In this document: one piece after another, positions 1 through 64,000 of the stretch | Position numbering within the stretch: position 1 is the stretch's first letter | Layout: each line of letters starts with the position of its first letter | Source: an uncultured bacterium | Lineage (GTDB): Bacteria; Bacillota; Clostridia; Oscillospirales; Oscillospiraceae | NCBI GenBank assembly: GCA_945873205.1 | Contig: CAMCCC010000002.1 | Location: 1 to 64,000, forward strand | Direction: 5' to 3' | Length of the DNA: 64,000 nucleotides | The notes under the pieces: model-generated | What the model was told of the DNA's origin: nothing | Seen by the model: the letters and a program-made list of their open reading frames with translations, nothing else | Database searches by the model: none | Position numbers and translations under genes: made by a program

Positions 1-54
1 TAGAGTTTGAGAATGCCGACTGAAAAAATGGCATCTATAGTGTTGCGATGTTAC

Positions 55-93
55 ACGTGGTCGCAAAGCCCGCTTTGCGACCACGTTCTTTTT
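55..93 (+). terminator. intrinsic terminator of a gene upstream of the window
   Basis: A perfect 14-bp stem (acgtggtcgcaaag / ctttgcgaccacgt) with a 4-nt loop is followed by a T-rich run. It would end a plus-strand transcript entering from outside the window. I see no supportable gene in bases 1-54. Confidence 0.75.
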
Positions 94-110
94 CCTTCAG
101 AATAAGATAA

Positions 111-146
111 AAAGAGCCTGTAAAACTTCTGTTTTCAGGCTCTTTT
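111..146 (-). terminator. terminator after the galK-flavodoxin pair
   Basis: An AAAGAGCCTG...CAGGCTCTTTT stem-loop lies just past the stop of the minus-strand flavodoxin-like gene. T runs or A runs on both sides make it usable in both directions. Confidence 0.7.
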
Positions 147-151
147 GTTAT

Positions 152-763
152 TTATCTCCGAATGAAATCCGTCCTCAGCCGTTTTTCATACGCCGGGTGT
201 TCCGCCCCGTTTTCCATGTTCTTCAGCATCCAGGCCATGTTCTGCCCCAGGGTGCGCATGGTCTGCAGGCCCTCCAGATCTTTTTTCGCGTCCTCGGCGG
301 TGCGGCCATGGATCTGGTTCCAATACTGGCTGCCCACCACCTGCATACTGCTGATGGTGAAGTATTTGTTCAGCCGGTCAAAGGCCGCGGTAGCGCCGCC
401 CCGGCGGCAGGAGACCACCGCCGCCAGCTTGCCGGCCATTTTGTTCTCCCCGCAGTAAAAGAGCCTGTCCAAAAAGGCGCAGAGCTGTCCGGCCGGCCCG
501 GCGTAATACACTGGGGAGCCGATCACAATGCCCTGGAATTCATCCAGCCGCTCCAGCAGCCGGTTCACCCCATCGTCAAAAACGCAGCGCCCGCTTTCGT
601 GGCACTTGGCGCAGGCGATGCAGCCGGCGATGGGCTTGGTGCCAATGTGGAAAAGCTCCGTTTCTACGCCGTTTTTCTCCAGGGTGTCGGCCGTCTCCCG
701 CAGGGCGGTATAGGTGCAGCCAAACTGGTGGGGGCTGCCGTTGATCAACAATACCTTGCTCAT
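152..763 (-). CDS. flavodoxin-family NAD(P)H-dependent FMN reductase
   Basis: This 203-residue cytoplasmic protein starts with the flavodoxin-like FMN phosphate-binding motif LLINGSPHQFGCT and carries GSPVYYAGPAGQLCAFLDR, a typical second flavin contact of the iron-sulfur-flavoprotein/FMN-reductase superfamily. The cysteine cluster GCIACAKCHESGRC around residues 47-60 matches the subgroup often annotated as NADPH-dependent FMN reductase, where the cysteines may hold a metal cluster or be redox active. The start is backed by GAGGAG upstream. It begins 10 bp after galK on the same strand, so the two are probably cotranscribed, though no metabolic link is obvious. The electron acceptor is unknown. 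Confidence 0.85.
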   Translation of the reverse strand: MSKVLLINGSPHQFGCTYTALRETADTLEKNGVETELFHIGTKPIAGCIACAKCHESGRCVFDDGVNRLLERLDEFQGIVIGSPVYYAGPAGQLCAFLDRLFYCGENKMAGKLAAVVSCRRGGATAAFDRLNKYFTISSMQVVGSQYWNQIHGRTAEDAKKDLEGLQTMRTLGQNMAWMLKNMENGAEHPAYEKRLRTDFIRR

Positions 764-773
764 TACTTACTCC

Positions 774-1961
774 TCAGTATTCCACCTTCATGAAGCCCTT
801 GCTGCGAATCTTCATTACATGGCAATGGCCGGCGCCGAAGACGGCCTCCATCCGGGCCTTGAACTCTGCCAGCAGATCGTCCGGCACGAAGGCCTGGACG
901 GTGCCGCCGAAGCCGCCGCCGTGGACCCGGTAGGCCCCCCGGTCGCCCAGGATGCTGTCACACAGGGCCAGGGCCAGGGCGGCGGACTGCTCCGCCGTGC
1001 TGCCGGTGACCACCACGTTTTGCAGGTACATCCAGGAGGAACGACCCGATTCCCGGATCACCTGGAGGAAGCCGGGGAAATCGCCCTCTTCCAGGGCGTC
1101 GCACAGCCGCTCTACCCGGCGGTTCTCCTGGTAGATATGGATGGCGCGCAGCAGGGCCCGGTCCCCTGCGGCGGCCCGGACAGCGGCGATATTGGCAAAG
1201 AAGTCCTCCTCCGGCACATCCCGCAGAGCGGTCTTGCCGAAGAAGCCGGAGACCTTCCCAAGCTCCCCGGGAATGGCGGCGTATTCATGGGTCAGATTGG
1301 CGTGGTCCGCCCCCACGTCGATCATGCAAAGGCTGTGGCCCGCGGCGGCAAAGTCAAAATCCACCGGCTTCACCACTGGCGCCGCCGGGTCCTGAAAATC
1401 GATGGCGATGATGCCGCCCCAGGCGGAAGCCATCTGGTCCATCAATCCGCAGGGCTTGCCGAAGAAGCGGTTCTCCGCCTTCTGGCCGATGATGGCAAGG
1501 TCGGTGGCGTTCAGAGCCTCACCGCAGAAAAGGCCGTTCACCACCGCGCCCATCAGCACCTCAAAGGCAGCAGAGGAAGAAAGGCCGCTGCCCTGCATCA
1601 CTTGGGAGGTGACGCAGGCGTCAAAGCCCCGGACCGAATAGCCCCGGCGGGCAATCTCACTGCAGATGCCCCGCACCAGGGCGGCGGTGGTTCCCTGCTC
1701 GCCCTCCACCGGCTCCAGGCAGTTCAGGTCAACGCTGAACATGTCATAGCCCTCGGACTTGACCTTCACCAGGCTGCTGCCGTTTTCCGCCGCGGCGGCC
1801 AGCATATCCACATTCACAGAGCCTGCCAGCACCCGGCCATGCTGATGGTCGGTATGGTTGCCGCCGATCTCCGTGCGCCCCGGGGCGGAATAAATCACCG
1901 GCTGCGCCTGCCCGAACAGGCCGCGAAAGGTGTTCAAAAGTTTTTCGATTCTGGTGTCCAT
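774..1961 (-). CDS. galK: galactokinase
   Basis: This GHMP kinase phosphorylates galactose to galactose-1-phosphate, the entry step of the Leloir pathway. The galactokinase signature PGRTEIGGNHTDHQHGR is near the N-terminus, the ATP loop GSGLSSSAA is mid-protein, and the third GHMP motif HGGGFGGT is near the C-terminus. The length (about 395 aa) is normal. I chose the ATG at 1961 (MDTRIEK) because GGAGAG lies 4-9 nt ahead of it; the ORF-track start at 1973 directly abuts its purine run. galT and galE are not in the window, so the rest of the pathway must be elsewhere. A consensus-like promoter lies upstream. Confidence 0.93.
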   Translation of the reverse strand: MDTRIEKLLNTFRGLFGQAQPVIYSAPGRTEIGGNHTDHQHGRVLAGSVNVDMLAAAAENGSSLVKVKSEGYDMFSVDLNCLEPVEGEQGTTAALVRGICSEIARRGYSVRGFDACVTSQVMQGSGLSSSAAFEVLMGAVVNGLFCGEALNATDLAIIGQKAENRFFGKPCGLMDQMASAWGGIIAIDFQDPAAPVVKPVDFDFAAAGHSLCMIDVGADHANLTHEYAAIPGELGKVSGFFGKTALRDVPEEDFFANIAAVRAAAGDRALLRAIHIYQENRRVERLCDALEEGDFPGFLQVIRESGRSSWMYLQNVVVTGSTAEQSAALALALCDSILGDRGAYRVHGGGFGGTVQAFVPDDLLAEFKARMEAVFGAGHCHVMKIRSKGFMKVEY

Positions 1962-1981
1962 CGCGCTCTCCATCCTCTCTT

Positions 1982-1995
1982 ATTGTATACGCAAT
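1982..1995. promoter_or_regulatory. candidate operator ahead of galK
   Basis: An inverted repeat ATTG-TATACG-CAAT sits just downstream of the galK -10 box, where a repressor would block initiation. No regulator gene is adjacent, so this is only a candidate. Confidence 0.3.
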
Positions 1996-2008
1996 AGTAT
2001 GTAATCAC

Positions 2009-2037
2009 AGTCTATCCCAGTGCACCGGCGCTGTCAA
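2009..2037 (-). promoter_or_regulatory. galK promoter
   Basis: On the minus strand a perfect TTGACA is followed after 17 bp by TAGACT, about 50 bp ahead of the galK start. The remaining divergent spacer (about 2040-2160) is very AT-rich, with two TTAATTAA palindromes at 2060 and 2088 and no gene. Confidence 0.65.
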
Positions 2038-2170
2038 GGCTTTTCCCATGTCCCACCGCTTAATTAACGTAATTCAATTTACATATTTTAATTAACTTAA
2101 TATCATTTACATAAATATAGTATTTTGTTGTTATGTTCCTTTCCGTTCAAAATTTTTTTGTAATTTGCTG

Positions 2171-2199
2171 TTGACAAGCAGATATATTAGGACTATAAT
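2171..2199 (+). promoter_or_regulatory. consensus promoter of the met leader/metNIQ operon
   Basis: TTGACA, a 17-bp spacer and TATAAT match the sigma-70 consensus exactly. Transcription should begin near 2206, ten bases before the Shine-Dalgarno of the leader peptide. A perfect promoter fits an operon controlled after initiation. Confidence 0.85.
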
Positions 2200-2231
2200 C
2201 CACTCAGTCTTTAAGAAAGGAGACGGGTCAT

Positions 2232-2345
2232 ATGCGTAGCTTCCGTATTGTCAACTGCATGATGATGGGTATGATGTACATGTTCCGCATGTGCATGATG
2301 ATGTGCGCGCAAAAACATGACTCGCCTTGTTTCGTATCCATCTGA
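2232..2345 (+). CDS. Met/Cys-rich leader peptide of metNIQ (attenuation peptide)
   Basis: This 37-codon ORF is too short for the ORF track and lies between a consensus promoter and a terminator in front of metNIQ. AAAGGAG sits 9 nt before its ATG. It encodes 11 methionines and 4 cysteines, mostly within the stretch CMMMGMMYMFRMCMMMC. Clustered codons for the amino acid the operon handles are the hallmark of ribosome-mediated attenuation, as in the trp or his leader peptides. The expected behaviour is that charged tRNA-Met lets ribosomes reach the stop at 2345 and the terminator at 2369 forms, while stalling in the Met run lets metNIQ be transcribed. I see no S-box or T-box here. The peptide itself probably has no further role. 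Confidence 0.88.
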   Translation: MRSFRIVNCMMMGMMYMFRMCMMMCAQKHDSPCFVSI

Positions 2346-2372
2346 AAAGGATCAAAGCTGTTATTGACAGGC
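2324..2372 (+). promoter_or_regulatory. possible antiterminator pairing in the met leader
   Basis: GCCTTGT at 2324-2330, inside the last codons of the leader ORF, can pair with ACAGGC at 2367-2372 (one bulged T), which overlaps the 5' arm of the terminator. A ribosome at the leader stop codon would cover the upstream arm. The pairing is short and was found by eye. Confidence 0.35.
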
Positions 2373-2405
2373 TTGGGAAACATCGTGAGTTTCCCAAGCC
2401 TTTTT
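2369..2405 (+). terminator. attenuator (intrinsic terminator) before metN
   Basis: A perfect 13-bp stem AGGCTTGGGAAAC / GTTTCCCAAGCCT with a 7-nt loop runs into TTTTT. It lies 23 nt after the leader-peptide stop and 41 nt before metN, so it can only serve to abort transcription before the structural genes. Confidence 0.9.
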
Positions 2406-2446
2406 CATTGCCCATTGTGCAATACAAAATTGAAAGGACAGAGACA

Positions 2447-3436
2447 ATGATTGAGCTGAAGAAACTCTCCAAGACCTTTGAGAGCGCTTCCGGGCCTGTG
2501 GAAGCCCTGCGGGATATCGACCTCACCATCAACGACGGCGAGATATTCGGTATCATCGGCCTTTCCGGCGCCGGCAAAAGCACCCTTGTCCGCTGCATCA
2601 ACCTGCTGGAGCGGCCCAGCGCCGGCCAGGTCATTATCGACGGCCGGGATATGACCGCCCTGCCCAGGGCAGAACTGCTGAAAATGCGCAGAAGCATTTC
2701 CATGATCTTTCAGGGCTTCAACCTGCTGGAGCAGAGGAACGTGCTGAAGAACGTGTGCTTCCCGCTGGAGATTTCCGGCGTGAAGAAGCAGGAGGCGGAA
2801 AAGCGGGCCGGAGATCTTCTGAAGCTGGTGGGTCTGGAGGACAAGGCGGACAAGTTCCCCGCCCAGCTCTCCGGCGGCCAGAAGCAGCGGGTGGCTATCG
2901 CCCGGGCCCTGGCCACCAATCCCAAGTACCTGCTGTGCGACGAGGCCACCAGCGCCCTGGACCCCAACACCACCCGCTCCATCCTGGAGCTGCTGCGGAC
3001 CATCAACCAGACCATGGGCGTCACCATCATCGTCATCACCCACGAGATGAAGGTCATCGACCAGATCTGTGACCGGGTGGCGGTGATCGACAACAGCCGG
3101 ATCGCCGAGGAAGGCCGGGTCAGCGAGGTGTTCACCAACCCCCAGTCGGACATTGCCAGGGATCTCATTCTTCCCCAGGACCGGGCCGCCCTGGACACTG
3201 CCGGCGGCCGCCAGGTGAGGCTCACCTTCGACGGGCTTTACTCCCAGGCTCCCATTATCTCCCAGATGGTGCTGGACTGCCAGGCCCCGGTGAACATTCT
3301 CTTTGCCGACACCAAGGAATATGAGGGCGTGATCTACGGCCACATGATCATCGAGTTGCCCACCGACGAGCGGCAGGCAGACAAAATCATTGCCTGGCTC
3401 AGCAACAGCCAGGTGGGTTGGAAGGAGGAGAAGTAA
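2447..3436 (+). CDS. metN: methionine ABC transporter ATP-binding protein
   Basis: MetN is the ATPase of the high-affinity methionine importer. Walker A GLSGAGKST, signature LSGGQKQR and Walker B LLCDEATSALD are intact. A C-terminal NIL domain (about residues 255-328), which binds methionine and gives transinhibition in characterised MetN proteins, is present. The ORF-track start at 2327 is wrong because it would begin inside the leader and terminator; the ATG at 2447 has AAAGGA upstream and gives the usual MIELKKLSKTF start and normal length (329 aa). metI follows after one base. Expression should be set by the leader attenuator. Confidence 0.95.
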   Translation: MIELKKLSKTFESASGPVEALRDIDLTINDGEIFGIIGLSGAGKSTLVRCINLLERPSAGQVIIDGRDMTALPRAELLKMRRSISMIFQGFNLLEQRNVLKNVCFPLEISGVKKQEAEKRAGDLLKLVGLEDKADKFPAQLSGGQKQRVAIARALATNPKYLLCDEATSALDPNTTRSILELLRTINQTMGVTIIVITHEMKVIDQICDRVAVIDNSRIAEEGRVSEVFTNPQSDIARDLILPQDRAALDTAGGRQVRLTFDGLYSQAPIISQMVLDCQAPVNILFADTKEYEGVIYGHMIIELPTDERQADKIIAWLSNSQVGWKEEK

Positions 3437-3437
3437 G

Positions 3438-4115
3438 ATGCTTTCTGAAATGTTCTATAAGCTGTGGGCCAACGGCCTGATCCAGATGGCCGTATTTGAG
3501 ACCATCTACATGACGGTGATCGCCACCGCTTTCTCCTATCTCTTTGGTCTGCCCCTGGGCATGATCCTCTGCGTCACCGACGTCAACGGCATCCGCCCCA
3601 CCCCCTGGGTGAACCGGATTCTGGGCTTTGTTGTCAACTTCTTCCGCTCCATCCCCTTCATCATCCTGATGGTGGCCATGCTGCCGGTTGCCCGCTTCAT
3701 CCTGGGCACCAGCCTTGGCAACGGGGCCGTCATCGTGATGCTGGTGATCGGCGCCTCCCCCTATGTGGCCCGGATGGTGGAGTCCTCCGTGAAGGAGGTA
3801 GGAGCCGGTGTGATCGAGGCCGCCCAGTCCATGGGCTGCACCAATATGCAGATCATCACCAAGGTGCTGCTGCCGGAGGCAAAGCCTTCCCTGATCAACG
3901 GGGCAGTCATTTCCATGGTCACCATCCTTGGCTACTCCGCCATGGCTGCCACCATCGGCGGCACCGGCCTGGGCCAGGTGGCAATCATATACGGCCATCA
4001 GCGCAACAACGCGGACATCACCTGGATCTGCGTCCTGCTCACCGTGGCCATCGTCCAAATCATCCAGATCGTCGGTACTACCATTGCACGCAAGACCGAC
4101 AAGCGCATCAAGTGA
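3438..4115 (+). CDS. metI: methionine ABC transporter permease
   Basis: MetI is the membrane subunit of the methionine importer. The 225-residue protein has about five hydrophobic helices and the permease coupling (EAA-type) loop around EAAQSMGCTNMQIITKVLLP. The ORF-track start at 3390 lies within metN; the ATG at 3438 is preceded by GGAGGAG at the end of metN and gives the family's normal N-terminus. It is translationally close to metN and followed by metQ after a 126-bp spacer holding a stem-loop. Confidence 0.95.
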   Translation: MLSEMFYKLWANGLIQMAVFETIYMTVIATAFSYLFGLPLGMILCVTDVNGIRPTPWVNRILGFVVNFFRSIPFIILMVAMLPVARFILGTSLGNGAVIVMLVIGASPYVARMVESSVKEVGAGVIEAAQSMGCTNMQIITKVLLPEAKPSLINGAVISMVTILGYSAMAATIGGTGLGQVAIIYGHQRNNADITWICVLLTVAIVQIIQIVGTTIARKTDKRIK

Positions 4116-4141
4116 GGGAATTGAAATGATCTTCACCAGCC

Positions 4142-4202
4142 TTTGTAAGCTGCGAATGTGAGGGGCCTTTTTTCAGACCATGCCATTCATTCAACTTACA
4201 AA
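4142..4202 (+). promoter_or_regulatory. intercistronic stem-loop between metI and metQ
   Basis: TTTGTAAG (4142) pairs with CTTACAAA (4195), with an inner GAATG/CATTC pairing, bringing the end of metI next to the metQ ribosome site. Such hairpins often protect the 5' end of a processed binding-protein message, so that more MetQ than MetNI is made. Confidence 0.5.
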
Positions 4203-4241
4203 CATCAATTTTGTTATCCATTAAGAAAAGGAGAAAATAAA

Positions 4242-5057
4242 ATGAAAAAGATTATTGCTATCGTTCTCGCCATCGCCACCGTTTTCTGCTTCGCCGCCTG
4301 CGGCAAGAAGGCCGAAGACAAGGTCATCAAAGTCGGCGCCAGCTCCACCCCTCACGCTGAGATCCTGGAGCAGGTGAAGGAGTCCCTGAAGAAGGACGGC
4401 TACGAGCTGGAGATCGTTGTCTATGACGACTATGTGCTGCCCAACCAGGCCCTGTCCGAGGGCACCCTGGACGCCAACTACTTCCAGCACACCCCCTACC
4501 TGAACAGCTACAATGCTTCCAACGGCACTGACCTGGTTTCCGCCGCTCTGATCCACTACGAGCCCTTCGGCCTCTACGGCAATGGTGTTGACGCTGTGGC
4601 CGACATCGCCCCCGGCGCCACCATCCTCATCCCCGCTGACGACAGCAACGAGACCCGCGCCCTGCTGCTGCTGGCCCAGGAAGGCCTGATCGAGCTGCCT
4701 GCTGACGCTTCCGCCGAGAAGGGCGTCACCACCCTGGATATCGTCGACGCCAAGGGCTTTGACGTGCAGGCTGTCCAGGCCGACACCGTTCCCGCCCAGC
4801 TGGCCAACAGCAATCCCGGCACCGTGGCCGTCATCAACGGCAACTACGCCCTGCAGGCCGGTCTGAAGGTTGCTGACGCCCTGGCCATCGAGGACGCTTC
4901 CGGCGACGCCGCCCAGACCTACGCCAACATCATCGCCTGCCGCAAGGGCGACGAGTCCAGCGCCAAGGTTCAGGCTCTGGTGAAGGCTCTCCAGACCGAC
5001 GCGGTCAAGACCTTCATTGCCGACAGCTACAACGGCGCTGTGGTCGCCATCTTCTGA
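4242..5057 (+). CDS. metQ: methionine-binding lipoprotein (NlpA family)
   Basis: MetQ captures methionine outside the membrane and delivers it to MetNI. The first 20 residues form a lipoprotein signal peptide ending in the lipobox FAAC with C20 as the lipidated residue. The mature part has the NlpA-family run KVGASSTPHAEILEQV and LPNQALSEGTLDANYFQHTP. The ATG at 4242 follows AAGGAG; the ORF-track start at 4158 has no ribosome site. The length (271 aa) is normal. A strong terminator follows, closing the operon. Confidence 0.95.
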   Translation: MKKIIAIVLAIATVFCFAACGKKAEDKVIKVGASSTPHAEILEQVKESLKKDGYELEIVVYDDYVLPNQALSEGTLDANYFQHTPYLNSYNASNGTDLVSAALIHYEPFGLYGNGVDAVADIAPGATILIPADDSNETRALLLLAQEGLIELPADASAEKGVTTLDIVDAKGFDVQAVQADTVPAQLANSNPGTVAVINGNYALQAGLKVADALAIEDASGDAAQTYANIIACRKGDESSAKVQALVKALQTDAVKTFIADSYNGAVVAIF

Positions 5058-5076
5058 TTGGTTCCGAATGGATCAT

Positions 5077-5116
5077 GCCCTGCCCCTTCATGGGGCAGGG
5101 CTTTTCCGTTTTTTGC
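5077..5116 (+). terminator. terminator of metNIQ
   Basis: A 10-bp GC-rich stem GCCCTGCCCC / GGGGCAGGGC with a small loop is followed by TTTT and TTTTTT runs, 20 nt after the metQ stop. Confidence 0.9.
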
Positions 5117-5121
5117 CGGGA

Positions 5122-5150
5122 TTGTAATTCAGGGCGGAATATGGTATCAT
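5122..5150 (+). promoter_or_regulatory. promoter of the GH25 gene
   Basis: TTGTAA, 17 bp and TATCAT lie 33 bp before the GH25 start. Confidence 0.5.
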
Positions 5151-5182
5151 AAATCCATCTTTGCAGAATTCCGGAGAAGTTT

Positions 5183-6076
5183 ATGAGAACACGTCAAAGA
5201 AGCAAGGTTCCTCTGCTGATCGCTTCCATCCTGCTGCTGGTGGCGGTGATCGTTGTGGTCGTGGGGCTTTTGAAAGAAGAACAGCCGGAGCCGGACCCCC
5301 ATGAGGGCCAGGTGTATATCAACGACGGCTTTGGCATGGTGTGGATGACGCCCCTGGAGGGCGTGGACGCCAACCCCATTCAGCGGGGCGAAATGCGGGT
5401 GGTCAACGGTCAGCCCCAGTATACGGGTGCTGATTTTGAGACCCTTTACGGCGTGGATGTGTCCGAGCACCAGTGGGGCATTGACTGGGCCAAGGTGGCA
5501 GCCTCCGGCGTGGATTTCGCCATGATCCGGCTGGGCTACCGGGGCTACACCGAGGGCGGTCTGTTTGAGGACCCCTACTTCAGGAGCAACATGGAAGGGG
5601 CCGCCGCCAACGGGCTGAAGCTGGGCGTGTATATGTTCTCCCAGGCCATCACCGTGGAGGAGGCCGTTGCAGAGGCGGAGTTTGTTCTGGAACGGCTGGA
5701 GGGCTATGATATCGACCTGCCGGTGGTCTATGACTGGGAGAAGATGGAAGGCGTGGCCGCCCGTACCGATGGCATGGATGAGGCGCTGCTGACCCAGTGC
5801 GCCCAGGCCTTCTGCCAGCGGATTCAGGAGGCGGGCTATGAGGCCTGCATTTACTTCAACCGACATCTGGGCTACTACGGTTTCGACCTGAGCCAGCTGA
5901 CGGATTATTCCTTCTGGATCGCGTTGCCGGGCACCTTCCCGGATTTCTATTACCAGTGCGAGCTGTGGCAATACAGCTTCAATGCGGAGGTCCCGGGGAT
6001 CGAAGGCCCCACGGATATGAACCTGCTGTTCGTCCCTGCGGCAACGCCGGAACCCTCCCCCATTGCCGCGCCTTAA
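5183..6076 (+). CDS. glycoside hydrolase family 25 (lysozyme-type muramidase)
   Basis: GH25 enzymes cleave the MurNAc-GlcNAc bond of peptidoglycan. The 297-residue protein has a short basic N-terminus, one membrane segment (about residues 10-30, LIASILLLVAVIVVVVGL), and then the GH25 barrel. Family motifs are visible: GVDVSEHQWGIDW with the first catalytic Asp, and DLPVVYDWE with the Asp/Glu pair. The membrane segment lacks an evident signal-peptidase site, so it may stay anchored and face the wall. It stands alone with its own promoter; cell-wall turnover is the likely role. Confidence 0.9.
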   Translation: MRTRQRSKVPLLIASILLLVAVIVVVVGLLKEEQPEPDPHEGQVYINDGFGMVWMTPLEGVDANPIQRGEMRVVNGQPQYTGADFETLYGVDVSEHQWGIDWAKVAASGVDFAMIRLGYRGYTEGGLFEDPYFRSNMEGAAANGLKLGVYMFSQAITVEEAVAEAEFVLERLEGYDIDLPVVYDWEKMEGVAARTDGMDEALLTQCAQAFCQRIQEAGYEACIYFNRHLGYYGFDLSQLTDYSFWIALPGTFPDFYYQCELWQYSFNAEVPGIEGPTDMNLLFVPAATPEPSPIAAP

Positions 6077-6119
6077 CATCAAGCCCCAAAATCCCCGGCA
6101 CAGGCAGGGATTTTGGGGC

Positions 6120-6148
6120 TTGAAATTAGCGGAGATTTGGTATATACT
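6120..6148 (+). promoter_or_regulatory. promoter of tRNA-Leu
   Basis: TTGAAA, 17 bp and TATACT end 10 bp before the first base of the tRNA. Confidence 0.65.
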
Positions 6149-6158
6149 CTCATCGTAT

Positions 6159-6244
6159 GCCGGTGTGATGGAATGGTAGACGTAGCGGATTCAAAATCCG
6201 CCGATGGCAACATCGTGTGGGTTCGAGTCCCACCACCGGCACCA
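6159..6244 (+). tRNA. tRNA-Leu (anticodon CAA)
   Basis: The 86-nt cloverleaf has acceptor stem GCCGGTG/CACCGGC, anticodon stem-loop GCGGA-TTCAAAA-TCCGC (anticodon CAA, reading UUG), a long class II variable arm and T arm GTGGG-TTCGAGT-CCCAC. The discriminator A and CCA tail are encoded. The antisense ORF 6079-6438 is an artefact of this gene. Confidence 0.96.
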
Positions 6245-6298
6245 TAACATCCCAACACTTTAGATGCCGTAGGCGCAAAGCCTACGGCATCAAGCCTT

Positions 6299-6324
6299 TC
6301 CGGGTTTTTTGACCCGGATTTTTT
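6299..6324 (+). terminator. terminator of tRNA-Leu
   Basis: TCCGGGT-TTTTTG-ACCCGGA is followed by TTTTTT, about 55 nt after the tRNA. Confidence 0.85.
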
Positions 6325-6418
6325 ATTGAAATTTCCATAGATGCCAAAGGCAGTTTTCGGGTAACTGGTGGGATTCGAGCCTTCCGATACCCGCTTTGTT
6401 GAAGGTGATTCCCAATTC

Positions 6419-6462
6419 TGCGCTCTTTTGAAACGCAAACGTTTCAGAAAAGCGCATTTTTT
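6419..6462 (+). terminator. second terminator-like hairpin downstream of tRNA-Leu
   Basis: A near-perfect 17-bp stem (tgcgctcttttgaaacg / cgtttcagaaaagcgca, two mismatches) with a CAAA loop is followed by TTTTTT. No gene lies between it and the tRNA terminator, so it may be left from a lost gene. Confidence 0.7.
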
Positions 6463-6577
6463 ATTGAAAAATATAAATTTTTATGAAGCATTGTATTTTC
6501 AAAAACAGCAATAGATGGTAATATGATAACTCGAGACAGATAAGAATTGAGAAATCGGTATTTGTAGGAGAAGTATT

Positions 6578-7066
6578 ATGAAAAACAAAGCCTTGGTCGT
6601 GATCGACCTCCAGAATGATATTACAAAAAACTACAGAGAGATCATTGCGACTACCAATCAAGCGATTGATTGGGCGATTGCAAGCAATATGGATGTTGTC
6701 TACATTCAACATAACAATCTATCTGCAGGAACGAGAACTTTTAAGCCCGGCACTCGCGGTGCCGAATTTGTTGCTGAACTCAAGATCGTATCAGATCACA
6801 TTTTCACCAAAACAAAAAGCAATGCATTAACGAGTGAAGAATTTGCCGCTTTTATCCGGGCACACAACATCACCGAGTTTTTTGTTGCTGGAGCAGATGC
6901 CACAGCCTGTGTAAAGTCTACCTGTTTCAATATGGCCAAAGCCGGATATTCTGTTCATGTATTATCTGACTGCATCACAAGTTATGATAAAAAGAAACTC
7001 CCTGAGATGATGGAATATTATATAAACAAGGGCTGCACCGTCGAAAAACTCAGTGAAGTTATGTAA
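6578..7066 (+). CDS. isochorismatase-like cysteine hydrolase
   Basis: This 162-residue protein belongs to the isochorismatase/nicotinamidase superfamily, which hydrolyses amides such as nicotinamide or carbamates. The catalytic triad is visible: D10 in VVIDLQND, a Lys near residue 80 in FTKTKSNAL, and the Cys of AGADATACVKST near residue 112. The substrate is unknown. Its base composition is clearly more AT-rich than its neighbours and it sits beside a tRNA gene, which suggests acquisition by transfer. It stands alone between two terminators. Confidence 0.85.
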   Translation: MKNKALVVIDLQNDITKNYREIIATTNQAIDWAIASNMDVVYIQHNNLSAGTRTFKPGTRGAEFVAELKIVSDHIFTKTKSNALTSEEFAAFIRAHNITEFFVAGADATACVKSTCFNMAKAGYSVHVLSDCITSYDKKKLPEMMEYYINKGCTVEKLSEVM

Positions 7067-7142
7067 GTATTCTAAGCCGACAAATTCCAGTTTTGTCGCT
7101 TTCTCCTCATTATCAAAATCAGGATACCAATAACCTGGAAAT

Positions 7143-7171
7143 GCCTCGCTGAAAATTCAGCGAGGCTCTTT
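7143..7171 (+). terminator. terminator of the cysteine hydrolase gene
   Basis: A perfect 11-bp stem GCCTCGCTGAA / TTCAGCGAGGC is followed by TCTTTTT. Confidence 0.88.
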
Positions 7172-7232
7172 TTGACGGATCGGTAAACAGCTTTTGGGCA
7201 GCGCAATTCGGCAAGGACACCGCCGCTCTGCT

Positions 7233-8141
7233 TCATTTCCCTGCGCCGCCGGTGCCGGGGGCCCGCTCATCTCCCAGGAAAAACACCGCAACCGTCCCGG
7301 GGCCGCAATGGGAAGCAATTATCGTTCCAATATCACAGATGCGGATTTCTCCACGAATGTTGGGGAAGTTTTCCCGCAGGGCGGCCGCCAGCTGTTCCGC
7401 GTCCCCAAGGCAGTTGGAATGACAGACAAAGCACTTCTCCCCATAGCCGGATTCGCTCAGGGCGTGGGCTTTCATTTCCTGAATGGTGCGGGCAATGGCA
7501 GCCTTCTTCCCCCGCACTTTGTCATAAGCAATGATTTTCCCGGCGTCATTGAGCCGCATGATCGGGCAGATATTCAGTATTGCGCCCAGGGTGGCCGCCG
7601 CGCCGGACATCCGCCCGCTGCGGCGGTAGTATTTCAGATCGGTGGAGAAAAACTGGTGGTGAACCCGTTTGCGATTTTCCGTCACCCAGGCGGCCACATC
7701 TTCCATGGGAAGGCCGGCATCCCGCAGATCGGCCGCATAATCCACCAGCAGCCCATAGCCTGACGAGCTGCAATAGGAATCTATGACGGTGATCTTCCGA
7801 TGGGGGTAGCGTTCCTGAAGAAGCGCCGCCGCCTGAAACGCATTGGCAACGGAATTGGTCATCCCGGAACCAAAAGCAATGTGAAGCAGGTCGCCCTCTT
7901 TCACCAGCGGTTCAAAGAAATCCACATATTGCATCACATTGAGCTGGGATGTTTTGGGGATCTCCTGCTCCAGCTGGGCGTAAAAGTTAGGGAGAAAATC
8001 CGGGTTCCGGCCCATATCGTCCGGGTATTCCTTTCCCCCGACGATGTAAGAATAGAAAATAACAGGGATCCCCCGCCCCTGCACATAAGCCCAGGGCAGG
8101 TCTACCGTGGATTCACAAGAGAGTGTAAATGATTTGTTCAT
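7233..8141 (-). CDS. DegV family fatty-acid-binding protein (copy 1)
   Basis: DegV-fold proteins bind long-chain fatty acids; FakB members present acyl chains to the kinase FakA. The 302-residue sequence has the N-terminal SCESTVDLP strand-turn, the central SYCSSSGYGLL, LKYYRRSGRMSG and the C-terminal SHCGPGTVAVFFLGD, all family landmarks. AAGGAG precedes the ATG at 8141. A TetR gene diverges from the same spacer, and the same arrangement recurs at 15.9-17.6 kb. No fakA is in the window. Confidence 0.88.
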   Translation of the reverse strand: MNKSFTLSCESTVDLPWAYVQGRGIPVIFYSYIVGGKEYPDDMGRNPDFLPNFYAQLEQEIPKTSQLNVMQYVDFFEPLVKEGDLLHIAFGSGMTNSVANAFQAAALLQERYPHRKITVIDSYCSSSGYGLLVDYAADLRDAGLPMEDVAAWVTENRKRVHHQFFSTDLKYYRRSGRMSGAAATLGAILNICPIMRLNDAGKIIAYDKVRGKKAAIARTIQEMKAHALSESGYGEKCFVCHSNCLGDAEQLAAALRENFPNIRGEIRICDIGTIIASHCGPGTVAVFFLGDERAPGTGGAGK

Positions 8142-8254
8142 GGTATGTACTCCTTATCAAAAGTGCAAGCTGTATGGCCCGGCATAATTTTTCATTCTCT
8201 GTGCCACTCATTTTAAGTCATTCTCCGAAAAAGGGAATGGGATAAAATTGGGAC

Positions 8255-8265
8255 TTTGACCCGAA
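8255..8265. promoter_or_regulatory. candidate TetR operator (TTTGACCCGAA), degV1/tetR1 spacer
   Basis: The complement reads TTCGGGTCAAA. The same TTCGGGTCA core occurs twice, in opposite orientations, in the other TetR/DegV spacer (16519 and 16622). Nearby AAAATTGGG (8245) and GCCCAATT may extend it. Confidence 0.45.
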
Positions 8266-8361
8266 TTTAGACAGTTAAGGTATTTTGCCCAATTGAGATT
8301 CGGCGGAGGGCTGTTACAATATCAATATACGATTAATATACGCTGTCATGAGGAGGGTAAT

Positions 8362-8901
8362 ATGGCGAATTTTACGCAAGATGCGATTTTGAAAACTTTC
8401 GGTGACCTGTTGGAAGCGCTGCCCTTTGAGAAGATCACCGTCTCCACCCTGATCCGGGAATGCAACATCAGCCGCAACACCTTCTACTACCACTATCCGG
8501 ATATTTATGCGCTGCTGGACGACTGGATCAGCAAATCCCTGGGGAAGTACAGCGCCCTGGAGGACGATGGCAGCTGGCAGGAAAACATAAAGGCGCTGCT
8601 CTATGCCTGCAGGGACAACAAGAAGAAGGTCTACCACATCTTCAACTCCCTCTCCCGGGATCGCCTGGAGCGCTATTTTTTTGACCGAACGGACAACCTG
8701 GTCTATGACTTTCTTCTCCGCCGGACCCAGGGGAAAAGCGTCGGCCAGAAACGGGTGCGGGATCTCTCGGATATCATCCGCTATGCCATCTATGGCTATT
8801 TCATGCGCTTTCTCTGGAACGGCATGGAGGATGACATTGATGCGGCTGTGGACAATCTGGGCATCCTGTTTGAGGAAATTCTGGACAGCCTTCTCCCCTG
8901 A
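8362..8901 (+). CDS. TetR family transcriptional regulator (copy 1)
   Basis: This is a 179-residue regulator with an N-terminal TetR helix-turn-helix (EKITVSTLIRECNISRNTFYYHYPD, about residues 20-45) and a divergent ligand-binding C-terminal part of the short DhaS/Firmicutes type. The ORF-track start at 8293 is too early; the ATG at 8362 follows AGGAGG. It diverges from degV1 and probably controls that promoter and possibly the radical SAM gene downstream. The ligand is unknown; a fatty acid is a reasonable guess from the DegV neighbour. Confidence 0.88.
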   Translation: MANFTQDAILKTFGDLLEALPFEKITVSTLIRECNISRNTFYYHYPDIYALLDDWISKSLGKYSALEDDGSWQENIKALLYACRDNKKKVYHIFNSLSRDRLERYFFDRTDNLVYDFLLRRTQGKSVGQKRVRDLSDIIRYAIYGYFMRFLWNGMEDDIDAAVDNLGILFEEILDSLLP

Positions 8902-8980
8902 ACACCGGCGCCGCCGTATTGGTATAATTGGCTCTATTTGTACGAAATTTGTGAAAAACCGGCATTTTATCCGAATTTGC

Positions 8981-9027
8981 GCAAAAAAATCGCTTTATCC
9001 GAAAATGGGATAAAGCGATTTTTTTGC
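8981..9027. terminator. perfect 20-bp inverted repeat after tetR1
   Basis: GCAAAAAAATCGCTTTATCC and its exact reverse complement flank a 7-nt loop, with A and T runs inside the arms. It can work as a bidirectional terminator between tetR1 and the radical SAM gene, so the latter likely has its own start downstream or depends on readthrough. Confidence 0.7.
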
Positions 9028-9089
9028 ATATGTTCAAGGGGGGTAAAATCGAGTACGCTGGAAACACACAGAAAAAAGGAGGCTATCTC

Positions 9090-10460
9090 ATGAGCGTATC
9101 CACCACCATAAAGAAATACGGACTGACCAAAGCATTCCAGCACTTATACAAGGACCCGGAGAAGAATCTGAGAGAAATGATGGACTGGGCAGACCGGTTT
9201 GCCAAAGGAGAATTTGCCGGGCAGCGGAAAGCCATCCGCGCCGCCATCGAGGACCCCAATCACCCCTATTATCCCTTTATCCGCCACATGATCCAGGATG
9301 TGGACCCGGAAGTGCTCACCGCGGTGGCGGTCAACTTCTTCATCAATGCCAACCTGGTAGGCTGGGACCGCCAGGAGGAGCTGCGGAATAAATATAACTG
9401 CAACATCCCCTGGGCAATCCTGCTGGACCCCACCTCCGCCTGTAACCTGCACTGCACAGGCTGCTGGGCCGCCGAGTACGGCAACAAGCTGAACCTGAGC
9501 TTTGAGGAAATCGATGACATCATCCGCCAGGGCAAGGACATGGGCGTGTATATGTACATCTATACCGGCGGAGAGCCTTTGGTGCGCAAAAAGGACTTGA
9601 TCCGGCTCTGCGAGAAGCACGACGACTGCATCTTCCTCAGCTTCACCAACGGCACGCTGATCGACGAGGCCTTTGCCGATGAGATGCTGCGGGTCAAGAA
9701 TTTTGTGCCCGCGATTTCCCTGGAGGGCTTCGGCGAGGCCACCGACAGCCGGCGCGGCGAAGGCGTCTATGAAAAAGTCCTGAAGGCCATGGAGATTCTG
9801 CATCGGAAGAAGCTGCTCTACGGCATCTCCTGCTGCTACACCAGCGCCAACTGGGACGCCATCACCTCGGAAGCCTATTGGGACATGATGATCGAAAACG
9901 GCGCCTACTTTGTATGGTACTTCCACTATATGCCGGTGGGCAACGACGCCTCCCCGGAGCTGCTGCCCACACCGGAACAGCGCACCGCCGTCTATCACCG
10001 CATCCGTGAATACCGCAGCAGAAAGCCCCTTTTCGCCATGGACTTCCAGAATGACGCGGAGTATGTTGGCGGCTGCATCGCCGGCGGCCGGCGCTATCTG
10101 CACATCAATGCCAACGGCGACGTGGACCCCTGCGTATTCATCCACTACTCTGACTCCAACATCCGGGAAAAGACCCTGCTGGAGACCATGCGATCCCCGC
10201 TGTTCCAGGCCTACCACGACGGGCAGCCCTTCAACGAGAATATGCTGCAGCCCTGCCCCATGCTGGAAAACCCGGCCAGGCTCCGCCGTATCGTGGCAGA
10301 GACCGGGGCCAAATCCACGGATATGCAGTCCCCGGAGACGGCGGATCATCTCTGCGGCAAGTGCGATCATTACGCCGCCTGCTGGGCCCCCAGGGCAGAG
10401 GAACTCTGGGAAGCCAGAAAAGAAGAAAAGGCCCGCCAGAAGGCGGCCGAGGCACAGTAA
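9090..10460 (+). CDS. radical SAM protein of unknown function, conserved in Clostridia
   Basis: This 456-residue enzyme carries the canonical cluster CNLHCTGC (CX3CX2C) near residue 122, binding the [4Fe-4S] that cleaves S-adenosylmethionine, followed by YTGGEPL. Further cysteines (GGCIAGG, DPCVF, QPCPM, CGKCDHYAAC) in the C-terminal third resemble the auxiliary-cluster region of SPASM/twitch enzymes. The ATG at 9090 is preceded by AAGGAGG; the ORF-track start at 9024 is in the terminator. The substrate is unknown. metK follows after 45 bp and would supply the co-substrate, which supports a joint function. Confidence 0.88.
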   Translation: MSVSTTIKKYGLTKAFQHLYKDPEKNLREMMDWADRFAKGEFAGQRKAIRAAIEDPNHPYYPFIRHMIQDVDPEVLTAVAVNFFINANLVGWDRQEELRNKYNCNIPWAILLDPTSACNLHCTGCWAAEYGNKLNLSFEEIDDIIRQGKDMGVYMYIYTGGEPLVRKKDLIRLCEKHDDCIFLSFTNGTLIDEAFADEMLRVKNFVPAISLEGFGEATDSRRGEGVYEKVLKAMEILHRKKLLYGISCCYTSANWDAITSEAYWDMMIENGAYFVWYFHYMPVGNDASPELLPTPEQRTAVYHRIREYRSRKPLFAMDFQNDAEYVGGCIAGGRRYLHINANGDVDPCVFIHYSDSNIREKTLLETMRSPLFQAYHDGQPFNENMLQPCPMLENPARLRRIVAETGAKSTDMQSPETADHLCGKCDHYAACWAPRAEELWEARKEEKARQKAAEAQ

Positions 10461-10505
10461 GCAGACCATCTTCACAGATGAAATCCGATACGAGGAGTTG
10501 ACACC

Positions 10506-11660
10506 ATGGCAAAAAGCTATTTTACTTCCGAATCCGTCACCCGAGGACATCCTGATAAGCTCTGCGATCAGATCGCTGACCGCATACTCGATGAGATCCT
10601 ACGACAAGACCCGGAATCTCACGTCGCCTGTGAAGTCACCGCCTGCACGGATCAGGTCCACATTTTCGGTGAAGTTTCCACGGATGCGGAAGTCGACTGC
10701 GAGCAGCTGGCAAGGCAGGTGATTGCAGAGATCGGCTATACAAAGCCGGAGCGCGGTTTTGACGCGGAGAACTGCCGGGTTACGGTGGATCTTCACCGTC
10801 AGTCTCCGGACATTGCCCGGGGCATAAACCGCCGTGGGCCGGAGGAGGACCGGCTGAACGCCGGCGCGGGGGATCAGGGGATGATGTTTGGCTTTGCCTG
10901 CAAGCAGACGGAAAACCTGATGCCGCTGCCCATTGAGCTGGCCCATTCTCTGGTTCGCCGGCTGGAGCTGGTTCGTCGCGACGGGGAGCTGCCCTTCCTG
11001 CTGCCGGACGGGAAGTCTCAGGTTACGGTGGAGTATGAAGGGAACAGGCCCATCCGGATTGCCGCGGTGGTTCTTGCCGCCCAGCACGAGGCGGACATCG
11101 GGATTTATGAGCTGCGCAGCAGTCTGATTTCCCATGTAATTCTTCCCACGCTCCCCTCCGGGATGATTGATGACAAAACACAGTTTTATATCAACCCCAC
11201 CGGGCGCTTTGTGGAGGGCGGCCCCGCCGCCGATTCCGGCCTGACCGGGCGAAAGCTGATCGTGGACACCTATGGCGGTTACGCCAGGCACGGCGGCGGC
11301 GCCTTTTCCGGGAAGGACGCCTCCAAGGTGGATCGCAGCGGCGCATACATGGCCCGCTATATGGCCAAGAACATCGTTGCCAGCGGCCTGGCAGAGCAGT
11401 GCGAAGTGCAGCTTAGCTACGCCATTGGCCTGGCAGAACCCATGTCCATCCGGGTGGACACCTTCGGCACCGGGAAGGTCAGCGATGCCGAGATCTGCAA
11501 AGCCATCTCGGACCAAGTGGATTGCCGCCCGGCGGCAATCATCCGGAAATTTACCCTGACTTCCCCCAATTTTTCCCGGGTTTCCTGCTATGGGCATTTC
11601 GGAAGCAATGCACTCGCCATGCCCTGGGAGCAAACGGATTTGGTCGCTTCCCTGCGTTGA
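10506..11660 (+). CDS. metK: S-adenosylmethionine synthetase
   Basis: MetK makes SAM from methionine and ATP in the cytoplasm. The N-terminal ESVTRGHPDKLCDQIAD, the central hexapeptide-containing GAGDQGMMFGFA and the phosphate-binding GGGAFSGKD are intact, and the length (384 aa) is normal. GAGGAG lies 7 nt upstream of the start. Unusually it follows a radical SAM gene and precedes a 31-residue membrane peptide. Several substitutions (KLCDQIADRILD where KICDQISDAILD is common) suggest it could be a specialised second copy, though I cannot see whether another metK exists. Confidence 0.93.
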   Translation: MAKSYFTSESVTRGHPDKLCDQIADRILDEILRQDPESHVACEVTACTDQVHIFGEVSTDAEVDCEQLARQVIAEIGYTKPERGFDAENCRVTVDLHRQSPDIARGINRRGPEEDRLNAGAGDQGMMFGFACKQTENLMPLPIELAHSLVRRLELVRRDGELPFLLPDGKSQVTVEYEGNRPIRIAAVVLAAQHEADIGIYELRSSLISHVILPTLPSGMIDDKTQFYINPTGRFVEGGPAADSGLTGRKLIVDTYGGYARHGGGAFSGKDASKVDRSGAYMARYMAKNIVASGLAEQCEVQLSYAIGLAEPMSIRVDTFGTGKVSDAEICKAISDQVDCRPAAIIRKFTLTSPNFSRVSCYGHFGSNALAMPWEQTDLVASLR

Positions 11661-11696
11661 CGGAGCAAACACGGTTACGGGAAAGGAAGTGAGAGC

Positions 11697-11792
11697 ATGG
11701 ATAAGAAAAAGGGCCTGCTGGTGCTGCTGTGCGCCGCAATCGCCGCCGTACTTTTTGCCGCAGGCAAGAAAGTACACGGAAAGGACGCATAG
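11697..11792 (+). CDS. 31-residue single-pass membrane peptide
   Basis: This ORF is too short for the track. It starts with ATG behind GAAAGGA and codes for a lysine-rich N-terminus (MDKKKG), a hydrophobic helix LLVLLCAAIAAVLFAAG and a basic tail (KKVHGKDA), a typical small transmembrane protein. It begins 36 bp after metK in the same direction. A GC-rich stem-loop (about 11793-11834) follows, without a T run. I do not recognise a family. It may be a partner or substrate of the radical SAM enzyme, or simply a stand-alone small membrane protein. Confidence 0.6.
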   Translation: MDKKKGLLVLLCAAIAAVLFAAGKKVHGKDA

Positions 11793-11860
11793 GGCCAGGC
11801 ACGGCCGGGTCATTGAAACCCGGCCGTGGCCCATTTACAGAGAGAAATGAGGAGTTTATT

Positions 11861-13003
11861 GTGTTGATCGCCGTTGTTTGTGATGTACTGGGACAAGAAA
11901 ACAATGGAACTACAATTGCCGCCATGAATCTGATCCGTTCCCTGCGTGCAAAGGGCCATCGTGTGCGCGTTGTCTGTTCTGACGCTGACCATGCGGGGGA
12001 ACAGGATTATTATATCGTTCCCAAATTGAATTTTGGCCCCCTCAATGGCTATGTTGCGAAAAATGGCGTCGCACCCGCGAAGCCGGACAGGGATATTCTT
12101 GCAGCTGCCTTGCGGGACGTGGATCTTGTCCACGTGATGATGCCTCTTGCCCTGGGGGCAGCAGCGGGAGAATATGCCCATCGACATTGCATTCCTTTAA
12201 CGGCCGGCTTCCACTGCCAAGCAGAAAACGTAACCGGGCATATTTTCATGAAAAATTGTTCCGCCGCAAACATCGTTGCCTATCGGGTGTTTTTCCACAA
12301 GCTGTACCGATATTGCGACTGCATTCACTATCCGTCACAGTTTATCTGCGATACGTTTGAGGCAATCGTAGGCCCCAAACCCCATCGTGTCATTTCCAAC
12401 GGTGTGGATAAAATTTTCCAACCACGCCCGGTAGAGAAGCCAAAAGAGCTGGCTGGACACTATGTTGTTTTGTTTACCGGACGCTATAGCCCTGAAAAAG
12501 CACACAAGGTGCTGATTGATGCGGTAGCCTGCTCCCGGCATAAGAAGGAGATACAGCTTATTTTTGCCGGCTCCGGTCCCTTGAAGCAATCGCTGAAACG
12601 CCGGGCAAAGTGCCGCGGAATTCTCCCTCCCATTTTTGCGTTTTATGATCGTTTTGCGCTGGTGGATGTGATTAATTATGCTGACCTTTATGTGCATCCC
12701 GCCGAAGTAGAAATCGAGGCCATTTCCTGTCTGGAAGCCATCGCCTGCGGAAAGGTTCCTCTGATTGCAGACTCACCCCGCAGCGCCACCCGCTATTTTG
12801 CCCTGAGCGACCAGAATCTGTTTCATTTTAACGATCCCCACGACCTGGCTCAGAAAATGGACTGGTGGTTGGAACACCCAGAGGAACGGGCTGCGTGTGC
12901 AAAAGCCTATCTTGGCTACGCTCATCAGTTCAATTTTGATCTATGCATGGATGCCATGGAGAAGATGATGCTGGATGTAGTGGAGATGCGGAATGAGCGC
13001 TGA
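11861..13003 (+). CDS. GT4 family glycosyltransferase
   Basis: This 380-residue enzyme has an N-terminal acceptor domain (MLIAVVCDVLGQENNG, IRSLRAKGHRV) and a C-terminal nucleotide-sugar domain with VVLFTGRYSPEKAHKVLI, FAGSGPL and the E-X7-E type motif EIEAISCLEAIACGKVPL, as in GT-B diacylglycerol and lipid glucosyltransferases. I use the GTG at 11861, six bases after TGAGGAG; the ORF-track start lies within the small peptide gene. Its stop overlaps the next gene by 11 bp. With the following acyltransferase and VTT protein it probably makes or moves a glycolipid. Base composition is lower in GC than flanking genes. Confidence 0.85.
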   Translation: MLIAVVCDVLGQENNGTTIAAMNLIRSLRAKGHRVRVVCSDADHAGEQDYYIVPKLNFGPLNGYVAKNGVAPAKPDRDILAAALRDVDLVHVMMPLALGAAAGEYAHRHCIPLTAGFHCQAENVTGHIFMKNCSAANIVAYRVFFHKLYRYCDCIHYPSQFICDTFEAIVGPKPHRVISNGVDKIFQPRPVEKPKELAGHYVVLFTGRYSPEKAHKVLIDAVACSRHKKEIQLIFAGSGPLKQSLKRRAKCRGILPPIFAFYDRFALVDVINYADLYVHPAEVEIEAISCLEAIACGKVPLIADSPRSATRYFALSDQNLFHFNDPHDLAQKMDWWLEHPEERAACAKAYLGYAHQFNFDLCMDAMEKMMLDVVEMRNER

Positions 13004-13814
13004 CCGGGTTCAATACTTTTCAGACCTGCAGAATGATGATTTTGCAGGGACATCTATCAACACCTGCCATGTAGGGAAGGATTTCCTGTATCTTCATTGC
13101 TCCTTTTTGTGGCGGTTCTTCTCTTTTTTTCTCTACTATTTTGTTGCTCTTCCTATTGTCTGGCTTGTGGCAAAGTTCTATCTGGGCTTGAAGTTTGAAA
13201 ATCGAAAAGCCCTGCGCTCTCTGCGAGGCTGCGGTTTCTTCCTTTATGGGAATCATACCCGGGTATTGGATGCGTTTATTCCGGCGCTTGCTGTCTTCCC
13301 GCAAAGAAGCTATATCATCGCCGGGCCGGACGCTGTTTCCATTCCGGGACTGAAGCACCTGGTTATGATGCTGGGTGCACTTCCGATCCCGACCGAGCAG
13401 GCTGCCATGCGGAACTTTCTTTCTGCTATTTCAGTTCGCAGCCATAAAGGCAGCTGTATCGCGGTCTATCCCGAAGCGCACATCTGGCCTTTTTTCACCG
13501 GCATACGCCCATTCCCGGACACTGCCTTTCGCTATCCTGTTAAAGAAGGGGTCGCCTCAGTTGCCATGGTTACCACGTATCACCGTCGCAAGGGAATTTT
13601 TCGTTTTTTGAAAAAGCCCGGGATGACTGTGACATTTTCAGCGCCGATGTTTCCCGATCACTCCCTTTCCCCACGAAAGGCCCAGGCGGAGCTACGGGAC
13701 AGAGCTTACACTTTTATGGAGGAGACGGCAAAAAAGAAAAACCAGGTGGAGTACATCCACTATGTCCAGGCACCCCAATGTGAGGACAAGCTTGTAGATA
13801 AACGAGGCGTATGA
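12993..13814 (+). CDS. PlsC-type 1-acylglycerol-3-phosphate acyltransferase family protein
   Basis: This 273-residue protein has a hydrophobic segment near residues 35-60 and then the acyltransferase core: GNHTRVLDAF carries the HX4D motif and YPEAHIWPF replaces the usual FPEGTR glycerol-phosphate motif. It transfers acyl chains to a lysolipid or glycolipid at the inner membrane face. The ATG overlaps the glycosyltransferase stop, so translation is coupled. The altered second motif suggests an acceptor other than lysophosphatidic acid. Confidence 0.82.
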   Translation: MSADRVQYFSDLQNDDFAGTSINTCHVGKDFLYLHCSFLWRFFSFFLYYFVALPIVWLVAKFYLGLKFENRKALRSLRGCGFFLYGNHTRVLDAFIPALAVFPQRSYIIAGPDAVSIPGLKHLVMMLGALPIPTEQAAMRNFLSAISVRSHKGSCIAVYPEAHIWPFFTGIRPFPDTAFRYPVKEGVASVAMVTTYHRRKGIFRFLKKPGMTVTFSAPMFPDHSLSPRKAQAELRDRAYTFMEETAKKKNQVEYIHYVQAPQCEDKLVDKRGV

Positions 13815-13881
13815 TCTTTGAGATAAAGGATTGAAGAACCCGTGGGCCGGTAAGCAGAAACACGAGGACGAGGCATACATA

Positions 13882-14562
13882 ATGGGACGATTTTATATTG
13901 GAAAAAAGCAAAAAATTCTATGGGGGCTCTGCCTGCTGGCCGTTTGGGCTGCGGTCATTTTTTTCTTTGTCCGCAACCATGGCGCTCTTACCGTTAAAGA
14001 GCTGGTGAACTATCAGCCTGAGAATCCGTTCCTTTCATCTCTGGTAATGACAGGACTCTTTCTCCTGAAAAGCGTGGACTTCATCATGCATTCCGGGGTT
14101 CTTTACGCGGCCAACGGCATTATGTTTCCGCTGCCTTTGGCCCTCCTTTTCAACCTCTTCGGCATTGCCATCATGGTAACTCCAAGCTATTTCATCGGGC
14201 GGGTACTCGGTTCCCCCATCAGGGAATCACTAATAGAGAAATATCCAAAGCTCCATACTTTCGGGCAGGAGAAGCTCCGGGGAAATCTGGCAATTGCCGT
14301 GTTGCTGCGCACGAGCGGTCTCCCGCTCCATGTGGCAAGCCTGTATATGGGAGCCGCTCAGTATCATTTTGGACTCTATATGGCCGGATCTTTGCTTGGA
14401 ATTCTGCCCCTTATGATTCCCTACACCATTATGGGCGAGAGCGCTGACAACATATCTTCTCCAGCCTTTATTACCTCCGTTATTTTGGAAATCACCATCT
14501 CCCTCTGTTCAATTCTGATCTATGCGCAAATGAAAAGGAAAAATCAAAGGGACGCGGAATAA
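13882..14562 (+). CDS. TVP38/VTT-domain membrane protein (DedA superfamily)
   Basis: This 226-residue polytopic protein has about five or six hydrophobic segments and the VTT region GIAIMVTPSYFIGRVLGSPIR ... LLRTSGLPLHVASLYMGAA. DedA/VTT proteins are implicated in lipid scrambling or undecaprenyl-phosphate recycling. I choose the ATG at 13882 (MGRFYIGK), preceded by GAGGACGAGG; the track start at 13831 gives an atypical hydrophilic extension. It follows the acyltransferase by 67 bp and is probably in the same operon. The combination suggests synthesis and flipping of a glycolipid. Confidence 0.82.
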   Translation: MGRFYIGKKQKILWGLCLLAVWAAVIFFFVRNHGALTVKELVNYQPENPFLSSLVMTGLFLLKSVDFIMHSGVLYAANGIMFPLPLALLFNLFGIAIMVTPSYFIGRVLGSPIRESLIEKYPKLHTFGQEKLRGNLAIAVLLRTSGLPLHVASLYMGAAQYHFGLYMAGSLLGILPLMIPYTIMGESADNISSPAFITSVILEITISLCSILIYAQMKRKNQRDAE

Positions 14563-14627
14563 GCGTGTAGGTCTGCACCGGTTAACCCGCCTGAAGCGGA
14601 ACGCAAAAAAGTATAGGAGTGGTTCCC

Positions 14628-14891
14628 ATGAAGATCACAAAAAGAAATGGTAATCTTACAGCGTATGATGATGAAAAGATCATTACAAGTATCCTGAGAG
14701 CAAATGCTGAGGTGGCAGAAGAAGCACTGTCAAGAAATACGGCATCCTATATTGCAGACGATGTTTTTGAACTGCTGACAGAGAACCATGAAATCATTTC
14801 CACGCAGGAAATTCGATCCACTGTTTACTCTATTCTGTGTGAAAACGGCTATCCCCTGACAGCAGAGCATTACATGGAATATAAGAGATAA
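14628..14891 (+). CDS. stand-alone ATP-cone domain protein
   Basis: The 87-residue protein is essentially one ATP-cone (MKITKRNGNLTAYDDEKIITSILRA ... EIRSTVYSILCENGYPLTAEHYMEYKR), the nucleotide-sensing domain found at the N-terminus of ribonucleotide reductases and in NrdR. The TAGGAG ribosome site favours the ATG at 14628 over the GTG at 14619. No reductase domain follows: a stop is reached at once and the next gene is unrelated. It could be a free nucleotide sensor or the remains of an nrdD gene. Confidence 0.85.
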   Translation: MKITKRNGNLTAYDDEKIITSILRANAEVAEEALSRNTASYIADDVFELLTENHEIISTQEIRSTVYSILCENGYPLTAEHYMEYKR

Positions 14892-15029
14892 TAAAAAACG
14901 CCCGATCATCTAAGGTCAGGAGAGGCCAGCCGTTTGTTCTGAAAGATTTTTTCAACCATACACGGATCATTATCTGAAGCAGCCTGTCCCCTTTCGGTAC
15001 AAAGTACTTGTATCGTCCATTTTCTTTTT

Positions 15030-15042
15030 CCGCTGCCAGCGG
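15030..15042. promoter_or_regulatory. candidate operator before the patatin gene
   Basis: The inverted repeat CCGCT-GCC-AGCGG overlaps the -10-like TAAAAT (15043) of the patatin gene. It is suggestive only. The remainder of 14892-15075 shows no gene. Confidence 0.3.
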
Positions 15043-15075
15043 TAAAATGGGAAAAAAAAGATGAGGAGCCTGTGT

Positions 15076-15942
15076 ATGAAAACGGCACTGATTGATGTGG
15101 GCGGAGGACTGCGGGGCGTATACGCAGCCGGCGTGTTGGATTATTGCCTGGATGAGAAGATTGCCTTCGATCTCTGCATCGGCATTTCGGCGGGCAGCGC
15201 CAACGTGGCTGCCTACCTTGCCGGGCAGCGGGGCCGCAACTACCGATATTATACCCAGTACCCCTTCCGCAAGGAGTACATGAGCCTGCAAAACTTCCGC
15301 AAAAAAAAGAGCTATCTGGATCTGGACTATATCTATGGGACGCTAAGCGTCTCAGGCGGAGAGGATCCCCTGGATTACGCCGCCCTGGCGGCAAACCCGG
15401 CAGAATGCCTCGTGGTGGCCTGCAACGCCCAGACCGGGGAGACAAAGTATTTTGACAAGGCCGCCTTTCATCAGGATGACTACAGCGTTTTGAAGGCCTC
15501 CTCCGCCATTCCCCTGGTGTGCCACCCCTATGCGGTGGAGGGAACTGCCTATTATGACGGTGCGCTGGCGGATACCATCCCCATTGAAAAGGCCTTTGCC
15601 ATGGGCTGTGACGTGGTGGTACTTTTGCTGACCAAACCGGCGGACACGCTGCGGACCGATAAAAAGGACAGAATATTAGCCCGCGGCATTCAAAGGCGCT
15701 ATCCCATGGCCGCTCAGAGACTGCGCGGCCGGGCCCAGCGGTATAACGACGGTGTGGCCCTGGCCCGGGAGCTGGAGCGGCAGGGGAAGCTGTTGATCGT
15801 CGCCCCGGAGAACACCGAGGGTGTGGATACCCTGACCAGGGATCGGGAGGCCCTGGAACGGCTGTACCGCCGGGGATACCGGGATGCCCGGTGCATCCCA
15901 GCCTTTATAGCGGGCGCCCGTTCATCAGGTCAAAGGCCTTGA
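15076..15942 (+). CDS. patatin-like phospholipase
   Basis: Patatin-fold enzymes are serine lipid acyl hydrolases. The oxyanion glycine loop VGGGLRGVYAAG, the nucleophile elbow GISAG and the catalytic Asp in YDGALADTIP form the Ser-Asp dyad. The 288-residue length fits the bacterial YjjU/RssA-like subgroup. GAGGAG at 15063 lies 7 nt before the ATG at 15076, so I prefer this over the track start at 15061. No signal peptide is evident. The 3' end overlaps the convergent tetR2 gene by 38 bp. Confidence 0.9.
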   Translation: MKTALIDVGGGLRGVYAAGVLDYCLDEKIAFDLCIGISAGSANVAAYLAGQRGRNYRYYTQYPFRKEYMSLQNFRKKKSYLDLDYIYGTLSVSGGEDPLDYAALAANPAECLVVACNAQTGETKYFDKAAFHQDDYSVLKASSAIPLVCHPYAVEGTAYYDGALADTIPIEKAFAMGCDVVVLLLTKPADTLRTDKKDRILARGIQRRYPMAAQRLRGRAQRYNDGVALARELERQGKLLIVAPENTEGVDTLTRDREALERLYRRGYRDARCIPAFIAGARSSGQRP

Positions 15943-16495
15943 ACAGGCTGTCGTTGGAAATCATCTGGATCAGTCTGACAAAGGTCTCATCCGGCTCCTG
16001 CATCCCCCGCTGGAACCACTGCTCCAGCATTCCAAACAGGGCCATGGAATGATAGTTGACCAGATAGGCATAGCCGGTGGCAGACAGGGAGAGTGGCCGG
16101 CCCCGCTCCGTCTCCCAGCGTTCCATGGAGGATTTCACATATTTCTCTACCGCCCGGTCAAACATGCGGGAAATCGCCTGACGAAACTCCGGCGCATAAC
16201 GGGAAGCGTAAATGGCGGTAAGGTAGCTGTGATCCCTTCGTATACCGGCCAGCACTTTTTTCAGATGGGCAGGCCAGTTTTCCGCCGTGACCCCTTCCGC
16301 GTCCATCAGGCTGGTAAATCCGGCGGAATACATCCAACTCAAGAAGTCAGACATATTCTGAAAATGATAATAAAAGGTCTTCTTGTTCACATTGGCTGCA
16401 TCGGATAATTCCTGGACAGTAATGCTGTCCAGGTTCTTTTTTGCTATCAGGGCCTTCATTGCCGCTTTCAATTGCTTTTGCGTATTTCTTGCCAT
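15905..16495 (-). CDS. TetR family transcriptional regulator (copy 2)
   Basis: This 196-residue regulator has an N-terminal helix-turn-helix (DSITVQELSDAANVNKKTFYYHFQN, about residues 23-48) and a Firmicutes-type C-terminal domain. It diverges from degV2, mirroring the tetR1/degV1 pair at 7.2-8.9 kb. Its own spacer carries two inverted TTTCGGGTCATTG sites, so autoregulation together with control of degV2 is likely. Confidence 0.9.
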   Translation of the reverse strand: MARNTQKQLKAAMKALIAKKNLDSITVQELSDAANVNKKTFYYHFQNMSDFLSWMYSAGFTSLMDAEGVTAENWPAHLKKVLAGIRRDHSYLTAIYASRYAPEFRQAISRMFDRAVEKYVKSSMERWETERGRPLSLSATGYAYLVNYHSMALFGMLEQWFQRGMQEPDETFVRLIQMISNDSLFKAFDLMNGRPL

Positions 16496-16518
16496 CGCAA
16501 ATCCCCACCGGAATGTAA

Positions 16519-16531
16519 TTTCGGGTCATTG
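16519..16531 (+). promoter_or_regulatory. candidate TetR operator site A (TTTCGGGTCATTG)
   Basis: This 13-mer lies just upstream of tetR2 and recurs as an exact reverse complement at 16622-16634. Its TTCGGGTCA core is also present in the degV1/tetR1 spacer. Confidence 0.55.
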
Positions 16532-16621
16532 CCCCGATAATTGGATTATACCCCTCAGCTTCCGCATCAGGCAAGCGAACAGATGGCAGCAAATTTGTAG
16601 AAAATACCCACATTTCCGGCC

Positions 16622-16634
16622 CAATGACCCGAAA
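16622..16634 (-). promoter_or_regulatory. candidate TetR operator site B (reverse complement of site A)
   Basis: CAATGACCCGAAA is the exact inverse of site A, about 90 bp away and near the degV2 promoter region. Paired sites fit a regulator acting on both divergent promoters. Confidence 0.55.
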
Positions 16635-16714
16635 CAGAATCTTTGTCCGTTTTTGCCCGGTTTACTCTTTTTTGCGCAGCATCTATTATGAAAACAAAAA
16701 AGGAGCGTTTGAAT

Positions 16715-17563
16715 ATGAGCAAACCCGTTGTGATTACCGCTGACAGCACGGTGGATCTGTCGCCTGAACTGTTGGCGCGTTATGATGTCAAAATCATCCC
16801 CCTCACCGTTATTTTAGGGGACAGCAGCTTTCTGGATGGGCACGATTTTACGCCCTATGACATGTATCAGCGTTACCATGCGGATGGCACCTTGCCAAAG
16901 ACTGCCGCACCCAGCATTCAGGATTTCTATGATTTCTTCAGGCAGTATACGGAGGCAGGCTTTGAGGTGGTTCACCTCGACATCAGCTCCGAGCTTTCCA
17001 ATGCCTACAACGCTGCCCGCCTGGCGGCAGGGGAACTGGAAGGCGTATACGTTATTGACAGCCGCATGCTCTCCACCGGTGTGGGCCTGCTGGCCATTGA
17101 GGCCGCCGAATGCCGGGAAAAGGGCATGAGCGCCGCAGAGATCGCCGGGCATCTGGAGGAATTGAAGCATAAGGTCTCCACCAGCTTTGTGCTGGATACC
17201 CTGGAATTCATGTGGAAAGGCGGCCGCTGCACCGGCGTTACCGCCTTTGGCGCCAATCTGCTGAAGATCAAGCCCGCTCTGGAAATACGCGACGGGAAAT
17301 TGGAGATTTATAAGAAGTACCGCGGCAACATCAACAATGTGTATCGCCAGTATATTACCAAGAAGCTGGAAGGAAAACAGATTCGGCCCGGGCACATCTT
17401 TCTGACGGAGTCCGGCGAGATTGATCCCGCTGTGATCGCAAGCCTGGAAAAGCTGGTACAATCCCTGTCCGGTTGCCGGGAGGTTCATCATACTGTAGCC
17501 GGTTCCACCATCTCCTCTCACTGCGGCCCCAAATGTCTGGGCGTTTTGTTTATAGAGGCATGA
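16715..17563 (+). CDS. DegV family fatty-acid-binding protein (copy 2)
   Basis: This 282-residue DegV protein has ITADSTVDLSPELLARYDV at the start, the PKTAAPSIQDFYDFF segment (TSQPS-type lipid-binding loop), VIDSRMLSTGVGLL, and SSHCGPKCLGVLFIEA at the end. It is closer to canonical FakB-type proteins than copy 1. AGGAG at 16701 supports the ATG at 16715. It would carry activated or free fatty acids in the cytoplasm. A stem-loop with AGTCGCAGC/GCTGCGACT arms lies about 60 nt downstream. Confidence 0.9.
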   Translation: MSKPVVITADSTVDLSPELLARYDVKIIPLTVILGDSSFLDGHDFTPYDMYQRYHADGTLPKTAAPSIQDFYDFFRQYTEAGFEVVHLDISSELSNAYNAARLAAGELEGVYVIDSRMLSTGVGLLAIEAAECREKGMSAAEIAGHLEELKHKVSTSFVLDTLEFMWKGGRCTGVTAFGANLLKIKPALEIRDGKLEIYKKYRGNINNVYRQYITKKLEGKQIRPGHIFLTESGEIDPAVIASLEKLVQSLSGCREVHHTVAGSTISSHCGPKCLGVLFIEA

Positions 17564-18075
17564 TGGCATATACGCCCCAATCCCAGCCCGGAAGATCCGA
17601 AGCCCAAAATCTGTAAATGAACAGTCGCAGCTTCCCTCCATGGGTAGGCTGCGACTTGTTGCTAGCCCCCTGCCTGGATTCACCATGGGCCGGGAAGAAG
17701 GTAGAAGTTTAACGTTACGTTTACTACAGAGAGAAGAAAAGGCAGTAGACTTCTCTGGAAAACACCAGAAGTAGCAAGCCTGGCAATAAAAATATTGCTA
17801 AAAAAAGAAACAGCTCCCTTTTATCGACAAAAAATGCAAAAATAATGAAAAAATAGGAATAGCGCATAATTTGACAAGTTGTGTGTTGTCTCTATTAGTG
17901 AAACGGAAGCCAGCCAGAGAAAAAAGCTCTGACTGGCATATGACCACGTCCAGAACCATCGTAGCCAGAAGAGCCGAAAGGTCTTTTGGCTATGGTGGTT
18001 TTTTTGCGCTGCCGCTCCTCTCCTCTTCTGAGATTTTTGACTTTTCAAAAATTCAGAAGAATTGGAGGATCCGCC
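17564..18075. other. gene-free region before the sigma-factor gene
   Basis: The 512-bp stretch contains a stem-loop after degV2 (about 17621-17658), an AT-rich block (17740-17890), a weak GCCAG.../...CTGGC stem (17909-17938) and the strong terminator at 17954. I find no supportable ORF. It probably includes the left border of a former mobile element, because composition changes here. Confidence 0.5.
17954..18005 (+). terminator. terminator ahead of the sigma-factor gene
   Basis: A 19-bp stem (AACCATCGTAGCCAGAAGA / TCTTTTGGCTATGGTGGTT, few mismatches) runs into TTTTTTT. With no gene directly upstream, it is either an attenuator or left over from a deleted gene. Confidence 0.7.
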
Positions 18076-18528
18076 ATGTCACGGCGTAAGACAAAAGCTG
18101 AAAATATCAAAAATCCAGAGCATTATTTCAATAGCATGATAAAAAAGGAGCTTGAACGGGATAAAAATAAAACTGCCAAGTACCACACTATGTTTCTCTC
18201 TTACGATGAAATTACGGATATGGATTCCATTCGGATGAATCGGGATATCCTGCTCCAACTGGCAGCCAAGCAAGGCAAAGAGCTGCACAGCGGAGAAGCC
18301 CCATGGCTGTCCTGGTTTGAAAGTTTTGAAAACGAAACCCTCTACTTTGCAGTCCTGGAATTGACGCAACGGCAAAAATTCATACTGTACCTGCGCTTTT
18401 ATCTGGAGTATTCGCAGGAGCAAATTGGAGCGTTTCTGAACATCCCTCAACAGGCAGTATCAAGCAACATGCGCACCGCAATTAAAAAAATAAAAAAATA
18501 TTTTGTTGGAGGTTGTGAAAAGCCTTGA
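18076..18528 (+). CDS. sigma-70 region 4-type protein of a conjugative-element family
   Basis: This 150-residue protein ends in a sigma region 4-like helix-turn-helix (LTQRQKFILYLRFYLEYSQEQIGAFLNIPQQAVSSNMRTAI) after a variable N-terminal half without an evident region 2. Such short sigma-like proteins occur in Firmicutes integrative conjugative elements. The ATG at 18076 has GGAGG 7 nt upstream; the track start at 17986 runs through the terminator. No relaxase, integrase or type IV secretion gene is in the window, so it looks orphaned. Confidence 0.78.
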   Translation: MSRRKTKAENIKNPEHYFNSMIKKELERDKNKTAKYHTMFLSYDEITDMDSIRMNRDILLQLAAKQGKELHSGEAPWLSWFESFENETLYFAVLELTQRQKFILYLRFYLEYSQEQIGAFLNIPQQAVSSNMRTAIKKIKKYFVGGCEKP

Positions 18529-19015
18529 TTTTATCTCTACCTACAGTGAGGGGATATTTTCTCCTCACTGTCCCTTGAAAAGAGCATATCCGGCAGCTAA
18601 ATAACTTCAGCAGAGAAATAAGCGATTCGGAGGGTGCGCCAAGACCACCTGTGCAGGGCCTTGCTCCTGCATCAAACGAACGGCAGCAAGGTGCCCAGCG
18701 GTTCAGCCCATCCCAAAGCAGCCATGGCCGGCTGTTTCGCCATGATCTTCTCTGCCTACAATGGTACCCCTGCTCAGCCTCAGCCTTCACGCAAAGGGAG
18801 CAGCTCGGAGAGATCCTCGGAGGGGTGAGATTCCCGGAGTGCGTTGCCAAACGCAGTTTAGCTGTACGCCCACGCCTGGGGAAGTTGTGTCGAATACAGG
18901 CAAACCAGTAAGACAATTTGAAAAGTCTTGATATCAGAAGTCATGGAGGCCGCCTTCAAAAGCGGGCGGCCTCTATTTTTGTGGTATCAAAACAATGTCT
19001 GGGAGGAGGTTTCCT
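18529..19015. other. non-coding block of mobile-element type
   Basis: The 487-bp block follows the sigma gene. It has a small stem CAGTGAGG/CCTCACTG (18544-18570), then about 370 bp where all frames give only low-support ORFs, and then a terminator. It may be element intergenic DNA; I cannot assign a gene. Confidence 0.4.
18946..18980 (+). terminator. terminator before the truncated ORF
   Basis: GAGGCCGCC / GGCGGCCTC stem followed by TATTTTT. Confidence 0.65.
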
Positions 19016-19129
19016 ATGTTCATCCAAAGCAAAGAGATTGACTATTGTGGAATCATTATCCTGCTGCGCCAGCTGGTTCAGGCCGGCAAATCGTCTATCA
19101 GCTGGACAAGGTGGATTATATTGCCCTGA
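19016..19129 (+). pseudogene. chimeric 37-codon ORF: start of an element gene joined to other DNA
   Basis: GGAGGAGG precedes an ATG whose first about 25 codons read MFIQSKEIDYCGIIILLRQL-VQAGK, resembling (from memory, unverified) the start of short ORFs found next to recombinase genes in Firmicutes conjugative elements. After the Lys codon the frame runs out of frame into DUF4340-type coding sequence and stops at 19129. The excellent ribosome site with a broken body indicates a deletion joint near 19085-19092. Confidence 0.5.
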
Positions 19130-19563
19130 TGGCGGCTTCTTACAACAGCCTGCGGCACCGCCAGGTGCTGACCGCCGATTTTGAGGACGTCTGTCAGGTG
19201 GACATTTCTCTGGAAGGTGCTGACTATACCCTGGTCACCGACGGCAAGGACAAGGACGACCAGCCGGTCTGGAAATACCAGGAAGAAGAAATTGAGATCG
19301 ACAGCTTCCAGAAGGAGCTGTACGCTCTGTCTGTCAATTCCCCGGAGGACTATACTACGGAAAAACCCAGCGGAAAGGAGGAAATCAGCCTCAGCCTTTA
19401 TCTGGACAATGAGCGCTGTCCCCAGATCAGCATCCAGCTCTACCGCTACGACGGGAACGACTGCCTGGCCCTGGTGAACGGGAAGCCCTTTGCCCTGATC
19501 CCCCGGGCCGACGCCGTTGATCTGATCGAGGCGGTCAACGCCATTGTGCTGAACGGGGTATAA
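19085..19563 (+). pseudogene. 3' fragment of a DUF4340 domain gene
   Basis: The reading frame from IVYQLDKVDYIALMAASYNS to ALIPRADAVDLIEAVNAIVL looks like the C-terminal about 155 residues of a DUF4340 protein, usually more than 400 aa and encoded after an ABC transporter/GldG-like pair. Here the N-terminal part and the partner genes are missing, and the frame has no convincing start (the track's MWNHYPAAP start overlaps the joint). I infer truncation by the deletion that removed the mobile element. Confidence 0.6.
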
Positions 19564-19625
19564 GGCCAGTCCGGCACGGTTTCGGGCTTTCAGCCATTCC
19601 CCCTTTCGGATCAATTCATCTGCAC

Positions 19626-19670
19626 AGCGCCCACTTTGAAACTGCTCAGTTTCAAAAGGGGCGCTTTTTT
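19626..19670 (+). terminator. terminator after the DUF4340 fragment
   Basis: AGCGCCC...AGTTTCAAAAGGGGCGCT forms a long stem with loop GCTC and a TTTTTT tail. The native terminator of the lost operon appears to have been kept. Confidence 0.85.
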
Positions 19671-19721
19671 ATAAAATATGCGGCATGGAACCCCTCTCTT
19701 TCTCATAAATGCAGTTTTTCC

Positions 19722-19750
19722 TTGCGGTCATGGCGTTCGTATGATATGAT
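19722..19750 (+). promoter_or_regulatory. promoter of the lipoprotein/hybrid kinase pair
   Basis: TTGCGG, 17 bp, TATGAT, about 100 bp before the lipoprotein start. The AT-rich leader 19751-19840 holds no gene. Confidence 0.5.
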
Positions 19751-19853
19751 ACTAAAACACACAAAAATATTGTGAAATATAATTATTTTATCCATATTTT
19801 GATTTGCTGTTTTGTCATTGTACGTTAGAAAACATGAGACAGGGAGAAGAAAG

Positions 19854-21764
19854 ATGAAAAAACTTGTATGTCTGTTGATGGCACTGGTTATGGCTGCAAC
19901 CATGTTGGCCGGCTGCGGAAGCCAGGATTCTGCCGGAAGGGATGACGGCAAAATCCAGATCAAAGTGCAGTATTTGTGCGGCAGAATGAATCTGGATCTG
20001 GAAGCGGTGCTGGAAGAGAAATTCCCTAATGTTGACATTGTGACAGATGAGCTTGTCGGCACCCCGGATTATATCGTCGCAAAAGAAATGGAGTACAATC
20101 TTGAGCCTGACATTTATCTTTATGAAGGCTTGTCCCATATGGATGATAAAATCATCGCGGAGAAATTCTACGATCTGTCCCAGGAGGAGTTTGTCAATCA
20201 TTTCTATCTTTCTGCAGTTTCGGAATGTATCAATGAGGATGGAGGACTGTATTATCTTCCGGGGCCGGTATATGTTTACGGCATCGTGTACGATAAGACA
20301 GCGTTTCAGGAGCTTGGGCTTGACGTTCCGCACAGCTACACAGAGTTTGTGAATCTTCTGAATGAAGTGCGGGCAATGAACCTGAAAGGAACAGAGCCGG
20401 ACGAAAACGACCCTGACGCACAGGTAACGGTGGATGTGGAGCCCTTTGTCCCCACGGTCAAATGGCCGGATATGTGGACCTTTATTTTTGATTCCTACAT
20501 TTATGACGATTACATCAAGGGCGTCGACAACGCCTTGTGGCTGGACAGATATCAGCAGGGAAACGAGAGCATGATCGGCCATATGGAGGGCGCCGCGGAA
20601 AAACTGATCCAGCTGTTTGATGACGGAATCCTGTCGCCGGCCTTCTGGGAGGTGCGGGCGCCTGTACGCACAGCGAAGCTTTACCGATACCACACATCGC
20701 TTATGACCATCGAATGTCAGTCGGCACAGGGCTTCAATGAGCGTGAACACGCAGATACGCCGGATAACCTTCATGAAATCGGCATGATGCCCTTTTATAC
20801 AAGCGACGAGGCAGACACGGATTATCTGATTTCCATGCCAAGATGTTATTTCGGCATGACCAAAAGAGCCGCTCAGGATGAGGCGAAGAGGGAAGCAATC
20901 CTTGCAATTTTCCATTTCCTCAGCACCATGGAAGGGCAGGACCTGATGATTGAGGGCGGAGGCGGAGAGATCAATCTGCTGAAAGAGAGCAATCTTACCG
21001 ACGCTCCCTTCTATGATGAAGTCAGGAATACCTTCCGCGGCGGAAGAGTCATAACCCGTTTTAATTTCGCTGGCAAGTCCGGCGCGGTGGAGTCCTATAT
21101 GCACGCCACAACCCCTGACCTTGCAGCGGGGAAAATAAGCGTGGAGGATTGGTTGAAAGAGGCGGACCGGGTCAGGGACGAAGCGCTGGAAAGCAAGCCG
21201 GCAGCGGAGCAGTCCTACGGTACGGTCAAAGAAACGCTTACCATGGAGGAAACAGCCGTTGTTGTGGGAGAAGCCTATCTGCACGCAACCGGTGCGGAGA
21301 TCGGGATTGTTCCGTGCAGAGCCAGCTTCGGTATGAAAAACCGGCTTTATCAGGGCGATATTACCGACAGCGCCATCGATACCGTAATGACTACAAGAAT
21401 GAGTGTGGGCACCGTTACCGAGGACCCAAACCATGTCAATCTCGTTACCGTGAAGATCACGGGGCAACAGCTCATGGATCTGCTGGAGGAAAACAAGGAT
21501 ACCTTTGTTGGTCTGGCGGGGCTTGATGTTGTGTATGATCCTTCCCGGCCGGAAGGCGAAAGATATGTCTCCATCAAGTACAGGGGAAAGGAAATCGGGC
21601 CTGAGGACGAATTCATCGCAGCTTCCGTAAAGGGCGCCGTGAAGAGTCTCCCCGTTGCAGCGTCATACGATGGGCTTGTTTTCCGTGATATGTTCATCAG
21701 CTACCTTGACAGTGTTGGCGGTGAAATTTCCGGAGCACCGCAAAGCCTGAAAATTGTGAAATAG
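19854..21764 (+). CDS. solute-binding lipoprotein fused to a 5'-nucleotidase C-terminal-like domain
   Basis: The 636-residue protein starts with a lipoprotein signal ending in LAGC (C21). Residues about 35-440 look like a family 1 extracellular solute-binding protein (PDIYLYEGLSHMDDK, GGLYYLPGPVYVYGIVYDKTAF). The last about 170 residues (from ETAVVVGEAYLHATGAEIGI through DAVTVKITGQQLMDLL-type sequence to DMFISYLDSVGG) resemble the C-terminal substrate domain of 5'-nucleotidases. ATG at 19854 follows AGGGAG. No permease or ATPase genes accompany it; a sensor kinase starts 26 bp later, so it probably presents a ligand to that sensor rather than feeding a transporter. The ligand is unknown; sugars or nucleotide-like compounds are possible. 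Confidence 0.75.
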   Translation: MKKLVCLLMALVMAATMLAGCGSQDSAGRDDGKIQIKVQYLCGRMNLDLEAVLEEKFPNVDIVTDELVGTPDYIVAKEMEYNLEPDIYLYEGLSHMDDKIIAEKFYDLSQEEFVNHFYLSAVSECINEDGGLYYLPGPVYVYGIVYDKTAFQELGLDVPHSYTEFVNLLNEVRAMNLKGTEPDENDPDAQVTVDVEPFVPTVKWPDMWTFIFDSYIYDDYIKGVDNALWLDRYQQGNESMIGHMEGAAEKLIQLFDDGILSPAFWEVRAPVRTAKLYRYHTSLMTIECQSAQGFNEREHADTPDNLHEIGMMPFYTSDEADTDYLISMPRCYFGMTKRAAQDEAKREAILAIFHFLSTMEGQDLMIEGGGGEINLLKESNLTDAPFYDEVRNTFRGGRVITRFNFAGKSGAVESYMHATTPDLAAGKISVEDWLKEADRVRDEALESKPAAEQSYGTVKETLTMEETAVVVGEAYLHATGAEIGIVPCRASFGMKNRLYQGDITDSAIDTVMTTRMSVGTVTEDPNHVNLVTVKITGQQLMDLLEENKDTFVGLAGLDVVYDPSRPEGERYVSIKYRGKEIGPEDEFIAASVKGAVKSLPVAASYDGLVFRDMFISYLDSVGGEISGAPQSLKIVK

Positions 21765-21790
21765 AAGTGTGTTGCAGAGGAGAGCCTATC

Positions 21791-24433
21791 GTGAGAAGAA
21801 ATCAGCTTAAAATGGCGCCCACGGTTGCGGGGATTCTCATCCTGTCGCTGCTGTTGACCTATTTCCTTATGGCAGGCACCATGAACTCCATAAACGACGT
21901 CAGCGAACAGGAAGCCCTTGCCCTTCTGACAGAAAACGCAGTGCAGATGGAGCACATCATAGAAAATCAGCTGACGAACAATTGGAAACAGATTGATACC
22001 GTGTGCGTGGCTCTGGAGCGTTCGCAAGCCCATTCGGTCAATGCGCTTGCTTCCTTTTTGCAGGATGTGTCAGCCGACGCATATGACATACTGCTGCTTT
22101 CGGATGATGGAACTTCCCTGGACAGAGCCGGCCAACAGGGCTTGAAGCAGATTACGAAGGACCTTCTGCCTTTGATGCAGGGTGAAGAAAAAATCCTTCT
22201 TCTGCGGCAGGATAAGGATACGGATCTTCTGGTGTTCGGAAAAAGGATTCCGCCTTTTTCCGTGGGCGCAGAGAAGATGGAATATCTGTTTGTGTACTAC
22301 AAGCTGGATTCCTATCTGGAGCTTCTGAAGATGGAATCCTTTGGGGGAAACGGGCAAATCCGCATCATCGACAGCAAGGGCACCACTCTGCTCCATTCCG
22401 ACAACCTCCCGGAGTCCGAAAACAGGTATCTGTTCTTCGGCACCTTCAGGGACGCAGCCTTTCTTAACCACGATGCAGTAAAGGACAGCGATTCCTTCCG
22501 GGAATATGTGCTTTCGGGAAAGAGTGATGCAATTCATGTTGTGCGGGACTCGGGAAAAAATGAAATCATCAGTTTTTCCCGGATTTCCAACACGGATTGG
22601 CACATCGTAATTTCCATAGACCAGTCCCTGGTCATGGGGACAAGGCTTTCCAGTGTGGAGAAGATCGGCAAAACCTCCCTGCTGGCAGTGATGTTCATTG
22701 TGTTGTTTTCTTTGCTCACGATCTCCTTGATCGTATATAAGTCTCAGAAGAAAACAAAGGCCCAGAACCGGGAGCTTGAAAAGCTCAATGAGCAGCTTCG
22801 TGAAAACAACGCCTCCCTGGAAGAGGCCAGGCATCTGGCGGAACAATCCTTCCATCTGGCTGAGAAGGCGAATAAAGCAAAGAGCGCCTTCCTTTCCAGC
22901 ATGTCCCACGACATCCGCACACCGATGAACGCGGTGATCGGCTTTGCCACGCTGGCGCTGGCCAATGCTGACAACGCGGAAAAAGTAAAGGTATATTTGG
23001 CGAAGATTCTCGCCTCCGGCAATCACCTGCTCTCCCTCATTAACGACATTCTGGATATGAGCCGTATTGAAAGCGGCAAGATTCACCTGGAAGAGACGGA
23101 GGCCAACCTATCCGACATCTTCCACGACATTAAAACCATTATCAGCGGTCAGATTCAGGCCAAAGAGATGGATCTCTATATGGACATCATGGATGTGACC
23201 GATGAGGATGTATTCTGTGACAAGACCCGGCTGAACCAGGTGTTGCTGAATCTGCTGTCCAACGCCATCAAATTCACGGCCCCCGGCGGCGCGGTGTCGG
23301 TCCGGGTGTCCCAGCTGCCCAATGCGCCCGAGGGGAAGGGCCTGTATGAGATTCGTGTGAAGGACACCGGCATCGGCATGAGCAAGGAATTTGCCGAAAA
23401 GATATTTGATCCTTTTGAACGGGAACGCACCTCCACCGTCAGCAAGATTCAGGGTACCGGCCTGGGCATGGCCATCACCAAAAACATCATTGATATGATG
23501 GGCGGCACCATTGAGGTACACACCGAGCAAGGGGTGGGCACCGAATTCGTGATCCGGCTGACCATGCGTCTGCAGTCCCAGCGCCGCAGGGTGGAAAAGA
23601 TCAAGGAGCTGGAAGGGCTGAAGGCTCTGGTGGTGGATGACGACTTCAACACCTGCGACAGCGTGACCAAGATGCTGGTGCAGGTGGGGATGCGTTCGGA
23701 GTGGACGCTCTCCGGCAAGGAGGCCGTCCTCCGTGCCAGACAGGCCATTGAAATCAATGACGCCTTCCACGCCTACATCATCGACTGGCGGCTGCCGGAT
23801 ATGAACGGCATCGAGGTCACCCGCCGGATCCGCGCCTTGGGGGATGACACCCCTGTCATTATCCTCACCGCTTACGACTGGTCGGATATCGAGGAGGAGG
23901 CAAGAGCCGCCGGTGTGACGGCGTTCTGCTCCAAGCCGATGTTTATGTCTGATTTGCGTGAAACGCTGATGACTGCCCTTGGTCAGCAGGAGGCCAGGAA
24001 GAAGCACATCCTGCCCGCTCCTCACGAATCGGAATTCTTTAAGGGGAAACACCTGCTGCTGGCTGAGGACAACGAACTGAACCGGGAAATTGCGTTGGAA
24101 ATTCTGAGCGGCTATGGCTTTGTGATCGACACGGTGGAAAACGGTGCGGCAGCCGTAGCGAAAGTGGCTGCTTCCAGGCCGGGCTGTTACGACCTTGTGC
24201 TGATGGATATTCAGATGCCGGTCATGGATGGCTGCGAAGCGACCCGGGCAATCCGCAAATTGGAGGAGCCTGCTTTGGCCAACATCCCCATTCTGGCAAT
24301 GACCGCAAACGCATTCGACGAGGATCGGAACGCCGCCATAGCCTGCGGAATGAACGGCTTCCTCTCCAAGCCCATTCAGATTGAGGAGCTGATCCAAACC
24401 CTGCAGAGCATATTCCAAACAGGCGCGGTATGA
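21791..24433 (+). CDS. hybrid sensor histidine kinase with two receiver domains
   Basis: The 880-residue protein has, in order: a membrane helix (about residues 8-27), an extracytoplasmic sensing region (about 28-295), a second helix (about 298-318), a coiled coil, HisKA with FLSSMSHDIRTPMNAVIGF (phospho-His), HATPase with NLLSNAIKFTAPGG and GTGLGMAITKNIIDMMGG, a first receiver (VVDDDFNTCDSVTK ... IIDWRLPDMNGIEV) and a second receiver (LLAEDNELNREIALEIL ... VLMDIQMPVMDGCEATRAI). I use the GTG at 21791 behind GAGGAG. There is no output DNA-binding domain and no partner regulator nearby, so phosphotransfer must go elsewhere. It is cotranscribed with the lipoprotein, its likely ligand-presenting partner. 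Confidence 0.88.
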   Translation: MRRNQLKMAPTVAGILILSLLLTYFLMAGTMNSINDVSEQEALALLTENAVQMEHIIENQLTNNWKQIDTVCVALERSQAHSVNALASFLQDVSADAYDILLLSDDGTSLDRAGQQGLKQITKDLLPLMQGEEKILLLRQDKDTDLLVFGKRIPPFSVGAEKMEYLFVYYKLDSYLELLKMESFGGNGQIRIIDSKGTTLLHSDNLPESENRYLFFGTFRDAAFLNHDAVKDSDSFREYVLSGKSDAIHVVRDSGKNEIISFSRISNTDWHIVISIDQSLVMGTRLSSVEKIGKTSLLAVMFIVLFSLLTISLIVYKSQKKTKAQNRELEKLNEQLRENNASLEEARHLAEQSFHLAEKANKAKSAFLSSMSHDIRTPMNAVIGFATLALANADNAEKVKVYLAKILASGNHLLSLINDILDMSRIESGKIHLEETEANLSDIFHDIKTIISGQIQAKEMDLYMDIMDVTDEDVFCDKTRLNQVLLNLLSNAIKFTAPGGAVSVRVSQLPNAPEGKGLYEIRVKDTGIGMSKEFAEKIFDPFERERTSTVSKIQGTGLGMAITKNIIDMMGGTIEVHTEQGVGTEFVIRLTMRLQSQRRRVEKIKELEGLKALVVDDDFNTCDSVTKMLVQVGMRSEWTLSGKEAVLRARQAIEINDAFHAYIIDWRLPDMNGIEVTRRIRALGDDTPVIILTAYDWSDIEEEARAAGVTAFCSKPMFMSDLRETLMTALGQQEARKKHILPAPHESEFFKGKHLLLAEDNELNREIALEILSGYGFVIDTVENGAAAVAKVAASRPGCYDLVLMDIQMPVMDGCEATRAIRKLEEPALANIPILAMTANAFDEDRNAAIACGMNGFLSKPIQIEELIQTLQSIFQTGAV

Positions 24434-24485
24434 ACATTTTTTGCATGGCCCTGTTTGAATCGCATTCCCAATGGAAAAAAGTTTT

Positions 24486-24537
24486 AAGCGCCGGTTTGGT
24501 GGTCTTGATGGCCACACAGACCGGCGCTTTTTCTTTT
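24486..24537 (+). terminator. terminator of the lipoprotein/kinase operon
   Basis: AAGCGCCGGT / ACCGGCGCTT stem with a 24-nt loop, followed by TTTCTTTTT. Confidence 0.8.
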
Positions 24538-24616
24538 TCCAAAAGCAATTTTTATGCAGGGAGAAAAGGAAGCACTCCCTCGATTTGTTTCATGGAGAAG
24601 GACTGCTCCCGGGCCT

Positions 24617-25000
24617 TCAAAGCTCGTTGGGCATTTTCCATGCGTCATGGTCCGTGTGCAAAAGCGCATGGGCTTTGTGAGAAAGGGGTTTTTCAAAGAA
24701 GCGCTCATAGGCCGCAACGACGGCCGGGTTTTCGTGGGAGAACCGCAGCGTATTCTCCCTGTCCAGGCAATAGAGGCTCTGTGCCCGGTCCAGCTCACGG
24801 GTGGCGATGGAGAGGTCCACATCCTGTCCTGCCCCGGCATCATTCATGACCGGGAGGGCGCACTCGTGCTTTTTCGCAACGCAGGGCATGATGGATACGC
24901 AGAAAAGTCTTGACGGGTCAACGTCCAGAAGATTCGCCTAATAGCTCTTGACCACGGCACCGAACATCTGCTGCAGTGCTTGTGAGGCTTCCTCCGTTTT
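24617..25000 (-). pseudogene. decayed [FeFe]-hydrogenase fragment
   Basis: Read on the minus strand from about 25000, the frame gives QQMFGAVVKSY, an in-frame TAG, then LLDVDPSRLFCVSIMPCVAKK, the H-cluster region of [FeFe]-hydrogenases (the MPC motif holds a cluster cysteine). It continues to DVDLSIATRELDR and then jumps to the C-terminal tail LRFSHENPAVVAAYERFFEK and SHKAHALLHT. Roughly 130-170 residues with further cluster cysteines are deleted and the N-terminal ferredoxin part is absent. The gene is dead. Family recognition is from memory of conserved hydrogenase motifs. Confidence 0.75.
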
Positions 25001-25025
25001 TTCATTAAAAGCATCGTGACCCGAT

Positions 25026-26261
25026 TTACCAGCTGACAATTTTGCCGGCAACCTCCCGGTTGAATTCCGCTTTGATTTTTTCCAGATGCTCCGGCTCGGT
25101 CATCAGACGATAGGCCGTCATGGCAAAGCCTTTGACAAAGTCAAGGCCGTTGTCCAGCGCTGCCGGGCGGCAGGCCTGGGCGGCGAACTCCTTGGTATGG
25201 GGCCCATAGGGTACGTCGGTGAAGGGGTTGCCCGTTCCCACATATCCCTCCGGCAGGCCCATACCAAAGCTGAGTTGGATGGCCGGGCAGTGATAGCTCA
25301 CATCCCCCACATCGGAGGAGCCGGGCATGGTCATGTTGCCCAGCTTGAGCATGGGATGTCCCAGCGCCTCCATCTGCTCACAGGCCAGGTCGGACAGATA
25401 CACGTTGGTGCAGGTGTCCATGAAATCTTCGTCGTACTTGCTGATTTTGACGGTGCAGCCGGTGCCCAGAGCGGCGGCCTGGGCGCAGGCCTTCACCCGC
25501 TCGGTCAGCGGCTTCACGTCCGCCACCTTGTTGCTTCTGATGTTGAAAAGCGCCTCGGTGTAATCGGGGATCACGTTTACGGCGGAGCCGCCCTTGGTGA
25601 TGATGCCATGGATTCTTGCGTCCGGCTTGGTCTGCTGGCGCAGGGCGTTGACCAGATTGAAGAAGTTGATCATGGCGTCCAGGGCATTCAGGCCGGTTTC
25701 GGGGGCGCCTGCCGCATGGGCCGGCCTGCCGAAGAATTCAAAGCGCAGGGCCTGGATTGCCAGCGTGTTGAGGGATTCCACATCCACATGGCCGGGATGG
25801 GCCATCATCACCACGTCGAAGCCGTCAAAGGCACCCTTGGCGGCCATGGGCACCTTGGCGCCGGCGGTCTCCTCCGCCGGGCAGCCGATCACATGGATCT
25901 CCCCGCCGAATTCCTCCACCAGCTCCCGGATGGCGATGCCGGAGCCCACGCCCACCATGGCGATCAGGTTGTGGCCGCAGGCGTGGCCAAGCTCCGCCAG
26001 GGCGTCGTACTCGGTCAGCATGGCGATCTTCACACCGGGCTTTGCACCCTTATAGGAAGCGTGGAAAGCGGTGGGAATGTCGCAGAAATGGTCTGCCACT
26101 TCAAAGCGGTATTTTTTCAGCAGCTCCACCTGCCACTGGCAGGCTTTGAATTCCTCATGCCCCAGCTCCGGGTTGGCGTGGAGGTTTAAGGCCAGTTCTT
26201 TCAGTTCCGGCGCTGCCTGCTGAACGACGGCGTCGATTTTATCCAGAATTCTTTGTTCCAT
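25026..26261 (-). CDS. M20 family metallopeptidase/amidohydrolase
   Basis: This 411-residue enzyme belongs to the M20D group (aminoacylase, AbgB-like amidohydrolases), which removes an acyl or aminoacyl group from an amino acid. The metal-binding HACGHN and the catalytic EETAGAK are visible, as is the lid-domain start AIQALRFEFFGRPAHAAGAPETGLNALDA. GGAAG precedes the ATG. It is the last gene of a three-gene operon with two membrane proteins (26281-27769), so its substrate is probably an N-acyl amino acid or peptide handled by that membrane pair. Confidence 0.88.
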   Translation of the reverse strand: MEQRILDKIDAVVQQAAPELKELALNLHANPELGHEEFKACQWQVELLKKYRFEVADHFCDIPTAFHASYKGAKPGVKIAMLTEYDALAELGHACGHNLIAMVGVGSGIAIRELVEEFGGEIHVIGCPAEETAGAKVPMAAKGAFDGFDVVMMAHPGHVDVESLNTLAIQALRFEFFGRPAHAAGAPETGLNALDAMINFFNLVNALRQQTKPDARIHGIITKGGSAVNVIPDYTEALFNIRSNKVADVKPLTERVKACAQAAALGTGCTVKISKYDEDFMDTCTNVYLSDLACEQMEALGHPMLKLGNMTMPGSSDVGDVSYHCPAIQLSFGMGLPEGYVGTGNPFTDVPYGPHTKEFAAQACRPAALDNGLDFVKGFAMTAYRLMTEPEHLEKIKAEFNREVAGKIVSW

Positions 26262-26280
26262 TTTTTCTTCCGTTCCGCGC

Positions 26281-27045
26281 TCATTCTGCCGCGGCTTCGG
26301 CGGCTTCCGTTGCCTCTTCCGGCATGTCCACGGTGATGACGCCCTTCTTGTACAGCTTCTTACTGATCAGGTAAACCATGGGGATGCACAGGATCATGAT
26401 GATTCCTTCCAGTGCCTCGTAGAGCTCGGGAATGATCAGGTACAGGATGATGCAGACGATAAAGGGGACAATGGCCGCCAGCAGCCGCTTGTGGATCACC
26501 ACGCCGCCGCCCACATCGTCGCTCATCATGCCCAGGAACAGGCAGCCGAACAGGGCCGGCAGCACATAGGTGGCCGCGGTGGAAACCACGGGAGAGGACA
26601 GGAAGGGCTGCAGGGGCGTCAGCAGCAGCACGCCTACCACCAGCATCAGGGTGGTGACCAGGGCAGAAACGGCCACGCTGATGCCGGCCACGGCGTCGGC
26701 GGCGGGAGTGCCCTGCCGCAGGTTGGCAATCTTCAGGGCGTTCATGGCCGCGGGGAGCTTCAGGTTCAGCACGTTGCCGGTGACCAGGGAGATGTAATAG
26801 GAAGAACCCATAACCGGGACTTCCACAAAGGATTCGGCAATGCCCAGCGGAACAAAGATGGCGCACAGGCCGCCGGCAGCGATCAGCAGGTCGCTGAATT
26901 TGGGAATGGCGTCAAAATACACGCTGATGATGGTGGGGATGGCAAAGAAGATGATAATCGCAATACCCAGAACGCAAAAGCCGATCCGGTGCATCTGATC
27001 ATAGTAGGTCTTTTCATCCACAACTTTGATTACGTTTTTATCCAT
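26281..27045 (-). CDS. polytopic membrane protein, partner of DUF5058 protein
   Basis: The 254-residue protein has about six or seven hydrophobic helices and an acidic C-terminal tail (PEEATEAAEAAAE). GSSYYISLVTGNVLNLKLPAAMNAL is a conserved-looking loop; its counterpart in the neighbouring protein (MSANMALNALKLDLATADG) is similar, so the two subunits may be related and form a heteromer. AAGGAGG precedes the start. It lies between the DUF5058-type gene and the M20 peptidase in one operon. A role in transport of the peptidase's substrate is inferred only from context. Confidence 0.7.
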   Translation of the reverse strand: MDKNVIKVVDEKTYYDQMHRIGFCVLGIAIIIFFAIPTIISVYFDAIPKFSDLLIAAGGLCAIFVPLGIAESFVEVPVMGSSYYISLVTGNVLNLKLPAAMNALKIANLRQGTPAADAVAGISVAVSALVTTLMLVVGVLLLTPLQPFLSSPVVSTAATYVLPALFGCLFLGMMSDDVGGGVVIHKRLLAAIVPFIVCIILYLIIPELYEALEGIIMILCIPMVYLISKKLYKKGVITVDMPEEATEAAEAAAE

Positions 27046-27067
27046 GATGGTGTCCTCCTTCCTTCTA

Positions 27068-27769
27068 TTACAGCAGCTTGTCCCACAGGACGGACGAGGC
27101 CATAGCGACGATCATACTGAAAACCAGCACAAAGTCATTGAGCCACTTGGCGTTCAGCTTTTTGGCAAGCAGCGAAATCAGGACAGCCACCACCGCGCTG
27201 GTGACAAAAGTCAGCAGGTTCACACCGCCGGCAAAGATCATCGGCACCAGCAGCGCGCACATCAGCGCCAGCATGAAGGTGTTCTGGGAAACGGCGCCCC
27301 ACTTCTTGTCGCCCTTGCCCAGCTTCAGGGTGCCCATATGGATTTTCTTGTTGAAGAACAGATTGAAGATGATGGAGAGGGTCATGCCCAGGCACATGGA
27401 CCAGGCCATCAGGCTGAAGGCATAGCCGTCCGCCGTTGCCAGATCCAGCTTGAGGGCGTTCAGCGCCATGTTGGCGGACATCAGCTCATAGGACACGGAA
27501 CCGATGACGGACAGGCGGAACCAGCCGTAGGGCAGACCGATCACCACCGCCAGCGTTACCAGACCGGCAACCACCGCAATGGACGGAACGATGGAGAAGG
27601 TGACGGAAGATTTGATCACAGCCTTAATGGTCTGCTTTTCCACGCCCATCTCCAGGGCCTTCTTGTAGCACAGCCGCAGATAGAACAGGATCATTACCAC
27701 CACGATGGCAATGCCAATGGCTGTGATCGTCCACAAGAGGCTGCTGTTTGCGATTTCTTTGAAGCTCAT
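27068..27769 (-). CDS. DUF5058-type membrane protein
   Basis: This 233-residue protein has about six membrane helices and starts MSFKEIANSSLLWTITAIGIA, the pattern I associate with DUF5058. It is the first gene of the operon, with GAGGAGG upstream and a perfect consensus promoter about 85 bp before the start. No ATPase is encoded nearby, so if it is a transporter it is a secondary one made of two different subunits. Function is unknown. Confidence 0.72.
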   Translation of the reverse strand: MSFKEIANSSLLWTITAIGIAIVVVMILFYLRLCYKKALEMGVEKQTIKAVIKSSVTFSIVPSIAVVAGLVTLAVVIGLPYGWFRLSVIGSVSYELMSANMALNALKLDLATADGYAFSLMAWSMCLGMTLSIIFNLFFNKKIHMGTLKLGKGDKKWGAVSQNTFMLALMCALLVPMIFAGGVNLLTFVTSAVVAVLISLLAKKLNAKWLNDFVLVFSMIVAMASSVLWDKLL

Positions 27770-27851
27770 ACTTTCCTCCTCATGTTACAGGCTTTCTCCA
27801 GCTTCGACACTCCATGTCACAAACTGGATAAATAACCACATTATGCGCGTA

Positions 27852-27880
27852 ATTATACGCCCCTCTCTTGTCTTTGTCAA
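27852..27880 (-). promoter_or_regulatory. consensus promoter of the DUF5058-M20 operon
   Basis: On the minus strand TTGACA, 17 bp, TATAAT match the consensus exactly, followed by a GCGTATAATTACGC palindrome over the -10 region that could be an operator. Confidence 0.8.
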
Positions 27881-28075
27881 GGTAATGATTTAGAACTTTA
27901 TCACAAAAAAGCAGCCGCCGGGTTTTGTGTTCTCTCCTCCTTTGGCAGAATTTTCCTTAAATATTATTAAGCTTTTATTTACAAATATGTCTTTCCTTTT
28001 ACGCTGCTTTGCGCTATAATGTAGCCACTCTGTAATAAAGGATGGCGATTCATCATCAAAAAATCTGTTAAACTG

Positions 28076-28831
28076 GTGCTTGTCCTGCTATGCGTGGTGC
28101 TTCTCTGCGTTTTTGGGTTCAGCGCCTTTAAAATCATAAGCACGCTGAGAGGCTATAAGATTGCGGAAGACAACTATAACGCCCTCTCCCAACAGTTTGT
28201 AACCGCCAGCACGCCCAAGCCCTCCGCCGCCCCCGGTGAGGAGCAGGAGGAGCCGGTGGAGGTCTCCCCCATCAATGTTGACTTTGCCGCCCTCCAGGCC
28301 CAGAACCCGGAAGCCGCCGGCTGGATCTACAGCCCCAACACCGTGATCAACTACCCCATCGCCCAGACCGAGGATAACTTTACTTACCTTGACCACCTGC
28401 TCAGCGGTGAGGTGAACGCCAACGGCACCATCTTCATCGACTGCCAGAACGCCAAGGACTTCAGCGATAAGAACACCCTGGTCTACGGCCACAACATGAA
28501 CGACGGTTCCATGTTCGCAAGCCTGCGCAATTACCGGGACGCCGCCTATTACCCGGAGCATCCCTGTCTTTACATCAGCACCCCGGAGAAGAATTTCCGC
28601 CTTGACCTGTTCGCCGGCCTGGTGACGGAGCCGGACTCCTTTGTCTACGCCCGCTATTTCGACGAGGATGAGCAGTTCCTGGCCTATGTGGAGAGCGCCA
28701 AGGCCGAGTCCACCTTCCAGAGCGATGTGGAGGTCGGCATTGAGGATAAGATCTGCGTGCTGTCCACCTGCACCTATGAGTTTAACAACGCCCGCTATGT
28801 GGTCATCGGCAAGCTGGTGGAGATTCAGTAA
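28076..28831 (+). CDS. srtB: class B sortase
   Basis: Sortase B is a membrane transpeptidase that attaches proteins to the cell wall or pili. The protein has one N-terminal membrane helix, a P/E-rich linker (TPKPSAAPGEEQEEPVE) and the sortase barrel: AGWIYSPNTVINYPIAQTEDN, catalytic His in TLVYGHNMNDGSMFASL, catalytic Cys in VLSTCTYE and the Arg in NNARYVVIGKLV. The true start is unclear: GTG at 28076 has no ribosome site, while AAAGGA at 28037 lies ahead of an in-frame ATC (28052) giving IIKKSVKL. No sorting-signal substrate gene is nearby. A TATAAT box (28015) supplies the promoter. Confidence 0.9.
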   Translation: MLVLLCVVLLCVFGFSAFKIISTLRGYKIAEDNYNALSQQFVTASTPKPSAAPGEEQEEPVEVSPINVDFAALQAQNPEAAGWIYSPNTVINYPIAQTEDNFTYLDHLLSGEVNANGTIFIDCQNAKDFSDKNTLVYGHNMNDGSMFASLRNYRDAAYYPEHPCLYISTPEKNFRLDLFAGLVTEPDSFVYARYFDEDEQFLAYVESAKAESTFQSDVEVGIEDKICVLSTCTYEFNNARYVVIGKLVEIQ

Positions 28832-28840
28832 CATCATTCC

Positions 28841-28877
28841 ATAAAAAATCCCGCTCACAAGGAGCGGGATTTTTTAT
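28841..28877. terminator. bidirectional terminator between srtB and phoU
   Basis: A perfect 15-bp stem ATAAAAAATCCCGCT / AGCGGGATTTTTTAT serves both convergent genes. Confidence 0.9.
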
Positions 28878-28889
28878 GGCTCAATCGGT

Positions 28890-29558
28890 TTACATAACTT
28901 TATCTTTGTTCAGTTCCTCGCTTTTGTGCACCCCGGTAACGGAAAAGATGACCCACTCGGCAATGTTGGTGGCGTGGTCGCCGATGCGTTCAAAGTACTT
29001 GCTGATCATCAGCAGGTCCAGGGCGAAGCCCCCGTTTGCCGGTGTCTGGGCAATCATCTGGATCAGGCTGTTTTTCACCTGGCTGAAATAGTCATCCACC
29101 ACGTCGTCATGGGCGATGACCGCTTCTGCCAGAGCCACATCCTGCTTCACATAGGCGTCCACGCTGTCGGTAACCATGCAGATGGCGGCCCGGGCCATGG
29201 CGCTGAGCAGGGCGCAATGGGCTTCTCCGCAGCCCTCCAGATAACCCACAATCTCGGCAATGTCCTCCGCCTGGTCGCCAATGCGCTCCATGTCGGTGAT
29301 CATTTTCAGGGCGGCGGAGATCTGCCGCAGGTCACCGGCCACCGGCTGCTGCCGCAGCAGCAGCTTCAGGCAGATGCCCTCCACATCCCGCTCCTTCTGA
29401 TCCAGGGCCGCTGCAATGGGCGGCACCCTGGCGGCCAGGGCGGGGCTGTTCTCCGCCAGAGCCTTGGCCGCCAAAGCGATGGCGTCCTCACACAGGGCGC
29501 CCATCTGGGTCATTTCCTCCTTCAGCAGCGCCAGCTGCTGGTCAAAATAGTTCCGCAT
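28890..29558 (-). CDS. phoU: phosphate transport regulator PhoU
   Basis: PhoU links the Pst importer to phosphate signalling and dampens uptake. The 222-residue protein has the two PhoU helical repeats, with metal-binding motifs of the type DMERIGDQAEDIAEIV (about residue 90) and YFERIGDHATNIAEWV (about 190). Its ATG shares one base with the pstB stop, so it is the last gene of the pst operon. No phoR/phoB pair is in the window. Confidence 0.94.
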   Translation of the reverse strand: MRNYFDQQLALLKEEMTQMGALCEDAIALAAKALAENSPALAARVPPIAAALDQKERDVEGICLKLLLRQQPVAGDLRQISAALKMITDMERIGDQAEDIAEIVGYLEGCGEAHCALLSAMARAAICMVTDSVDAYVKQDVALAEAVIAHDDVVDDYFSQVKNSLIQMIAQTPANGGFALDLLMISKYFERIGDHATNIAEWVIFSVTGVHKSEELNKDKVM

Positions 29559-30313
29559 CAGCCAAACCTCCCTGTTATATAGGCTTCCGTGCGCTTATCC
29601 GCCGGTTGGTCAAACATCGTCTGCGTGTCCCCATACTCCACCAGCTCTCCCAGCAGGAAGAAGGCGGTGTTGTCGGAGATGCGCAGGGCCTGCTGCATAT
29701 TGTGGGTGACGATCACAATGGTGTAGCGGTCCTTCAGCCCCATTGCCAGCTCCTCAATGCGGGAGGTGGAGATGGGGTCCAGGGCGCTGGTGGGCTCATC
29801 CATCAGCAGCACACTGGGCTTTACCGCCAGCGCCCGGGCGATGCACAGCCGCTGCTGCTGGCCGCCGGAGAGGCCCAGCGCGTTCTTCTTCAGCCTGTCC
29901 TTCACCTCGTCCCAGATGGCGGCGTCCCGGAGGGCCTGCTCCACGATCTCATCCAGCTCCCCCCGTTTTCGGATGCCATGGGTGCGGGGGCCGTAGGCGA
30001 TGTTGTCATAGATGCTCATGGGAAAGGGGTTGGGCTTCTGGAACACCATGCCCACCTCCCGGCGCAGCTGGTTCACATCCACATTTTTGTCGTAAATATC
30101 CTCCTCCCGATAGCACACCTGCCCCGTGATCTTCACGCCGGGCACCAGGTCATTCATTCGGTTCAGGGTTTTGAGGAAGGTGGACTTGCCGCAGCCGGAG
30201 GGCCCGATCAGGGCGGTAATGCTGTTTTCGGCAATGTCCATGTTGATATTTTTCAGGGCCTGGGCCTGGCCGTACCACAGGCACAGATCCCTGGCAGTCA
30301 TAATGTTGTTCAT
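29558..30313 (-). CDS. pstB: phosphate ABC transporter ATP-binding protein
   Basis: PstB powers high-affinity phosphate uptake. Walker [10 protein letters not shown], the Pst-specific [16 protein letters not shown], signature LSGGQQQR and Walker [12 protein letters not shown] are intact in 251 residues. The track start at 30631 is inside pstA; the ATG at 30313 overlaps the pstA stop as ATGA, giving coupled translation. Confidence 0.95.
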
Positions 30314-31173
30314 TGGCTCGTTCTCCTTTTGCATCCTTTCTGGACCAGTGCCGCCAGCAGATTGATCAGCAGGGTCAGCAGCATCAGAATGGCGGCGATG
30401 GCAAAGGCCACCGCAAACTCTCCCTGCTCCTTGGCATAGACGTACAGGGCCACCGTCAGGCTGGCGCCGGGGCTCAGCAGCCCCTCCTTCAGGCCATGGA
30501 CCGCGTGGGCAAAGCCGGCGGTATACAGCAGTGCGGCGGATTCCCCCAGCACCCGGCCTGCCGCCAGGATGCAGCCGGTGATAATCCCATCCAGGCAGTT
30601 GGGCAGCACCACCGTGCGGACCACCCGCCACTTCCCTGCCCCCAGGCCGAAAGCGCCTTCCCGATAGCTTTGGGGCACGGTTTTCAGACTCTCCTGGGTG
30701 GTGCGCATGATGGTAGGCAGATTCATGATCACCAGGGTCAGCGCACCGGCCAGCAGGGAGGTTTTCATGCGCAGGAACTGGCAGAAGAACAGCATACCCA
30801 CCAGGCCGTAGATGATGGAAGGGATGCCGGAGAGGGTCTCAGCGGCATACTCGATCAGGCTTACCAGCCGGCGATTCCCGGCGTATTCGGTGAGGTACAC
30901 CGCCGCCCCTACCCCCAGGGGCAGGCCCACCGCCAGCGTGGCCAGCAGCAGATACAGGGTGTTCAAGATATCCGGCAGGATGCCGATCCGCTCTGTCAGA
31001 TAGCTGGGTTTGGTGCTCAGCAGTTCCCAGCTGATGTTGGGCAGGCCCCGGATCAGCACATAGCCAAACAGGAACAGCACCAGGGCCGCGGTGACGGCCA
31101 CGGAAAAGAGCATCAGCGCCTTCATCAGCAGGATATAGGCCTTCCGCTCCCCGCTCAGTTTATTGTTCAGCAT
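30310..31173 (-). CDS. pstA: phosphate ABC transporter permease PstA
   Basis: One of two membrane subunits of the phosphate importer. The 287-residue protein has about six helices, the PstA pattern [24 protein letters not shown] and the coupling loop [22 protein letters not shown]. It begins 3 bp after pstC and its stop overlaps pstB. Confidence 0.94.
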
Positions 31174-31175
31174 AG

Positions 31176-32045
31176 TCAGCCCTCCTTACTGCCCTTGAGG
31201 AACGCTTTCAGCGCGGCGTTGATCAGCATGATGAACAGGAACAGCACCAGGGCGATGGAAAACAGGGCTTGCTGCTGCAAGCCGGCGGAATAGGCCATCT
31301 CGCTGGCCACCGCCGTGGTGAGAAAGCGGACGCTCTGAAACAAGTCCGGCATATTGGGCGCGTTGCCGGAGACCATCATCACCGCCATGGTTTCGCCGAT
31401 GGCCCGGCCCACCCCCAGCACCACCGCCGCGGCAATGCCGCTTTTGGCGGCGGGGACGGAAACCCGGAACCAGGTCTCCACCGGCGTGGCCCCCAGGGCC
31501 AGAGAAGCCTCCTCATATTCCCTGGGCACTGCCTCCAGCGCCGTAATGGAAACCTTGATGATGGAGGGCAGGATCATCACCGCCAGCACCAGAATGGCCG
31601 CCAGCAGGCTGGCCCCGTCCGGCACATGGAACAGCCGCCGGATCCCCGGCACCAGCACCAGCATGCCCACCAGGCCGTAGACCACCGAGGGGATTCCCGC
31701 CAGCAGGCTGACCGCGGACTCCATGATATTCCTGATGCCCGGCTGTGCCATCTTTGCCAGGTACACCGCGCACAAAAAGCCCAGCGGCACGCCGATGAGG
31801 ATGGCCCCGGCTGTGCCGTAGATACTGGTGAGAATAAAGGGCAAAATGCCATAGGCCGGCTCGGCAGCGGTGGAGGCCCAGCGGCGGCCAAACAGGAAAT
31901 CCGCCAGACCGATCTCCCGGATGGCCGGGATGCCGGACACCACCAGATACAGGGTGATCAGCAGCACACAGCCTACGGTGATCAGGCCCAGCAGGAGAAA
32001 CAGGCCATGAACCAGGTTTTCCACAAGTTGTTTTTTCTTCGCCAT
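31176..32045 (-). CDS. pstC: phosphate ABC transporter permease PstC
   Basis: The second membrane subunit, 289 residues and about six helices, with DFLFGRRWASTAAEPAYGI-LP near the N-terminus and the coupling loop YEEASLALGATPVETWFRVSVP. I use the ATG at 32045 (MAKKKQLVENL); the track start at 32093 falls within the upstream hairpin. It is separated from pstS by a stem-loop. Confidence 0.93.
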   Translation of the reverse strand: MAKKKQLVENLVHGLFLLLGLITVGCVLLITLYLVVSGIPAIREIGLADFLFGRRWASTAAEPAYGILPFILTSIYGTAGAILIGVPLGFLCAVYLAKMAQPGIRNIMESAVSLLAGIPSVVYGLVGMLVLVPGIRRLFHVPDGASLLAAILVLAVMILPSIIKVSITALEAVPREYEEASLALGATPVETWFRVSVPAAKSGIAAAVVLGVGRAIGETMAVMMVSGNAPNMPDLFQSVRFLTTAVASEMAYSAGLQQQALFSIALVLFLFIMLINAALKAFLKGSKEG

Positions 32046-32061
32046 ATTGTCGCCTTTCCGA

Positions 32062-32089
32062 AAAGGGCGGGGAGCAATCCCCGCCCTTT
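32062..32089 (-). terminator. attenuating stem-loop between pstS and pstC
   Basis: AAAGGGCGGGGA / TCCCCGCCCTTT forms a strong hairpin with loop TTGC followed on the minus strand by TTTTC. It probably terminates part of the transcripts or protects pstS mRNA, giving excess binding protein. Confidence 0.65.
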
Positions 32090-32099
32090 CCATTTTTTC

Positions 32100-32969
32100 T
32101 CAGTTGGCAGATACCACGCCGGCGCCGGCGATGATTTCATTGGCCTCGGTGGAGGTGATGTAGTTGAAGAAGTCCTGGGCTGCAGCGGAGAGTTCAACGC
32201 CCTCCTTGGTCACCAGCACGAAGGGGCGCTGCACCAGATAGCTGCCGTCCTTGACGGTCTCCTCGCTGGGCGTCACGCCCTCAACCGCCAGGGCCTTCAC
32301 GGTGTCCTTGACGGAGGCCAGGGAAGCGTAGCCGATGGCGTTGGGGTTCTGGGCCACGGTGGTGATCACGTCGCCGGTGGAAGTCAGCTCCTGGCGGTAC
32401 TGGCAGGCGTCGGTGGTACCGGTGATGGATTCAAAGCCGTCCCGGGTGCCGGAGCCGGCCTCACGGCCGATGAGGACGATCTCCGCGTCGTCGCCGCCCA
32501 GTTCGCTCCAGTTGGTGATTTCGCCGGTGTAGACCTTGGCAATCTGCTCCAGGCTCAGGTCATTGATGGGGTTGGCGGGGTTTACGATGATGGCGATGCC
32601 GTCATAAGCCAGGATGGTCTGGGTAAGGCCGGAGGCCTTCTCCTCATCCTTCAGTGCACGGCTGGACAGGCCGATATCGCAGCGGCCCTCTCCCACGGCC
32701 TTGATGCCGGAGCCGGAGCCGGTGGGGTTATAGGTAACGGTGACGCCGGTCTTCTGCTCATAGGCTTCGCCCAGGGCGCCGATCACCTTCTCCATGGAGG
32801 TGGAGCCGTCGGTGGAAACGCTGCCGGAGAGGGCAGGTGCCTCGGCGGCAGCTTCAGCCGGAGCAGCTGCAGGAGCCTGGGTGGCGGCAGGGGCGCTGTT
32901 GCTGCCGCAGGCGGAGAGCACAGACAGGGTCATCAGTACAGTCAGTACAAGAGCAATGGTCTTTTTCAT
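32100..32969 (-). CDS. pstS: phosphate-binding lipoprotein PstS
   Basis: PstS captures phosphate outside the membrane. The signal peptide ends in the lipobox LSAC (C21), followed by an Ala/Pro-rich linker and the phosphate-binding fold: GSVSTDGSTSMEKVI, YNPTGSGSGIKAV, RCDIGLSSRALKDEE and REAGSGTRDGFESI provide the classical phosphate ligands. It is the first gene of pstSCAB-phoU. The linker SAPAATQAPA also appears in the lysine-type binding protein at 61.4-62.3 kb. Confidence 0.95.
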   Translation of the reverse strand: MKKTIALVLTVLMTLSVLSACGSNSAPAATQAPAAAPAEAAAEAPALSGSVSTDGSTSMEKVIGALGEAYEQKTGVTVTYNPTGSGSGIKAVGEGRCDIGLSSRALKDEEKASGLTQTILAYDGIAIIVNPANPINDLSLEQIAKVYTGEITNWSELGGDDAEIVLIGREAGSGTRDGFESITGTTDACQYRQELTSTGDVITTVAQNPNAIGYASLASVKDTVKALAVEGVTPSEETVKDGSYLVQRPFVLVTKEGVELSAAAQDFFNYITSTEANEIIAGAGVVSAN

Positions 32970-33044
32970 TTTCGTTTTCCTTTCTCCAAAAGGTTTCTTT
33001 ATTTTTTATATCTTCCTGATACGCCTGTGATTTTAACCCTGCTG

Positions 33045-33104
33045 TGTAAAATACAAAATCCGGCGAATGTAAAATTCAAATCAAATGCTGCCAGGCATTT
33101 TACA
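33045..33104 (-). promoter_or_regulatory. candidate Pho-box region upstream of pstS
   Basis: TGTAAAAT occurs at 33045-33052 and 33068-33075, 23 bp apart (about two helical turns), and inverted at 33097-33104. Repeats of TTTTACA-type sequence spaced by turns of the helix recall PhoP/PhoB binding sites. No regulator is encoded nearby. Confidence 0.4.
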
Positions 33105-33112
33105 GCAATAAA

Positions 33113-33140
33113 AAAGCCAGTCCCGAAAGGGACTGGCTTT
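33113..33140 (-). terminator. terminator of rpsU
   Basis: AAAGCCAGTCCC-GAAA-GGGACTGGCTTT with a tetraloop, followed on the minus strand by TTTTATT. Confidence 0.9.
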
Positions 33141-33157
33141 GCATTTCTATCAACGAA

Positions 33158-33343
33158 TCAATAGTAACGCTTATTCTTGTTCTTGCGAGCAGCCTCGGAC
33201 TTTTTGCGGCGCTTCACGCTGGGGCTCTGGTAATACTCCTTCTTTCTCAGGTCGGCCAGAACGCCGGACTTGGCGCAGCTGCGCTTGAATCTTTTCAGAG
33301 CGTTGTCCAGAGACTCGTTTTCCTTGACATAAATTTCAGACAT
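33158..33343 (-). CDS. rpsU: 30S ribosomal protein bS21
   Basis: The 61-residue basic protein starts [21 protein letters not shown] and ends in a Lys/Arg-rich tail, as bS21 does; it binds near the anti-Shine-Dalgarno region of 16S rRNA. GGAGGG precedes the start. It has its own consensus promoter in the spacer after leuS and its own terminator, so it is a separate unit from the long array upstream. A GCGCC-GCAA-GGCGC hairpin sits in its short leader. Confidence 0.96.
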
Positions 33344-33412
33344 CTATTTCCCTCCCTCCAAATGCGCCTTGCGGCGCTTCAAGGGCCAACTAATTGGCTT
33401 TTTAACATCAGT

Positions 33413-33441
33413 ATTATAACGGCAAAAAGGCCAATTGTCAA
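33413..33441 (-). promoter_or_regulatory. consensus promoter of rpsU
   Basis: On the minus strand TTGACA, 17 bp, TATAAT, exact consensus, in the 101-bp spacer after the leuS stop. It fits a very highly expressed ribosomal gene. Confidence 0.85.
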
Positions 33442-33444
33442 TAA

Positions 33445-35868
33445 TCACTTTTTCGGCTTAAGGATTAAATTCACCAGCTTGTTCTTGACAACGATGGTCT
33501 TCACCAGCTCCATGCCCTCCATCTGCCGCTTGATCTTCTCGTCGGCGCAGGCGGCGGCGATGACCACATCGTCCGCAGCGTCGGCAGGAACCACCACCGT
33601 GGAGCGGAGCTTGCCGTTGACCTGAACGGCCATCTCCTTCTCGGCCTCGTGGGTCTTGCTCTCGTCGAAGCTGGGCCAGGGCATCTGCATGGCCATCTTG
33701 CCGTACTTTGCGGCAAAGCCGGTCAGCTCCCACATTTCCTCCACCATGTGGGGAGCAAAGGGAGAGAGCAGCAGCATCAACTGCTCCAGGTCGCCCTTGG
33801 TGAGACCCTTGGCATAGAACTCGTTGACCATGGTCATCAGTGCGGCGATGGCGGTGTTCATCTTCAGGGTGTCAATATCCTCGGTGACCTTCTTGATGGT
33901 CTTGTGGATGATGGCCTCGTTCTTCTGGGAGAGCTCCCCTTCCTCGGCGATGTCCATCAGGTTCCAGCAGCGGTCCAGGAAGCGCTTGGAGCCCTTCACC
34001 GCCTCGTTGGACCAGGTGACGGCCTTCTCAAAGTCGCCGATGAACATGATGTGCAGGCGCATGGTGTCCGCGCCGTACTGGTCAACAATGTCGTTGGGGT
34101 TGACCACATTGCCGCGGGACTTGGACATCTTCTCGCCGCCCTCGCCCAGGATCATGCCGTGGGAGGTGCGCTTGGCATAGGGTTCCGGCGTGTGGACAAC
34201 GCCGATGTCATACAGGAACTTGTGCCAGAAGCGGCTGTACAGCAGGTGCAGGGTGGTGTGCTCCATGCCGCCGTTGTACCAGTCCACCGGGCCCCAGTAT
34301 TCCTCGGCCTCTTTGCTGACCAGCTCCTTGTCGTTGTGGGGGTCCATGTACCGCAGGAAGTACCAGCTGCTGCCGGCCCACTGGGGCATGGTGTCGGTCT
34401 CCCGCTTGGCGGGGCCGCCGCAGCAGGGGCAGGTGGTGTTGACCCAGTCGGTCATCTTGCTCAGGGGGCTTTCGCCGTCATCGGTGGGCTCATAGCTCTC
34501 CACCTGGGGCAGAACCAGGGGCAGCTCGCTCTCCGGCAGGGGGACCCAGCCGCACTTGGGGCAGTTGACCAGGGGGATGGGCTCGCCCCAGTAGCGCTGA
34601 CGGGAAAAGACCCAGTCGCGGAGCTTGTAGTTCACTTTCTCCTCGCCCCAGCCTTGCTCTACCACATACTTCTTCATGGCGGGGATGGCCTCTTTCACGG
34701 TCATGCCGTTGAGGAAGCCGGAATTGACCATGATAGCGCTGTCGTCCTTGGCCACAAAGGCCTCCTTGGTGACGTCGCCGCCGCTGACCACCTCGATGAT
34801 GGGCAGGCCGAACTTGGTGGCAAACTCCCAGTCGCGCTGGTCATGGCCAGGCACGCCCATGACGATGCCGGTGCCGTAGCCCATCAGCACATAGTCGGAG
34901 ACGAACATGGGCACATGCTCCCCGGTGGCGGGGTTCATGACCTCAATGCCCTGCAGGCGGACGCCGGTCTTGTCCTTATTCAGCTCACCCCGTTCAAAAT
35001 CGGACTTATGGGCGGCGGCATCCTGATAGGCGGCCACCTCGTCCCAGTTCTGGATCTTGTCCTTCCACTGCTTCAGCAGGGGATGCTCCGGGGAGATGAC
35101 CATGTAGGTCACGCCGAAGAGGGTGTCGGGCCGGGTGGTGTATACGGTGACCTTGTCGCCGGTGTTGGTGTCAAAGGTCAGCTCTGCGCCGGTGGAGCGG
35201 CCGATCCAGTTCTTCTGCTGGATTTTCACCCGCTCGATGTAATCCAGGTCGTCCAGATCGTCGATCAGCCGCTGGGCGTACTTGGTGATGGCCAGCATCC
35301 ACTGGCTCTTCTCCTTGCGGATGACCTCGCTGCCGCAGCGCTCGCAAACACCGTTGACCACTTCCTCGTTGGCCAGCACGCACTTGCAGCTGGTGCACCA
35401 GTTGACGGGCATGGTGGTCTTATAGGCCAGGCCCTTCTTGAACAGCTGCAGGAAAATCCACTGGGTCCACTTGTAGTACTTGGGGTCGGTGGTGTCCACG
35501 CAGCGGTCCCAGTCAAAGCCGTAGCCCAGCATCTTCAGCTGGCGGGTAAAGTTCTGGATGTTGTTGCGGGTGACAACAGCGGGGTGGATGTGGTTCTTGA
35601 TGGCGTAGTTCTCCGTAGGCAGGCCGAAAGCGTCAAAGCCGATGGGGAACAGCACATTGTAACCCTCCATCCGCTTTTTGCGGGTGACGATATCCATAGC
35701 GGTGAAGGGCCGGGGATGGCCCACATGCAGGCCCTGGCCGGAGGGATAGGGGAACTCGATCAGGCCGTAGAACTTGGGCTTGTCGCTGCCGGTCTCGGCG
35801 GCGTAGGGCTTGGTCTCTTCCCACTTGGCCTGCCACTTTTTCTCTATTCTTGCAAAATCGTATTTCAT
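33445..35868 (-). CDS. leuS: leucyl-tRNA synthetase
   Basis: LeuS charges tRNA-Leu. The class I motifs are intact: the HIGH equivalent HVGH in [15 protein letters not shown] near residue 45 and KMSKS in [13 protein letters not shown]. The editing domain carries the T-rich [17 protein letters not shown]. The 807-residue length is normal for the bacterial enzyme. It follows rsfS after about 100 bp. I see no T-box upstream, so it appears constitutive within the housekeeping array. Confidence 0.97.
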
Positions 35869-35967
35869 GATGGATCAACTCTTTCTGTTAAAATTTGTCT
35901 CTTGTCCGGTTCCGCCCCATGGGGTCAAAGCAGAACCCAGGCCCTGCCGGGCCTGAGCGCTTCAGCC

Positions 35968-36339
35968 TCAGGGGCTGGGAAGGGATGAGACATCCACCAC
36001 CTCAGCGTCACTCCAGAGGCGCTCCAGATTGTAGAACTTTCTGGCCTCATCGGTAAACACATGGACGATCACGCAGCCAAAATCCATCAGCACCCAGATG
36101 TCGGAGCGCAGGCCTTCCCGGCGCATGGGGGGCTCCCCTGCTTCGGAAAGCTGCTTGTCCACCTCGTCCACCAAGGCCTTGATATGGGTGGAGGAGGTGC
36201 CGTTGCAGATGACAAAGTAATCCGCCAGCACGGTCTGCTCCGTGGTTTTCAGGACCTTCACATCTCTGGCCTTTTTCTCGTCCAGGGCTTTTGCGGCAAT
36301 TGCCGCGATTTGGGCGGGAGTAAGCATATCATTCTCCAT
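35968..36339 (-). CDS. rsfS: ribosomal silencing factor
   Basis: RsfS binds uL14 on the 50S subunit and blocks subunit joining under starvation. The 123-residue protein has the family core ADYFVICNGTSSTHIKALVDEVD, REGLRSDIWVLMDFGCVIVHVF and the C-terminal YNLERLWSDA. A second ATG at 36327 (MLTPAQIA) has a better spaced GGAG and may be the true start. It lies directly downstream of nadD-yqeK, the usual neighbourhood in Firmicutes. Confidence 0.94.
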   Translation of the reverse strand: MENDMLTPAQIAAIAAKALDEKKARDVKVLKTTEQTVLADYFVICNGTSSTHIKALVDEVDKQLSEAGEPPMRREGLRSDIWVLMDFGCVIVHVFTDEARKFYNLERLWSDAEVVDVSSLPSP

Positions 36340-36398
36340 TCTGCCGCCTTAACGGCCAGCGGCGCGCCAAAATTAAACGTTTTCTCGCCGGCTCTCGC

Positions 36399-37565
36399 TT
36401 ACCGGCCGCCTTCACTGTACCAGAGATAGGCCTCCAGGGAAGCCCGGTGGGGCTCCACATTCTGGCGGCGGATCTCCTCCAGACTCATCTCCAGGCCCAG
36501 GGCCATGGCCTTGTCCAGGTCCTCATAGGCAAGCGCTCTCAGCTTGTCCAGCCCCTCAAAGTCACGGGTAGGCTCGATATAATCCGCGAGATAGATTATT
36601 TTTTCCAGGGTGGTCATATCCGGCTTGCCGGTGGTATGCCAGCGGATGGCCTCATAAATCTCCTCCGACACGCCGAAAAGATCCCTGGCCCTGGCTGCCC
36701 CGGTAATGGCGTGGAGCAGCTTGGGGTTTTCTTTTTCTGCGTTGTCGAGAATAATACCATATTTTTCGCACAATATCAACTGTTCATCGTAACTAAGAAT
36801 CTTTGTGATATCATGCAGAATTCCGGCAACGGCGGCGCTTTCCGGGTTCTCGCCCCAGCGCCGGGCCAGCTGCACCGCCTCCTGCTCGCAGCCGGCAGTA
36901 TGAGCCATGCGCTGGCTGGTGAGCATGGGGGTCACCTGGCTGCGCAGCCAGGTCAGCTCCGGCTGGGCCTCATAGCAACGGCGGCGGATGATCTCGGCAT
37001 ACACCTTCTCCGGCAGCATGTCGGCCCCCAGGCCCAGGCGCAGCCGCTCCCGGATGTCCCCGGAGCTCATGGGCAGAGGCTCATGGGGCAGCAGCAGCAC
37101 CTTCGCGCCGTACTTTTCCTCCAGCTCCGCCTGAAAATGCTCCAGTTTCAAAAGGTCATCTTCTTCCCGGCTAAGTACCGTCAAAACGCAGTTTTCCAGC
37201 AAATACTGGAACTTATACCAGGTGCAGAAGCTGAGGAACATATCCGAGCCCACCACCAGATAGAACGTGTCCTCCGGGTACTGGCGGCGCAGCAGTTCAA
37301 TGGTGTCGGCGCTGTAGCTCCGCCCCTCCCGGCTCATCTCCAGGTCAGACACCTCCGCCCCGGGGATTTCCTCAAAGGCCAGGCAGCACAGCGCAAGGCG
37401 CGTTTCCGCATCGGGGCTGCTCTGCGCCATGTCCTTATGGGGCGGGATGTTGGTGGGAATGATGAGAAAACGATCCGGCTGCAGCTGCTCATACACCGTC
37501 CGGGCGGCGCTGACATGGCCCAAATGAGGCGGGTTGAAGCTGCCGCCGTAAATGGCTGTTTTCAT
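36399..37565 (-). CDS. nadD: nicotinate-nucleotide adenylyltransferase fused to a YqeK HD phosphohydrolase
   Basis: Residues about 1-200 are NadD, which adenylates nicotinate mononucleotide for NAD synthesis: GGSFNPPHLGHV holds the H-X-G-H-like motif and PMSSGDIRERL the ISSTXXR-like motif. Residues about 205-388 are an HD-domain YqeK (symmetrical Ap4A hydrolase type): HTAGCEQEAVQLARRWG ... AGILHDITK with the metal HD and AIRWHTTGK. In Bacillus these are two adjacent genes; here one frame encodes both. The start overlaps the yhbY stop by 4 bp. Confidence 0.93.
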   Translation of the reverse strand: MKTAIYGGSFNPPHLGHVSAARTVYEQLQPDRFLIIPTNIPPHKDMAQSSPDAETRLALCCLAFEEIPGAEVSDLEMSREGRSYSADTIELLRRQYPEDTFYLVVGSDMFLSFCTWYKFQYLLENCVLTVLSREEDDLLKLEHFQAELEEKYGAKVLLLPHEPLPMSSGDIRERLRLGLGADMLPEKVYAEIIRRRCYEAQPELTWLRSQVTPMLTSQRMAHTAGCEQEAVQLARRWGENPESAAVAGILHDITKILSYDEQLILCEKYGIILDNAEKENPKLLHAITGAARARDLFGVSEEIYEAIRWHTTGKPDMTTLEKIIYLADYIEPTRDFEGLDKLRALAYEDLDKAMALGLEMSLEEIRRQNVEPHRASLEAYLWYSEGGR

Positions 37566-37870
37566 TTCTTTTTATCCTTAATGAGCTGGATTTTCGGTTC
37601 TTTTTCGTTGCGTTTGTACAGGACGAACTTGGTGCCGATGACCTGGACGCCCTCGGCGTTACAGGCCTGGCACAAAGCGTCGCAGGCTTCCCGGGCGGTG
37701 AGCATGGAATTTTCCAGCACCTTGCCCTTTACAAGCTCCCGGGCCTTCAAAGCGGCGTTGACGGACGCCACCAGATTCTCGGTGATGCCGCCCTTGCCCA
37801 CCTGGATAATGGTATCTTCCTCCATGGCAAGGCCCCTGAGCTGGGCCCGCTGTTTACTGGTGATTGGCAT
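37562..37870 (-). CDS. yhbY: YhbY family RNA-binding protein
   Basis: This 102-residue CRM-domain protein (MPITSKQRAQLRGLAMEE ... IIQVGKGGITENLVASVNAALKARELVKGKVL) is associated with 50S ribosome assembly. The GxxG-like loop GKGG is present. It is followed by nadD with an ATGA overlap and preceded by ftsY. Confidence 0.92.
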   Translation of the reverse strand: MPITSKQRAQLRGLAMEEDTIIQVGKGGITENLVASVNAALKARELVKGKVLENSMLTAREACDALCQACNAEGVQVIGTKFVLYKRNEKEPKIQLIKDKKK

Positions 37871-37934
37871 ATTCTCTCTCCGTTTTTAATGTATTTTCAT
37901 ATCGCTTTGCAGCAGCTTTGGCTTGCTTTTGGCT

Positions 37935-38840
37935 TTACTTAAACAGGGCTTCCACAAAGTTTTTGGACTCGAAGGGCAGAAGATCGTCCATGCCCTCGCC
38001 CACGCCCACGAATTTCACCGGCAGCTTCAGCTCGTTGGCAATGGCAAAGACGATGCCGCCCTTGGCGGTGCCGTCCAGCTTGGTGAGGACGATGCCGGTG
38101 AGGCCGGCGGTGTCCAGAAATTGCTTGGCCTGGATCAGGCCGTTCTGGCCGGTGGTAGCGTCCAGCACCATGAGGGTCTCCACATCCGCCTCCGGCAGCT
38201 CCCGGTCGATGATGCGGCGGATCTTGCCCAGCTCGTTCATCAGGTTCTGCTTATTGTGCAGGCGGCCGGCGGTATCGATAATGACCACGTCGGCCCCACG
38301 GGCTTTGGCGGCGCAGAGACCGTCATAGACCACAGCGGCAGGGTCGCTGCCCTCCTCGTGGCGGACGATGTCAGCCCCGGAGCGCTCCGCCCAGACGCCC
38401 AGCTGCTCGGCAGCGGCGGCACGGAAGGTATCCCCGGCGCAGAGCAGGACGCGCTTGCCCTGGGCCTTCAGCTGGGCGGCGATCTTGCCGATGGTGGTGG
38501 TCTTGCCCACGCCGTTGACGCCCACCATCAGGATGACGGAGGGCCTGGTGTCCAGCTTGAGGGCGGTATCCCCCACGTCCAGCAGCTTGGTCAGCAGCTC
38601 GATGAGGCCGGCACGGGCCTCGTCCCCCTTGCGGAAGCGCCGCTCCCAGGTCAGCTTGCGCATGGCCTTCACCACGTCCGCAGCGGTGGAGGCGCCTACA
38701 TCCGCCAGCACCAGCAGCTCCTCCAGCTCCTCATAGAAATCCTCACTGTCGGGCTGGTAACCCTGGAACAGCTCTTCCAGCTCCTCCATATTGCTGCGGG
38801 TCTTGGTCAGGCCGGAAAAAATCTTGTCAAAAAATCCCAT
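37935..38840 (-). CDS. ftsY: signal recognition particle receptor FtsY
   Basis: FtsY docks SRP-ribosome complexes at the membrane. The 301-residue protein is mostly the NG domain: G1 GVNGVGKTT, G2 DTFRAAAAEQL, G3 DTAGRL, G4 TKLDGTAKGG and the closing GVGEGMDDLLPF. The long acidic A domain of enterobacterial FtsY is missing, as is usual in Firmicutes. It lies just after smc; ffh and ylxM, often next to it, are not here. Confidence 0.96.
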   Translation of the reverse strand: MGFFDKIFSGLTKTRSNMEELEELFQGYQPDSEDFYEELEELLVLADVGASTAADVVKAMRKLTWERRFRKGDEARAGLIELLTKLLDVGDTALKLDTRPSVILMVGVNGVGKTTTIGKIAAQLKAQGKRVLLCAGDTFRAAAAEQLGVWAERSGADIVRHEEGSDPAAVVYDGLCAAKARGADVVIIDTAGRLHNKQNLMNELGKIRRIIDRELPEADVETLMVLDATTGQNGLIQAKQFLDTAGLTGIVLTKLDGTAKGGIVFAIANELKLPVKFVGVGEGMDDLLPFESKNFVEALFK

Positions 38841-38866
38841 ATAGTATACCCCATTATTTACGGTAA

Positions 38867-41800
38867 TTATTCTTCAATGGTCTTCTGGGCGCTTTCCAGG
38901 TCCAGTTCAATGACGGTGGAAACGCCCTTTTCCTGCATGGTGACGCCGTAGAGCATGTCCGCCTCCTCCATGGTGCCCCGGCGGTGGGTGATGACCAAAA
39001 ACTGGGTCTTATCGGACATACGGCGCATATACTCGGCATAGCGGGTGACATTGGCTTCGTCCAGGGCGGCCTCGATCTCGTCCATGACGCAGAAGGGGGT
39101 GGGCCGCACCTTCAAGATAGCAAAGTACAGGGCGATGGCCACGAAGGCCATCTCGCCGCCGGAGAGAAGGCTGATGGTGGACAGCGCCTTGCCGGGAGGC
39201 TGCACCTTGATCTCGATGCCGCAGTCCAGCACGTTGTTTTCATCCTCCAGCTTCAAAGCGGCCTTGCCGCCGCCGAACAGCTCCAGGAAGGTCTGGCGGA
39301 AGCACTGGTCAATCTCATGGAAGCGCTCCACAAAGAGCTGTTCCATCTGGCCGGTCAGGTCCTTAATGACACCCAGCAGCTCGCCCTTGGCCTTCTCCAC
39401 ATCGTCCCGCTGGGTGCTAAGGAATTCATAGCGGGTATTGACCCGGTCATACTCCTCGATGGCGCCGATGTTGGGGTTGCCCAGGGCGGAGATCTGACGG
39501 CGCAGGTCACTGATCTGCTTCTGGGCCTTGGGCAGGTTCTCCACCGGCTGGCGCAGGGCCTCGGCGGCGGAATGGCTCAACTCATAATTCTCCCAGAGCT
39601 TATCCAGAATCTGCTTTTCCTCCATGTCGGCGGCCAACTTCTTCTGCTCGATGCGGGCGCTGCGCCGCTCCAGCTCCAGAATGTCCTGATTGCGGCTCTG
39701 GGCCTCCCGCTCGGCCTTGGTGCGCTTGCCCTCCAGGGCCAGCTTGCTCTGGCTGATGGCCTGGATCTCGGCCTGGATGGCCTTTATATTCTCGCTCATT
39801 TTAGCGATTTCATTTTCTTTTTCCTGGATGCGGCGGCTGAAATCATCGATCTGCCGCTGGGCGGCATCCACGGCGCCGCGCCGGGCCTCACTGTCGCCGG
39901 AGAGGCTTGCCAGCAGCTGCTGCAGCTGGGCGGCGGAATTCTCCGTGGCCCGCCGCTCCGCCTCCAGGGAGGACACCCGGCTTCGCAGCTGGGCCTGCTC
40001 CTCCAGAGCCATGTCCAGATCATAGCGGACGGCGGCCAGGTCTTTCTGGGCCTTGGCAAGCCGCTCGTTGGCGGTCTTTTCATTTTCCAGCAGCCGCGCC
40101 CGCTGGCGGCGGAGCTTCTCCAGCTCGTTGGCCCGGGACAAAATGCCGCTGCCCTTGGCGGTACTGCCGCCGGTCATGGAGCCGCCGGCGTTGATGAGCT
40201 GCCCGTCCAGAGTGACGATGCGCAGGCGGTTGCCGTTGTTCTTGGACATACGCACCGCGTCCCCCAGGGTCTCGGCCACCACGGTGCGGCCCAGGAGGTT
40301 GGCCACGATCTGCTCATAGCGGGAATCGAAGCGTACCAGCTCATAGGCCACGCCCACAAAGCCCGGGTCCCGGGTGGGAGCGTCCTTCATGACGGTGCCC
40401 CGGATGGTATCTACAGGGAGGAAGGTGGCCCGGCCGGAATCGCTGCGTTTGAGCATCTCGATGGCACGGCGGCCGTCCTCCTGGCTGTCAATGACGATAT
40501 TCTGGGCGGCGGCGCCCAGGGCGGTCTCAATGGCAAGGGCACATTCCTCATCGGCCTTGATGAGGTTGGCCACCGGGCCGTGAACGCCCTTGATATTGCC
40601 CCGCTGGCTCTCCCGCATGACGGTTTTCACTGCTTTGGAATAGCCCTCGTAGTCCTTTTCCATTTCGCTGAGCATATGGATGCGGGAGTCCATGCTGCGG
40701 CCATCCACGGAAAGCTGGGTGGCTTTCTCCCCCAGGTCCTTCACCATGGCTTCCCGGCTGGTAAGCTTCATGCGGCAGCCGGAGAGGACGTTATCGTTGC
40801 TTTGGGTCTCCTGAGCCAATTCCTTCAGCTGGGCAGCCAGGCTTTGCAGCCGTTCCCGGCTCTGGCCGATGCTGTCCTCCAGCTCCCGGACCCGGGTCTC
40901 CTGCTGCTGGATATCCTGAAGCAGACGCTGCCTGTTCTCCTGGCTGCTCTCCCTGTTGGCCCGGAGCACGGCGGCCTCCGCCTCCCGCTGGGCGCTTTCC
41001 GCCTGGGCGTCGGTGAGCCGCTTGCGGGCTTCATCCGTCTCCACATCCTTCTGGCGCATCCGCTCGCTGATGCTGCCGGAGGAGGCGTACAGAGCTTCCA
41101 GCTCGGCTCTGGCCTGTTCCAGGCTCAAAGCCGTCTGCTCATACTCCTGCTTCACGCTCTCGGACTGGGCGTGGAGCTTTTCCAGGGTGGCCATCCAAAC
41201 GGAGATTTCCTGGGTACGCAGCTCGTCCCGCAGCACCAGGTAGCGCTTGGCAGTCTCCGCCTGCTTGCGCAGAGGCTCCACCTGCAGCTCCAGTTCCTCG
41301 ATCTTGTCGTTGATGCGGAGGAGATTTTCCTCCGTCTTTTCCAGCTTCCGCTCCGCTTCCTCCTTCCGGTAACGGAAGCGGGAGATGCCGGCGGCCTCCT
41401 CAAAGACCTCACGCCGGTCGGTGCTTTTGTTTGAAACGATCTCGGCGATGCGGCCCTGGCCGATGATGGAATACCCGTCCCGGCCCAGGCCGGTGTCCAT
41501 GAGCAGGTTGTTGATGTCCTTCAGACGCACCTGCTCCCGGTTGATATAATACTCGCTGTCCCCGCTGCGGTAATACTTGCGGGTGAGCATAATTTCGCTG
41601 CTGTCAGAATCGAAAATATGGGCGGAGTTGTCGATGATCAGGCTGACCTGAGCAAAGCTCTGGGCCCCCCGCTTCTCGGTGCCGCCGAAGATCACGTCCT
41701 CCATCTTGCTGCCCCGGAGGGCCTTGGTGCGCTGTTCGCCCATGACCCAGAGGATGGCGTCGGATATATTGGACTTGCCGGAGCCGTTGGGCCCCACGAT

Positions 41801-41884
41801 GGCGGTGATATCCTTTTCAAAGGTGAGCCGGGTTTTATCCGCAAAGGATTTGAAACCCTGTATCTCCAATGCTTTTAAGTACAA
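38867..41884 (-). CDS. smc: chromosome segregation ATPase SMC (compact form)
   Basis: SMC organises and compacts the chromosome with ScpAB. Walker A is GPNGSGKSN, the hinge begins near residue 430 (GVHGPVANLIKADEECA) and ends in GGSMTGGST, and the C-terminal head has LLSGGEMAFVAIAL and the Walker B FCVMDEIEAALDEANV. I choose the TTG at 41884 (MYLKALEIQGFKSF), which has GAGG 8 nt upstream and restores the family's N-terminus. At 1005 residues it is well below the usual about 1150-1190, both coiled-coil arms being shorter. MAFVAI replaces the usual RALTAL after the signature. Confidence 0.94.
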   Translation of the reverse strand: MYLKALEIQGFKSFADKTRLTFEKDITAIVGPNGSGKSNISDAILWVMGEQRTKALRGSKMEDVIFGGTEKRGAQSFAQVSLIIDNSAHIFDSDSSEIMLTRKYYRSGDSEYYINREQVRLKDINNLLMDTGLGRDGYSIIGQGRIAEIVSNKSTDRREVFEEAAGISRFRYRKEEAERKLEKTEENLLRINDKIEELELQVEPLRKQAETAKRYLVLRDELRTQEISVWMATLEKLHAQSESVKQEYEQTALSLEQARAELEALYASSGSISERMRQKDVETDEARKRLTDAQAESAQREAEAAVLRANRESSQENRQRLLQDIQQQETRVRELEDSIGQSRERLQSLAAQLKELAQETQSNDNVLSGCRMKLTSREAMVKDLGEKATQLSVDGRSMDSRIHMLSEMEKDYEGYSKAVKTVMRESQRGNIKGVHGPVANLIKADEECALAIETALGAAAQNIVIDSQEDGRRAIEMLKRSDSGRATFLPVDTIRGTVMKDAPTRDPGFVGVAYELVRFDSRYEQIVANLLGRTVVAETLGDAVRMSKNNGNRLRIVTLDGQLINAGGSMTGGSTAKGSGILSRANELEKLRRQRARLLENEKTANERLAKAQKDLAAVRYDLDMALEEQAQLRSRVSSLEAERRATENSAAQLQQLLASLSGDSEARRGAVDAAQRQIDDFSRRIQEKENEIAKMSENIKAIQAEIQAISQSKLALEGKRTKAEREAQSRNQDILELERRSARIEQKKLAADMEEKQILDKLWENYELSHSAAEALRQPVENLPKAQKQISDLRRQISALGNPNIGAIEEYDRVNTRYEFLSTQRDDVEKAKGELLGVIKDLTGQMEQLFVERFHEIDQCFRQTFLELFGGGKAALKLEDENNVLDCGIEIKVQPPGKALSTISLLSGGEMAFVAIALYFAILKVRPTPFCVMDEIEAALDEANVTRYAEYMRRMSDKTQFLVITHRRGTMEEADMLYGVTMQEKGVSTVIELDLESAQKTIEE

Positions 41885-41938
41885 ACCGTTAACCTCATTC
41901 AATCAGAAACATTCTCAAAACATAACCGATTTATTGTA

Positions 41939-42967
41939 TTATATATCCCCGCTGATTTCAAGGGAAAAAATCTGAATTTTCCGGCCTTTCAGGTCGGTTT
42001 CTTTGATTTTCAGGGAATGAAGCCCAAATTCCCGGCACAGCGTTTCCACATTCTGCCGGTGCTGGCCCGTCATCTGGGAGGTTTTGCCTCGGGCCACCGC
42101 CAGGGTGACGGCGCTGTGGGGCGGCACATCTGCCAGTACCCGCCGGGCCTCCTGCAGCATGAGGCGGCTCTGCACCAGCTCTCCCAGGGCGGGGTGATAA
42201 GCGCCGGCTACAGCGGCGCCGGCGGACAGCTCCTCCGTGGGGTTCAGGCCCAGGCGGATGACGGGGATATCCGCTTCTTCAAACACCGGCAGCAGGCGGG
42301 CGCAGGTCTCCACCGCGTCCTCCACGGTGTGCTCCTGATACTTGCCGGCCTGCCACAGGTCGTAAAGGGCGGTGTCCCGGACGATGACGGTGGGGTAGAT
42401 CCGCACCCCGTCCGGCTTCAAGGCGGCCAGCTGCTTTGCGGTGGACAGGTCGCTCTCTGGGGTGGCCCCGGGCAGGCCGGTCATCATCTGCAAAATCAGG
42501 CGAAAGCCCCGCTCTTTGATGAGCCGGGCAGCGCGTTCCACGTCCAGGGCGGAATGGCCCCGGCCGGAAAGGCGGAGCACCTCCTCATCCATGCTCTGGG
42601 CCCCCAGCTCGATGGTTTCCACCCCGTACTGCGCAAGCCGGGTCAAAATTTCCTCATCAATGGCGTCAGGCCGGGTGGACAGGCGGATGGAATGGATGTT
42701 CCCCCGCTCCAACTCCACTTTTGCGGCCCGGAGGAGGGCCAGCTGCTGGTCCGCCGGGATGGCGGTAAAGCTGCCCCCATAAAACGCCAGTTGCCGCTTT
42801 GCCCCAGGATAGGGCAAGGCGGCGGCTTTTTCAACTGCACATATAACATCCTCTGCCGTGGCCGGACGCTCCCTGCCGGAGATGCGGCGCTGATTGCAGA
42901 ACACGCAGGCGTGGGGGCAGCCCAGATGGGGCACAAAGACAGGGATGATGCTCTCTCTGGCGCTCAT
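41939..42967 (-). CDS. Elp3-like radical SAM protein
   Basis: This 342-residue radical SAM protein has the cluster motif CPHACVFC (CX3CX2C) at residues about 17-24 and the Elp3/oxygen-independent-coproporphyrinogen-oxidase-like pattern FYGGSFTAIP, LSTRPDAIDEEIL and VETIELGAQSMDEEVL. It lacks the acetyltransferase domain of true Elp3. Genes of this type are regularly found between rnc and smc in Clostridia; a tRNA or RNA modification role is likely but unproven. Its start overlaps the rnc stop (ATGA). Confidence 0.85.
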   Translation of the reverse strand: MSARESIIPVFVPHLGCPHACVFCNQRRISGRERPATAEDVICAVEKAAALPYPGAKRQLAFYGGSFTAIPADQQLALLRAAKVELERGNIHSIRLSTRPDAIDEEILTRLAQYGVETIELGAQSMDEEVLRLSGRGHSALDVERAARLIKERGFRLILQMMTGLPGATPESDLSTAKQLAALKPDGVRIYPTVIVRDTALYDLWQAGKYQEHTVEDAVETCARLLPVFEEADIPVIRLGLNPTEELSAGAAVAGAYHPALGELVQSRLMLQEARRVLADVPPHSAVTLAVARGKTSQMTGQHRQNVETLCREFGLHSLKIKETDLKGRKIQIFSLEISGDI

Positions 42968-43641
42968 TTTTGCAGGGCCTCCAGGGCCTGTCTGGCGGCC
43001 ATTTGCTCGGCCTCCTTCTTGGTGCGGCCGCTGCCCTGACCGGCAATTACGCCGTTGATGGAGACGGAGAAGGTGAAGCTCTTGTTATGGTCCGGCCCGC
43101 TTTCGCCGGTCATGGTATAGCTGATGTGCTGGTCGCTTTTGCGCTGCACCAGCTCCTGCAGCTGGGTTTTGTAATCGGCGGTGCGGTGGGCGTCGCTGAT
43201 CTCGGCGTCCTTCAGGATCATCTCATTGACGAAGCGGCGGCACTCCTCCATGCCACTGTCCAGGTACATGGCGGCAATGATGGCCTCCACCATGTCCGCC
43301 AGAATGGAGGGGCGCTGGCGGCCGCCGGTGTGCTCCTCCCCCCGGCCCAGGCGCATATAGCGGCCCAGGTCCAGCTTCAGAGCCACCCGGTGCAGGCTGG
43401 CCTCGCAGACCAGCTCCGCCCGCAGGCGGGTCATGCGGCCCTCCGGCAGGGGAGGCTGGTGATTGAACAGAAACTCCGCCGTCATCAGGCCCAGGATGGA
43501 ATCGCCCAGAAACTCCAGCCGCTCATAGCTCTGGCAGGGCGTGTCATGCCGCTCATTGGCATAGGAGCTGTGGGTCAGGGCAGTGCGCAGCAGCTCCCGG
43601 TTCTGAAAGCGGTATCCGATTTTTGCTTCCAACTTGTCCAT
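42964..43641 (-). CDS. rnc: ribonuclease III
   Basis: RNase III cuts double-stranded RNA in rRNA processing and decay. The 225-residue protein has the catalytic signature ERLEFLGDSILGL near residue 42, a second acidic site in DMVEAIIAAMYLDSG, and a C-terminal dsRNA-binding domain (about residues 155-224, ending GSGRTKKEAEQMAARQALEAL). It starts 3 bp after plsX; acpP, often between plsX and rnc, is absent. Confidence 0.96.
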   Translation of the reverse strand: MDKLEAKIGYRFQNRELLRTALTHSSYANERHDTPCQSYERLEFLGDSILGLMTAEFLFNHQPPLPEGRMTRLRAELVCEASLHRVALKLDLGRYMRLGRGEEHTGGRQRPSILADMVEAIIAAMYLDSGMEECRRFVNEMILKDAEISDAHRTADYKTQLQELVQRKSDQHISYTMTGESGPDHNKSFTFSVSINGVIAGQGSGRTKKEAEQMAARQALEALQK

Positions 43642-43644
43642 AAA

Positions 43645-44649
43645 TCAGCCTATCTTCATGTACTCGATATTTGCCTTGATCTCATCGGTGATGCCGCTCT
43701 CTACACAGGTGACTGCCTGGCGGGCGGCAGCCAGGATGCAGCGGGCGTCGGAGGAGCCGTGGGCCTTGATCACCGGCCGGGAGATGCCCAGCATCACGGT
43801 GCCGCCCACTTCCTTCACGTCCAGGGTCTTCTTCATTTGGGCCAAATCCCCCTTCAAAACGGCGGCGGCCAGCTTGTTTTTCAGGCTCTTATAGAATACG
43901 TTTTTCAGGTTGCCCATCATGAATTTGATCATGCTCTCGGCAGTTTTCAGCATCAGGTTGCCGGTAAAGCCGTCGGCCACGATCACGTCCACCTCGCCGG
44001 AAAAGACCCCGTTGCCCTCCACGTTGCCGATGAAGTTGATGCGGCCGGCCTCCCCGGCCTCTTTCAGCAGCTGGAAGGTCTCATGCTGCAGGGCGCCGCC
44101 CTTGGTGTCCTCGGTGCCTACGTTGGCAAGGCCCACCCGGGGGTTCTCCATGCCCAGCATGGTCCTGGCATAGAAGCTGCCCATATAGGCAAACTGCAGT
44201 AAGTACTCGGGGGTGCAGTCCACATTGGCGCCGGAATCGATCAGCACCACGCCCTTGCCGCCGTTGGGCAGCACGGGGGCCAGCGCCGCCCGGCGGATGC
44301 CGTTGATGCGCTTGACGATCAGGGTGGCCCCGGTGAGCAGGGCGCCGGTGCTGCCGGCGGAGACCACCGCGTCCCCCAAGCCGTCCCGCAGCATATTCAG
44401 CGCCACGGTCATGGAGGCGTCCTTCTTCCTTCTGGTGGCGGTGCTGGGGTCATCCTCCATGGTGATCACGTCCCGGGCGTCCACCACTTCCACATCGGTG
44501 CAGCCCTCTTTCTCCAGGCAGGCCTTCACAACCTCCTGCCGGCCCACCAGGACCACGTCCACCCCCAGCTCACGCCGGGCCATGACCGCGCCTTTGACAA
44601 TCTCCTCCGGGGCCTTATCGCCGCTCATGGCGTCAATGATGATTTTCAT
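43645..44649 (-). CDS. plsX: phosphate acyltransferase PlsX
   Basis: PlsX converts acyl-ACP to acyl phosphate, the first step of phospholipid synthesis with PlsY. Visible family motifs are MSGDKAPEEIVKGAVMA, the S-T-G-A loop VSAGSTGALLTGAT, LIDSGANVDC and DVIVADGFTGNLMLKTAE. The length (334 aa) is typical. The ATG overlaps the trmFO stop. Confidence 0.96.
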   Translation of the reverse strand: MKIIIDAMSGDKAPEEIVKGAVMARRELGVDVVLVGRQEVVKACLEKEGCTDVEVVDARDVITMEDDPSTATRRKKDASMTVALNMLRDGLGDAVVSAGSTGALLTGATLIVKRINGIRRAALAPVLPNGGKGVVLIDSGANVDCTPEYLLQFAYMGSFYARTMLGMENPRVGLANVGTEDTKGGALQHETFQLLKEAGEAGRINFIGNVEGNGVFSGEVDVIVADGFTGNLMLKTAESMIKFMMGNLKNVFYKSLKNKLAAAVLKGDLAQMKKTLDVKEVGGTVMLGISRPVIKAHGSSDARCILAAARQAVTCVESGITDEIKANIEYMKIG

Positions 44650-45959
44650 AGGTGGAAAACCTCCTTCTCTTTCAGCTGCTCAATGATCGCGAGAGACCGG
44701 TTGGAGATCTCCGCGTTTTTGTTTCTCTTGCCTTTGACCCGGTATTCCAGGGGCTTGATGATGCCGAAGTTGATGTTCATGGGCTGGAAGTCCCCCACGC
44801 TGCCGCCGGAGATGTACAGGCCCAGAGCGCCGATGGCGGTCTCCTGGGGGAAATCCACGCTCTCCAGGCCCAGCACCCGGGCGGCAGTCTCGATGCCCAC
44901 CAGCATGCCGGAGGCGGCGGACTCCACATAGCCCTCCACGCCGGTCATCTGGCCGGCAAAGCTGATGCGGGGCTCGCTGCGCAGGCGGCAGTACCGATCC
45001 AGCAGCTTGGGGCTGTTGAGGTAGGTATTGCGGTGCATCACGCCGTAGCGGACGAATTCCGCGTTTTTCAGGGCGGGAATCATGGAGAAAACCCGCTTCT
45101 GCTCCCCCCAGGTCAGGTGGGTCTGGAAGCCCACGATGTTGTAGATGGTGCCGTCCGCATTGTCCCGCCGGAGCTGCACCACGGCGTAATTCTCCCGCCC
45201 GGTGCGGGGATCGATGAGGCCCACCGGCTTCATGGGGCCGTAGCGCAGGGTATCCACCCCACGGCGGGCCATGACCTCCACCGGCATACAGCCTTCAAAC
45301 ACGCCGCCGTCATCAAAGCCGTGCACCGGGGCCTCTTTAGCGCTGACCAGCTCTTTGACAAAGGCCAGGTACTCCTCCTTGTCCATGGGGCAGTTTACAT
45401 AATCCGCGGTTCCCTTGTCGTAGCGGGAGGCGAAGAAGGCGCTGTCCATGTCCACGCTGTCCAGGGTGACGATGGGGGCCACGGCGTCGTAAAAATGCAG
45501 GTCGCTGTCCGGGCAGAGGGCGGCGATTTTTTCAGCGATGGCGTCGCTGCTGAGGGGGCCGGTGGCAATGACCACCTCCCCATCGGGGATGTCCAGCGCC
45601 TCCTGGCGGATGATCTCCACATTGGGGTGCTGCTCCAGGGTTTCGGTGATCTGGCGGGCGAAGCCCTCCCGGTCCACGGCCAGAGCGCCGCCGGCGGCCA
45701 CTTTGTTGGCGTCGGCGCTGGCCATGATGAGGGAGTCCATGGCGCGCATCTCGGCCTTCAACAGGCCCACGGCGTTGGTCAGCTCATCGCTTCTGAGGGA
45801 GTTGGAGCAGACCAGCTCCCCAAAATAAGGGGAATGGTGGGCGGGGCTCATCTTCTCCGGCTTCATTTCCCAGAGGCGGACACGGATGCCCCGTTTTGCC
45901 AGCTGCCAGGCACATTCGCTGCCGGCAAGGCCCGCGCCCAGAACGGTTACAGTTTCCAT
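44646..45959 (-). CDS. trmFO: tRNA (uracil-54) methyltransferase TrmFO
   Basis: TrmFO uses FAD and methylenetetrahydrofolate to make ribothymidine at position 54 of tRNA. The N-terminal FAD motif VLGAGLAGSECAW, the middle FEGCMPVEVMARRGVDTLRYGPMKPVGL and the C-terminal GGSVGDFQPMNINFGII are all diagnostic, and the length of 437 is normal. It directly follows topA, as in Bacillus. Confidence 0.97.
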   Translation of the reverse strand: METVTVLGAGLAGSECAWQLAKRGIRVRLWEMKPEKMSPAHHSPYFGELVCSNSLRSDELTNAVGLLKAEMRAMDSLIMASADANKVAAGGALAVDREGFARQITETLEQHPNVEIIRQEALDIPDGEVVIATGPLSSDAIAEKIAALCPDSDLHFYDAVAPIVTLDSVDMDSAFFASRYDKGTADYVNCPMDKEEYLAFVKELVSAKEAPVHGFDDGGVFEGCMPVEVMARRGVDTLRYGPMKPVGLIDPRTGRENYAVVQLRRDNADGTIYNIVGFQTHLTWGEQKRVFSMIPALKNAEFVRYGVMHRNTYLNSPKLLDRYCRLRSEPRISFAGQMTGVEGYVESAASGMLVGIETAARVLGLESVDFPQETAIGALGLYISGGSVGDFQPMNINFGIIKPLEYRVKGKRNKNAEISNRSLAIIEQLKEKEVFHL

Positions 45960-48215
45960 TTATGCTTCCTTTGCCTTGGCCGTCTTTTTGGCGGCAGGCT
46001 TCTTCGTTGTTGTCTTGGTGGTTTTCTTGGCCGCAGGCTTTTTTGCGGCAGGCTTCTTGGCGGCGGCTTTCTTTTCCGCTGCGGCAGCCTTTTCCTCCGG
46101 GGTCTTTTTCTTATACACCCGCTGCTCCTCCGGCACGAAGTTGGCGCAGGCCTCGTTGATGCAGAAGGATTTCAGGGGGCCGCGGCCGCTGCGCTTGAAC
46201 ATGGTTTTGCCGCAGGCGGGGCAGAAGTCCTTGGTGGGCACGTCCCAGGTGATGAAGCCGCAATCGGTGCCCCGCTCGCAGGCGTAGAACACATAGCCCT
46301 TCTTGGAGGTGCGCTTGAGGATGCGGCCGCCGCACTTGGGGCATTTGCCGGGCATCTCGATGACGATGGGCTTGGTAAAGGTGCAGTCCGGGAAGCCGGG
46401 GCAGGCCAGGAAGTGGCCGAATTTGCCCTTCTTCACCACCATCTGGCGGCCGCAGACATCGCAATACTCATCGCTGAGCACGTCGGGCACCTTCAGCTTC
46501 ACGCCCTCCATGGCAGTCTCGGCGGCCTGCAGCTCCTGGCTAAAATCATCGTAGAAATCCGCCAGCACATTGCGCCACTGGGCCTTGCCGTTCTCGATCT
46601 CGTCCAGCTCCGCCTCCATGTGGTTGGTGAATTTCAGGTCCACGATATCGGCAAAGCGCTCCTTCATCAGGCCGGTCACCACCTCGCCCAGGGGGGTGGG
46701 GCGCAGGTACTTGCCCTCTTTGATCACATAGTCATGGGCGGTGATGGTGGAAATGGTGGGGGCGTAGGTGGAGGGGCGGCCGATGCCCTTCTCCTCCATG
46801 GCCCGGATGAGGGTGGCCTCGGTGAAGCGGGCGGGGGGCTGGGTGAACTGCTGATCCGGCAGCATCTTCTCCAGGTACAGCTGCTGGCCCTGGCTGAGGC
46901 TGGGCAGGGGGTTATCGATCTCGCTGCTCTCCTCATCCCGGGCTTCCTCGTACACGGCGGTATAGCCCTTGAACTTCATTTCGGAATAGTTGGCCTTGAA
47001 GGTATAGCCGGCAGAGTCCACCTCCACGGACACATTGTCATAGACGGCGTTGGCCATCTGGCAGGCGGTGAAGCGGCCCCAGATCAGCCGGTAGAGCCGG
47101 TACTGCTCCTGGGTCAGGTCCTTGCGCACCACATCGGGGCTGAGGTTCACGTCGGTGGGGCGGATGGCCTCATGGGCGTCCTGGGCGCCGGACTTGGTTT
47201 TGAAATGCCGGGGCTTGCCGGGGTAATAGTTCTCGCCATAGTGCTGGACGATATAGGCGCCGGCGGCGGCAAGGGCCTCCTCCGAGAGACGGAGGGAGTC
47301 GGTACGCATGTAGGTAATGAGGCCCACGCTGCCCTGGCCGCTGATCTCCACGCCTTCATAGAGCTGCTGGGCGATGGACATGGTGCGCCGGGGCGTCATG
47401 CCCAGGCGGCGGGAGGCCTCCTGCTGCAGGGTGGAGGTAATGAAGGGGGGCGCGGGAGACTTCTGCTTCTCCCCACGCTTGACGGTCTTGACGGTGAAGG
47501 GAGCTTTCTCTGTCTCGCGGATGACGGTGTTGACCTCCGCCTCGCTGTGCAGCTCCTGCTTCTTATCGCCCTTGCCGAAGAAGCGGGCGTTGAAGCTGGC
47601 GGTATCTTCCCCGCAGTTGAGACAGGCGTCCAGCAGCCAATACTCCTGGCTGTTGAAGTTGCGGATCTCCTCCTCCCGGTCCACCACCATGCGGGTAGCC
47701 ACGGACTGGACGCGGCCGGCGGAAAGGCCGGTTTTGATCTTGCGCCACAGGAAGGGGGACAGCTCATAGCCCACAATCCGGTCCAGGATGCGGCGGGCCT
47801 GCTGGGCATTGACCAGGTCCTGGTCAATGCTGCGGGGGTTCTGGATGCTCTCGGTGACTACCTTTTTGGTGATCTCATTAAAAGTGACCCGCTTGGCCTT
47901 CTCGTCGTCCAGCTCCAGCAGCTCCTTCAGGTGCCAGGAGATGGCTTCGCCCTCCCGGTCAGGGTCCGTTGCCAGATAGACGGTCTTGGCGGCCTTGGCC
48001 TCCTTCTTCAGTTCGCTGATCAGTTCCTTTTTATCACGGACGGGGATATATTGGGGTTCAAAGCCATGCTCAATATCCACGCCCATTTTGCTCTTGGGCA
48101 GATCCCGCAGGTGGCCCATGGAGGCGGTCACCTTATAGTCGCTGCCCAGGTATTTCTCGATGGTTTTGGCTTTCGCCGGGGATTCGACGATCACCAAGTT
48201 CTTCGCTTTTGCCAT
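45960..48215 (-). CDS. topA: DNA topoisomerase I with a Lys/Ala-rich tail
   Basis: TopA relaxes negative supercoils. The TOPRIM motif VIVESPAKAKTIEKYLG starts the protein, DPDREGEAISWHL follows, and the active-site Tyr is in GLITYMRTDSLRLS. Three C-terminal zinc ribbons are seen (CDVCGRQ...CPGFPDC, CPKCGGR...CERGTDC, CPACGKT...CINEAC). The last about 50 residues are a histone H1-like tail of AAKKPAAKK repeats, likely to bind DNA. Length is 751. It sits between dprA and trmFO. Confidence 0.97.
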   Translation of the reverse strand: MAKAKNLVIVESPAKAKTIEKYLGSDYKVTASMGHLRDLPKSKMGVDIEHGFEPQYIPVRDKKELISELKKEAKAAKTVYLATDPDREGEAISWHLKELLELDDEKAKRVTFNEITKKVVTESIQNPRSIDQDLVNAQQARRILDRIVGYELSPFLWRKIKTGLSAGRVQSVATRMVVDREEEIRNFNSQEYWLLDACLNCGEDTASFNARFFGKGDKKQELHSEAEVNTVIRETEKAPFTVKTVKRGEKQKSPAPPFITSTLQQEASRRLGMTPRRTMSIAQQLYEGVEISGQGSVGLITYMRTDSLRLSEEALAAAGAYIVQHYGENYYPGKPRHFKTKSGAQDAHEAIRPTDVNLSPDVVRKDLTQEQYRLYRLIWGRFTACQMANAVYDNVSVEVDSAGYTFKANYSEMKFKGYTAVYEEARDEESSEIDNPLPSLSQGQQLYLEKMLPDQQFTQPPARFTEATLIRAMEEKGIGRPSTYAPTISTITAHDYVIKEGKYLRPTPLGEVVTGLMKERFADIVDLKFTNHMEAELDEIENGKAQWRNVLADFYDDFSQELQAAETAMEGVKLKVPDVLSDEYCDVCGRQMVVKKGKFGHFLACPGFPDCTFTKPIVIEMPGKCPKCGGRILKRTSKKGYVFYACERGTDCGFITWDVPTKDFCPACGKTMFKRSGRGPLKSFCINEACANFVPEEQRVYKKKTPEEKAAAAEKKAAAKKPAAKKPAAKKTTKTTTKKPAAKKTAKAKEA

Positions 48216-48225
48216 TGTGTTCTCC

Positions 48226-49422
48226 TTAACGCTTTATATTCAGACTTATCCTTTTGCCGGCGCTGCGGCTGATATAGCCTTTTATCTCCAAAACCGTAAG
48301 CTGGGCCAGCACCTTGGCCGCCGGGTAGCCGGTGGCCTCGATAATATCGTCTATATGCTGCTTTCCCTTGCCGATGGCGGTGATGATCTCCAACTGCTCC
48401 GTACTCAGGCCGGAGAGCTGGTCACGCAAGTCAATATAATCTTTGGGCTTTTCCTTGTCAATCTCTTTTTTCGCTTTCGCCGGTTCCGCAGGCTTTTCCG
48501 CCGGTGGGGCGGGGGCCGGTTCCTCCGGCAGTCCGGCGTGGCCCGGATGCAGCCGGCCGGGGCAGAGCCCCTCGAAATCGCTGAGCACATCCCAGCCGCA
48601 GGTGGCAGGCCGGGCCCCCTGCTTCAAGAGAGCGTTGGTACCGGCGCTGTTGGCAGCGTCCGCATTGCCGGGGACGGCAAAAATCTCCTTCCCCTGCTCC
48701 AGGGCCTCGGCGGCAAAGAGCAAGGCGCCGCTGGTTGCGGGCGCTTCCACCACGGTCACCGCCAGAGACAGCCCGGCGGCGATGCGGTTCCGGTCCCGGA
48801 AAAAGCTTTTCTGGGTGACGGTGCCCGGCGGGTATTCGCTGACCAAGGCGCCGGAGGCGGCAATATCCCGCTGCAGAGGACTGAGGCGTTCCGAATGGGC
48901 GGTGCCCAGGACGCCAACGCATTTGCCGCCGCCCAGCAGGGCGCCCCTGGCCGCGGCTTCATCGATGCCCGGGGACAGGGTAGAAACCACAACGCCGCCG
49001 GAAGAAGCGATCTCATAGGCCAGCCGGTGGCCCATTTTCAGGCCGTAAGGCGTGGCGCTGCGGGTGCCGATGACGGAGACGGCGGCCTCCTCATCCAGGC
49101 CCTTGATGCTGCCCTGTACAAACAGGACCACCGGCGGGGCGAAAATGGCCTTCAGCCGGGCAGGATACTCCGCATCCTGCATGGTGACCACGTCCAGGCC
49201 CAGGGCATGGCAGCCGGAGAGAATGGCATCCACCCGGTGCAGGTCCCGGGCTTCCAGCAGGGCCGCGTCCCGCTCCGACAGGCCGGGAAGCCGCGCAAAA
49301 GCGCCGGAGGGGGCAAAGAAGGCCTCCTCCGCACTGCCGTAGTGGGCAATCAACGCCGCCTTGGACCTGGGGCTTACATTGCTTTGGGCGGCAAGCCACA
49401 GCCAGTATTTTATCGCTGCCAA
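48226..49422 (-). CDS. dprA: DNA-processing protein DprA
   Basis: DprA loads RecA on incoming single-stranded DNA during transformation. The Rossmann-type core has VIGTRSATPYGLKMG, SGGVVVSTLSPGIDEAAARGAL, SEYPPGT and FRDRNRIAAGLS. A Pro/Ala/Lys-rich linker precedes a C-terminal winged helix (about residues 330-398, LRDQLSGLSTEQLEIITAIGKGKQHIDDI). It lies upstream of topA, the common order in Firmicutes. No other competence genes are in the window. Confidence 0.95.
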   Translation of the reverse strand: MAAIKYWLWLAAQSNVSPRSKAALIAHYGSAEEAFFAPSGAFARLPGLSERDAALLEARDLHRVDAILSGCHALGLDVVTMQDAEYPARLKAIFAPPVVLFVQGSIKGLDEEAAVSVIGTRSATPYGLKMGHRLAYEIASSGGVVVSTLSPGIDEAAARGALLGGGKCVGVLGTAHSERLSPLQRDIAASGALVSEYPPGTVTQKSFFRDRNRIAAGLSLAVTVVEAPATSGALLFAAEALEQGKEIFAVPGNADAANSAGTNALLKQGARPATCGWDVLSDFEGLCPGRLHPGHAGLPEEPAPAPPAEKPAEPAKAKKEIDKEKPKDYIDLRDQLSGLSTEQLEIITAIGKGKQHIDDIIEATGYPAAKVLAQLTVLEIKGYISRSAGKRISLNIKR

Positions 49423-49435
49423 TGTTCCACCTGCT

Positions 49436-50206
49436 TCATTTTTTTATCTTATCGCGGGTCATCTCCCATAGGATAAGGGAGGCCGCCACGGCGGCGTTGA
49501 GGGATTCGCTGCCGGGGGTCATGGGGATGATCAGCTGCCCATCACAGGCCGCGATCAGTTCCCGGCTCAGGCCCTGGCCCTCGCTGCCCACACAGACCAT
49601 GGCATTTTCGAGGGCAAGGGAACGGATATCCGCCGCCTGCTCCGACAAAGCGGCAGCGTAGAGGGGCAGGCCGTTCTTTGCCGCCAGGGCTTTCAGGCCG
49701 GGAATGTCCGCATGGAGCACCCGCTGGCGGAAGATGGCGCCCATGGTGGCCCGGGCTGCCTTGGGGCTGTATACATCGGCGCAGGCGCCCACCAGCACCA
49801 CGGCCTGAACCCCCAGGGCCTTGGCCGTGCGCAGGACGGTGCCCACGTTGCCGGGGTCCTGGACATTTTCCAGCACGATGGCGTTTTCCAGGGGCCTGTC
49901 CGTTTCTTCCCCGGGGATGGCCACGGTGAACACCGGGCCGGGGCTGTTCTTCATGGGGGAGGCATAGTCAAAAAGATCCGCCGGGGCCACATACTGCTTC
50001 ACGCCCGCCAGCCCGGGCAGGGCCTCCGCCTGTTCCTTCCACAGCACAGAGCGCAGTTCCGCCCCCTGGGCCAGCGCTTCCCGCAGCAGCTTGATGCCGT
50101 CGCAGAGGTATTCCCCCTGCTCCCGGCGGAAAGCGCCATCCGCAGCCAGGGAGCGCAAACGGACGATATGTTGATTTTTTCTGGAACTGATGGCTTCTAT
50201 ACCCAT
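49436..50206 (-). CDS. TrmH/SpoU family RNA 2'-O-methyltransferase
   Basis: A SPOUT-fold methyltransferase that methylates a ribose in rRNA or tRNA. The three SpoU motifs are present: VLENVQDPGNVGTVLRTA, VCVGSEGQGLS and IPMTPGSESLNAAVAASLILWE, with an N-terminal substrate-binding extension (ISSRKNQHIVRLRSL). I use the ATG at 50206 behind GGAG; the track start at 50215 is a GTG. It is the first gene of the long minus-strand array. The exact target nucleotide is unknown. Confidence 0.92.
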   Translation of the reverse strand: MGIEAISSRKNQHIVRLRSLAADGAFRREQGEYLCDGIKLLREALAQGAELRSVLWKEQAEALPGLAGVKQYVAPADLFDYASPMKNSPGPVFTVAIPGEETDRPLENAIVLENVQDPGNVGTVLRTAKALGVQAVVLVGACADVYSPKAARATMGAIFRQRVLHADIPGLKALAAKNGLPLYAAALSEQAADIRSLALENAMVCVGSEGQGLSRELIAACDGQLIIPMTPGSESLNAAVAASLILWEMTRDKIKK

Positions 50207-50238
50207 TCTCACCACTCCGCCGGCGTAATTTCGGCTAT

Positions 50239-50267
50239 ATCATAATACAGGGTTTTCAAATAATCAA
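50239..50267 (-). promoter_or_regulatory. promoter of the housekeeping array
   Basis: On the minus strand TTGATT, 17 bp, TATGAT, about 35 bp ahead of the first gene. No other strong promoter is evident until rpsU, so much of the 17-kb array may depend on it. Confidence 0.6.
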
Positions 50268-50497
50268 GATTTTTATATATAATAGAAGCAATTCCATGTG
50301 GAAAGGAAAAGCGGACGGCAGGCCGCCGGTTGGCAGTCTGCCGTCAGTTTTCCCTGTTTGATGGTTTTGCAGAACCGTTCTTTGCTGCCGGGCTGGATGG
50401 AAGATTTCCACCTCATCAGTCAGCCTACGGCTGACAGTTTCCCCTCAAGGGGAAGCCTTTGAGGCGGTGTGATGCAGGCAGCGCGTCATGTATTGTG
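50268..50497. other. gene-free spacer with terminator-like hairpin and repeat
   Basis: After the PEP-synthase-like gene (minus) the DNA holds the structured repeat (50403-50469) and the stem GACGGCAG/CTGCCGTC (50314-50345), followed on the minus strand by TTTTCCTTT, a probable terminator of that gene. Confidence 0.5.
50403..50469 (+). repeat. structured intergenic repeat, copy A
   Basis: The unit begins GATTTCCACCTCATC, forms a hairpin GTCAGCC-TAC-GGCTGAC, then TTCCCCTCAAGGGGAA and ends TTTGAGGCGGTG. A second copy (57817) keeps both ends and the second hairpin but replaces both arms of the first hairpin. Confidence 0.7.
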
Positions 50498-53074
50498 TCA
50501 ACTATCCATCAGGCCCAGGAGGCAGTCCTGGCTGGCGACCTCGGCATAGAGGATGGCCCGGTTCTCCCCGAAGTCATAGACCTTCACCACATCCTCCAGG
50601 GCTGCGGGTCCGCCCAGTTCCTGGAAGCGATCCGGGAAGGCGTCAAAGGCTTCCTCCCGGAAGAGGCAGCCCGCCTCCCCCTGGTAGACCGCAGCATAGA
50701 AAATGCCGCTTTCCACCAGATCCTGGAAGAAATGGCTGCCGTAGCTCAGCTCCGGCCGCAGACCATGGGACTGATAGGCCAGCTCGCAGATGCAGGCATA
50801 GTGGGAGATCTCCGCAAAGCTCACAGGAACGCCCAGGCTGGGGGTGGTGGTGCCCCAACGGCCCGGCCCCAGCAAAACCGCGTTCCCGTCCCTCAGCTTT
50901 CGGTTCATGTCCCCCACGGTACGGGCCACGGCATACTTCATCTGCTCCGGCAGCTCCAGGTAGGGCTCCACCTTCACAAATACCGCATAGCGCACGGGAA
51001 TACAGGCGTTGCCGCCCATGAAATTGCCACGAATCCGCAGCAGGTGCTCCCGCACCTTGGGCATCACCCCCGCCTGCCCCAGGCCATGGGTCTGCAAAGG
51101 CCGGCATTGCAGCAGGTTCACCCGGTAGTCCCCGTCCCGGTCAAAGCTGCAGGCATATTCCACGTCCACCGGGTAGTCGTACTTTTCCGCCAGCAGGGCC
51201 ATGATCCGGGTCATCACCGGTGCAAAATCCGTGTTCCGCAGCAGTTTGCGGAAGTTGAGCAGCTCGGGCACCGGCTCGCCATAGAGACCCAGCTCCCGGA
51301 AGCGGGCGGCGGTGGCCATGTCCGGCTCCAGAAACAGGCCGGTATCGGTCTTCATATCCGCTTTGTTCAGGTCCTCCAGCCGCACGGTGGTGAAGCGGTT
51401 GTTTTTCAGGTCGATCAGGTCCACCTTGTGCTGGGAGAATTTATATTCATCGCCATAGTCCACCATGGGCGGCGCCAGGGGTTTGTTCAGGTCGATGAGC
51501 CGGGCATAGTCCTCCGCCTCCCGATCCACGGCCCGGGTACCCATGCCGAAAACCAGACGCAGCATCCCCTTGTTCTCCGCCGCCGTGACGCCGTTTTCGT
51601 ACAGGTTCCGGGAGTGGCCCACCCCCGCCACATGGGGATAGTAATAGTCGCCATGGCAGTCGCCGCAGACCCGCATCACCAGCAGCGCCATCTGCTCGTC
51701 CCGGTCCATCAGGTTCCGCTCAATGCGGTACTGATAGGCTTCCTGGCTCAGGGTGCTGGCATACACGGTCTTTACCGCCGCTTCAAACTCCCGGTACCGC
51801 TGCTCGATGCTGCCCTGGTTGGGGCAGAATACGCTTTCATACTTGCCGGCAAAGGCGTTGCCGAAGCCATCCTCCAGCAGGGAGCTGGAGCGGACAATGA
51901 TGGGCGACTGGCCAAAATACTCCAGCATGGACAGAAACTGGCTCTTGATCTCCGGCATGAAATGACCGTCCAACAGCCGCTGCTTGAATTCCGGGGCAAT
52001 GCGCAGGTAGTCCTCCGGCTCCAGCATCCGGGTGCGCAGCTCCCAGGTGCCGTTCTGCACGGCGTAGGTATAGAACACGTCCGCCCCGATGAAATAGGAA
52101 TCGTGGGGCTCAATCCGCCGCCGGAACAGCTCCGGGTCCGTGTCCCGGAGGATGTTGCGGGCCAGCAGCATACCCACCGCCTTGCCGCCGATGCAGCCGG
52201 TGCCGATCTCCCGCTTTTTGATGTCCATCAGGTCCTTCACGGAGAAGTATTTCCGGCACAGGGCCAGCCGCTTGGGTTCCCACCCCAGCAGGCAGCGCAG
52301 AATGTTTTCCTTCAATGCCCGGCCGTCGTCGTCCTCCGGCTCCTCGTGGCCGGGCCGCACCGAGTCAAACATGCTGTCCCAGCAATCCCGCCGCTCCCCG
52401 GTCTGGGTGAAGATGTCAAAGATGGCATAGCTTTCGGCGCTGGAGGTTATGACCCGGCTGCCGCCGTGCTCCAGCTTCAGGGGGAAGTACATGGTCTCTG
52501 TCTGCCGGCCGGCCACCTTCACAGGATGGATGTAGGTGCTGCCCTCCAGGGTGCGGATGTTCAGCAGCACCTGGGTACTCTCCCGGATGCGGGAGATGGT
52601 CTCATACAGGTGCCGTTCATATTTGACGCAGGTGTAGGCAATGGCGCCCCGCCGGTGACTGAAGGCGCTGGTGAGGCAGAAGAAGTTGCACACCATGTGA
52701 TCGGAAAACCAGAAGTGCTGCAGGCAGGAGAGGCAGTCGGTAATGAAGATGCTGTTCTCCGGCTCCTGGCTGATGATCCGGTGCACCTGCATGGCAAAGG
52801 TCTCAAAGCCCACCATGGGGTTCAGGGTGTATTTGATCACGTTGGCACCCCGGCGGGCCAGGGCCTCCGCGTCCACCACCTCCGCATGGTCGGCAAAGCG
52901 GAGATAGACAATCCGCTGGCCGGTTCTGGCCACGCTGGTCACCAGCTGAGTGGCCGCAAAGACATAGTCCCCCACGTTCTCAATCTGCCAGGTCACCGTG
53001 TCCCCCCGGCGCAGAAAATCCAGAGTCTGATCCAGGCCGTCAATGCCTGTACTGATTCTTTTCTCCTCGTCCAT
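50498..53074 (-). CDS. PEP-synthase-like ATP-grasp protein with a KaiC-like N-terminal domain
   Basis: The 858-residue protein has a N-terminal region (about 1-250) beginning STGIDGLDQTLDFLRRGDTV, the opening of KaiC/RadA-type RecA-fold domains, but the expected Walker A (GXXGXGKT) is replaced by WQIENVGDYVFAA. The rest is the pyruvate-phosphate dikinase/PEP synthase ATP-binding module: GTGCIGGKAVGMLLARN, IIVRSSSLLEDGFGNAFAGKYES and VEYACSFDRDGDYRVNLLQCRP. The swivelling phospho-His domain and PEP-binding barrel are absent. GGAGGT precedes the ATG at 53074. It may phosphorylate an unidentified partner; the true reaction is unknown. Confidence 0.8.
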   Translation of the reverse strand: MDEEKRISTGIDGLDQTLDFLRRGDTVTWQIENVGDYVFAATQLVTSVARTGQRIVYLRFADHAEVVDAEALARRGANVIKYTLNPMVGFETFAMQVHRIISQEPENSIFITDCLSCLQHFWFSDHMVCNFFCLTSAFSHRRGAIAYTCVKYERHLYETISRIRESTQVLLNIRTLEGSTYIHPVKVAGRQTETMYFPLKLEHGGSRVITSSAESYAIFDIFTQTGERRDCWDSMFDSVRPGHEEPEDDDGRALKENILRCLLGWEPKRLALCRKYFSVKDLMDIKKREIGTGCIGGKAVGMLLARNILRDTDPELFRRRIEPHDSYFIGADVFYTYAVQNGTWELRTRMLEPEDYLRIAPEFKQRLLDGHFMPEIKSQFLSMLEYFGQSPIIVRSSSLLEDGFGNAFAGKYESVFCPNQGSIEQRYREFEAAVKTVYASTLSQEAYQYRIERNLMDRDEQMALLVMRVCGDCHGDYYYPHVAGVGHSRNLYENGVTAAENKGMLRLVFGMGTRAVDREAEDYARLIDLNKPLAPPMVDYGDEYKFSQHKVDLIDLKNNRFTTVRLEDLNKADMKTDTGLFLEPDMATAARFRELGLYGEPVPELLNFRKLLRNTDFAPVMTRIMALLAEKYDYPVDVEYACSFDRDGDYRVNLLQCRPLQTHGLGQAGVMPKVREHLLRIRGNFMGGNACIPVRYAVFVKVEPYLELPEQMKYAVARTVGDMNRKLRDGNAVLLGPGRWGTTTPSLGVPVSFAEISHYACICELAYQSHGLRPELSYGSHFFQDLVESGIFYAAVYQGEAGCLFREEAFDAFPDRFQELGGPAALEDVVKVYDFGENRAILYAEVASQDCLLGLMDS

Positions 53075-53138
53075 TCCAGCACCTCCCGCAAGTGTTTTGT
53101 TCCGTTTTTGACAAAATCCGTCTGATATTGATAATAAA

Positions 53139-53168
53139 ATTATACCCACCAGGATGCGTATCTTGCAA
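53139..53168 (-). promoter_or_regulatory. promoter of the PEP-synthase-like gene
   Basis: On the minus strand TTGCAA, 18 bp, TATAAT, about 65 bp before the start. Confidence 0.5.
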
Positions 53169-53243
53169 GGGAAATGTAGCAAATCTCTGCCCTGACCGCC
53201 CCGCTTTTTTCAGGGCAGAGTCATGAGGTTTTCTCATGGAAAT

Positions 53244-53271
53244 AAAAAACGGAGCGGCTTGCCGCTCCGTT
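53244..53271 (-). terminator. terminator of the nagB-glmM-LbH operon
   Basis: AACGGAGCGGC / GCCGCTCCGTT stem with TTTTTTA on the minus strand, right after the stop at 53280. Confidence 0.9.
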
Positions 53272-53279
53272 TCCATGAA

Positions 53280-53939
53280 TCACTTTTTCGCTACGATATG
53301 CTCTTTGTCTTTATAGATGCTGTTGGCGGGGATCACGCCGCGGACGCAGGAGGTGGGATAGATGTTGGAATTGCGGCCCACCACGGTGCCCGGGTTCAGC
53401 ACGCTGTTGCAGCCCACTTCCACAAAGTCACCCAGCATGGCGCCGAACTTCTTCCGTCCGGTCTCAATGTTGCCTTCCGGGTCCTTCACCACCACCAGGG
53501 TCTTGTCGCTCTTCACGTTGCTGGTGATGGAGCCGGCGCCCATGTGGGCCTTGTAGCCCAGGACCGAGTCCCCCACATAATTGTAATGGGGGGTCTGCAC
53601 GTTGTCAAACAGCACCACGTTTTTCAGCTCCACGGAGTTGCCCACCACGGCGTTCTTGCCCACGATGGCGCTGCCCCGGATGAAGGCGCAGTGGCGCACC
53701 TCGGCCCCATGGTCGATGATGCAGGGGGCGCCCAGGTAGGCGGAGGGGAACACCTTGGCGTCCTTAGCCACCCAGACACCTTCGCTGGGGTGGTCATACT
53801 CTGCCGGGTCCAGGCTCTCGCCCAGCTTCAGGATGAAGGGCTTGATCTCATCCAGCACCTCCCAGGGGTAGGTCTTGCCTTCAAACAGCTCCCGGGCGAT
53901 GGTTTTATCCAAATCGAAAAGGTCCTTGATTGCTACCAT
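53280..53939 (-). CDS. left-handed beta-helix acetyltransferase-like protein (GlmU C-terminal type)
   Basis: The 219-residue protein has hexapeptide repeats (VWVAKDAKVFPSAYLGAPCIIDHGAEVRHCAFIRGSAIVG) that build a left-handed beta-helix, with GYKAHMGAGSITSNVKSDK resembling the GlmU acetyl-CoA/uridyl end. The N-terminal nucleotidyltransferase domain of GlmU is absent; instead there is a about 50-residue helical lead. It follows glmM by one base, so it probably acts on the glucosamine-phosphate or GlcNAc-phosphate produced there. It is often annotated as UDP-GlcNAc pyrophosphorylase, which its missing domain does not support. Confidence 0.82.
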   Translation of the reverse strand: MVAIKDLFDLDKTIARELFEGKTYPWEVLDEIKPFILKLGESLDPAEYDHPSEGVWVAKDAKVFPSAYLGAPCIIDHGAEVRHCAFIRGSAIVGKNAVVGNSVELKNVVLFDNVQTPHYNYVGDSVLGYKAHMGAGSITSNVKSDKTLVVVKDPEGNIETGRKKFGAMLGDFVEVGCNSVLNPGTVVGRNSNIYPTSCVRGVIPANSIYKDKEHIVAKK

Positions 53940-53940
53940 G

Positions 53941-55290
53941 TCACTTCACCTTGATCAGCTTTCCCGCCGCCTGCATGGCAGCGATGATTTCATCCACCTT
54001 CTCCTCACACAGAGCGTCGCTGGTGGCTTCCACCATCACGCGAAGCAGCGGCTCGGTGCCGCTCTTGCGCAGGACCACGCGGCCCTCGTCGCCCAGGTCG
54101 GCCTCCACCTTCGCAACAGTGGCCTTCACTTCTTCGCAGTTCAGGGTCTCGTCCTTATCGGTGACCACCACATTTTTCAGCTTCTGGGGGTACATGGTCA
54201 TGCCGGAGGCCAGCACGGACAGAGGCTGCTTGCTCTCTGTGATGCACTCCATCACCTTGATGGCGGTCAGCAGGCCGTCGCCGGTGGTGGCGTAGCGGCC
54301 GAAGATGATATGGCCGGACTGCTCGCCGCCGATGATATGGCCGTTCTGGCGCATGTTCTCCGCCACATATTTATCGCCCACGGCGGTCTTTTCATAGCCG
54401 ATGCCCAGCTGATCCAGCGCCTTATACAGGCCCATGTTGGACATGATGGTGGTCACCACCTTGGAGCCGTCCAGCCGGTTCTTCTCCTGCATGAACTTGG
54501 CGCAGACATACATGATATGGTCGCCGTTAATGACATTGCCCTTCTCGTCCACCGCCAGGCAGCGGTCCGCGTCGCCGTCAAAGGCGAAGCCCACGTCCAG
54601 GCCGTTCTCCACCACGAACTTCTGCAGCTGGCCGATGTGGGTGGAGCCGCAGTCCACGTTGATGTTCAGGCCGTCGGGCCGGTTGGCGATCACATAGGTA
54701 TCGGCTCCCAGGGCGTCAAACACGCTTTTGGCCATCTGCCAGGTGCTGCCGTTGGCGCAGTCCAGGCCGATCTTGAAGTTTTTATAGGACCGGGTGGCCA
54801 GGGAGATCAGGTAGCCAATGTAGCGGTTGCGGCCGGCAGCATAGTCCACAGTGCGGCCAATGGCGTCCCGCTGGGCGTAGGGCAGAGTCTCGTCGGAATC
54901 CAGGTAGGCCTCGATGCCCTCCAGCAGGCTCTCCTCCATCTTCTCGCCGTCGCCGTTGATGAGCTTGATGCCGTTGTCGTGATAGGGGTTGTGGCTGGCG
55001 GAGATCATGACGCCGCAGTCAAAGTCGTCCGCCCGGGCGATGTAGGACACGCTGGGGGTGCTGGTCACATGGAGCAGATAGGCGTCCGCCCCGGAGGCGG
55101 TGAGGCCGGCACAGAGGGCCGCCTCAAACATATAGCTGGAGCGCCGGGTGTCCTTGCCGATGACCACCTTGGCCTTGTGGTCCTTGCCATAATACCAGCC
55201 CAGGTAGCGGCCGATCTTGAAGGCATGGTCCACGGTCAGATCCTTGTTGGCTTCCCCGCGGAAGCCGTCCGTTCCAAAATATTTACCCAA
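53941..55290 (-). CDS. glmM: phosphoglucosamine mutase
   Basis: GlmM interconverts glucosamine-6-phosphate and glucosamine-1-phosphate for peptidoglycan precursors. FGTDGFRG opens the protein, the phospho-Ser loop is MISASHNPYHDNGIKL, the metal loop is FDGDADRCLAVD, and the C-terminal phosphate site is RKSGTEPLLRVMVEA. The start is a TTG at 55290 with AAGGAGG 8 nt upstream. It lies between nagB and the beta-helix gene in a compact operon. Confidence 0.94.
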   Translation of the reverse strand: MGKYFGTDGFRGEANKDLTVDHAFKIGRYLGWYYGKDHKAKVVIGKDTRRSSYMFEAALCAGLTASGADAYLLHVTSTPSVSYIARADDFDCGVMISASHNPYHDNGIKLINGDGEKMEESLLEGIEAYLDSDETLPYAQRDAIGRTVDYAAGRNRYIGYLISLATRSYKNFKIGLDCANGSTWQMAKSVFDALGADTYVIANRPDGLNINVDCGSTHIGQLQKFVVENGLDVGFAFDGDADRCLAVDEKGNVINGDHIMYVCAKFMQEKNRLDGSKVVTTIMSNMGLYKALDQLGIGYEKTAVGDKYVAENMRQNGHIIGGEQSGHIIFGRYATTGDGLLTAIKVMECITESKQPLSVLASGMTMYPQKLKNVVVTDKDETLNCEEVKATVAKVEADLGDEGRVVLRKSGTEPLLRVMVEATSDALCEEKVDEIIAAMQAAGKLIKVK

Positions 55291-55303
55291 TCGATTTTCC
55301 TCC

Positions 55304-55993
55304 TTATAATTTCCCGGCCGCCGCAGGGTCCAGGTATGCGGTGACCTCCAGTGGGATTTGCAGGAAAGCAGCGGGAACTGTGCTGTCCGTCCTGCCGTAT
55401 ATCATCTTAAAAACCGCGTCCGCCTTCTCCGGCCCGGTGGCCAGCAAAAGCGTCTCACGGGATGAAACGATGGTTTTGATGCCCATGGTGAGAGCCTTTT
55501 CCGTCAGTTGCCGGTCCGTGCCCGCATACTGGCGGTGGGTGGCGTCGGTCAGCTTCTGGAGATGGGTCAGGCTGTCAAAGGGGGTGGCCGGCTCGTTATA
55601 GCCGATGTGGCCGTTGATGCCGATGCCCAGCAGGCACAGGTCCAGGCCCCCGGCAGAGCGGATGGCTGCATCATATTGCTCCGGGGCATTTTCATCCGGG
55701 ACAAAGAAATTGGCCGGGTTCAGATCGGTTTGGTCGATCAGCTCCCGCAGCAGGATATCCCGGCAGCTGTGACCCGGCTCCGCCCCCACATATTCGGTGA
55801 CGGCAAAGATGCTGGCCTTGGCAAAGCTAATTTCCTTTTGAGCGCACATCCGGCCCAGGAGGGCATAAAGCCCCTGGGTGCTGCGCCCGGCGGTGAGACC
55901 CAGGACAGCATCCGGCTTCTCTTTCAGCAGAGCCTGGATTTTCCCGGCGATCTGCCGGTTCAGGTCTGCCGGTGCTGCAATCACTGTTTTCAT
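55304..55993 (-). CDS. nagB: glucosamine-6-phosphate deaminase
   Basis: NagB converts glucosamine-6-phosphate to fructose-6-phosphate and ammonia. The family motifs LGLTAGRSTQGLYALL and LLGIGINGHIGYNEPATPFDS are present; FAVTEYVG replaces the usual active-site NLDEY(W/V)G, so the general base Asp is altered to Thr-Glu, an oddity worth noting. The length is 229. AGGTGATGG precedes the start. It is the first gene of the amino-sugar operon, opposing glmM in flux direction. Confidence 0.85.
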   Translation of the reverse strand: MKTVIAAPADLNRQIAGKIQALLKEKPDAVLGLTAGRSTQGLYALLGRMCAQKEISFAKASIFAVTEYVGAEPGHSCRDILLRELIDQTDLNPANFFVPDENAPEQYDAAIRSAGGLDLCLLGIGINGHIGYNEPATPFDSLTHLQKLTDATHRQYAGTDRQLTEKALTMGIKTIVSSRETLLLATGPEKADAVFKMIYGRTDSTVPAAFLQIPLEVTAYLDPAAAGKL

Positions 55994-56037
55994 TCCATCA
56001 CCTGATATTCAAGCAAATTCTGGGTACACTAAGTACC

Positions 56038-56724
56038 ATGGCTATCATCATGATTCGAACGGTAATAGTATATTTTTCCCTGCTGCTGACCATGCGCTTG
56101 CTGGGCAAGCGGCAGCTGGGGGAAATGGAGCTTTCCGAGTTCGTGCTGGCGGCGTTGATCGCAGACCTGGCTTCGCTCCCCTTACAGGACCTGGGCATCC
56201 CCATGATCAACGGGCTGGTACCCATTCTCACGCTGTTTTGCTGTGAGCTGCTGATCACCGGGGTCTGCATGAAAAACATCCGGCTGCGCACCGCCTTCTA
56301 CGGCAAGCCCAGCCTGCTGATCATCCGGGGCCGCATCAGTCAGAAGGAGATGCACCGCAACCGCTTCACCCCCGATGAGCTGATGCAGGAGCTGCGCAAC
56401 CAGGGCTTTCTGGACATCAGCACCGTCCAATACGCCATTCTGGAGACCGACGGCACCCTGAATGTAATCCCCTTCCCCAACCAGTGCCCCGTCACGGCGG
56501 AGCAGCTGGGCATTGACGCGGGGGATACAGCCTATCCTTACATTGTGATCAGCAACGGCCGGGTCCTGGAGGCCAATCTGAAACACATCGGACGGGACTT
56601 AAACTGGCTGAAAAAGCAGCTGGACAGCCAGGGAATCAAGGACGCCGGGGAGGTCTTTCTTATGACCGCCGACCAGACCGACCACGTCTATCTGGCCAAA
56701 AAGGAGGCAAAACATGAAGCGTGA
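56038..56724 (+). CDS. DUF421 (YetF-type) membrane protein
   Basis: The protein has three N-terminal membrane helices and the DUF421 motif LLGKRQLGEMELSEFVLAALIADLAS, followed by a cytosolic domain (SLLIIRGRISQKEMHRNRFTPDELMQELRNQGF, DISTVQYAILETDGTLNVIPF). Members are linked to spore and envelope functions in Firmicutes, with roles unresolved. The start is uncertain: ATG at 56038 or 56050, neither with a clear ribosome site. It overlaps the DUF4363 gene, a frequent partner. Confidence 0.88.
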   Translation: MAIIMIRTVIVYFSLLLTMRLLGKRQLGEMELSEFVLAALIADLASLPLQDLGIPMINGLVPILTLFCCELLITGVCMKNIRLRTAFYGKPSLLIIRGRISQKEMHRNRFTPDELMQELRNQGFLDISTVQYAILETDGTLNVIPFPNQCPVTAEQLGIDAGDTAYPYIVISNGRVLEANLKHIGRDLNWLKKQLDSQGIKDAGEVFLMTADQTDHVYLAKKEAKHEA

Positions 56725-57091
56725 ACTGGCCGCCGGCGCACTGCTGCTCCTGCTGATGGCCGGGGCCTGGTGGAACATCCGTGCCGTGGACACCCTGACC
56801 GGGGACATTCTGGCAGGACTGGATACTTCCCAGGCCGCCGAGGAACAGGGCGACCATCTTACCGCCCAGGCGGCTTTGGCCAAGGCCCTGAACCGATGGC
56901 TGGAGGCCGACAGCTACACCCACATTTTCATCCGCCATGCGGAGATCGACTCCACCGCAGACGCCTTCTATGAATTGCAGGCACAGCTGCTCGCCGGCGA
57001 GGGGGACAGCAGCGCCGCCTATGACAAGCTGCGCTACCATCTGGACAGCATCCAGCGGATGGAGCACCCCAGCCTGGGCAGCATTCTGTAA
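56714..57091 (+). CDS. DUF4363 family protein
   Basis: The 125-residue protein has one N-terminal membrane segment (LAAGALLLLLMAGAWW) and a helical extracytoplasmic part with LAKALNRWLEADSYTHIFIRHAEID, characteristic of DUF4363. The start lies inside the end of the DUF421 gene (11-bp overlap) and GGAGG is just upstream, so the two are translated together. The function is unknown; the pairing with DUF421 is common in spore formers. Confidence 0.85.
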   Translation: MKRELAAGALLLLLMAGAWWNIRAVDTLTGDILAGLDTSQAAEEQGDHLTAQAALAKALNRWLEADSYTHIFIRHAEIDSTADAFYELQAQLLAGEGDSSAAYDKLRYHLDSIQRMEHPSLGSIL

Positions 57092-57547
57092 TTACTTGTC
57101 GCTGAGCAGCTTGGTCAGCTCCTCCATGAAGGTGTTGATGTCCTTGAAGCTGCGGTAGACAGAAGCGAAGCGCACATAGGCCACCTCGTCCACTTCCTTC
57201 AGGCGGCTCATCACCATCTCGCCGATGGCCACGGTGCTGACCTCCCGCTCCAGACTGCTTTGCAGCTCCTGCTCGATATCATCGGCAATGGACTCCAGCT
57301 GGGACAGGGACACCGGCCGCTTCTCGCAGGCGCGGACCATGCCGTTGATCAGCTTCACCCGGTCAAAGGTCTGACGGCTGCCGTCCCGCTTGACCACCAC
57401 CAGGGGCAGGCGTTCAATGATCTCATAGGTGGTGAAGCGCTTCTGGCAGGCCAGGCACTCCCGCCGCCGGCGTATGGTGGCGCCTTCCTCGGCAGGCCGG
57501 GAATCGATCACCTTACTCTCGGAATATCCGCAAAAAGGGCATTTCAT
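57092..57547 (-). CDS. nrdR: transcriptional repressor NrdR
   Basis: NrdR represses ribonucleotide reductase operons in response to bound dATP/ATP. The zinc ribbon [18 protein letters not shown] ... [12 protein letters not shown] is at the N-terminus and an ATP-cone ([30 protein letters not shown]) follows. The length (151 aa) is typical. It converges on the DUF4363 gene with no spacer between the stops. No nrd structural genes are in the window apart from the isolated ATP-cone protein at 14.6 kb. Confidence 0.97.
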
Positions 57548-57816
57548 CTCTTATCTCTCCCCTGATTATACTTAACTTTTGTATTGTAGCACATCAGCCC
57601 CGCCAGCGCCATACAAAATATTGCCAATATCAGTCAATGATAATTGTTATTTTTCACAAAATAGTAATTTCTTTCGTTCATCTTGTTTTATGCTGCGCTG
57701 CTCTAAGGAAAAGCTATGGAGCATCGCCCGTCCGCAATGCTGCATCACGGAAAACAGGCGGACGTGCAATGCACGCCCCTACGGGTGCAACCTTGCTGCT
57801 TCCGGCAAAAACGCAG

Positions 57817-57885
57817 GATTTCCACCTCATCCGCCCAGTGTGCGCACTGGGCACCTTCCCCTCCAGGGGAAGGCTTTGGGCGGTA
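57817..57885 (+). repeat. structured intergenic repeat, copy B
   Basis: GATTTCCACCTCATC is followed by hairpin GCCCAGTG-TGCG-CACTGGGC, then TTCCCCTCCAGGGGAA, and ends TTTGGGCGGTAG. It matches copy A (50403) at both ends. Confidence 0.7.
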
Positions 57886-57930
57886 GAATCCAGGGGTGCA
57901 GCATCTGAAATGGACTCTTTTGACAAATGG

Positions 57931-57964
57931 AAGCAGCCCTGCGTTTTTTACGCAGGGCTGCTTT
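57931..57964 (-). terminator. terminator of the lysine transporter operon
   Basis: AAGCAGCCCTGCGT / ACGCAGGGCTGCTT stem with loop TTTTT, 15 bp after the peptidase stop on the minus strand. Confidence 0.8.
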
Positions 57965-57978
57965 TCGGTTTACATAAT

Positions 57979-59364
57979 TCAAAATCCACAGGTGAGTTCC
58001 ATCATTCGGATCAGCACACGGATGCCCTGGACATAGCTGCGCTGGGCGATGCGCTCGTTGGTGCCGTGGACGCGGCCAGCGGTCTCCGCCGCTTCCGCCA
58101 TAAAGGGGCTGCAGCGCAGGCAGGCGGGGCAAATGCGCTCATACCGCCGGGCATCAGTGGCGCCGGCGCTGATGGAGGGGATAAAGACAATATCATTGTA
58201 ATAGTAGTTCAGCACTTCCAGCAGCTTCTCATAGCCGAAGCCGGAGGCGGGAGACAGACGAGAGGGGTCGTTGGCCTGGGCAAAGCTCAGCTCCACCGGG
58301 AGTCCCGCCACCGCTTCCCGGCAGCGCCGGTCAAGGTCGGAAACGGTGTCGCCGGGGATGAGACGGAAGTTGATATTGGCCTCCATATCCTGGGGCAGCA
58401 CGTTGCAGGCAGGGCCGCCGCCGGAGATCATGGTGGGGGCGATGGTGGTGGCCGTCAGAGGGAAGAGCTGCTTCACGCCGGCGCAGTAGGCCATGATGGC
58501 GGCGCTGTTGCCCTCCAGATCGGTCAGCAGGCTTTTCAGCGGCTCCTCGGTTACATAGGGCGCCACGGCCCGGAGGCACTGGGCCAGAGCCTCCGGCATC
58601 TCCGCCGCCTGGGCGGTGGCGCAGATGGCTGCGATGGCCTGGGAAAGGTGCTGCAGGGAACTGCCGCCGAAGGGGTTGCTGGAATGGCCGCCCTGCCCTC
58701 TGGCACGGACGGTCAGATCGGCGTAGCCCTTTTCCGCCAGGTGAATGCCGCAGACCTTGACGCCGGGCGCACAGAAAACAGCCCCGTCCTCAATATTGCC
58801 GCCGCCCTCATCCAGCAGAAACTCCAGCTCCACGCCCCGGCTTTCCAGAAGCTCTGCCATGGCCAGGGAGCCGGTGTTGAAGGTCTCCTCATCCTCGCCG
58901 AAGGCCAGGTATACATCCCGTGCCGGGCGCCGGCCCTGGCGCAGCAGATATTCCGCCGCCTCCAGCTCGGCAAAGACCTGGTTCTTGATGTCCAGAGAGC
59001 CCCGGCCCCAGATATAGCCTTCGGCAATGGCGCCGGAGAAGGGAGGATAGGTCCAGTCCCCTTCCGTGCCGGCCTCTACGCCCACCACGTCCATATGGGA
59101 CATGAAGAGGACGCTCTTCTGGCTCTGGTCACTGCCATGGATATGAATCAGCAGGCTGCGGCCCACCACCTCGGTGGTGGCGGCGGCCATGACGGCAGGA
59201 AAGGAATCCATGATGAGCTGCCGCAGGCGGGCAAACTCCCCATCGGTGGTGCCGTCATTGACGGTGCGGCAGGTGATGGCGGCGGAGAGTCTTTGACAGG
59301 CGGCCTCTCCGTCCAGCTGGGGGTAGTCCCCTTCGTTGCGGTAAAAACGCTGATAATCGGTCAT
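57979..59364 (-). CDS. M20 family peptidase of the lysine operon
   Basis: The 461-residue enzyme is of the M20/carboxypeptidase type: metal-binding SHMDVV near residue 90, [22 protein letters not shown], the catalytic Glu pair in [12 protein letters not shown], and the dimerisation insert around [21 protein letters not shown]. It removes a terminal residue or acyl group. GGAGG precedes the start, which overlaps the ABC ATPase stop (ATGA). Since the operon is led by a lysine riboswitch, its likely substrates are lysine-containing dipeptides or N-acyl-lysine brought in by the transporter. Confidence 0.87.
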
Positions 59365-60107
59365 TTGTCCTCCAGGTAACGGCTGAGGAATTCTCTGGTG
59401 CGGGCCTCTTTGGGATTGCCAAAGACCTCTGCGGGGCTGCCCTGCTCCAGAATGACGCCGTTATCCATAAATACCACCCGGTCACTGACTTCCCGGGCGA
59501 AAGCCATCTCATGGGTGACCACGATCATGGTCATGCCCTGAGCGGCCAGATTCTTCATGACGTCCAGCACCTCGCCCACGATCTCCGGGTCCAGGGCGCT
59601 GGTGGGCTCGTCAAAGAGCATGATCTCCGGATTCATGCACAGGGCGCGGGCAATGGCCACCCGCTGCTTCTGTCCGCCGGAGAGACGGCGGCTGTCGGCG
59701 TGGATAAAGTCCCCCAGGCCCACTTCCTTCAGGTGCTGGATGGCGGTCTCCTCCGCCTGCTGCCGCTTGATCTTCTTCACGGTCATGGGGGCCATGGTGC
59801 AGTTATCCAGCACGTTCTTGTTGTTGAACAGGTTGAAGCTCTGGAACACCATGCCGATGCGCTGGCGCAGGGCGTTGAGATCGGTGCCCAGGTCCATCAG
59901 GTCATTGCCGTCAAACCAGATGTGGCCGGAATCGGCATACTCCAGCAGGTTAATGCAGCGCAGCAGGGTGCTCTTGCCAGAGCCGGAGGCGCCGATGATG
60001 CACACCACTTCCCCGGGCATCACCTCCAGGTCAATGCCCTTGAGGACTTTCAGATTGCCGAAGGATTTCTCCAGCTTTTCAATTCGAATTACAGGTTCCA
60101 TAGTCAT
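59361..60107 (-). CDS. amino-acid ABC transporter ATP-binding protein (lysine-type)
   Basis: The 248-residue ATPase belongs to the GlnQ/HisP family: Walker [10 protein letters not shown], signature LSGGQKQR, Walker [13 protein letters not shown]. It is encoded between the permease and the peptidase under the L-box, so lysine is the probable solute. Confidence 0.93.
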
Positions 60108-60112
60108 TCACC

Positions 60113-61312
60113 TCAGTTGGAGCTGGGAATTTCCTTGACGGCAGTGTCAAGCTTCCGGGAGATGGCCTTCATCAGCAGGGAGGAGAAGTAGGTCAGGATC
60201 AGGTAGAAGATGGCGGCGATGCAATAGGTCTCCAGGGCCTTGAAGTAGATGCCGCTGACGGTGGTGGTGGCATACATCAGGTCCATGCAGCCGATGACGC
60301 TGAGCACGGAGGAGTCCTTGATGTTGATGATGAACTCGTTGCCGATGGCGGGGATGCTGTTCTTCACCGCCTGGGGGAACACCACCTTCAGCATGGTCTG
60401 CCAGCTGCTCATGCCCAGGGAGCGGGCCGCCTCGGTCTGGCCGTGATCGATGGACTCAATGCCGCCCCGCAGCACCTCCGCCAGGTAGGCGGTAGAGTTG
60501 AGGGAGACGGTCATCAGGCCGGAGATGAAGAAGCTCCAGACCTGGTTGATCTCCGTCACGGTCATGCCGGTGCTCTTGAAGATGCCGAAACCGGCATAGT
60601 AGAAAATCAGGGCCTGCACCATCATGGGGGTGCCCCGGATGACGGTGATGTAGAGACTTGCAAAGTTGCGGCCGATGGACTTGAAGAAGCGTACCAGGTC
60701 ACTGTCCTGCCGGTCCGGCTGCTGGATGCGCAGGGTCACCAGGAACAGGGCCAGCACGAAGGCGATCAGGGTACCCAGCAGGGCGATGCGCACCGTGGTC
60801 CAGACGCCCATGCGGAAGAAGGTCTTGCCGTTATAGAGCATATACACCATGCTCTGGAAGAAGCCGTCAGGCATCCGGGATGCGGTGGCGCTGTCCCGGA
60901 TGACCACAAGCAGGTGCATCAGGGGCCGGTCAATGAACAGCAGCAGCGCGGCAGCGCACATCACATAGGAGGCGATGCGGGCAACGCGGACCATGCGTTC
61001 GCTTTTGAACACTGTCTGCTGATAGGTCTTCCAGTTGCAGAGCTTCACCGTCAGCGCCACGAAGGCCAGGGCCAGGAAGGCCAGGCACAGCAGCGCCGGC
61101 AGGTACAGCAGCGGAGAATTGCCAAGGAAGCTCAGCTCCGACGGCTGTGTGGTTGCCGTGTACAGTCCCAATGCGGCAACAACCGAGCCGCCAAAATATA
61201 CATAGGGGTGATCCCTTGTGATAAAGTTTTTCAAAGAATGGTTGCTTTGCTTGCCGTTCAAGCGGCTTACCGGCCTGCTTCTGCGGCAGCTTTGTTTCAT
61301 CACCATCATCAT
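60113..61312 (-). CDS. amino-acid ABC transporter permease (lysine-type)
   Basis: This HisM/GlnP-type permease is long (399 aa) compared with the usual about 220. The extra N-terminal 150 residues add two or three membrane helices before the core (GVWTTVRIALLGTLIAFVLAL, coupling loop GQTEAARSLGMSSWQTMLKVVFPQA). The first codons read ATG ATG ATG GTG ATG behind GGAGG; because the first ATG is only 3 nt from it, the second or third (61309, 61306) may be used. A stem-loop separates it from the binding-protein gene. Confidence 0.92.
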   Translation of the reverse strand: MMMVMKQSCRRSRPVSRLNGKQSNHSLKNFITRDHPYVYFGGSVVAALGLYTATTQPSELSFLGNSPLLYLPALLCLAFLALAFVALTVKLCNWKTYQQTVFKSERMVRVARIASYVMCAAALLLFIDRPLMHLLVVIRDSATASRMPDGFFQSMVYMLYNGKTFFRMGVWTTVRIALLGTLIAFVLALFLVTLRIQQPDRQDSDLVRFFKSIGRNFASLYITVIRGTPMMVQALIFYYAGFGIFKSTGMTVTEINQVWSFFISGLMTVSLNSTAYLAEVLRGGIESIDHGQTEAARSLGMSSWQTMLKVVFPQAVKNSIPAIGNEFIINIKDSSVLSVIGCMDLMYATTTVSGIYFKALETYCIAAIFYLILTYFSSLLMKAISRKLDTAVKEIPSSN

Positions 61313-61341
61313 GAGCCTCCGTTGACAGGATATTTCAGGGG

Positions 61342-61373
61342 ATCAGCGGGCCGGGCAATTCCGGTCCGCTGAT
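61342..61373 (-). promoter_or_regulatory. intercistronic stem-loop after the binding-protein gene
   Basis: ATCAGCGGGCCGG / CCGGTCCGCTGAT forms a 13-bp stem with one mismatch and no T run, placed between the binding protein and permease genes, likely stabilising the former's mRNA. Confidence 0.55.
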
Positions 61374-61386
61374 AAATGAGATTTCT

Positions 61387-62262
61387 TTAGGCGGGCTGGT
61401 TCTCCACGGCCCAATCCCACAGAGCGGTCAGGTCTTCCTGGGTGTACTCGGCCAGGGAGGCGTTGACCTGCTGAAGCAGATCCGTATCGCTCTTGCGCAG
61501 ACCCACGCAGGAGCCGGTGAAGCCCAGTTCGAAGCCGTCGCCCTCAGCGAACTCAACGATGACATAGTCAGGGTTCAGGGGCAGGTAGCCGGGAGCGTTC
61601 TCCAGGTTGATGACGATGGCATCACAGGTGCCCTGGTCCAGGCGGGAGATCATGTTGGGCACGCTCTCCACAGGGGGGAGGTGGTTCACGCCGTCCATCT
61701 GGTCGATGACGGTGTCCAGCTTGGTGTCCTTCTGACCCAGCACGCTGGCGCCGGCAAAGTCATGGATGGTGGTGCCGCCCACAAACTGGGAGTCGGGCAG
61801 GAGCATCAGGGCGTACTCGGTGCTGTGGTAGGGGTCAGAGAAGTTGATGGACTGGCGGCGCTCCTCGGTGTCGGCCATGCCGGCGATGATGGCGTCAATC
61901 TGGCCCTGGTTCAGAGCCTCGATCAGACCGCCCCAGGCCAGCTTCACAATGACCAGTTCGCAGCCCAGGGAGTCGGCAATGTGCTTTGCGACCTGCACAT
62001 CGTAGCCTTCGGCATAGGCGCCGGGCACGTTCTCAACAGGCCAGTTGGAGTCGGTGGCGGTGTCTTCCTGCCAGTTGCTGGGAGCATAGGCGCACTCCAT
62101 ACCCACGCGGAACTGCTTGACTTCAGCGGCGGGGGCCTCGGTGGCGGCCGCTTCCTCAGCGGGAGCCTGGGTGGCAGCGGGGGCGCTGCTGCCGCAGGCG
62201 GCAAGCGCGAGGATCATAAGGGCTGCAAGCAGCATGCTGATAATTCTTCTGGTCATTTTCAT
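61387..62262 (-). CDS. amino-acid-binding lipoprotein (lysine-type)
   Basis: A family 3 solute-binding protein: lipoprotein signal ending LAAC (C23), a long A/P/T/E-rich linker, then FRVGMECAYAPSNWQ, EGYDVQVAKHIADSLGCELVIV, GQIDAIIAGMADTEERRQSINFSDPYH and the C-terminal ENAPGYL region. AAAGGACGG precedes the start. It is the first gene after the lysine riboswitch, which makes lysine (or ornithine/diaminopimelate) the expected ligand; sequence alone could not have assigned it. Confidence 0.93.
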   Translation of the reverse strand: MKMTRRIISMLLAALMILALAACGSSAPAATQAPAEEAAATEAPAAEVKQFRVGMECAYAPSNWQEDTATDSNWPVENVPGAYAEGYDVQVAKHIADSLGCELVIVKLAWGGLIEALNQGQIDAIIAGMADTEERRQSINFSDPYHSTEYALMLLPDSQFVGGTTIHDFAGASVLGQKDTKLDTVIDQMDGVNHLPPVESVPNMISRLDQGTCDAIVINLENAPGYLPLNPDYVIVEFAEGDGFELGFTGSCVGLRKSDTDLLQQVNASLAEYTQEDLTALWDWAVENQPA

Positions 62263-62315
62263 TTCCGTCCTTTCAAACTGATACAGGTTTTGCTTTCTTG
62301 GAAAAATTTGCTATA

Positions 62316-62352
62316 CAAAAAGCCATGGCTGCGTGTATCGCATCCATGGCTT
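62316..62352 (-). terminator. expression-platform terminator of the L-box
   Basis: AAGCCATGG ... CCATGGCTT stem on the minus strand followed by TTTTTG, located between the aptamer and the binding-protein gene. Lysine binding should favour its formation. Confidence 0.85.
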
Positions 62353-62396
62353 AATGACAAAATCATCATCCCGGGAAAGGCCCCAGAACTTCTCGC

Positions 62397-62568
62397 CAAT
62401 GATAGCGCTCCACATAAATCTGTGACAGTCCGGCGGATATTCTCCGCCAGCCCAACAGAAAACGTTCAGAACCGTTTCCCATTTCGGCGATCCTTCCTTT
62501 CACCCCATCCAGAGCTCTGACTCCTTATGTGATGGCGGCTACTGATAATGACCGCGCCTCTACCATTG
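62397..62568 (-). promoter_or_regulatory. lysine riboswitch (L-box)
   Basis: On the minus strand the sequence GGTAGAGGCGCG, AGTAGCC, GGGGTGAAAGGAAGGATCGCCGAA, TTGGGCTGGCG, ACTGTCA and GGAGCGCTATC follows the conserved core of the lysine riboswitch (RF00168) in order. P1 is CAATGGTAG paired with CTATCATTG. A TTGACA -35 lies about 70 bp upstream (62636-62641) with a GATAAT/TAATCT -10 near 62620. The rest of the leader holds no gene. Confidence 0.93.
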
Positions 62569-62745
62569 TCCCGGCTCCTTGTTTGGCACCGGGCAATTAT
62601 TAAGTTGGCATGAGATTATCGCAAATCCCCGTCTTTGTCAATACCCATTTTTTCCTTTCTGCCAAACGCACAATTTTTTTCGTTCTTTAGCAAAAATTTC
62701 CGTCGCTTTTAACGATTTAAAGTGCTAAGCTTTTCACAATTCCTA

Positions 62746-62774
62746 TTGCCAAGCCTTCCCTTTCCTGCTAAAAT
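62746..62774 (+). promoter_or_regulatory. promoter of the EamA gene
   Basis: TTGCCA, 17 bp, TAAAAT, about 48 bp before the chosen start. Confidence 0.6.
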
Positions 62775-62821
62775 TAGAGATAGCATTTATGATTTTTATG
62801 CATAGAAAGAAGGATAGCTTT

Positions 62822-63235
62822 ATGTGGTTTGTTTTCGCCCTGCTTTCGGCGGTTTTTGCCGCGCTGACCTCCATCCTGGCAAAGGTGGGCATTGAAGGGG
62901 TCAACAGCAATCTGGCCACTGCCCTGCGCACCCTGGTGGTGCTGGCCATGGCCTGGATGATGGTGTTTGTCACCAACGCCCAGGGCGGCATCGGGGCAAT
63001 CAGCCGGAAAAGCTGGCTGTTTCTGATTCTGTCCGGCCTTGCCACCGGTGCCTCCTGGCTGTGCTACTACAAGGCGCTGCAGATCGGCGAGGCCTCCAAG
63101 GTGGTGCCCATCGACAAGCTGAGCATCGTGTTCACCCTGGTGCTGGCCTGGACCTTCCTCCATGAGCAGGTCAACGCCAAGTCCATTTTCGGCTGTCTGT
63201 TGATTGTGGCGGGTACGCTGGTGATGGTGCTGTAG
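62822..63235 (+). CDS. single-domain EamA family transporter
   Basis: The 137-residue membrane protein has about five helices and one EamA domain (MWFVFALLSAVFAALTSILAKVGIEGV ... DKLSIVFTLVLAWTFLHEQVNAKSIFGCLLIVAGTLVM). Most EamA transporters have two such domains; this short type is thought to dimerise. AAGGA precedes the ATG at 62822; the track start (62789) is less likely. The solute is unknown. Confidence 0.88.
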   Translation: MWFVFALLSAVFAALTSILAKVGIEGVNSNLATALRTLVVLAMAWMMVFVTNAQGGIGAISRKSWLFLILSGLATGASWLCYYKALQIGEASKVVPIDKLSIVFTLVLAWTFLHEQVNAKSIFGCLLIVAGTLVMVL

Positions 63236-63287
63236 GATAAAAGCAGCCGGGCGTTCTTCCGTTTCCAATCAGCGCAGCAAAACATGC

Positions 63288-63329
63288 AAGCCACCGTGTA
63301 TGGGAATCCCCCATGGACGGTGGCTTTTT
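63288..63329 (+). terminator. terminator of the EamA gene
   Basis: AAGCCACCGT / ACGGTGGCTT stem with TTTTTG. The rest of 63236-63496 shows no gene. Confidence 0.85.
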
Positions 63330-63496
63330 GATACCTATAAAACGGACACATTCACCTGTATAATCTGACTATTGTTTAAAAAAATGTTCCTGTAGAATGG
63401 GACCACTTCATTACGGCGTGTCCGTTTGGCAAAGAAAGTCGAGAAAAAAACTTCCGGCGCGTGTATCATACAGGGTAAAAAATGAGGGAGGTTACA

Positions 63497-64000
63497 ATGT
63501 ATCAGGATCAAATTATCATCCGGGGGCTTCGGCAGAACAATCTTAAAAATGTCTCTCTGGATATCCCAAAGGGGAAAATTGTGGTTTTTACCGGGGTTTC
63601 CGGCTCCGGGAAATCCAGCATTGTGTTTGACACCATCGCTGCCGAGAGTCAGCGGCAGATGAATGAAACCTACACCGCCTTTATGCGGGGGCGGCTGCCC
63701 AAATACGAAAAGCCCAAAGTGGAACGGATCGACAGCCTCTCCGCCTCGGTCATTGTGGATCAGTCCCGACTGGGCGGCAACGCCCGCTCCACCGTGGGCA
63801 CCATCAGCGATATGTATGCCGCGCTGCGGCTGCTCTACTCCCGCATCGGAGAGCCCTATGTGGGGACTGCCTCTTATTTTTCCTTTAACGACCCCAACGG
63901 TATGTGCAAGGCCTGCTCCGGCATCGAAAAAATTCTGGACCTGGATATTGAACGGGCCATAGACCCGGATTAATCCTGGAACGAAAGTATGCTGAATCTG
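63497..64000 (+). pseudogene. UvrA-like ABC ATPase, interrupted by TAA, running off the window
   Basis: GGGAGG precedes the ATG (MYQDQIIIRGLRQNNLKNVS). Walker A GVSGSGKSSIVFDTIA and RQMNETYTAFMRGRLPKYEKPKVERIDSL...VDQSRLGGNARSTVGT are typical of short UvrA paralogues linked to drug resistance. One zinc-finger-like Cys pair CKACSGI follows. The frame stops at TAA 63971-63973 (DIERAIDPD then stop) but the same frame reads SWNESMLNL up to the window end, which resembles the normal continuation DPDKSWN of this family, so TAA probably replaces AAA. The second half lies outside the window. Confidence 0.72.

Follow-up and report, generated by a model that had tools for sequence, protein, structure and literature searches.

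A solute-binding lipoprotein fused to a 5'-nucleotidase C-terminal domain and its adjoining hybrid kinase: a probable two-gene receptor family of gut Clostridia

Introduction

Binding proteins that act as co-receptors for sensor kinases have hitherto been known one by one. In the AI-2 receptor of Vibrio (LuxP-LuxQ-LuxU), a binding protein controls a hybrid kinase, and a separate HPt protein acts next. LuxP is a periplasmic binding protein of a class other than the one described here and carries no nucleotidase domain. TorT and TorS of Escherichia coli likewise combine a periplasmic binding protein with a hybrid kinase; an HPt is built into TorS itself, and TorT is no lipoprotein of the type reported below. 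A further arrangement is XylFII-LytS, in which we know of no phosphorelay and no nucleotidase domain. The structure of LuxPQ is cited in PMC11113362, while the extracellular complex of two solute-binding proteins (SBPs) with two sensor domains in XylFII-LytS is cited in PMC10384115 as a model for such co-receptors. In the CuaD-CuaS-CuaR system of Ruminiclostridium cellulolyticum, an SBP is encoded beside a sensor kinase (PMC10384115).

In this work, we describe two adjoining genes from the genome of a gut Clostridia bacterium, encoding a surface lipoprotein (P0001) and a membrane sensor kinase (P0002). They lie in a stretch of 64,000 nucleotides, referred to here as the window. The pair resembles LuxP-LuxQ-LuxU in its proposed combination of a binding protein, a hybrid kinase and a separate HPt protein; in contrast, its binding protein is a lipoprotein, its kinase has two receivers, and P0002 matches LuxQ through the kinase core only (second-best NCBIfam match, 323 bits against a cut-off of 1200). 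TorT-TorS shares the periplasmic binding protein and the hybrid kinase, and TorS is the best NCBIfam match of P0002, whereas the score of 359 bits lies below the cut-off of 676. XylFII-LytS shows the pairing of an SBP with extracellular sensor domains that is proposed for the window pair, but with a different SBP class and a different sensor. CuaD-CuaS-CuaR is nearer in taxonomy than LuxPQ and also has an SBP gene beside a sensor kinase gene in a Gram-positive clostridium; unlike P0002, CuaS is not described as a hybrid kinase, a YesN/AraC-type regulator adjoins it, and the system has no nucleotidase C domain (PMC10384115). UshA and other 5'-nucleotidases possess a C-terminal domain homologous to that of P0001, whereas their metallophosphatase N domain is replaced by an SBP domain in P0001, and their pocket motifs are absent from the window clade.

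By analogy, the best-supported model is that the window pair would work like LuxP-LuxQ-LuxU and CuaD-CuaS while being a member of neither. It belongs to what is apparently a self-contained, horizontally mobile family spread across several families of the class. The family is marked by a sugar-binding domain joined to the substrate-binding half of a nucleotidase and, as it appears, by a phosphorelay instead of a linked regulator.

The Two Genes and Their Surroundings

The lipoprotein gene occupies positions 19854–21764 of the plus strand and encodes 636 amino acids. Its type II signal peptide, recognized by reading the sequence (19854–19916), has the lipobox LAGC, with the codon of the lipidated Cys21 at 19914. 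The mature part consists of a family 1 (sugar-type) solute-binding domain (residues about 30–430; 19941–21143) fused to a 5'-nucleotidase C-terminal domain (21171–21761). By sequence, the SBP resemblance of P0001 is remote, as PF13416 remains below its Pfam cut-off, and the best match of the N-terminal part to sugar-binding SBPs in a phmmer search of the PDB has an E-value of 8.6e-6. The identity is clear in relatives of the same layout, which match PF01547 with E 1.7e-9 and PF13416 with E 3.5e-11. The C domain is matched directly by PF02872 over a core of residues 470–590 (E 1.7e-12; 48.2 bits, cut-off 23.6). Pfam finds no metallophosphatase N domain in P0001; the SBP domain occupies its place. 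The lipobox and Cys21, the PDB matches and PF02872 together confirm the lipoprotein with a family 1 binding domain and a 5'-nucleotidase-C-like domain that had been proposed from the sequence alone.

The reading frame of the kinase is open from 21767, but translation very likely starts at its 9th codon, a GTG at 21791 (VRRNQLKM). This start is preceded by GAGGAG, and five orthologous kinases begin with MRKYQFKI or MKNQLKIA at 22–27 nt past the lipoprotein stop; the start was moved from 21767 because of this ribosome site and these orthologue starts. P0002 thus spans 21791–24433 on the plus strand (880 amino acids), with the layout TM-dCache-TM-HisKA-HATPase-REC-REC. Between the two transmembrane helices lies a predicted extracytoplasmic sensor of the dCache type (21884–22666, boundaries approximate), for which the PF02743 (dCache_1) match of P0002 is sub-threshold, as it is in each of six kinases scanned. 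A sensor profile matches nothing in the PDB except ligand-binding domains from chemotaxis receptors, PctA and PctB among them (E 4e-4 at best). An AlphaFold model of the sensor, built from an alignment of six sequences at about 80% identity, is poor (pLDDT 48). The HisKA domain (22877–23077) contains the H-box SHDIRTP at 22904–22924, and the HATPase_c domain (23219–23566) contains NLLSNAIKF and GTGLGM. Receiver 1 (23627–23965; IIDWRLP at 23777–23797) and receiver 2 (24056–24403; LMDIQMP at 24200–24220) both keep the Asp, Thr and Lys, and the H-box His is intact as well. Pfam thus bears out the earlier description of a hybrid kinase with an extracytoplasmic sensor, HisKA, HATPase and two receivers, with the dCache_1 match remaining sub-threshold.

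Terminator-like hairpins of the Rho-independent type, each with a T-run, flank the pair on the plus strand, 5' of the operon at 19626–19672 (fold of 19625–19690, dG −24.2 kcal/mol) and 3' of it at 24486–24540 (fold of 24478–24545, dG −36.2 kcal/mol). Such strong hairpins on both sides fit a two-gene transcript. A pattern scanner, whose allowed stem and loop differ, listed neither of them, and the promoter and terminator patterns that it scanned for occurred at chance level. The sequence-only reading had found neither transporter subunits nor an output regulator near the pair, and both statements hold: no sugar ABC permease lies within 9 kb, the sole match being a Pst-like permease at 31176–32093, and no other receiver domain is present on the whole contig C2 (169 kb). 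The Pst phosphate transporter-like genes, together with a phoU-like gene, lie at 28890–33000 on the minus strand, about 4.5 kb beyond the pair, and are probably unrelated to it.

Co-Conservation of Lipoprotein and Kinase

Homologues were searched for with the lipoprotein as the sole query. Close pairs, with lipoproteins 80–86% identical to P0001, were found in five genomes, and the kinase follows 22–27 nt downstream in all five. Searching 151 genomes from the family and 392 from the class added further relatives, at about 20–30% identity. The fusion of an SBP with a nucleotidase C domain is not unique to the genome of the window but spread over several families of the class; a literature search of limited scope found no description of it. 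Among 28 fusion loci, a contig end truncates three (L039, L040, L114); a same-strand hybrid kinase is present at 24 and missing at one (L046). The kinase is thus present in 24 of the 25 evaluable loci, normally directly adjoining. At loci with a single lipoprotein, it directly follows, with spacings that range from overlap, which depends in part on the start codon chosen, up to 49 nt; in L113, it lies upstream.

In the same searches, 3/16 loci with an SBP only and 0/17 loci with a nucleotidase only had a hybrid kinase in their stretch, flanks of 1.5 kb included. The difference from the fusion loci is pronounced (Fisher p 4e-7 and 7e-11, respectively), and these counts represent a strong association rather than an exact rate, since some of the loci are related to one another and scoring was confined to the best candidates of each genome. 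Sugar ABC permeases show a different picture, as 26 of the 27 fusion stretches have none within 9 kb; the exception is L033, where a sugar ABC operon is located some 4 kb upstream. Among the SBP-only controls, L050 has two permeases, and L048 is a generic SBP pair without a kinase. The expectation that the two genes are co-conserved has thus stood up to a wider sampling of genomes.

Co-Divergence and Horizontal Movement

For 19 pairs, with the close orthologues left out, distance matrices were compared by a Mantel test. Lipoprotein distances correlate with those of the sensor (r 0.81) more than with those of the kinase core (0.60), and sensor and core correlate at 0.62. This co-divergence of lipoprotein and sensor is what direct contact would give; similar fast rates and shared ancestry may contribute to it. 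Among the close orthologues, the identity is 80–86% for the lipoprotein and 71–78% for the kinase sensor.

The pair probably moves between Clostridia horizontally as one unit. Sixty other genomes of the window's genus all lacked the fusion lipoprotein, giving only weak partial matches to the SBP or the C domain, while a neighbouring gene, that of DegV, is retained within the genus at up to 75%. The close pairs occur in metagenome-assembled genomes (MAGs) labelled Lachnospiraceae, Oscillospiraceae, Blautia and Clostridia, labels that may be wrong. Generic ATPase matches aside, the pair is all that the window (9–34 kb) has in common with the five close-pair loci. The GC content of the pair is 0.525 (0.59 and 0.70 at third positions), compared with 0.573 for the window and with third-position values of 0.79–0.88 in four genes further downstream, although GC is lowered over a whole stretch of 12–25 kb; contigs carrying the close pairs have 0.43–0.46. 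Genus-mates without the fusion, the lack of other shared genes and the differing GC point to horizontal acquisition as a unit.

The Nucleotidase C Domain

In UshA, Phe429 and Phe498 stack on either side of the base; the C domain of the related CpdB is inactive by itself yet contains the substrate-binding site (PMC7922932). An AlphaFold model of P0001, from an alignment of six sequences at about 80% identity, was uninformative (pLDDT 33), and profile comparison was therefore used instead of a fold search. A family profile of 22 C domains finds nucleotidases as its best PDB matches (3ivd, 1e-16; 2z1a, 5e-16; UshA, 2e-11). Together with Pfam, this identifies the C-terminal part as a true homologue of 5'-nucleotidase C domains, as first suspected, and not as another fold. 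As P0001 has no N domain, it cannot be a nucleotidase.

Three pocket motifs were scored: NGGxxR, P(F/Y)xN at the position of UshA Phe429, and NGD(G/D)(Y/F). All three are kept in seven of the 22 family members (L037, L038, L045, L107, L108, L110 and L112), and the PFDN of L037 aligns with the PFGN of UshA. None of the three was found in P0001 or its close relatives, which suggests that the window clade has probably lost the nucleotide site. For the seven members with an intact pocket, we put forward, tentatively and as rather less likely than its opposite, that they are two-site receptors, with a nucleotide or nucleoside in the C-domain pocket and a sugar-like ligand in the SBP cleft. Gut Clostridia would then read outside nucleotides via a phosphorelay, and the window clade would have kept the receptor while losing the nucleotide site. 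If so, this would be a new class of extracellular nucleotide sensor, built from the substrate-binding half of an enzyme. The intact-pocket clade makes the ligand question testable with purified protein.

Phosphorelay Partners

Pfam detects no HPt domain in P0002. No other recognized hybrid kinase was found among the receiver matches inspected in the window's genome; these are frames of 195–271 aa, apart from an overlong frame ending in an OmpR-type regulator and one frame of 528 aa. Two HPt matches occur in the genome; each is truncated by a contig end (on C4 and C23) and retains an intact phospho-acceptor motif, AAHTLKG. Both are of the HPt family that is also found next to fusion-kinase pairs, with identities of 63% to the L153 protein and 51% to the L041 protein. 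The two cut genes are near-identical (G000 C4:116832-118012 and C23:32900-34070; loci L071 and L070), and the open reading frame after each encodes a Spo0A C-terminal DNA-binding domain without a receiver, intact in C4 (192 aa) and frame-broken in C23.

In the relatives, an HPt gene stands beside the pair in 5 of 24 cases (L036, L041, L109, L113 and L157). L157 is a compact HPt-lipoprotein-kinase operon, and its genome harbours the close pair L032 as well. At L153, a locus in the genome with the close pair L034, the genes of an HPt protein and of an OmpR-type regulator (Response_reg and Trans_reg_C) overlap. The phosphorelay part of the proposal is in keeping with the occurrence of one HPt family both next to five relatives and in the window's genome. 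The search for an orphan HPt protein or regulator, suggested at the outset, thus yielded the two contig-cut HPt genes but no terminal regulator in the window's genome, which is 91% complete, so partners may be missing from it. Receiver 1 is absent from the relative L031, whereas the receiver 2 type is kept in all paired kinases, including single-receiver relatives; this makes receiver 2 the likely relay donor.

Some further genes of this kind were observed. A small Spo0A_C reading frame immediately precedes the regulator and HPt genes of L153, and receiver-less Spo0A_C proteins of about 120–150 aa occur besides full-length Spo0A (L159:5142-5507; G543). A decayed HPt-lipoprotein-kinase operon is found at L156:4559-6264, where the HPt is intact and the lipoprotein and kinase are present only as fragments.

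Co-Receptor Model and Alternative Explanations

The recurrence of the pair across many gut Clostridia, seemingly as a mobile unit, suggests that the two genes probably encode one receptor for an outside molecule. We consider it probable that the lipoprotein serves as co-receptor on the dCache sensor of the kinase, with a phosphorelay via receiver 2 and an HPt protein. The lipoprotein would be anchored outside the membrane, hold an extracellular ligand in its SBP cleft and dock on the dCache sensor; the nucleotidase C domain may be an adaptor or a second binding site without catalysis of its own. Ligand occupancy would alter autophosphorylation at the H-box, from which the phosphate would pass to receiver 2, with receiver 1 as an optional modulating or competing acceptor. 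Receiver 2 would then hand it to the separately encoded HPt protein and, through it, to a response regulator elsewhere in the genome. The contact, the sugar-like class of the ligand, the direction of control and the HPt and regulator partners are the parts of this scheme that we infer. The strong co-conservation of the pair supports the ligand-presenting co-receptor of the sequence-only reading. Some findings count against a single receptor: L046 has the fusion without a kinase, HPt genes are linked to only 5 of 24 pairs, and those in the window's genome are neither linked to the pair nor complete. If the proposed scheme is right, gut Clostridia may sense extracellular sugars or nucleotides through members of this pair family, which are direct candidates for that role.

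A different role for the lipoprotein is conceivable, in which it no longer binds a ligand and regulates the kinase structurally, by inhibition or activation. Direct ligand binding is possible for dCache sensors, and domains of this type usually bind small ligands themselves, so the sensor of P0002 could be the binding site. The loss of the C-domain pocket motifs in the window clade would agree with this, as would the ability of CuaSR to respond to cellobiose, if less well, without its SBP (PMC10384115). Against it, the lipoprotein is better conserved than the sensor among the close orthologues, as expected of a binding protein selected for its ligand, and we regard such a ligand-free regulator as unlikely. 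The lipoprotein might instead be the substrate-binding subunit of an ABC importer with its permease encoded elsewhere, the kinase merely regulating uptake of the same solute. Its N-terminal domain does belong to the sugar SBP superfamily, and orphan SBPs sharing permeases exist; the sugar ABC operon upstream of L033 would suit this too. Permeases are nevertheless missing around the other 26 of the 27 fusion stretches while the kinase is present, and the additional C domain could hinder docking on a permease. With the kinase linked and permeases not, the importer was rejected as the leading explanation, and its probability is low.

A chance neighbourhood of the two genes, or passive carriage of the pair on mobile DNA, would accord with the apparent horizontal transfer. 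But the association holds at 24 of 25 loci in several families, in pairs diverged to about 20% identity whose other neighbours have changed, which makes this explanation barely credible; chance adjacency as such is refuted by co-conservation at this depth.

Related Gene Arrangements

Four loci (L043, L111, L113 and L114) contain two fusion lipoproteins each, in tandem or close together, so two different binding proteins may serve one kinase there. SBPs without a nucleotidase C domain adjoin hybrid kinases in L012, L020 and L026, and the fusion is perhaps one branch of a wider habit of pairing SBPs with hybrid kinases. At two loci (L107:5342-8596 and L108:10411-13659), a second large hybrid kinase of about 1080 aa with two receivers is located directly upstream of the pair.

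Follow-up and report, generated by a model that had tools for sequence, protein, structure and literature searches.

A KaiC-like domain lacking a P-loop joined to a PPDK-type ATP-grasp module in Oscillospiraceae, with relatives encoded beside glutamate dehydrogenase and glutamate synthase genes

The gene at 50498–53074 of the window (the whole stretch of 64,000 nucleotides analyzed here) encodes an 858-residue protein, conserved in gut bacteria and made of three conserved parts: a probable inactivated KaiC-like domain, an ATP-grasp module of the PPDK/PEP synthase type and a separate C-terminal domain. In its relatives, the neighborhood of glutamate dehydrogenase (gdh) and glutamate synthase (gltBD) genes suggests a nitrogen-assimilation switch that has gone unrecognized. 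We tentatively read the protein as a signal-gated phosphotransferase controlling glutamate formation, with a partner that we infer; this reading is a serious possibility whose chances fall somewhat short of even. The features on which the analysis is based are the following:

50498..53074, minus strand: whole gene, 858 amino acids plus stop (open frame and translation; start and length common to orthologs)
53080..53087, minus strand: Shine-Dalgarno-like GGGAGGTG upstream of the ATG (read from the sequence)
52409..53074, minus strand: N-terminal domain, residues 1–222, predicted RecA/KaiC fold without P-loop (AlphaFold, Foldseek, P-loop count)
52220..52408, minus strand: linker, residues 223–285, of low confidence and then helical (model confidence, secondary structure)
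51074..52195, minus strand: PPDK_N ATP-grasp module, residues 294–667 (Pfam, Foldseek, conservation in 111 proteins)
50501..51073, minus strand: conserved C-terminal domain, residues 668–858, with GPGRWG and SYGSHFFQDL (conservation in all architectures)
50732..50734, minus strand: H781 codon, encoding the C-terminal domain's candidate acceptor or catalytic His (107 of 111 proteins have His here)

The reading frame opens with an ATG at 53074 on the minus strand and runs to 50501, followed by the stop. It lies well beyond chance: searches of other genomes turned up 53 related loci, with identities of 47–79% and a query coverage of ~95% or more in all but one; Oscillospiraceae orthologs, of about 841–863 residues, have its start and its MxxxxISTGIxGLD opening in common. 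The preliminary observation on this gene is real and confirmed. Elsewhere, very long plus-strand antisense frames lie opposite real genes, at 44652–48272 of the window and in other places (1206 residues opposite topA); they are an effect of composition and could mislead gene callers.

The ATP-grasp module and the C-terminal domain (~190 residues, common to all architectures) form a core that occurs in four N-terminal states: KaiC-like, GAF-like, receiver-like and none. When 300 genomes of the phylum were queried with the protein, 42 contained a match, and the forms retrieved were full-length proteins with the same N-domain (36–45% identity), stand-alone cores of ~580 residues, and proteins of ~1065 and ~1000 residues. 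The GAF-like form also bears a C-terminal nucleotidyltransferase (in the ~1065-residue L071, a weak GAF match at the N-terminus and NTP_transf_2 at the C-terminus), and a Bacteroidota form (L095) gives a receiver match at its N-terminus. Read by eye, the N-terminal ~300 residues of L095, L208, L209, and L210 seem to be tandem receivers, the first devoid of the acceptor Asp/acidic residues and the second having a conserved acceptor-type Asp. In a tree of 75 core rows, every architecture formed a single clade, and the KaiC-like type grouped as sister to the GAF-like one (98% SH-aLRT), but the deep order of this tree is not secure because of the long branches between types. The searches made found relatives in Bacillota and in a handful of plasmid-classed Bacteroidota records, the latter being of the Bacteroidales receiver type only, and the viral contigs searched yielded none. 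The open-access papers searched included none on a KaiC and PPDK fusion.

The protein begins with MDEEKRISTGIDGLDQ, and the segment IENVGDYVF stands at the position of the P-loop. From the letters of the sequence, this region had been described as RecA-like, with a KaiC/RadA opening and no P-loop, and the structure prediction proposed at that time bears this out. The AlphaFold model of residues ~1–220, built from an alignment of 19 diverse members, adopts a RecA/KaiC fold (pLDDT 87.1, pTM 0.74), whose best Foldseek matches in the PDB are KaiC (4e-12) and FlaH (8e-12; TM 0.69 over the target), the KaiC/FlaH matches together spanning E-values from 4e-12 to 1e-11. None of the 86 proteins with this N-domain contains a P-loop ([AG]xxxxGK), the sole match to the pattern (L007) spanning sequence upstream of the start Met, whereas the motif is present in all 12 RadA-type comparison rows. 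In the 86 proteins, a short segment that mostly ends in DY takes the place of the loop. The alignment shows no variation at D113, which occupies the Walker B position, or at K186/R190. Neither Pfam nor a PDB sequence search gave a match for the domain. Profile comparisons with RadA and with MEDS reached P ~0.007 each (negative control, 0.11), so that kinship with KaiC is argued from the fold alone. Among the 19 members, the best E-value against the Pfam MEDS profile was 0.16, and the hhalign probability was 5%. In 291 genomes of the class, broken or truncated frames aside, the domain was found solely at the N-terminus of fusion-length frames.

The N-domain therefore resembles the KaiC/FlaH/RadA ATPases by its predicted fold, its STGI-x-x-LD opening and the Asp at the Walker B position, but differs from them by the lack of Walker A, by its constant fusion to an ATP-grasp core and by the lack of a clear profile similarity. 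Archaeal signaling proteins are reported to carry "inactivated KaiC-like" domains, MEDS and DUF835 (PMC5847659). MEDS (PF14417) and DUF835 offer a parallel, as KaiC-like domains without P-loop that serve as input modules of signaling proteins; the domain studied here is, however, fused to an ATP-grasp module rather than to a histidine kinase or receiver, and gives no Pfam MEDS match. On the strength of the model, we consider it to be probably an inactivated KaiC-like domain with a sensor role. The preliminary description had seen in it a binding scaffold, which is too narrow a view: the same core bears GAF-like or receiver domains instead in other lineages, and the KaiC-like part is thus more likely a regulatory input domain than a mere scaffold.

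Pfam recognizes PPDK_N alone in the 858-residue protein (residues 294–667, E-value 5e-39, 134.8 bits against a cut-off of 27), and NCBIfam returns only partial matches below cut-off, to PEP synthases for the most part. Foldseek searches with the core retrieved rifampin phosphotransferase (5e-14), PEP synthase and HpeI (9goj, 4e-11). The whole remainder of the protein had been assigned to a PPDK/PEP-synthase nucleotide-binding module; this assignment is well founded for residues 294–667 and fails for residues ~668–858, which form a separate conserved domain. Across the 111 proteins and four architectures, K298, R395, and E639 never vary and position 414 always holds a hydroxyl residue; D637, Q656, and R658 are almost as constant, with Glu in place of D637 in the receiver type. 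In rifampin phosphotransferase, full catalysis depends on Lys22, Arg117, and Thr136 (PMC4844700), and K298, R395, and S414, placed by sequence motifs, would be their equivalents. The catalytic Lys, Arg, Glu, and Q-x-R were matched through a PEP synthase alignment and PMC4844700. The ATP-grasp module thus shares with PPDK, PEP synthase, and rifampin phosphotransferase the fold, the GGK lysine, the VRSS arginine, D/E-x-E and Q-x-R-P, and it is apparently intact, with its catalytic residues retained. Where these enzymes have a swivel phospho-His domain and a PEP or rifampin domain, it is accompanied by a sensor-like N-domain and by a C-terminal domain unrelated to theirs.

These data bear on two of the rival readings. 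It might be an ordinary PEP synthase or PPDK that has decayed and lost its distal domains, as the presence of PPDK_N as sole Pfam domain and the annotation of a Parabacteroides relative ("PEP/pyruvate-binding domain-containing protein") could suggest. We regard this as highly improbable, given that architecture and length are constant and strongly conserved in many Bacillota families, a conservation which already contradicts decay, and that the core is only 14–16% identical to solved PEP synthase or RPH. Alternatively, the protein could be a non-catalytic nucleotide sensor or scaffold, in which the binding of ATP to the ATP-grasp module merely drives a change of shape. Loss of a catalytic site has already occurred in this protein, whose N-domain is without the P-loop seen in the proteins that it resembles in structure, but the near-invariance of the ATP-grasp catalytic residues in 111 proteins from two phyla makes this second reading very unlikely.

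As previously noted, the protein has no phospho-His and PEP-barrel domains that can be recognized: Pfam finds neither the PF00391 swivel domain nor a PEP/pyruvate-binding barrel in its 858 residues. The source genome (assembly ~91% complete) contains a single phospho-His domain (PEP-utilizers, PF00391), located inside an 897-residue PPDK on contig 4, which is the one other PPDK_N protein of this genome, and no stand-alone phospho-His/swivel domain. Across 20 genomes from the genus and the order, the swivel domain is essentially confined to PPDK- or EI-sized frames. PTS enzyme I was not found in the source genome; an EI-sized frame exists in several members of the genus.

The preliminary description had proposed that the protein phosphorylates a separate partner or a different acceptor; with a swivel protein as partner, it would be an ATP-grasp subunit acting in trans, as in the HpeI/HpeH and PpsB/PpsA pairs. 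HpeI, a solved stand-alone ATP-grasp subunit (PMC12167813), is indeed among the structural matches of the core cited above, and HpeI, CreI, and PpsB, the subunits of two-component dikinases, likewise contain a PPDK-type ATP-grasp without a swivel domain of its own. They possess, however, a dedicated swivel partner, of which none was found here; the 858-residue protein exceeds them in size and has two further domains, one of them a conserved C-terminal domain that HpeI lacks, and a swivel gene is never its conserved neighbor. The swivel searches give no support to a separate phospho-His partner as first stated, and the proposal overlooked the C-terminal domain with its near-invariant R739, E764, and H781. 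We consider such phosphorylation in trans unlikely.

This C-terminal domain gave no Pfam match above chance in 25 members and no PDB sequence match. In the 300 genomes of the phylum, it occurred in 36 matches, all in frames with room for the ATP-grasp module. The 111 proteins agree without exception at N724 and E764 and with a single exception at R739; at position 781, 107 of them have His, and the other four have Arg there, followed by a His at 784. In the stand-alone proteins L077, L079, and L080, GTRFFHDL is found in place of GTHFFADL, as though the role of the residue had shifted along a helix. In the known order of PPDK domains, the swivel domain lies where the C-terminal domain sits. An overlooked His domain was considered for this region and rejected: comparison with swivel-domain profiles gave a probability of 0.3%, and the swivel motif T/SxxGGxxxH (PMC12167813) is absent, the local motif being SYGSH. 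The C-terminal domain may carry or bind an acceptor.

Analysis of the genomic neighborhood, also proposed earlier, provided a functional context. Among close Oscillospiraceae, flanking genes are variable and no operon partner is conserved, except in one subclade, where gltB-gltD lie directly downstream. A blind set of 20 distant loci, fetched before their neighbors were known, contained 16 loci with an N-domain and 4 without. The gdh or gltBD genes were directly adjacent in 8 of the 16 (L191, L192, L196, L199, L201, L202, L203, and L208) and in none of the 4, and they were found in 0 of 21 control regions of the same genome set, nearly all ~40 kb away. A Fisher test by hand (8/16 vs. 0/20) gives p of about 4e-4, the loci from one genus not being independent; a binomial estimate on an earlier genus-level tally of 11/29 gives < 1e-17 at assumed chance rates of 0.16–0.5% per locus. 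In the larger set, adjacency was observed for 14 of 86 KaiC-type members, all 3 of the GAF type, 2 of the 4 with receivers and none of the 18 stand-alone ones, and also, beyond these counts, in Phocaeicola. It extends over two phyla, with 9 changes on the core tree, and the identities of the neighbors as GDH and glutamate synthase were confirmed by NCBIfam.

The arrangement itself varies. In Parabacteroides and Phocaeicola, gdh is adjacent and divergent and another gdh flanks the gene on its opposite side, and no gdh was found nearby in Prevotella. The gene, gltD, gltB, and gdh lie within 12 kb in one genome (G182), as does gdh in two others (G156 and G453). Two side observations concern individual loci: in all three ~1065-residue members L201, L202, and L203 (genomes G114, G218, and G190), glutamate dehydrogenase is directly upstream, and beside L195, L200, and L209, which have no adjacent gdh or gltBD, aldehyde/alcohol dehydrogenase-like genes are sometimes seen by eye. 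Most close relatives are without the link, which is also absent in the source genome, the window containing neither gdh nor gltBD and the main GDH gene being on another contig. The recurrent linkage is a functional association, not a mechanism.

The signal-gated phosphotransferase that we tentatively favor brings these elements together: the interchangeable N-domains point to an input role, the intact ATP-grasp to phosphotransfer, and the linkage with gdh/gltBD to a role at the glutamate node. The KaiC-like domain would bind a ligand or partner and inform the ATP-grasp module of the state of nitrogen, energy or redox supply. With ATP as the donor, this module would phosphorylate either a residue of the protein's own C-terminal domain (with H781 as candidate) or a partner protein. 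The target would be glutamate dehydrogenase, glutamate synthase, or their regulator, the weakest step of the scheme. Its multidomain organization, a sensor joined to a nucleotide-using enzyme, recalls the GlnD/GlnE proteins of nitrogen-assimilation control, a comparison of how they work that implies no sequence kinship; the GAF-type relatives, beside gdh, likewise bear a nucleotidyltransferase domain.

The protein could also be a small-molecule kinase or ligase, whose C-terminal domain binds a metabolite near glutamate, 2-oxoglutarate or ammonia and whose ATP-grasp phosphorylates this metabolite directly, the N-domains merely tuning the activity and the gdh/gltBD link being metabolic, not regulatory. 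The retention of the catalytic residues and the conservation of E764, N724, R739, and H781, which fit a substrate site, agree with such an enzyme, and related dikinases act on rifampin and phenolics (PMC4844700, PMC12167813). Characterized PPDK-type modules, however, work via a phospho-His swivel, not recognizable here, and swappable receiver and GAF-like N-domains point rather to signaling, so that we hold this alternative to be the less likely one, though it deserves to be kept in mind. Similar reserve applies to a bolder version of the signal-gated phosphotransferase, namely a new nitrogen switch of Bacillota and Bacteroidota in which a PPDK-type ATP-grasp kinase modifies GDH/GOGAT under interchangeable inputs (inactivated KaiC-like, GAF-like with nucleotidyltransferase, or tandem receivers), its phosphate passing via a C-terminal acceptor that replaces the swivel domain; taken in all its parts, it is rather doubtful.

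To our knowledge, the switching of ammonia assimilation has been described far better for enterobacteria than for the anaerobes of the gut (Clostridia, Bacteroidales). A conserved protein combining a sensor with an ATP-grasp module and tied to gdh/gltBD is a concrete candidate for a regulator of ammonia assimilation. If it phosphorylates a protein, the known range of the PPDK-type ATP-grasp would extend from the phosphorylation of metabolites and swivel His residues to protein regulation, and the C-terminal domain, which is of no recognized type, would be the second half of the machine.
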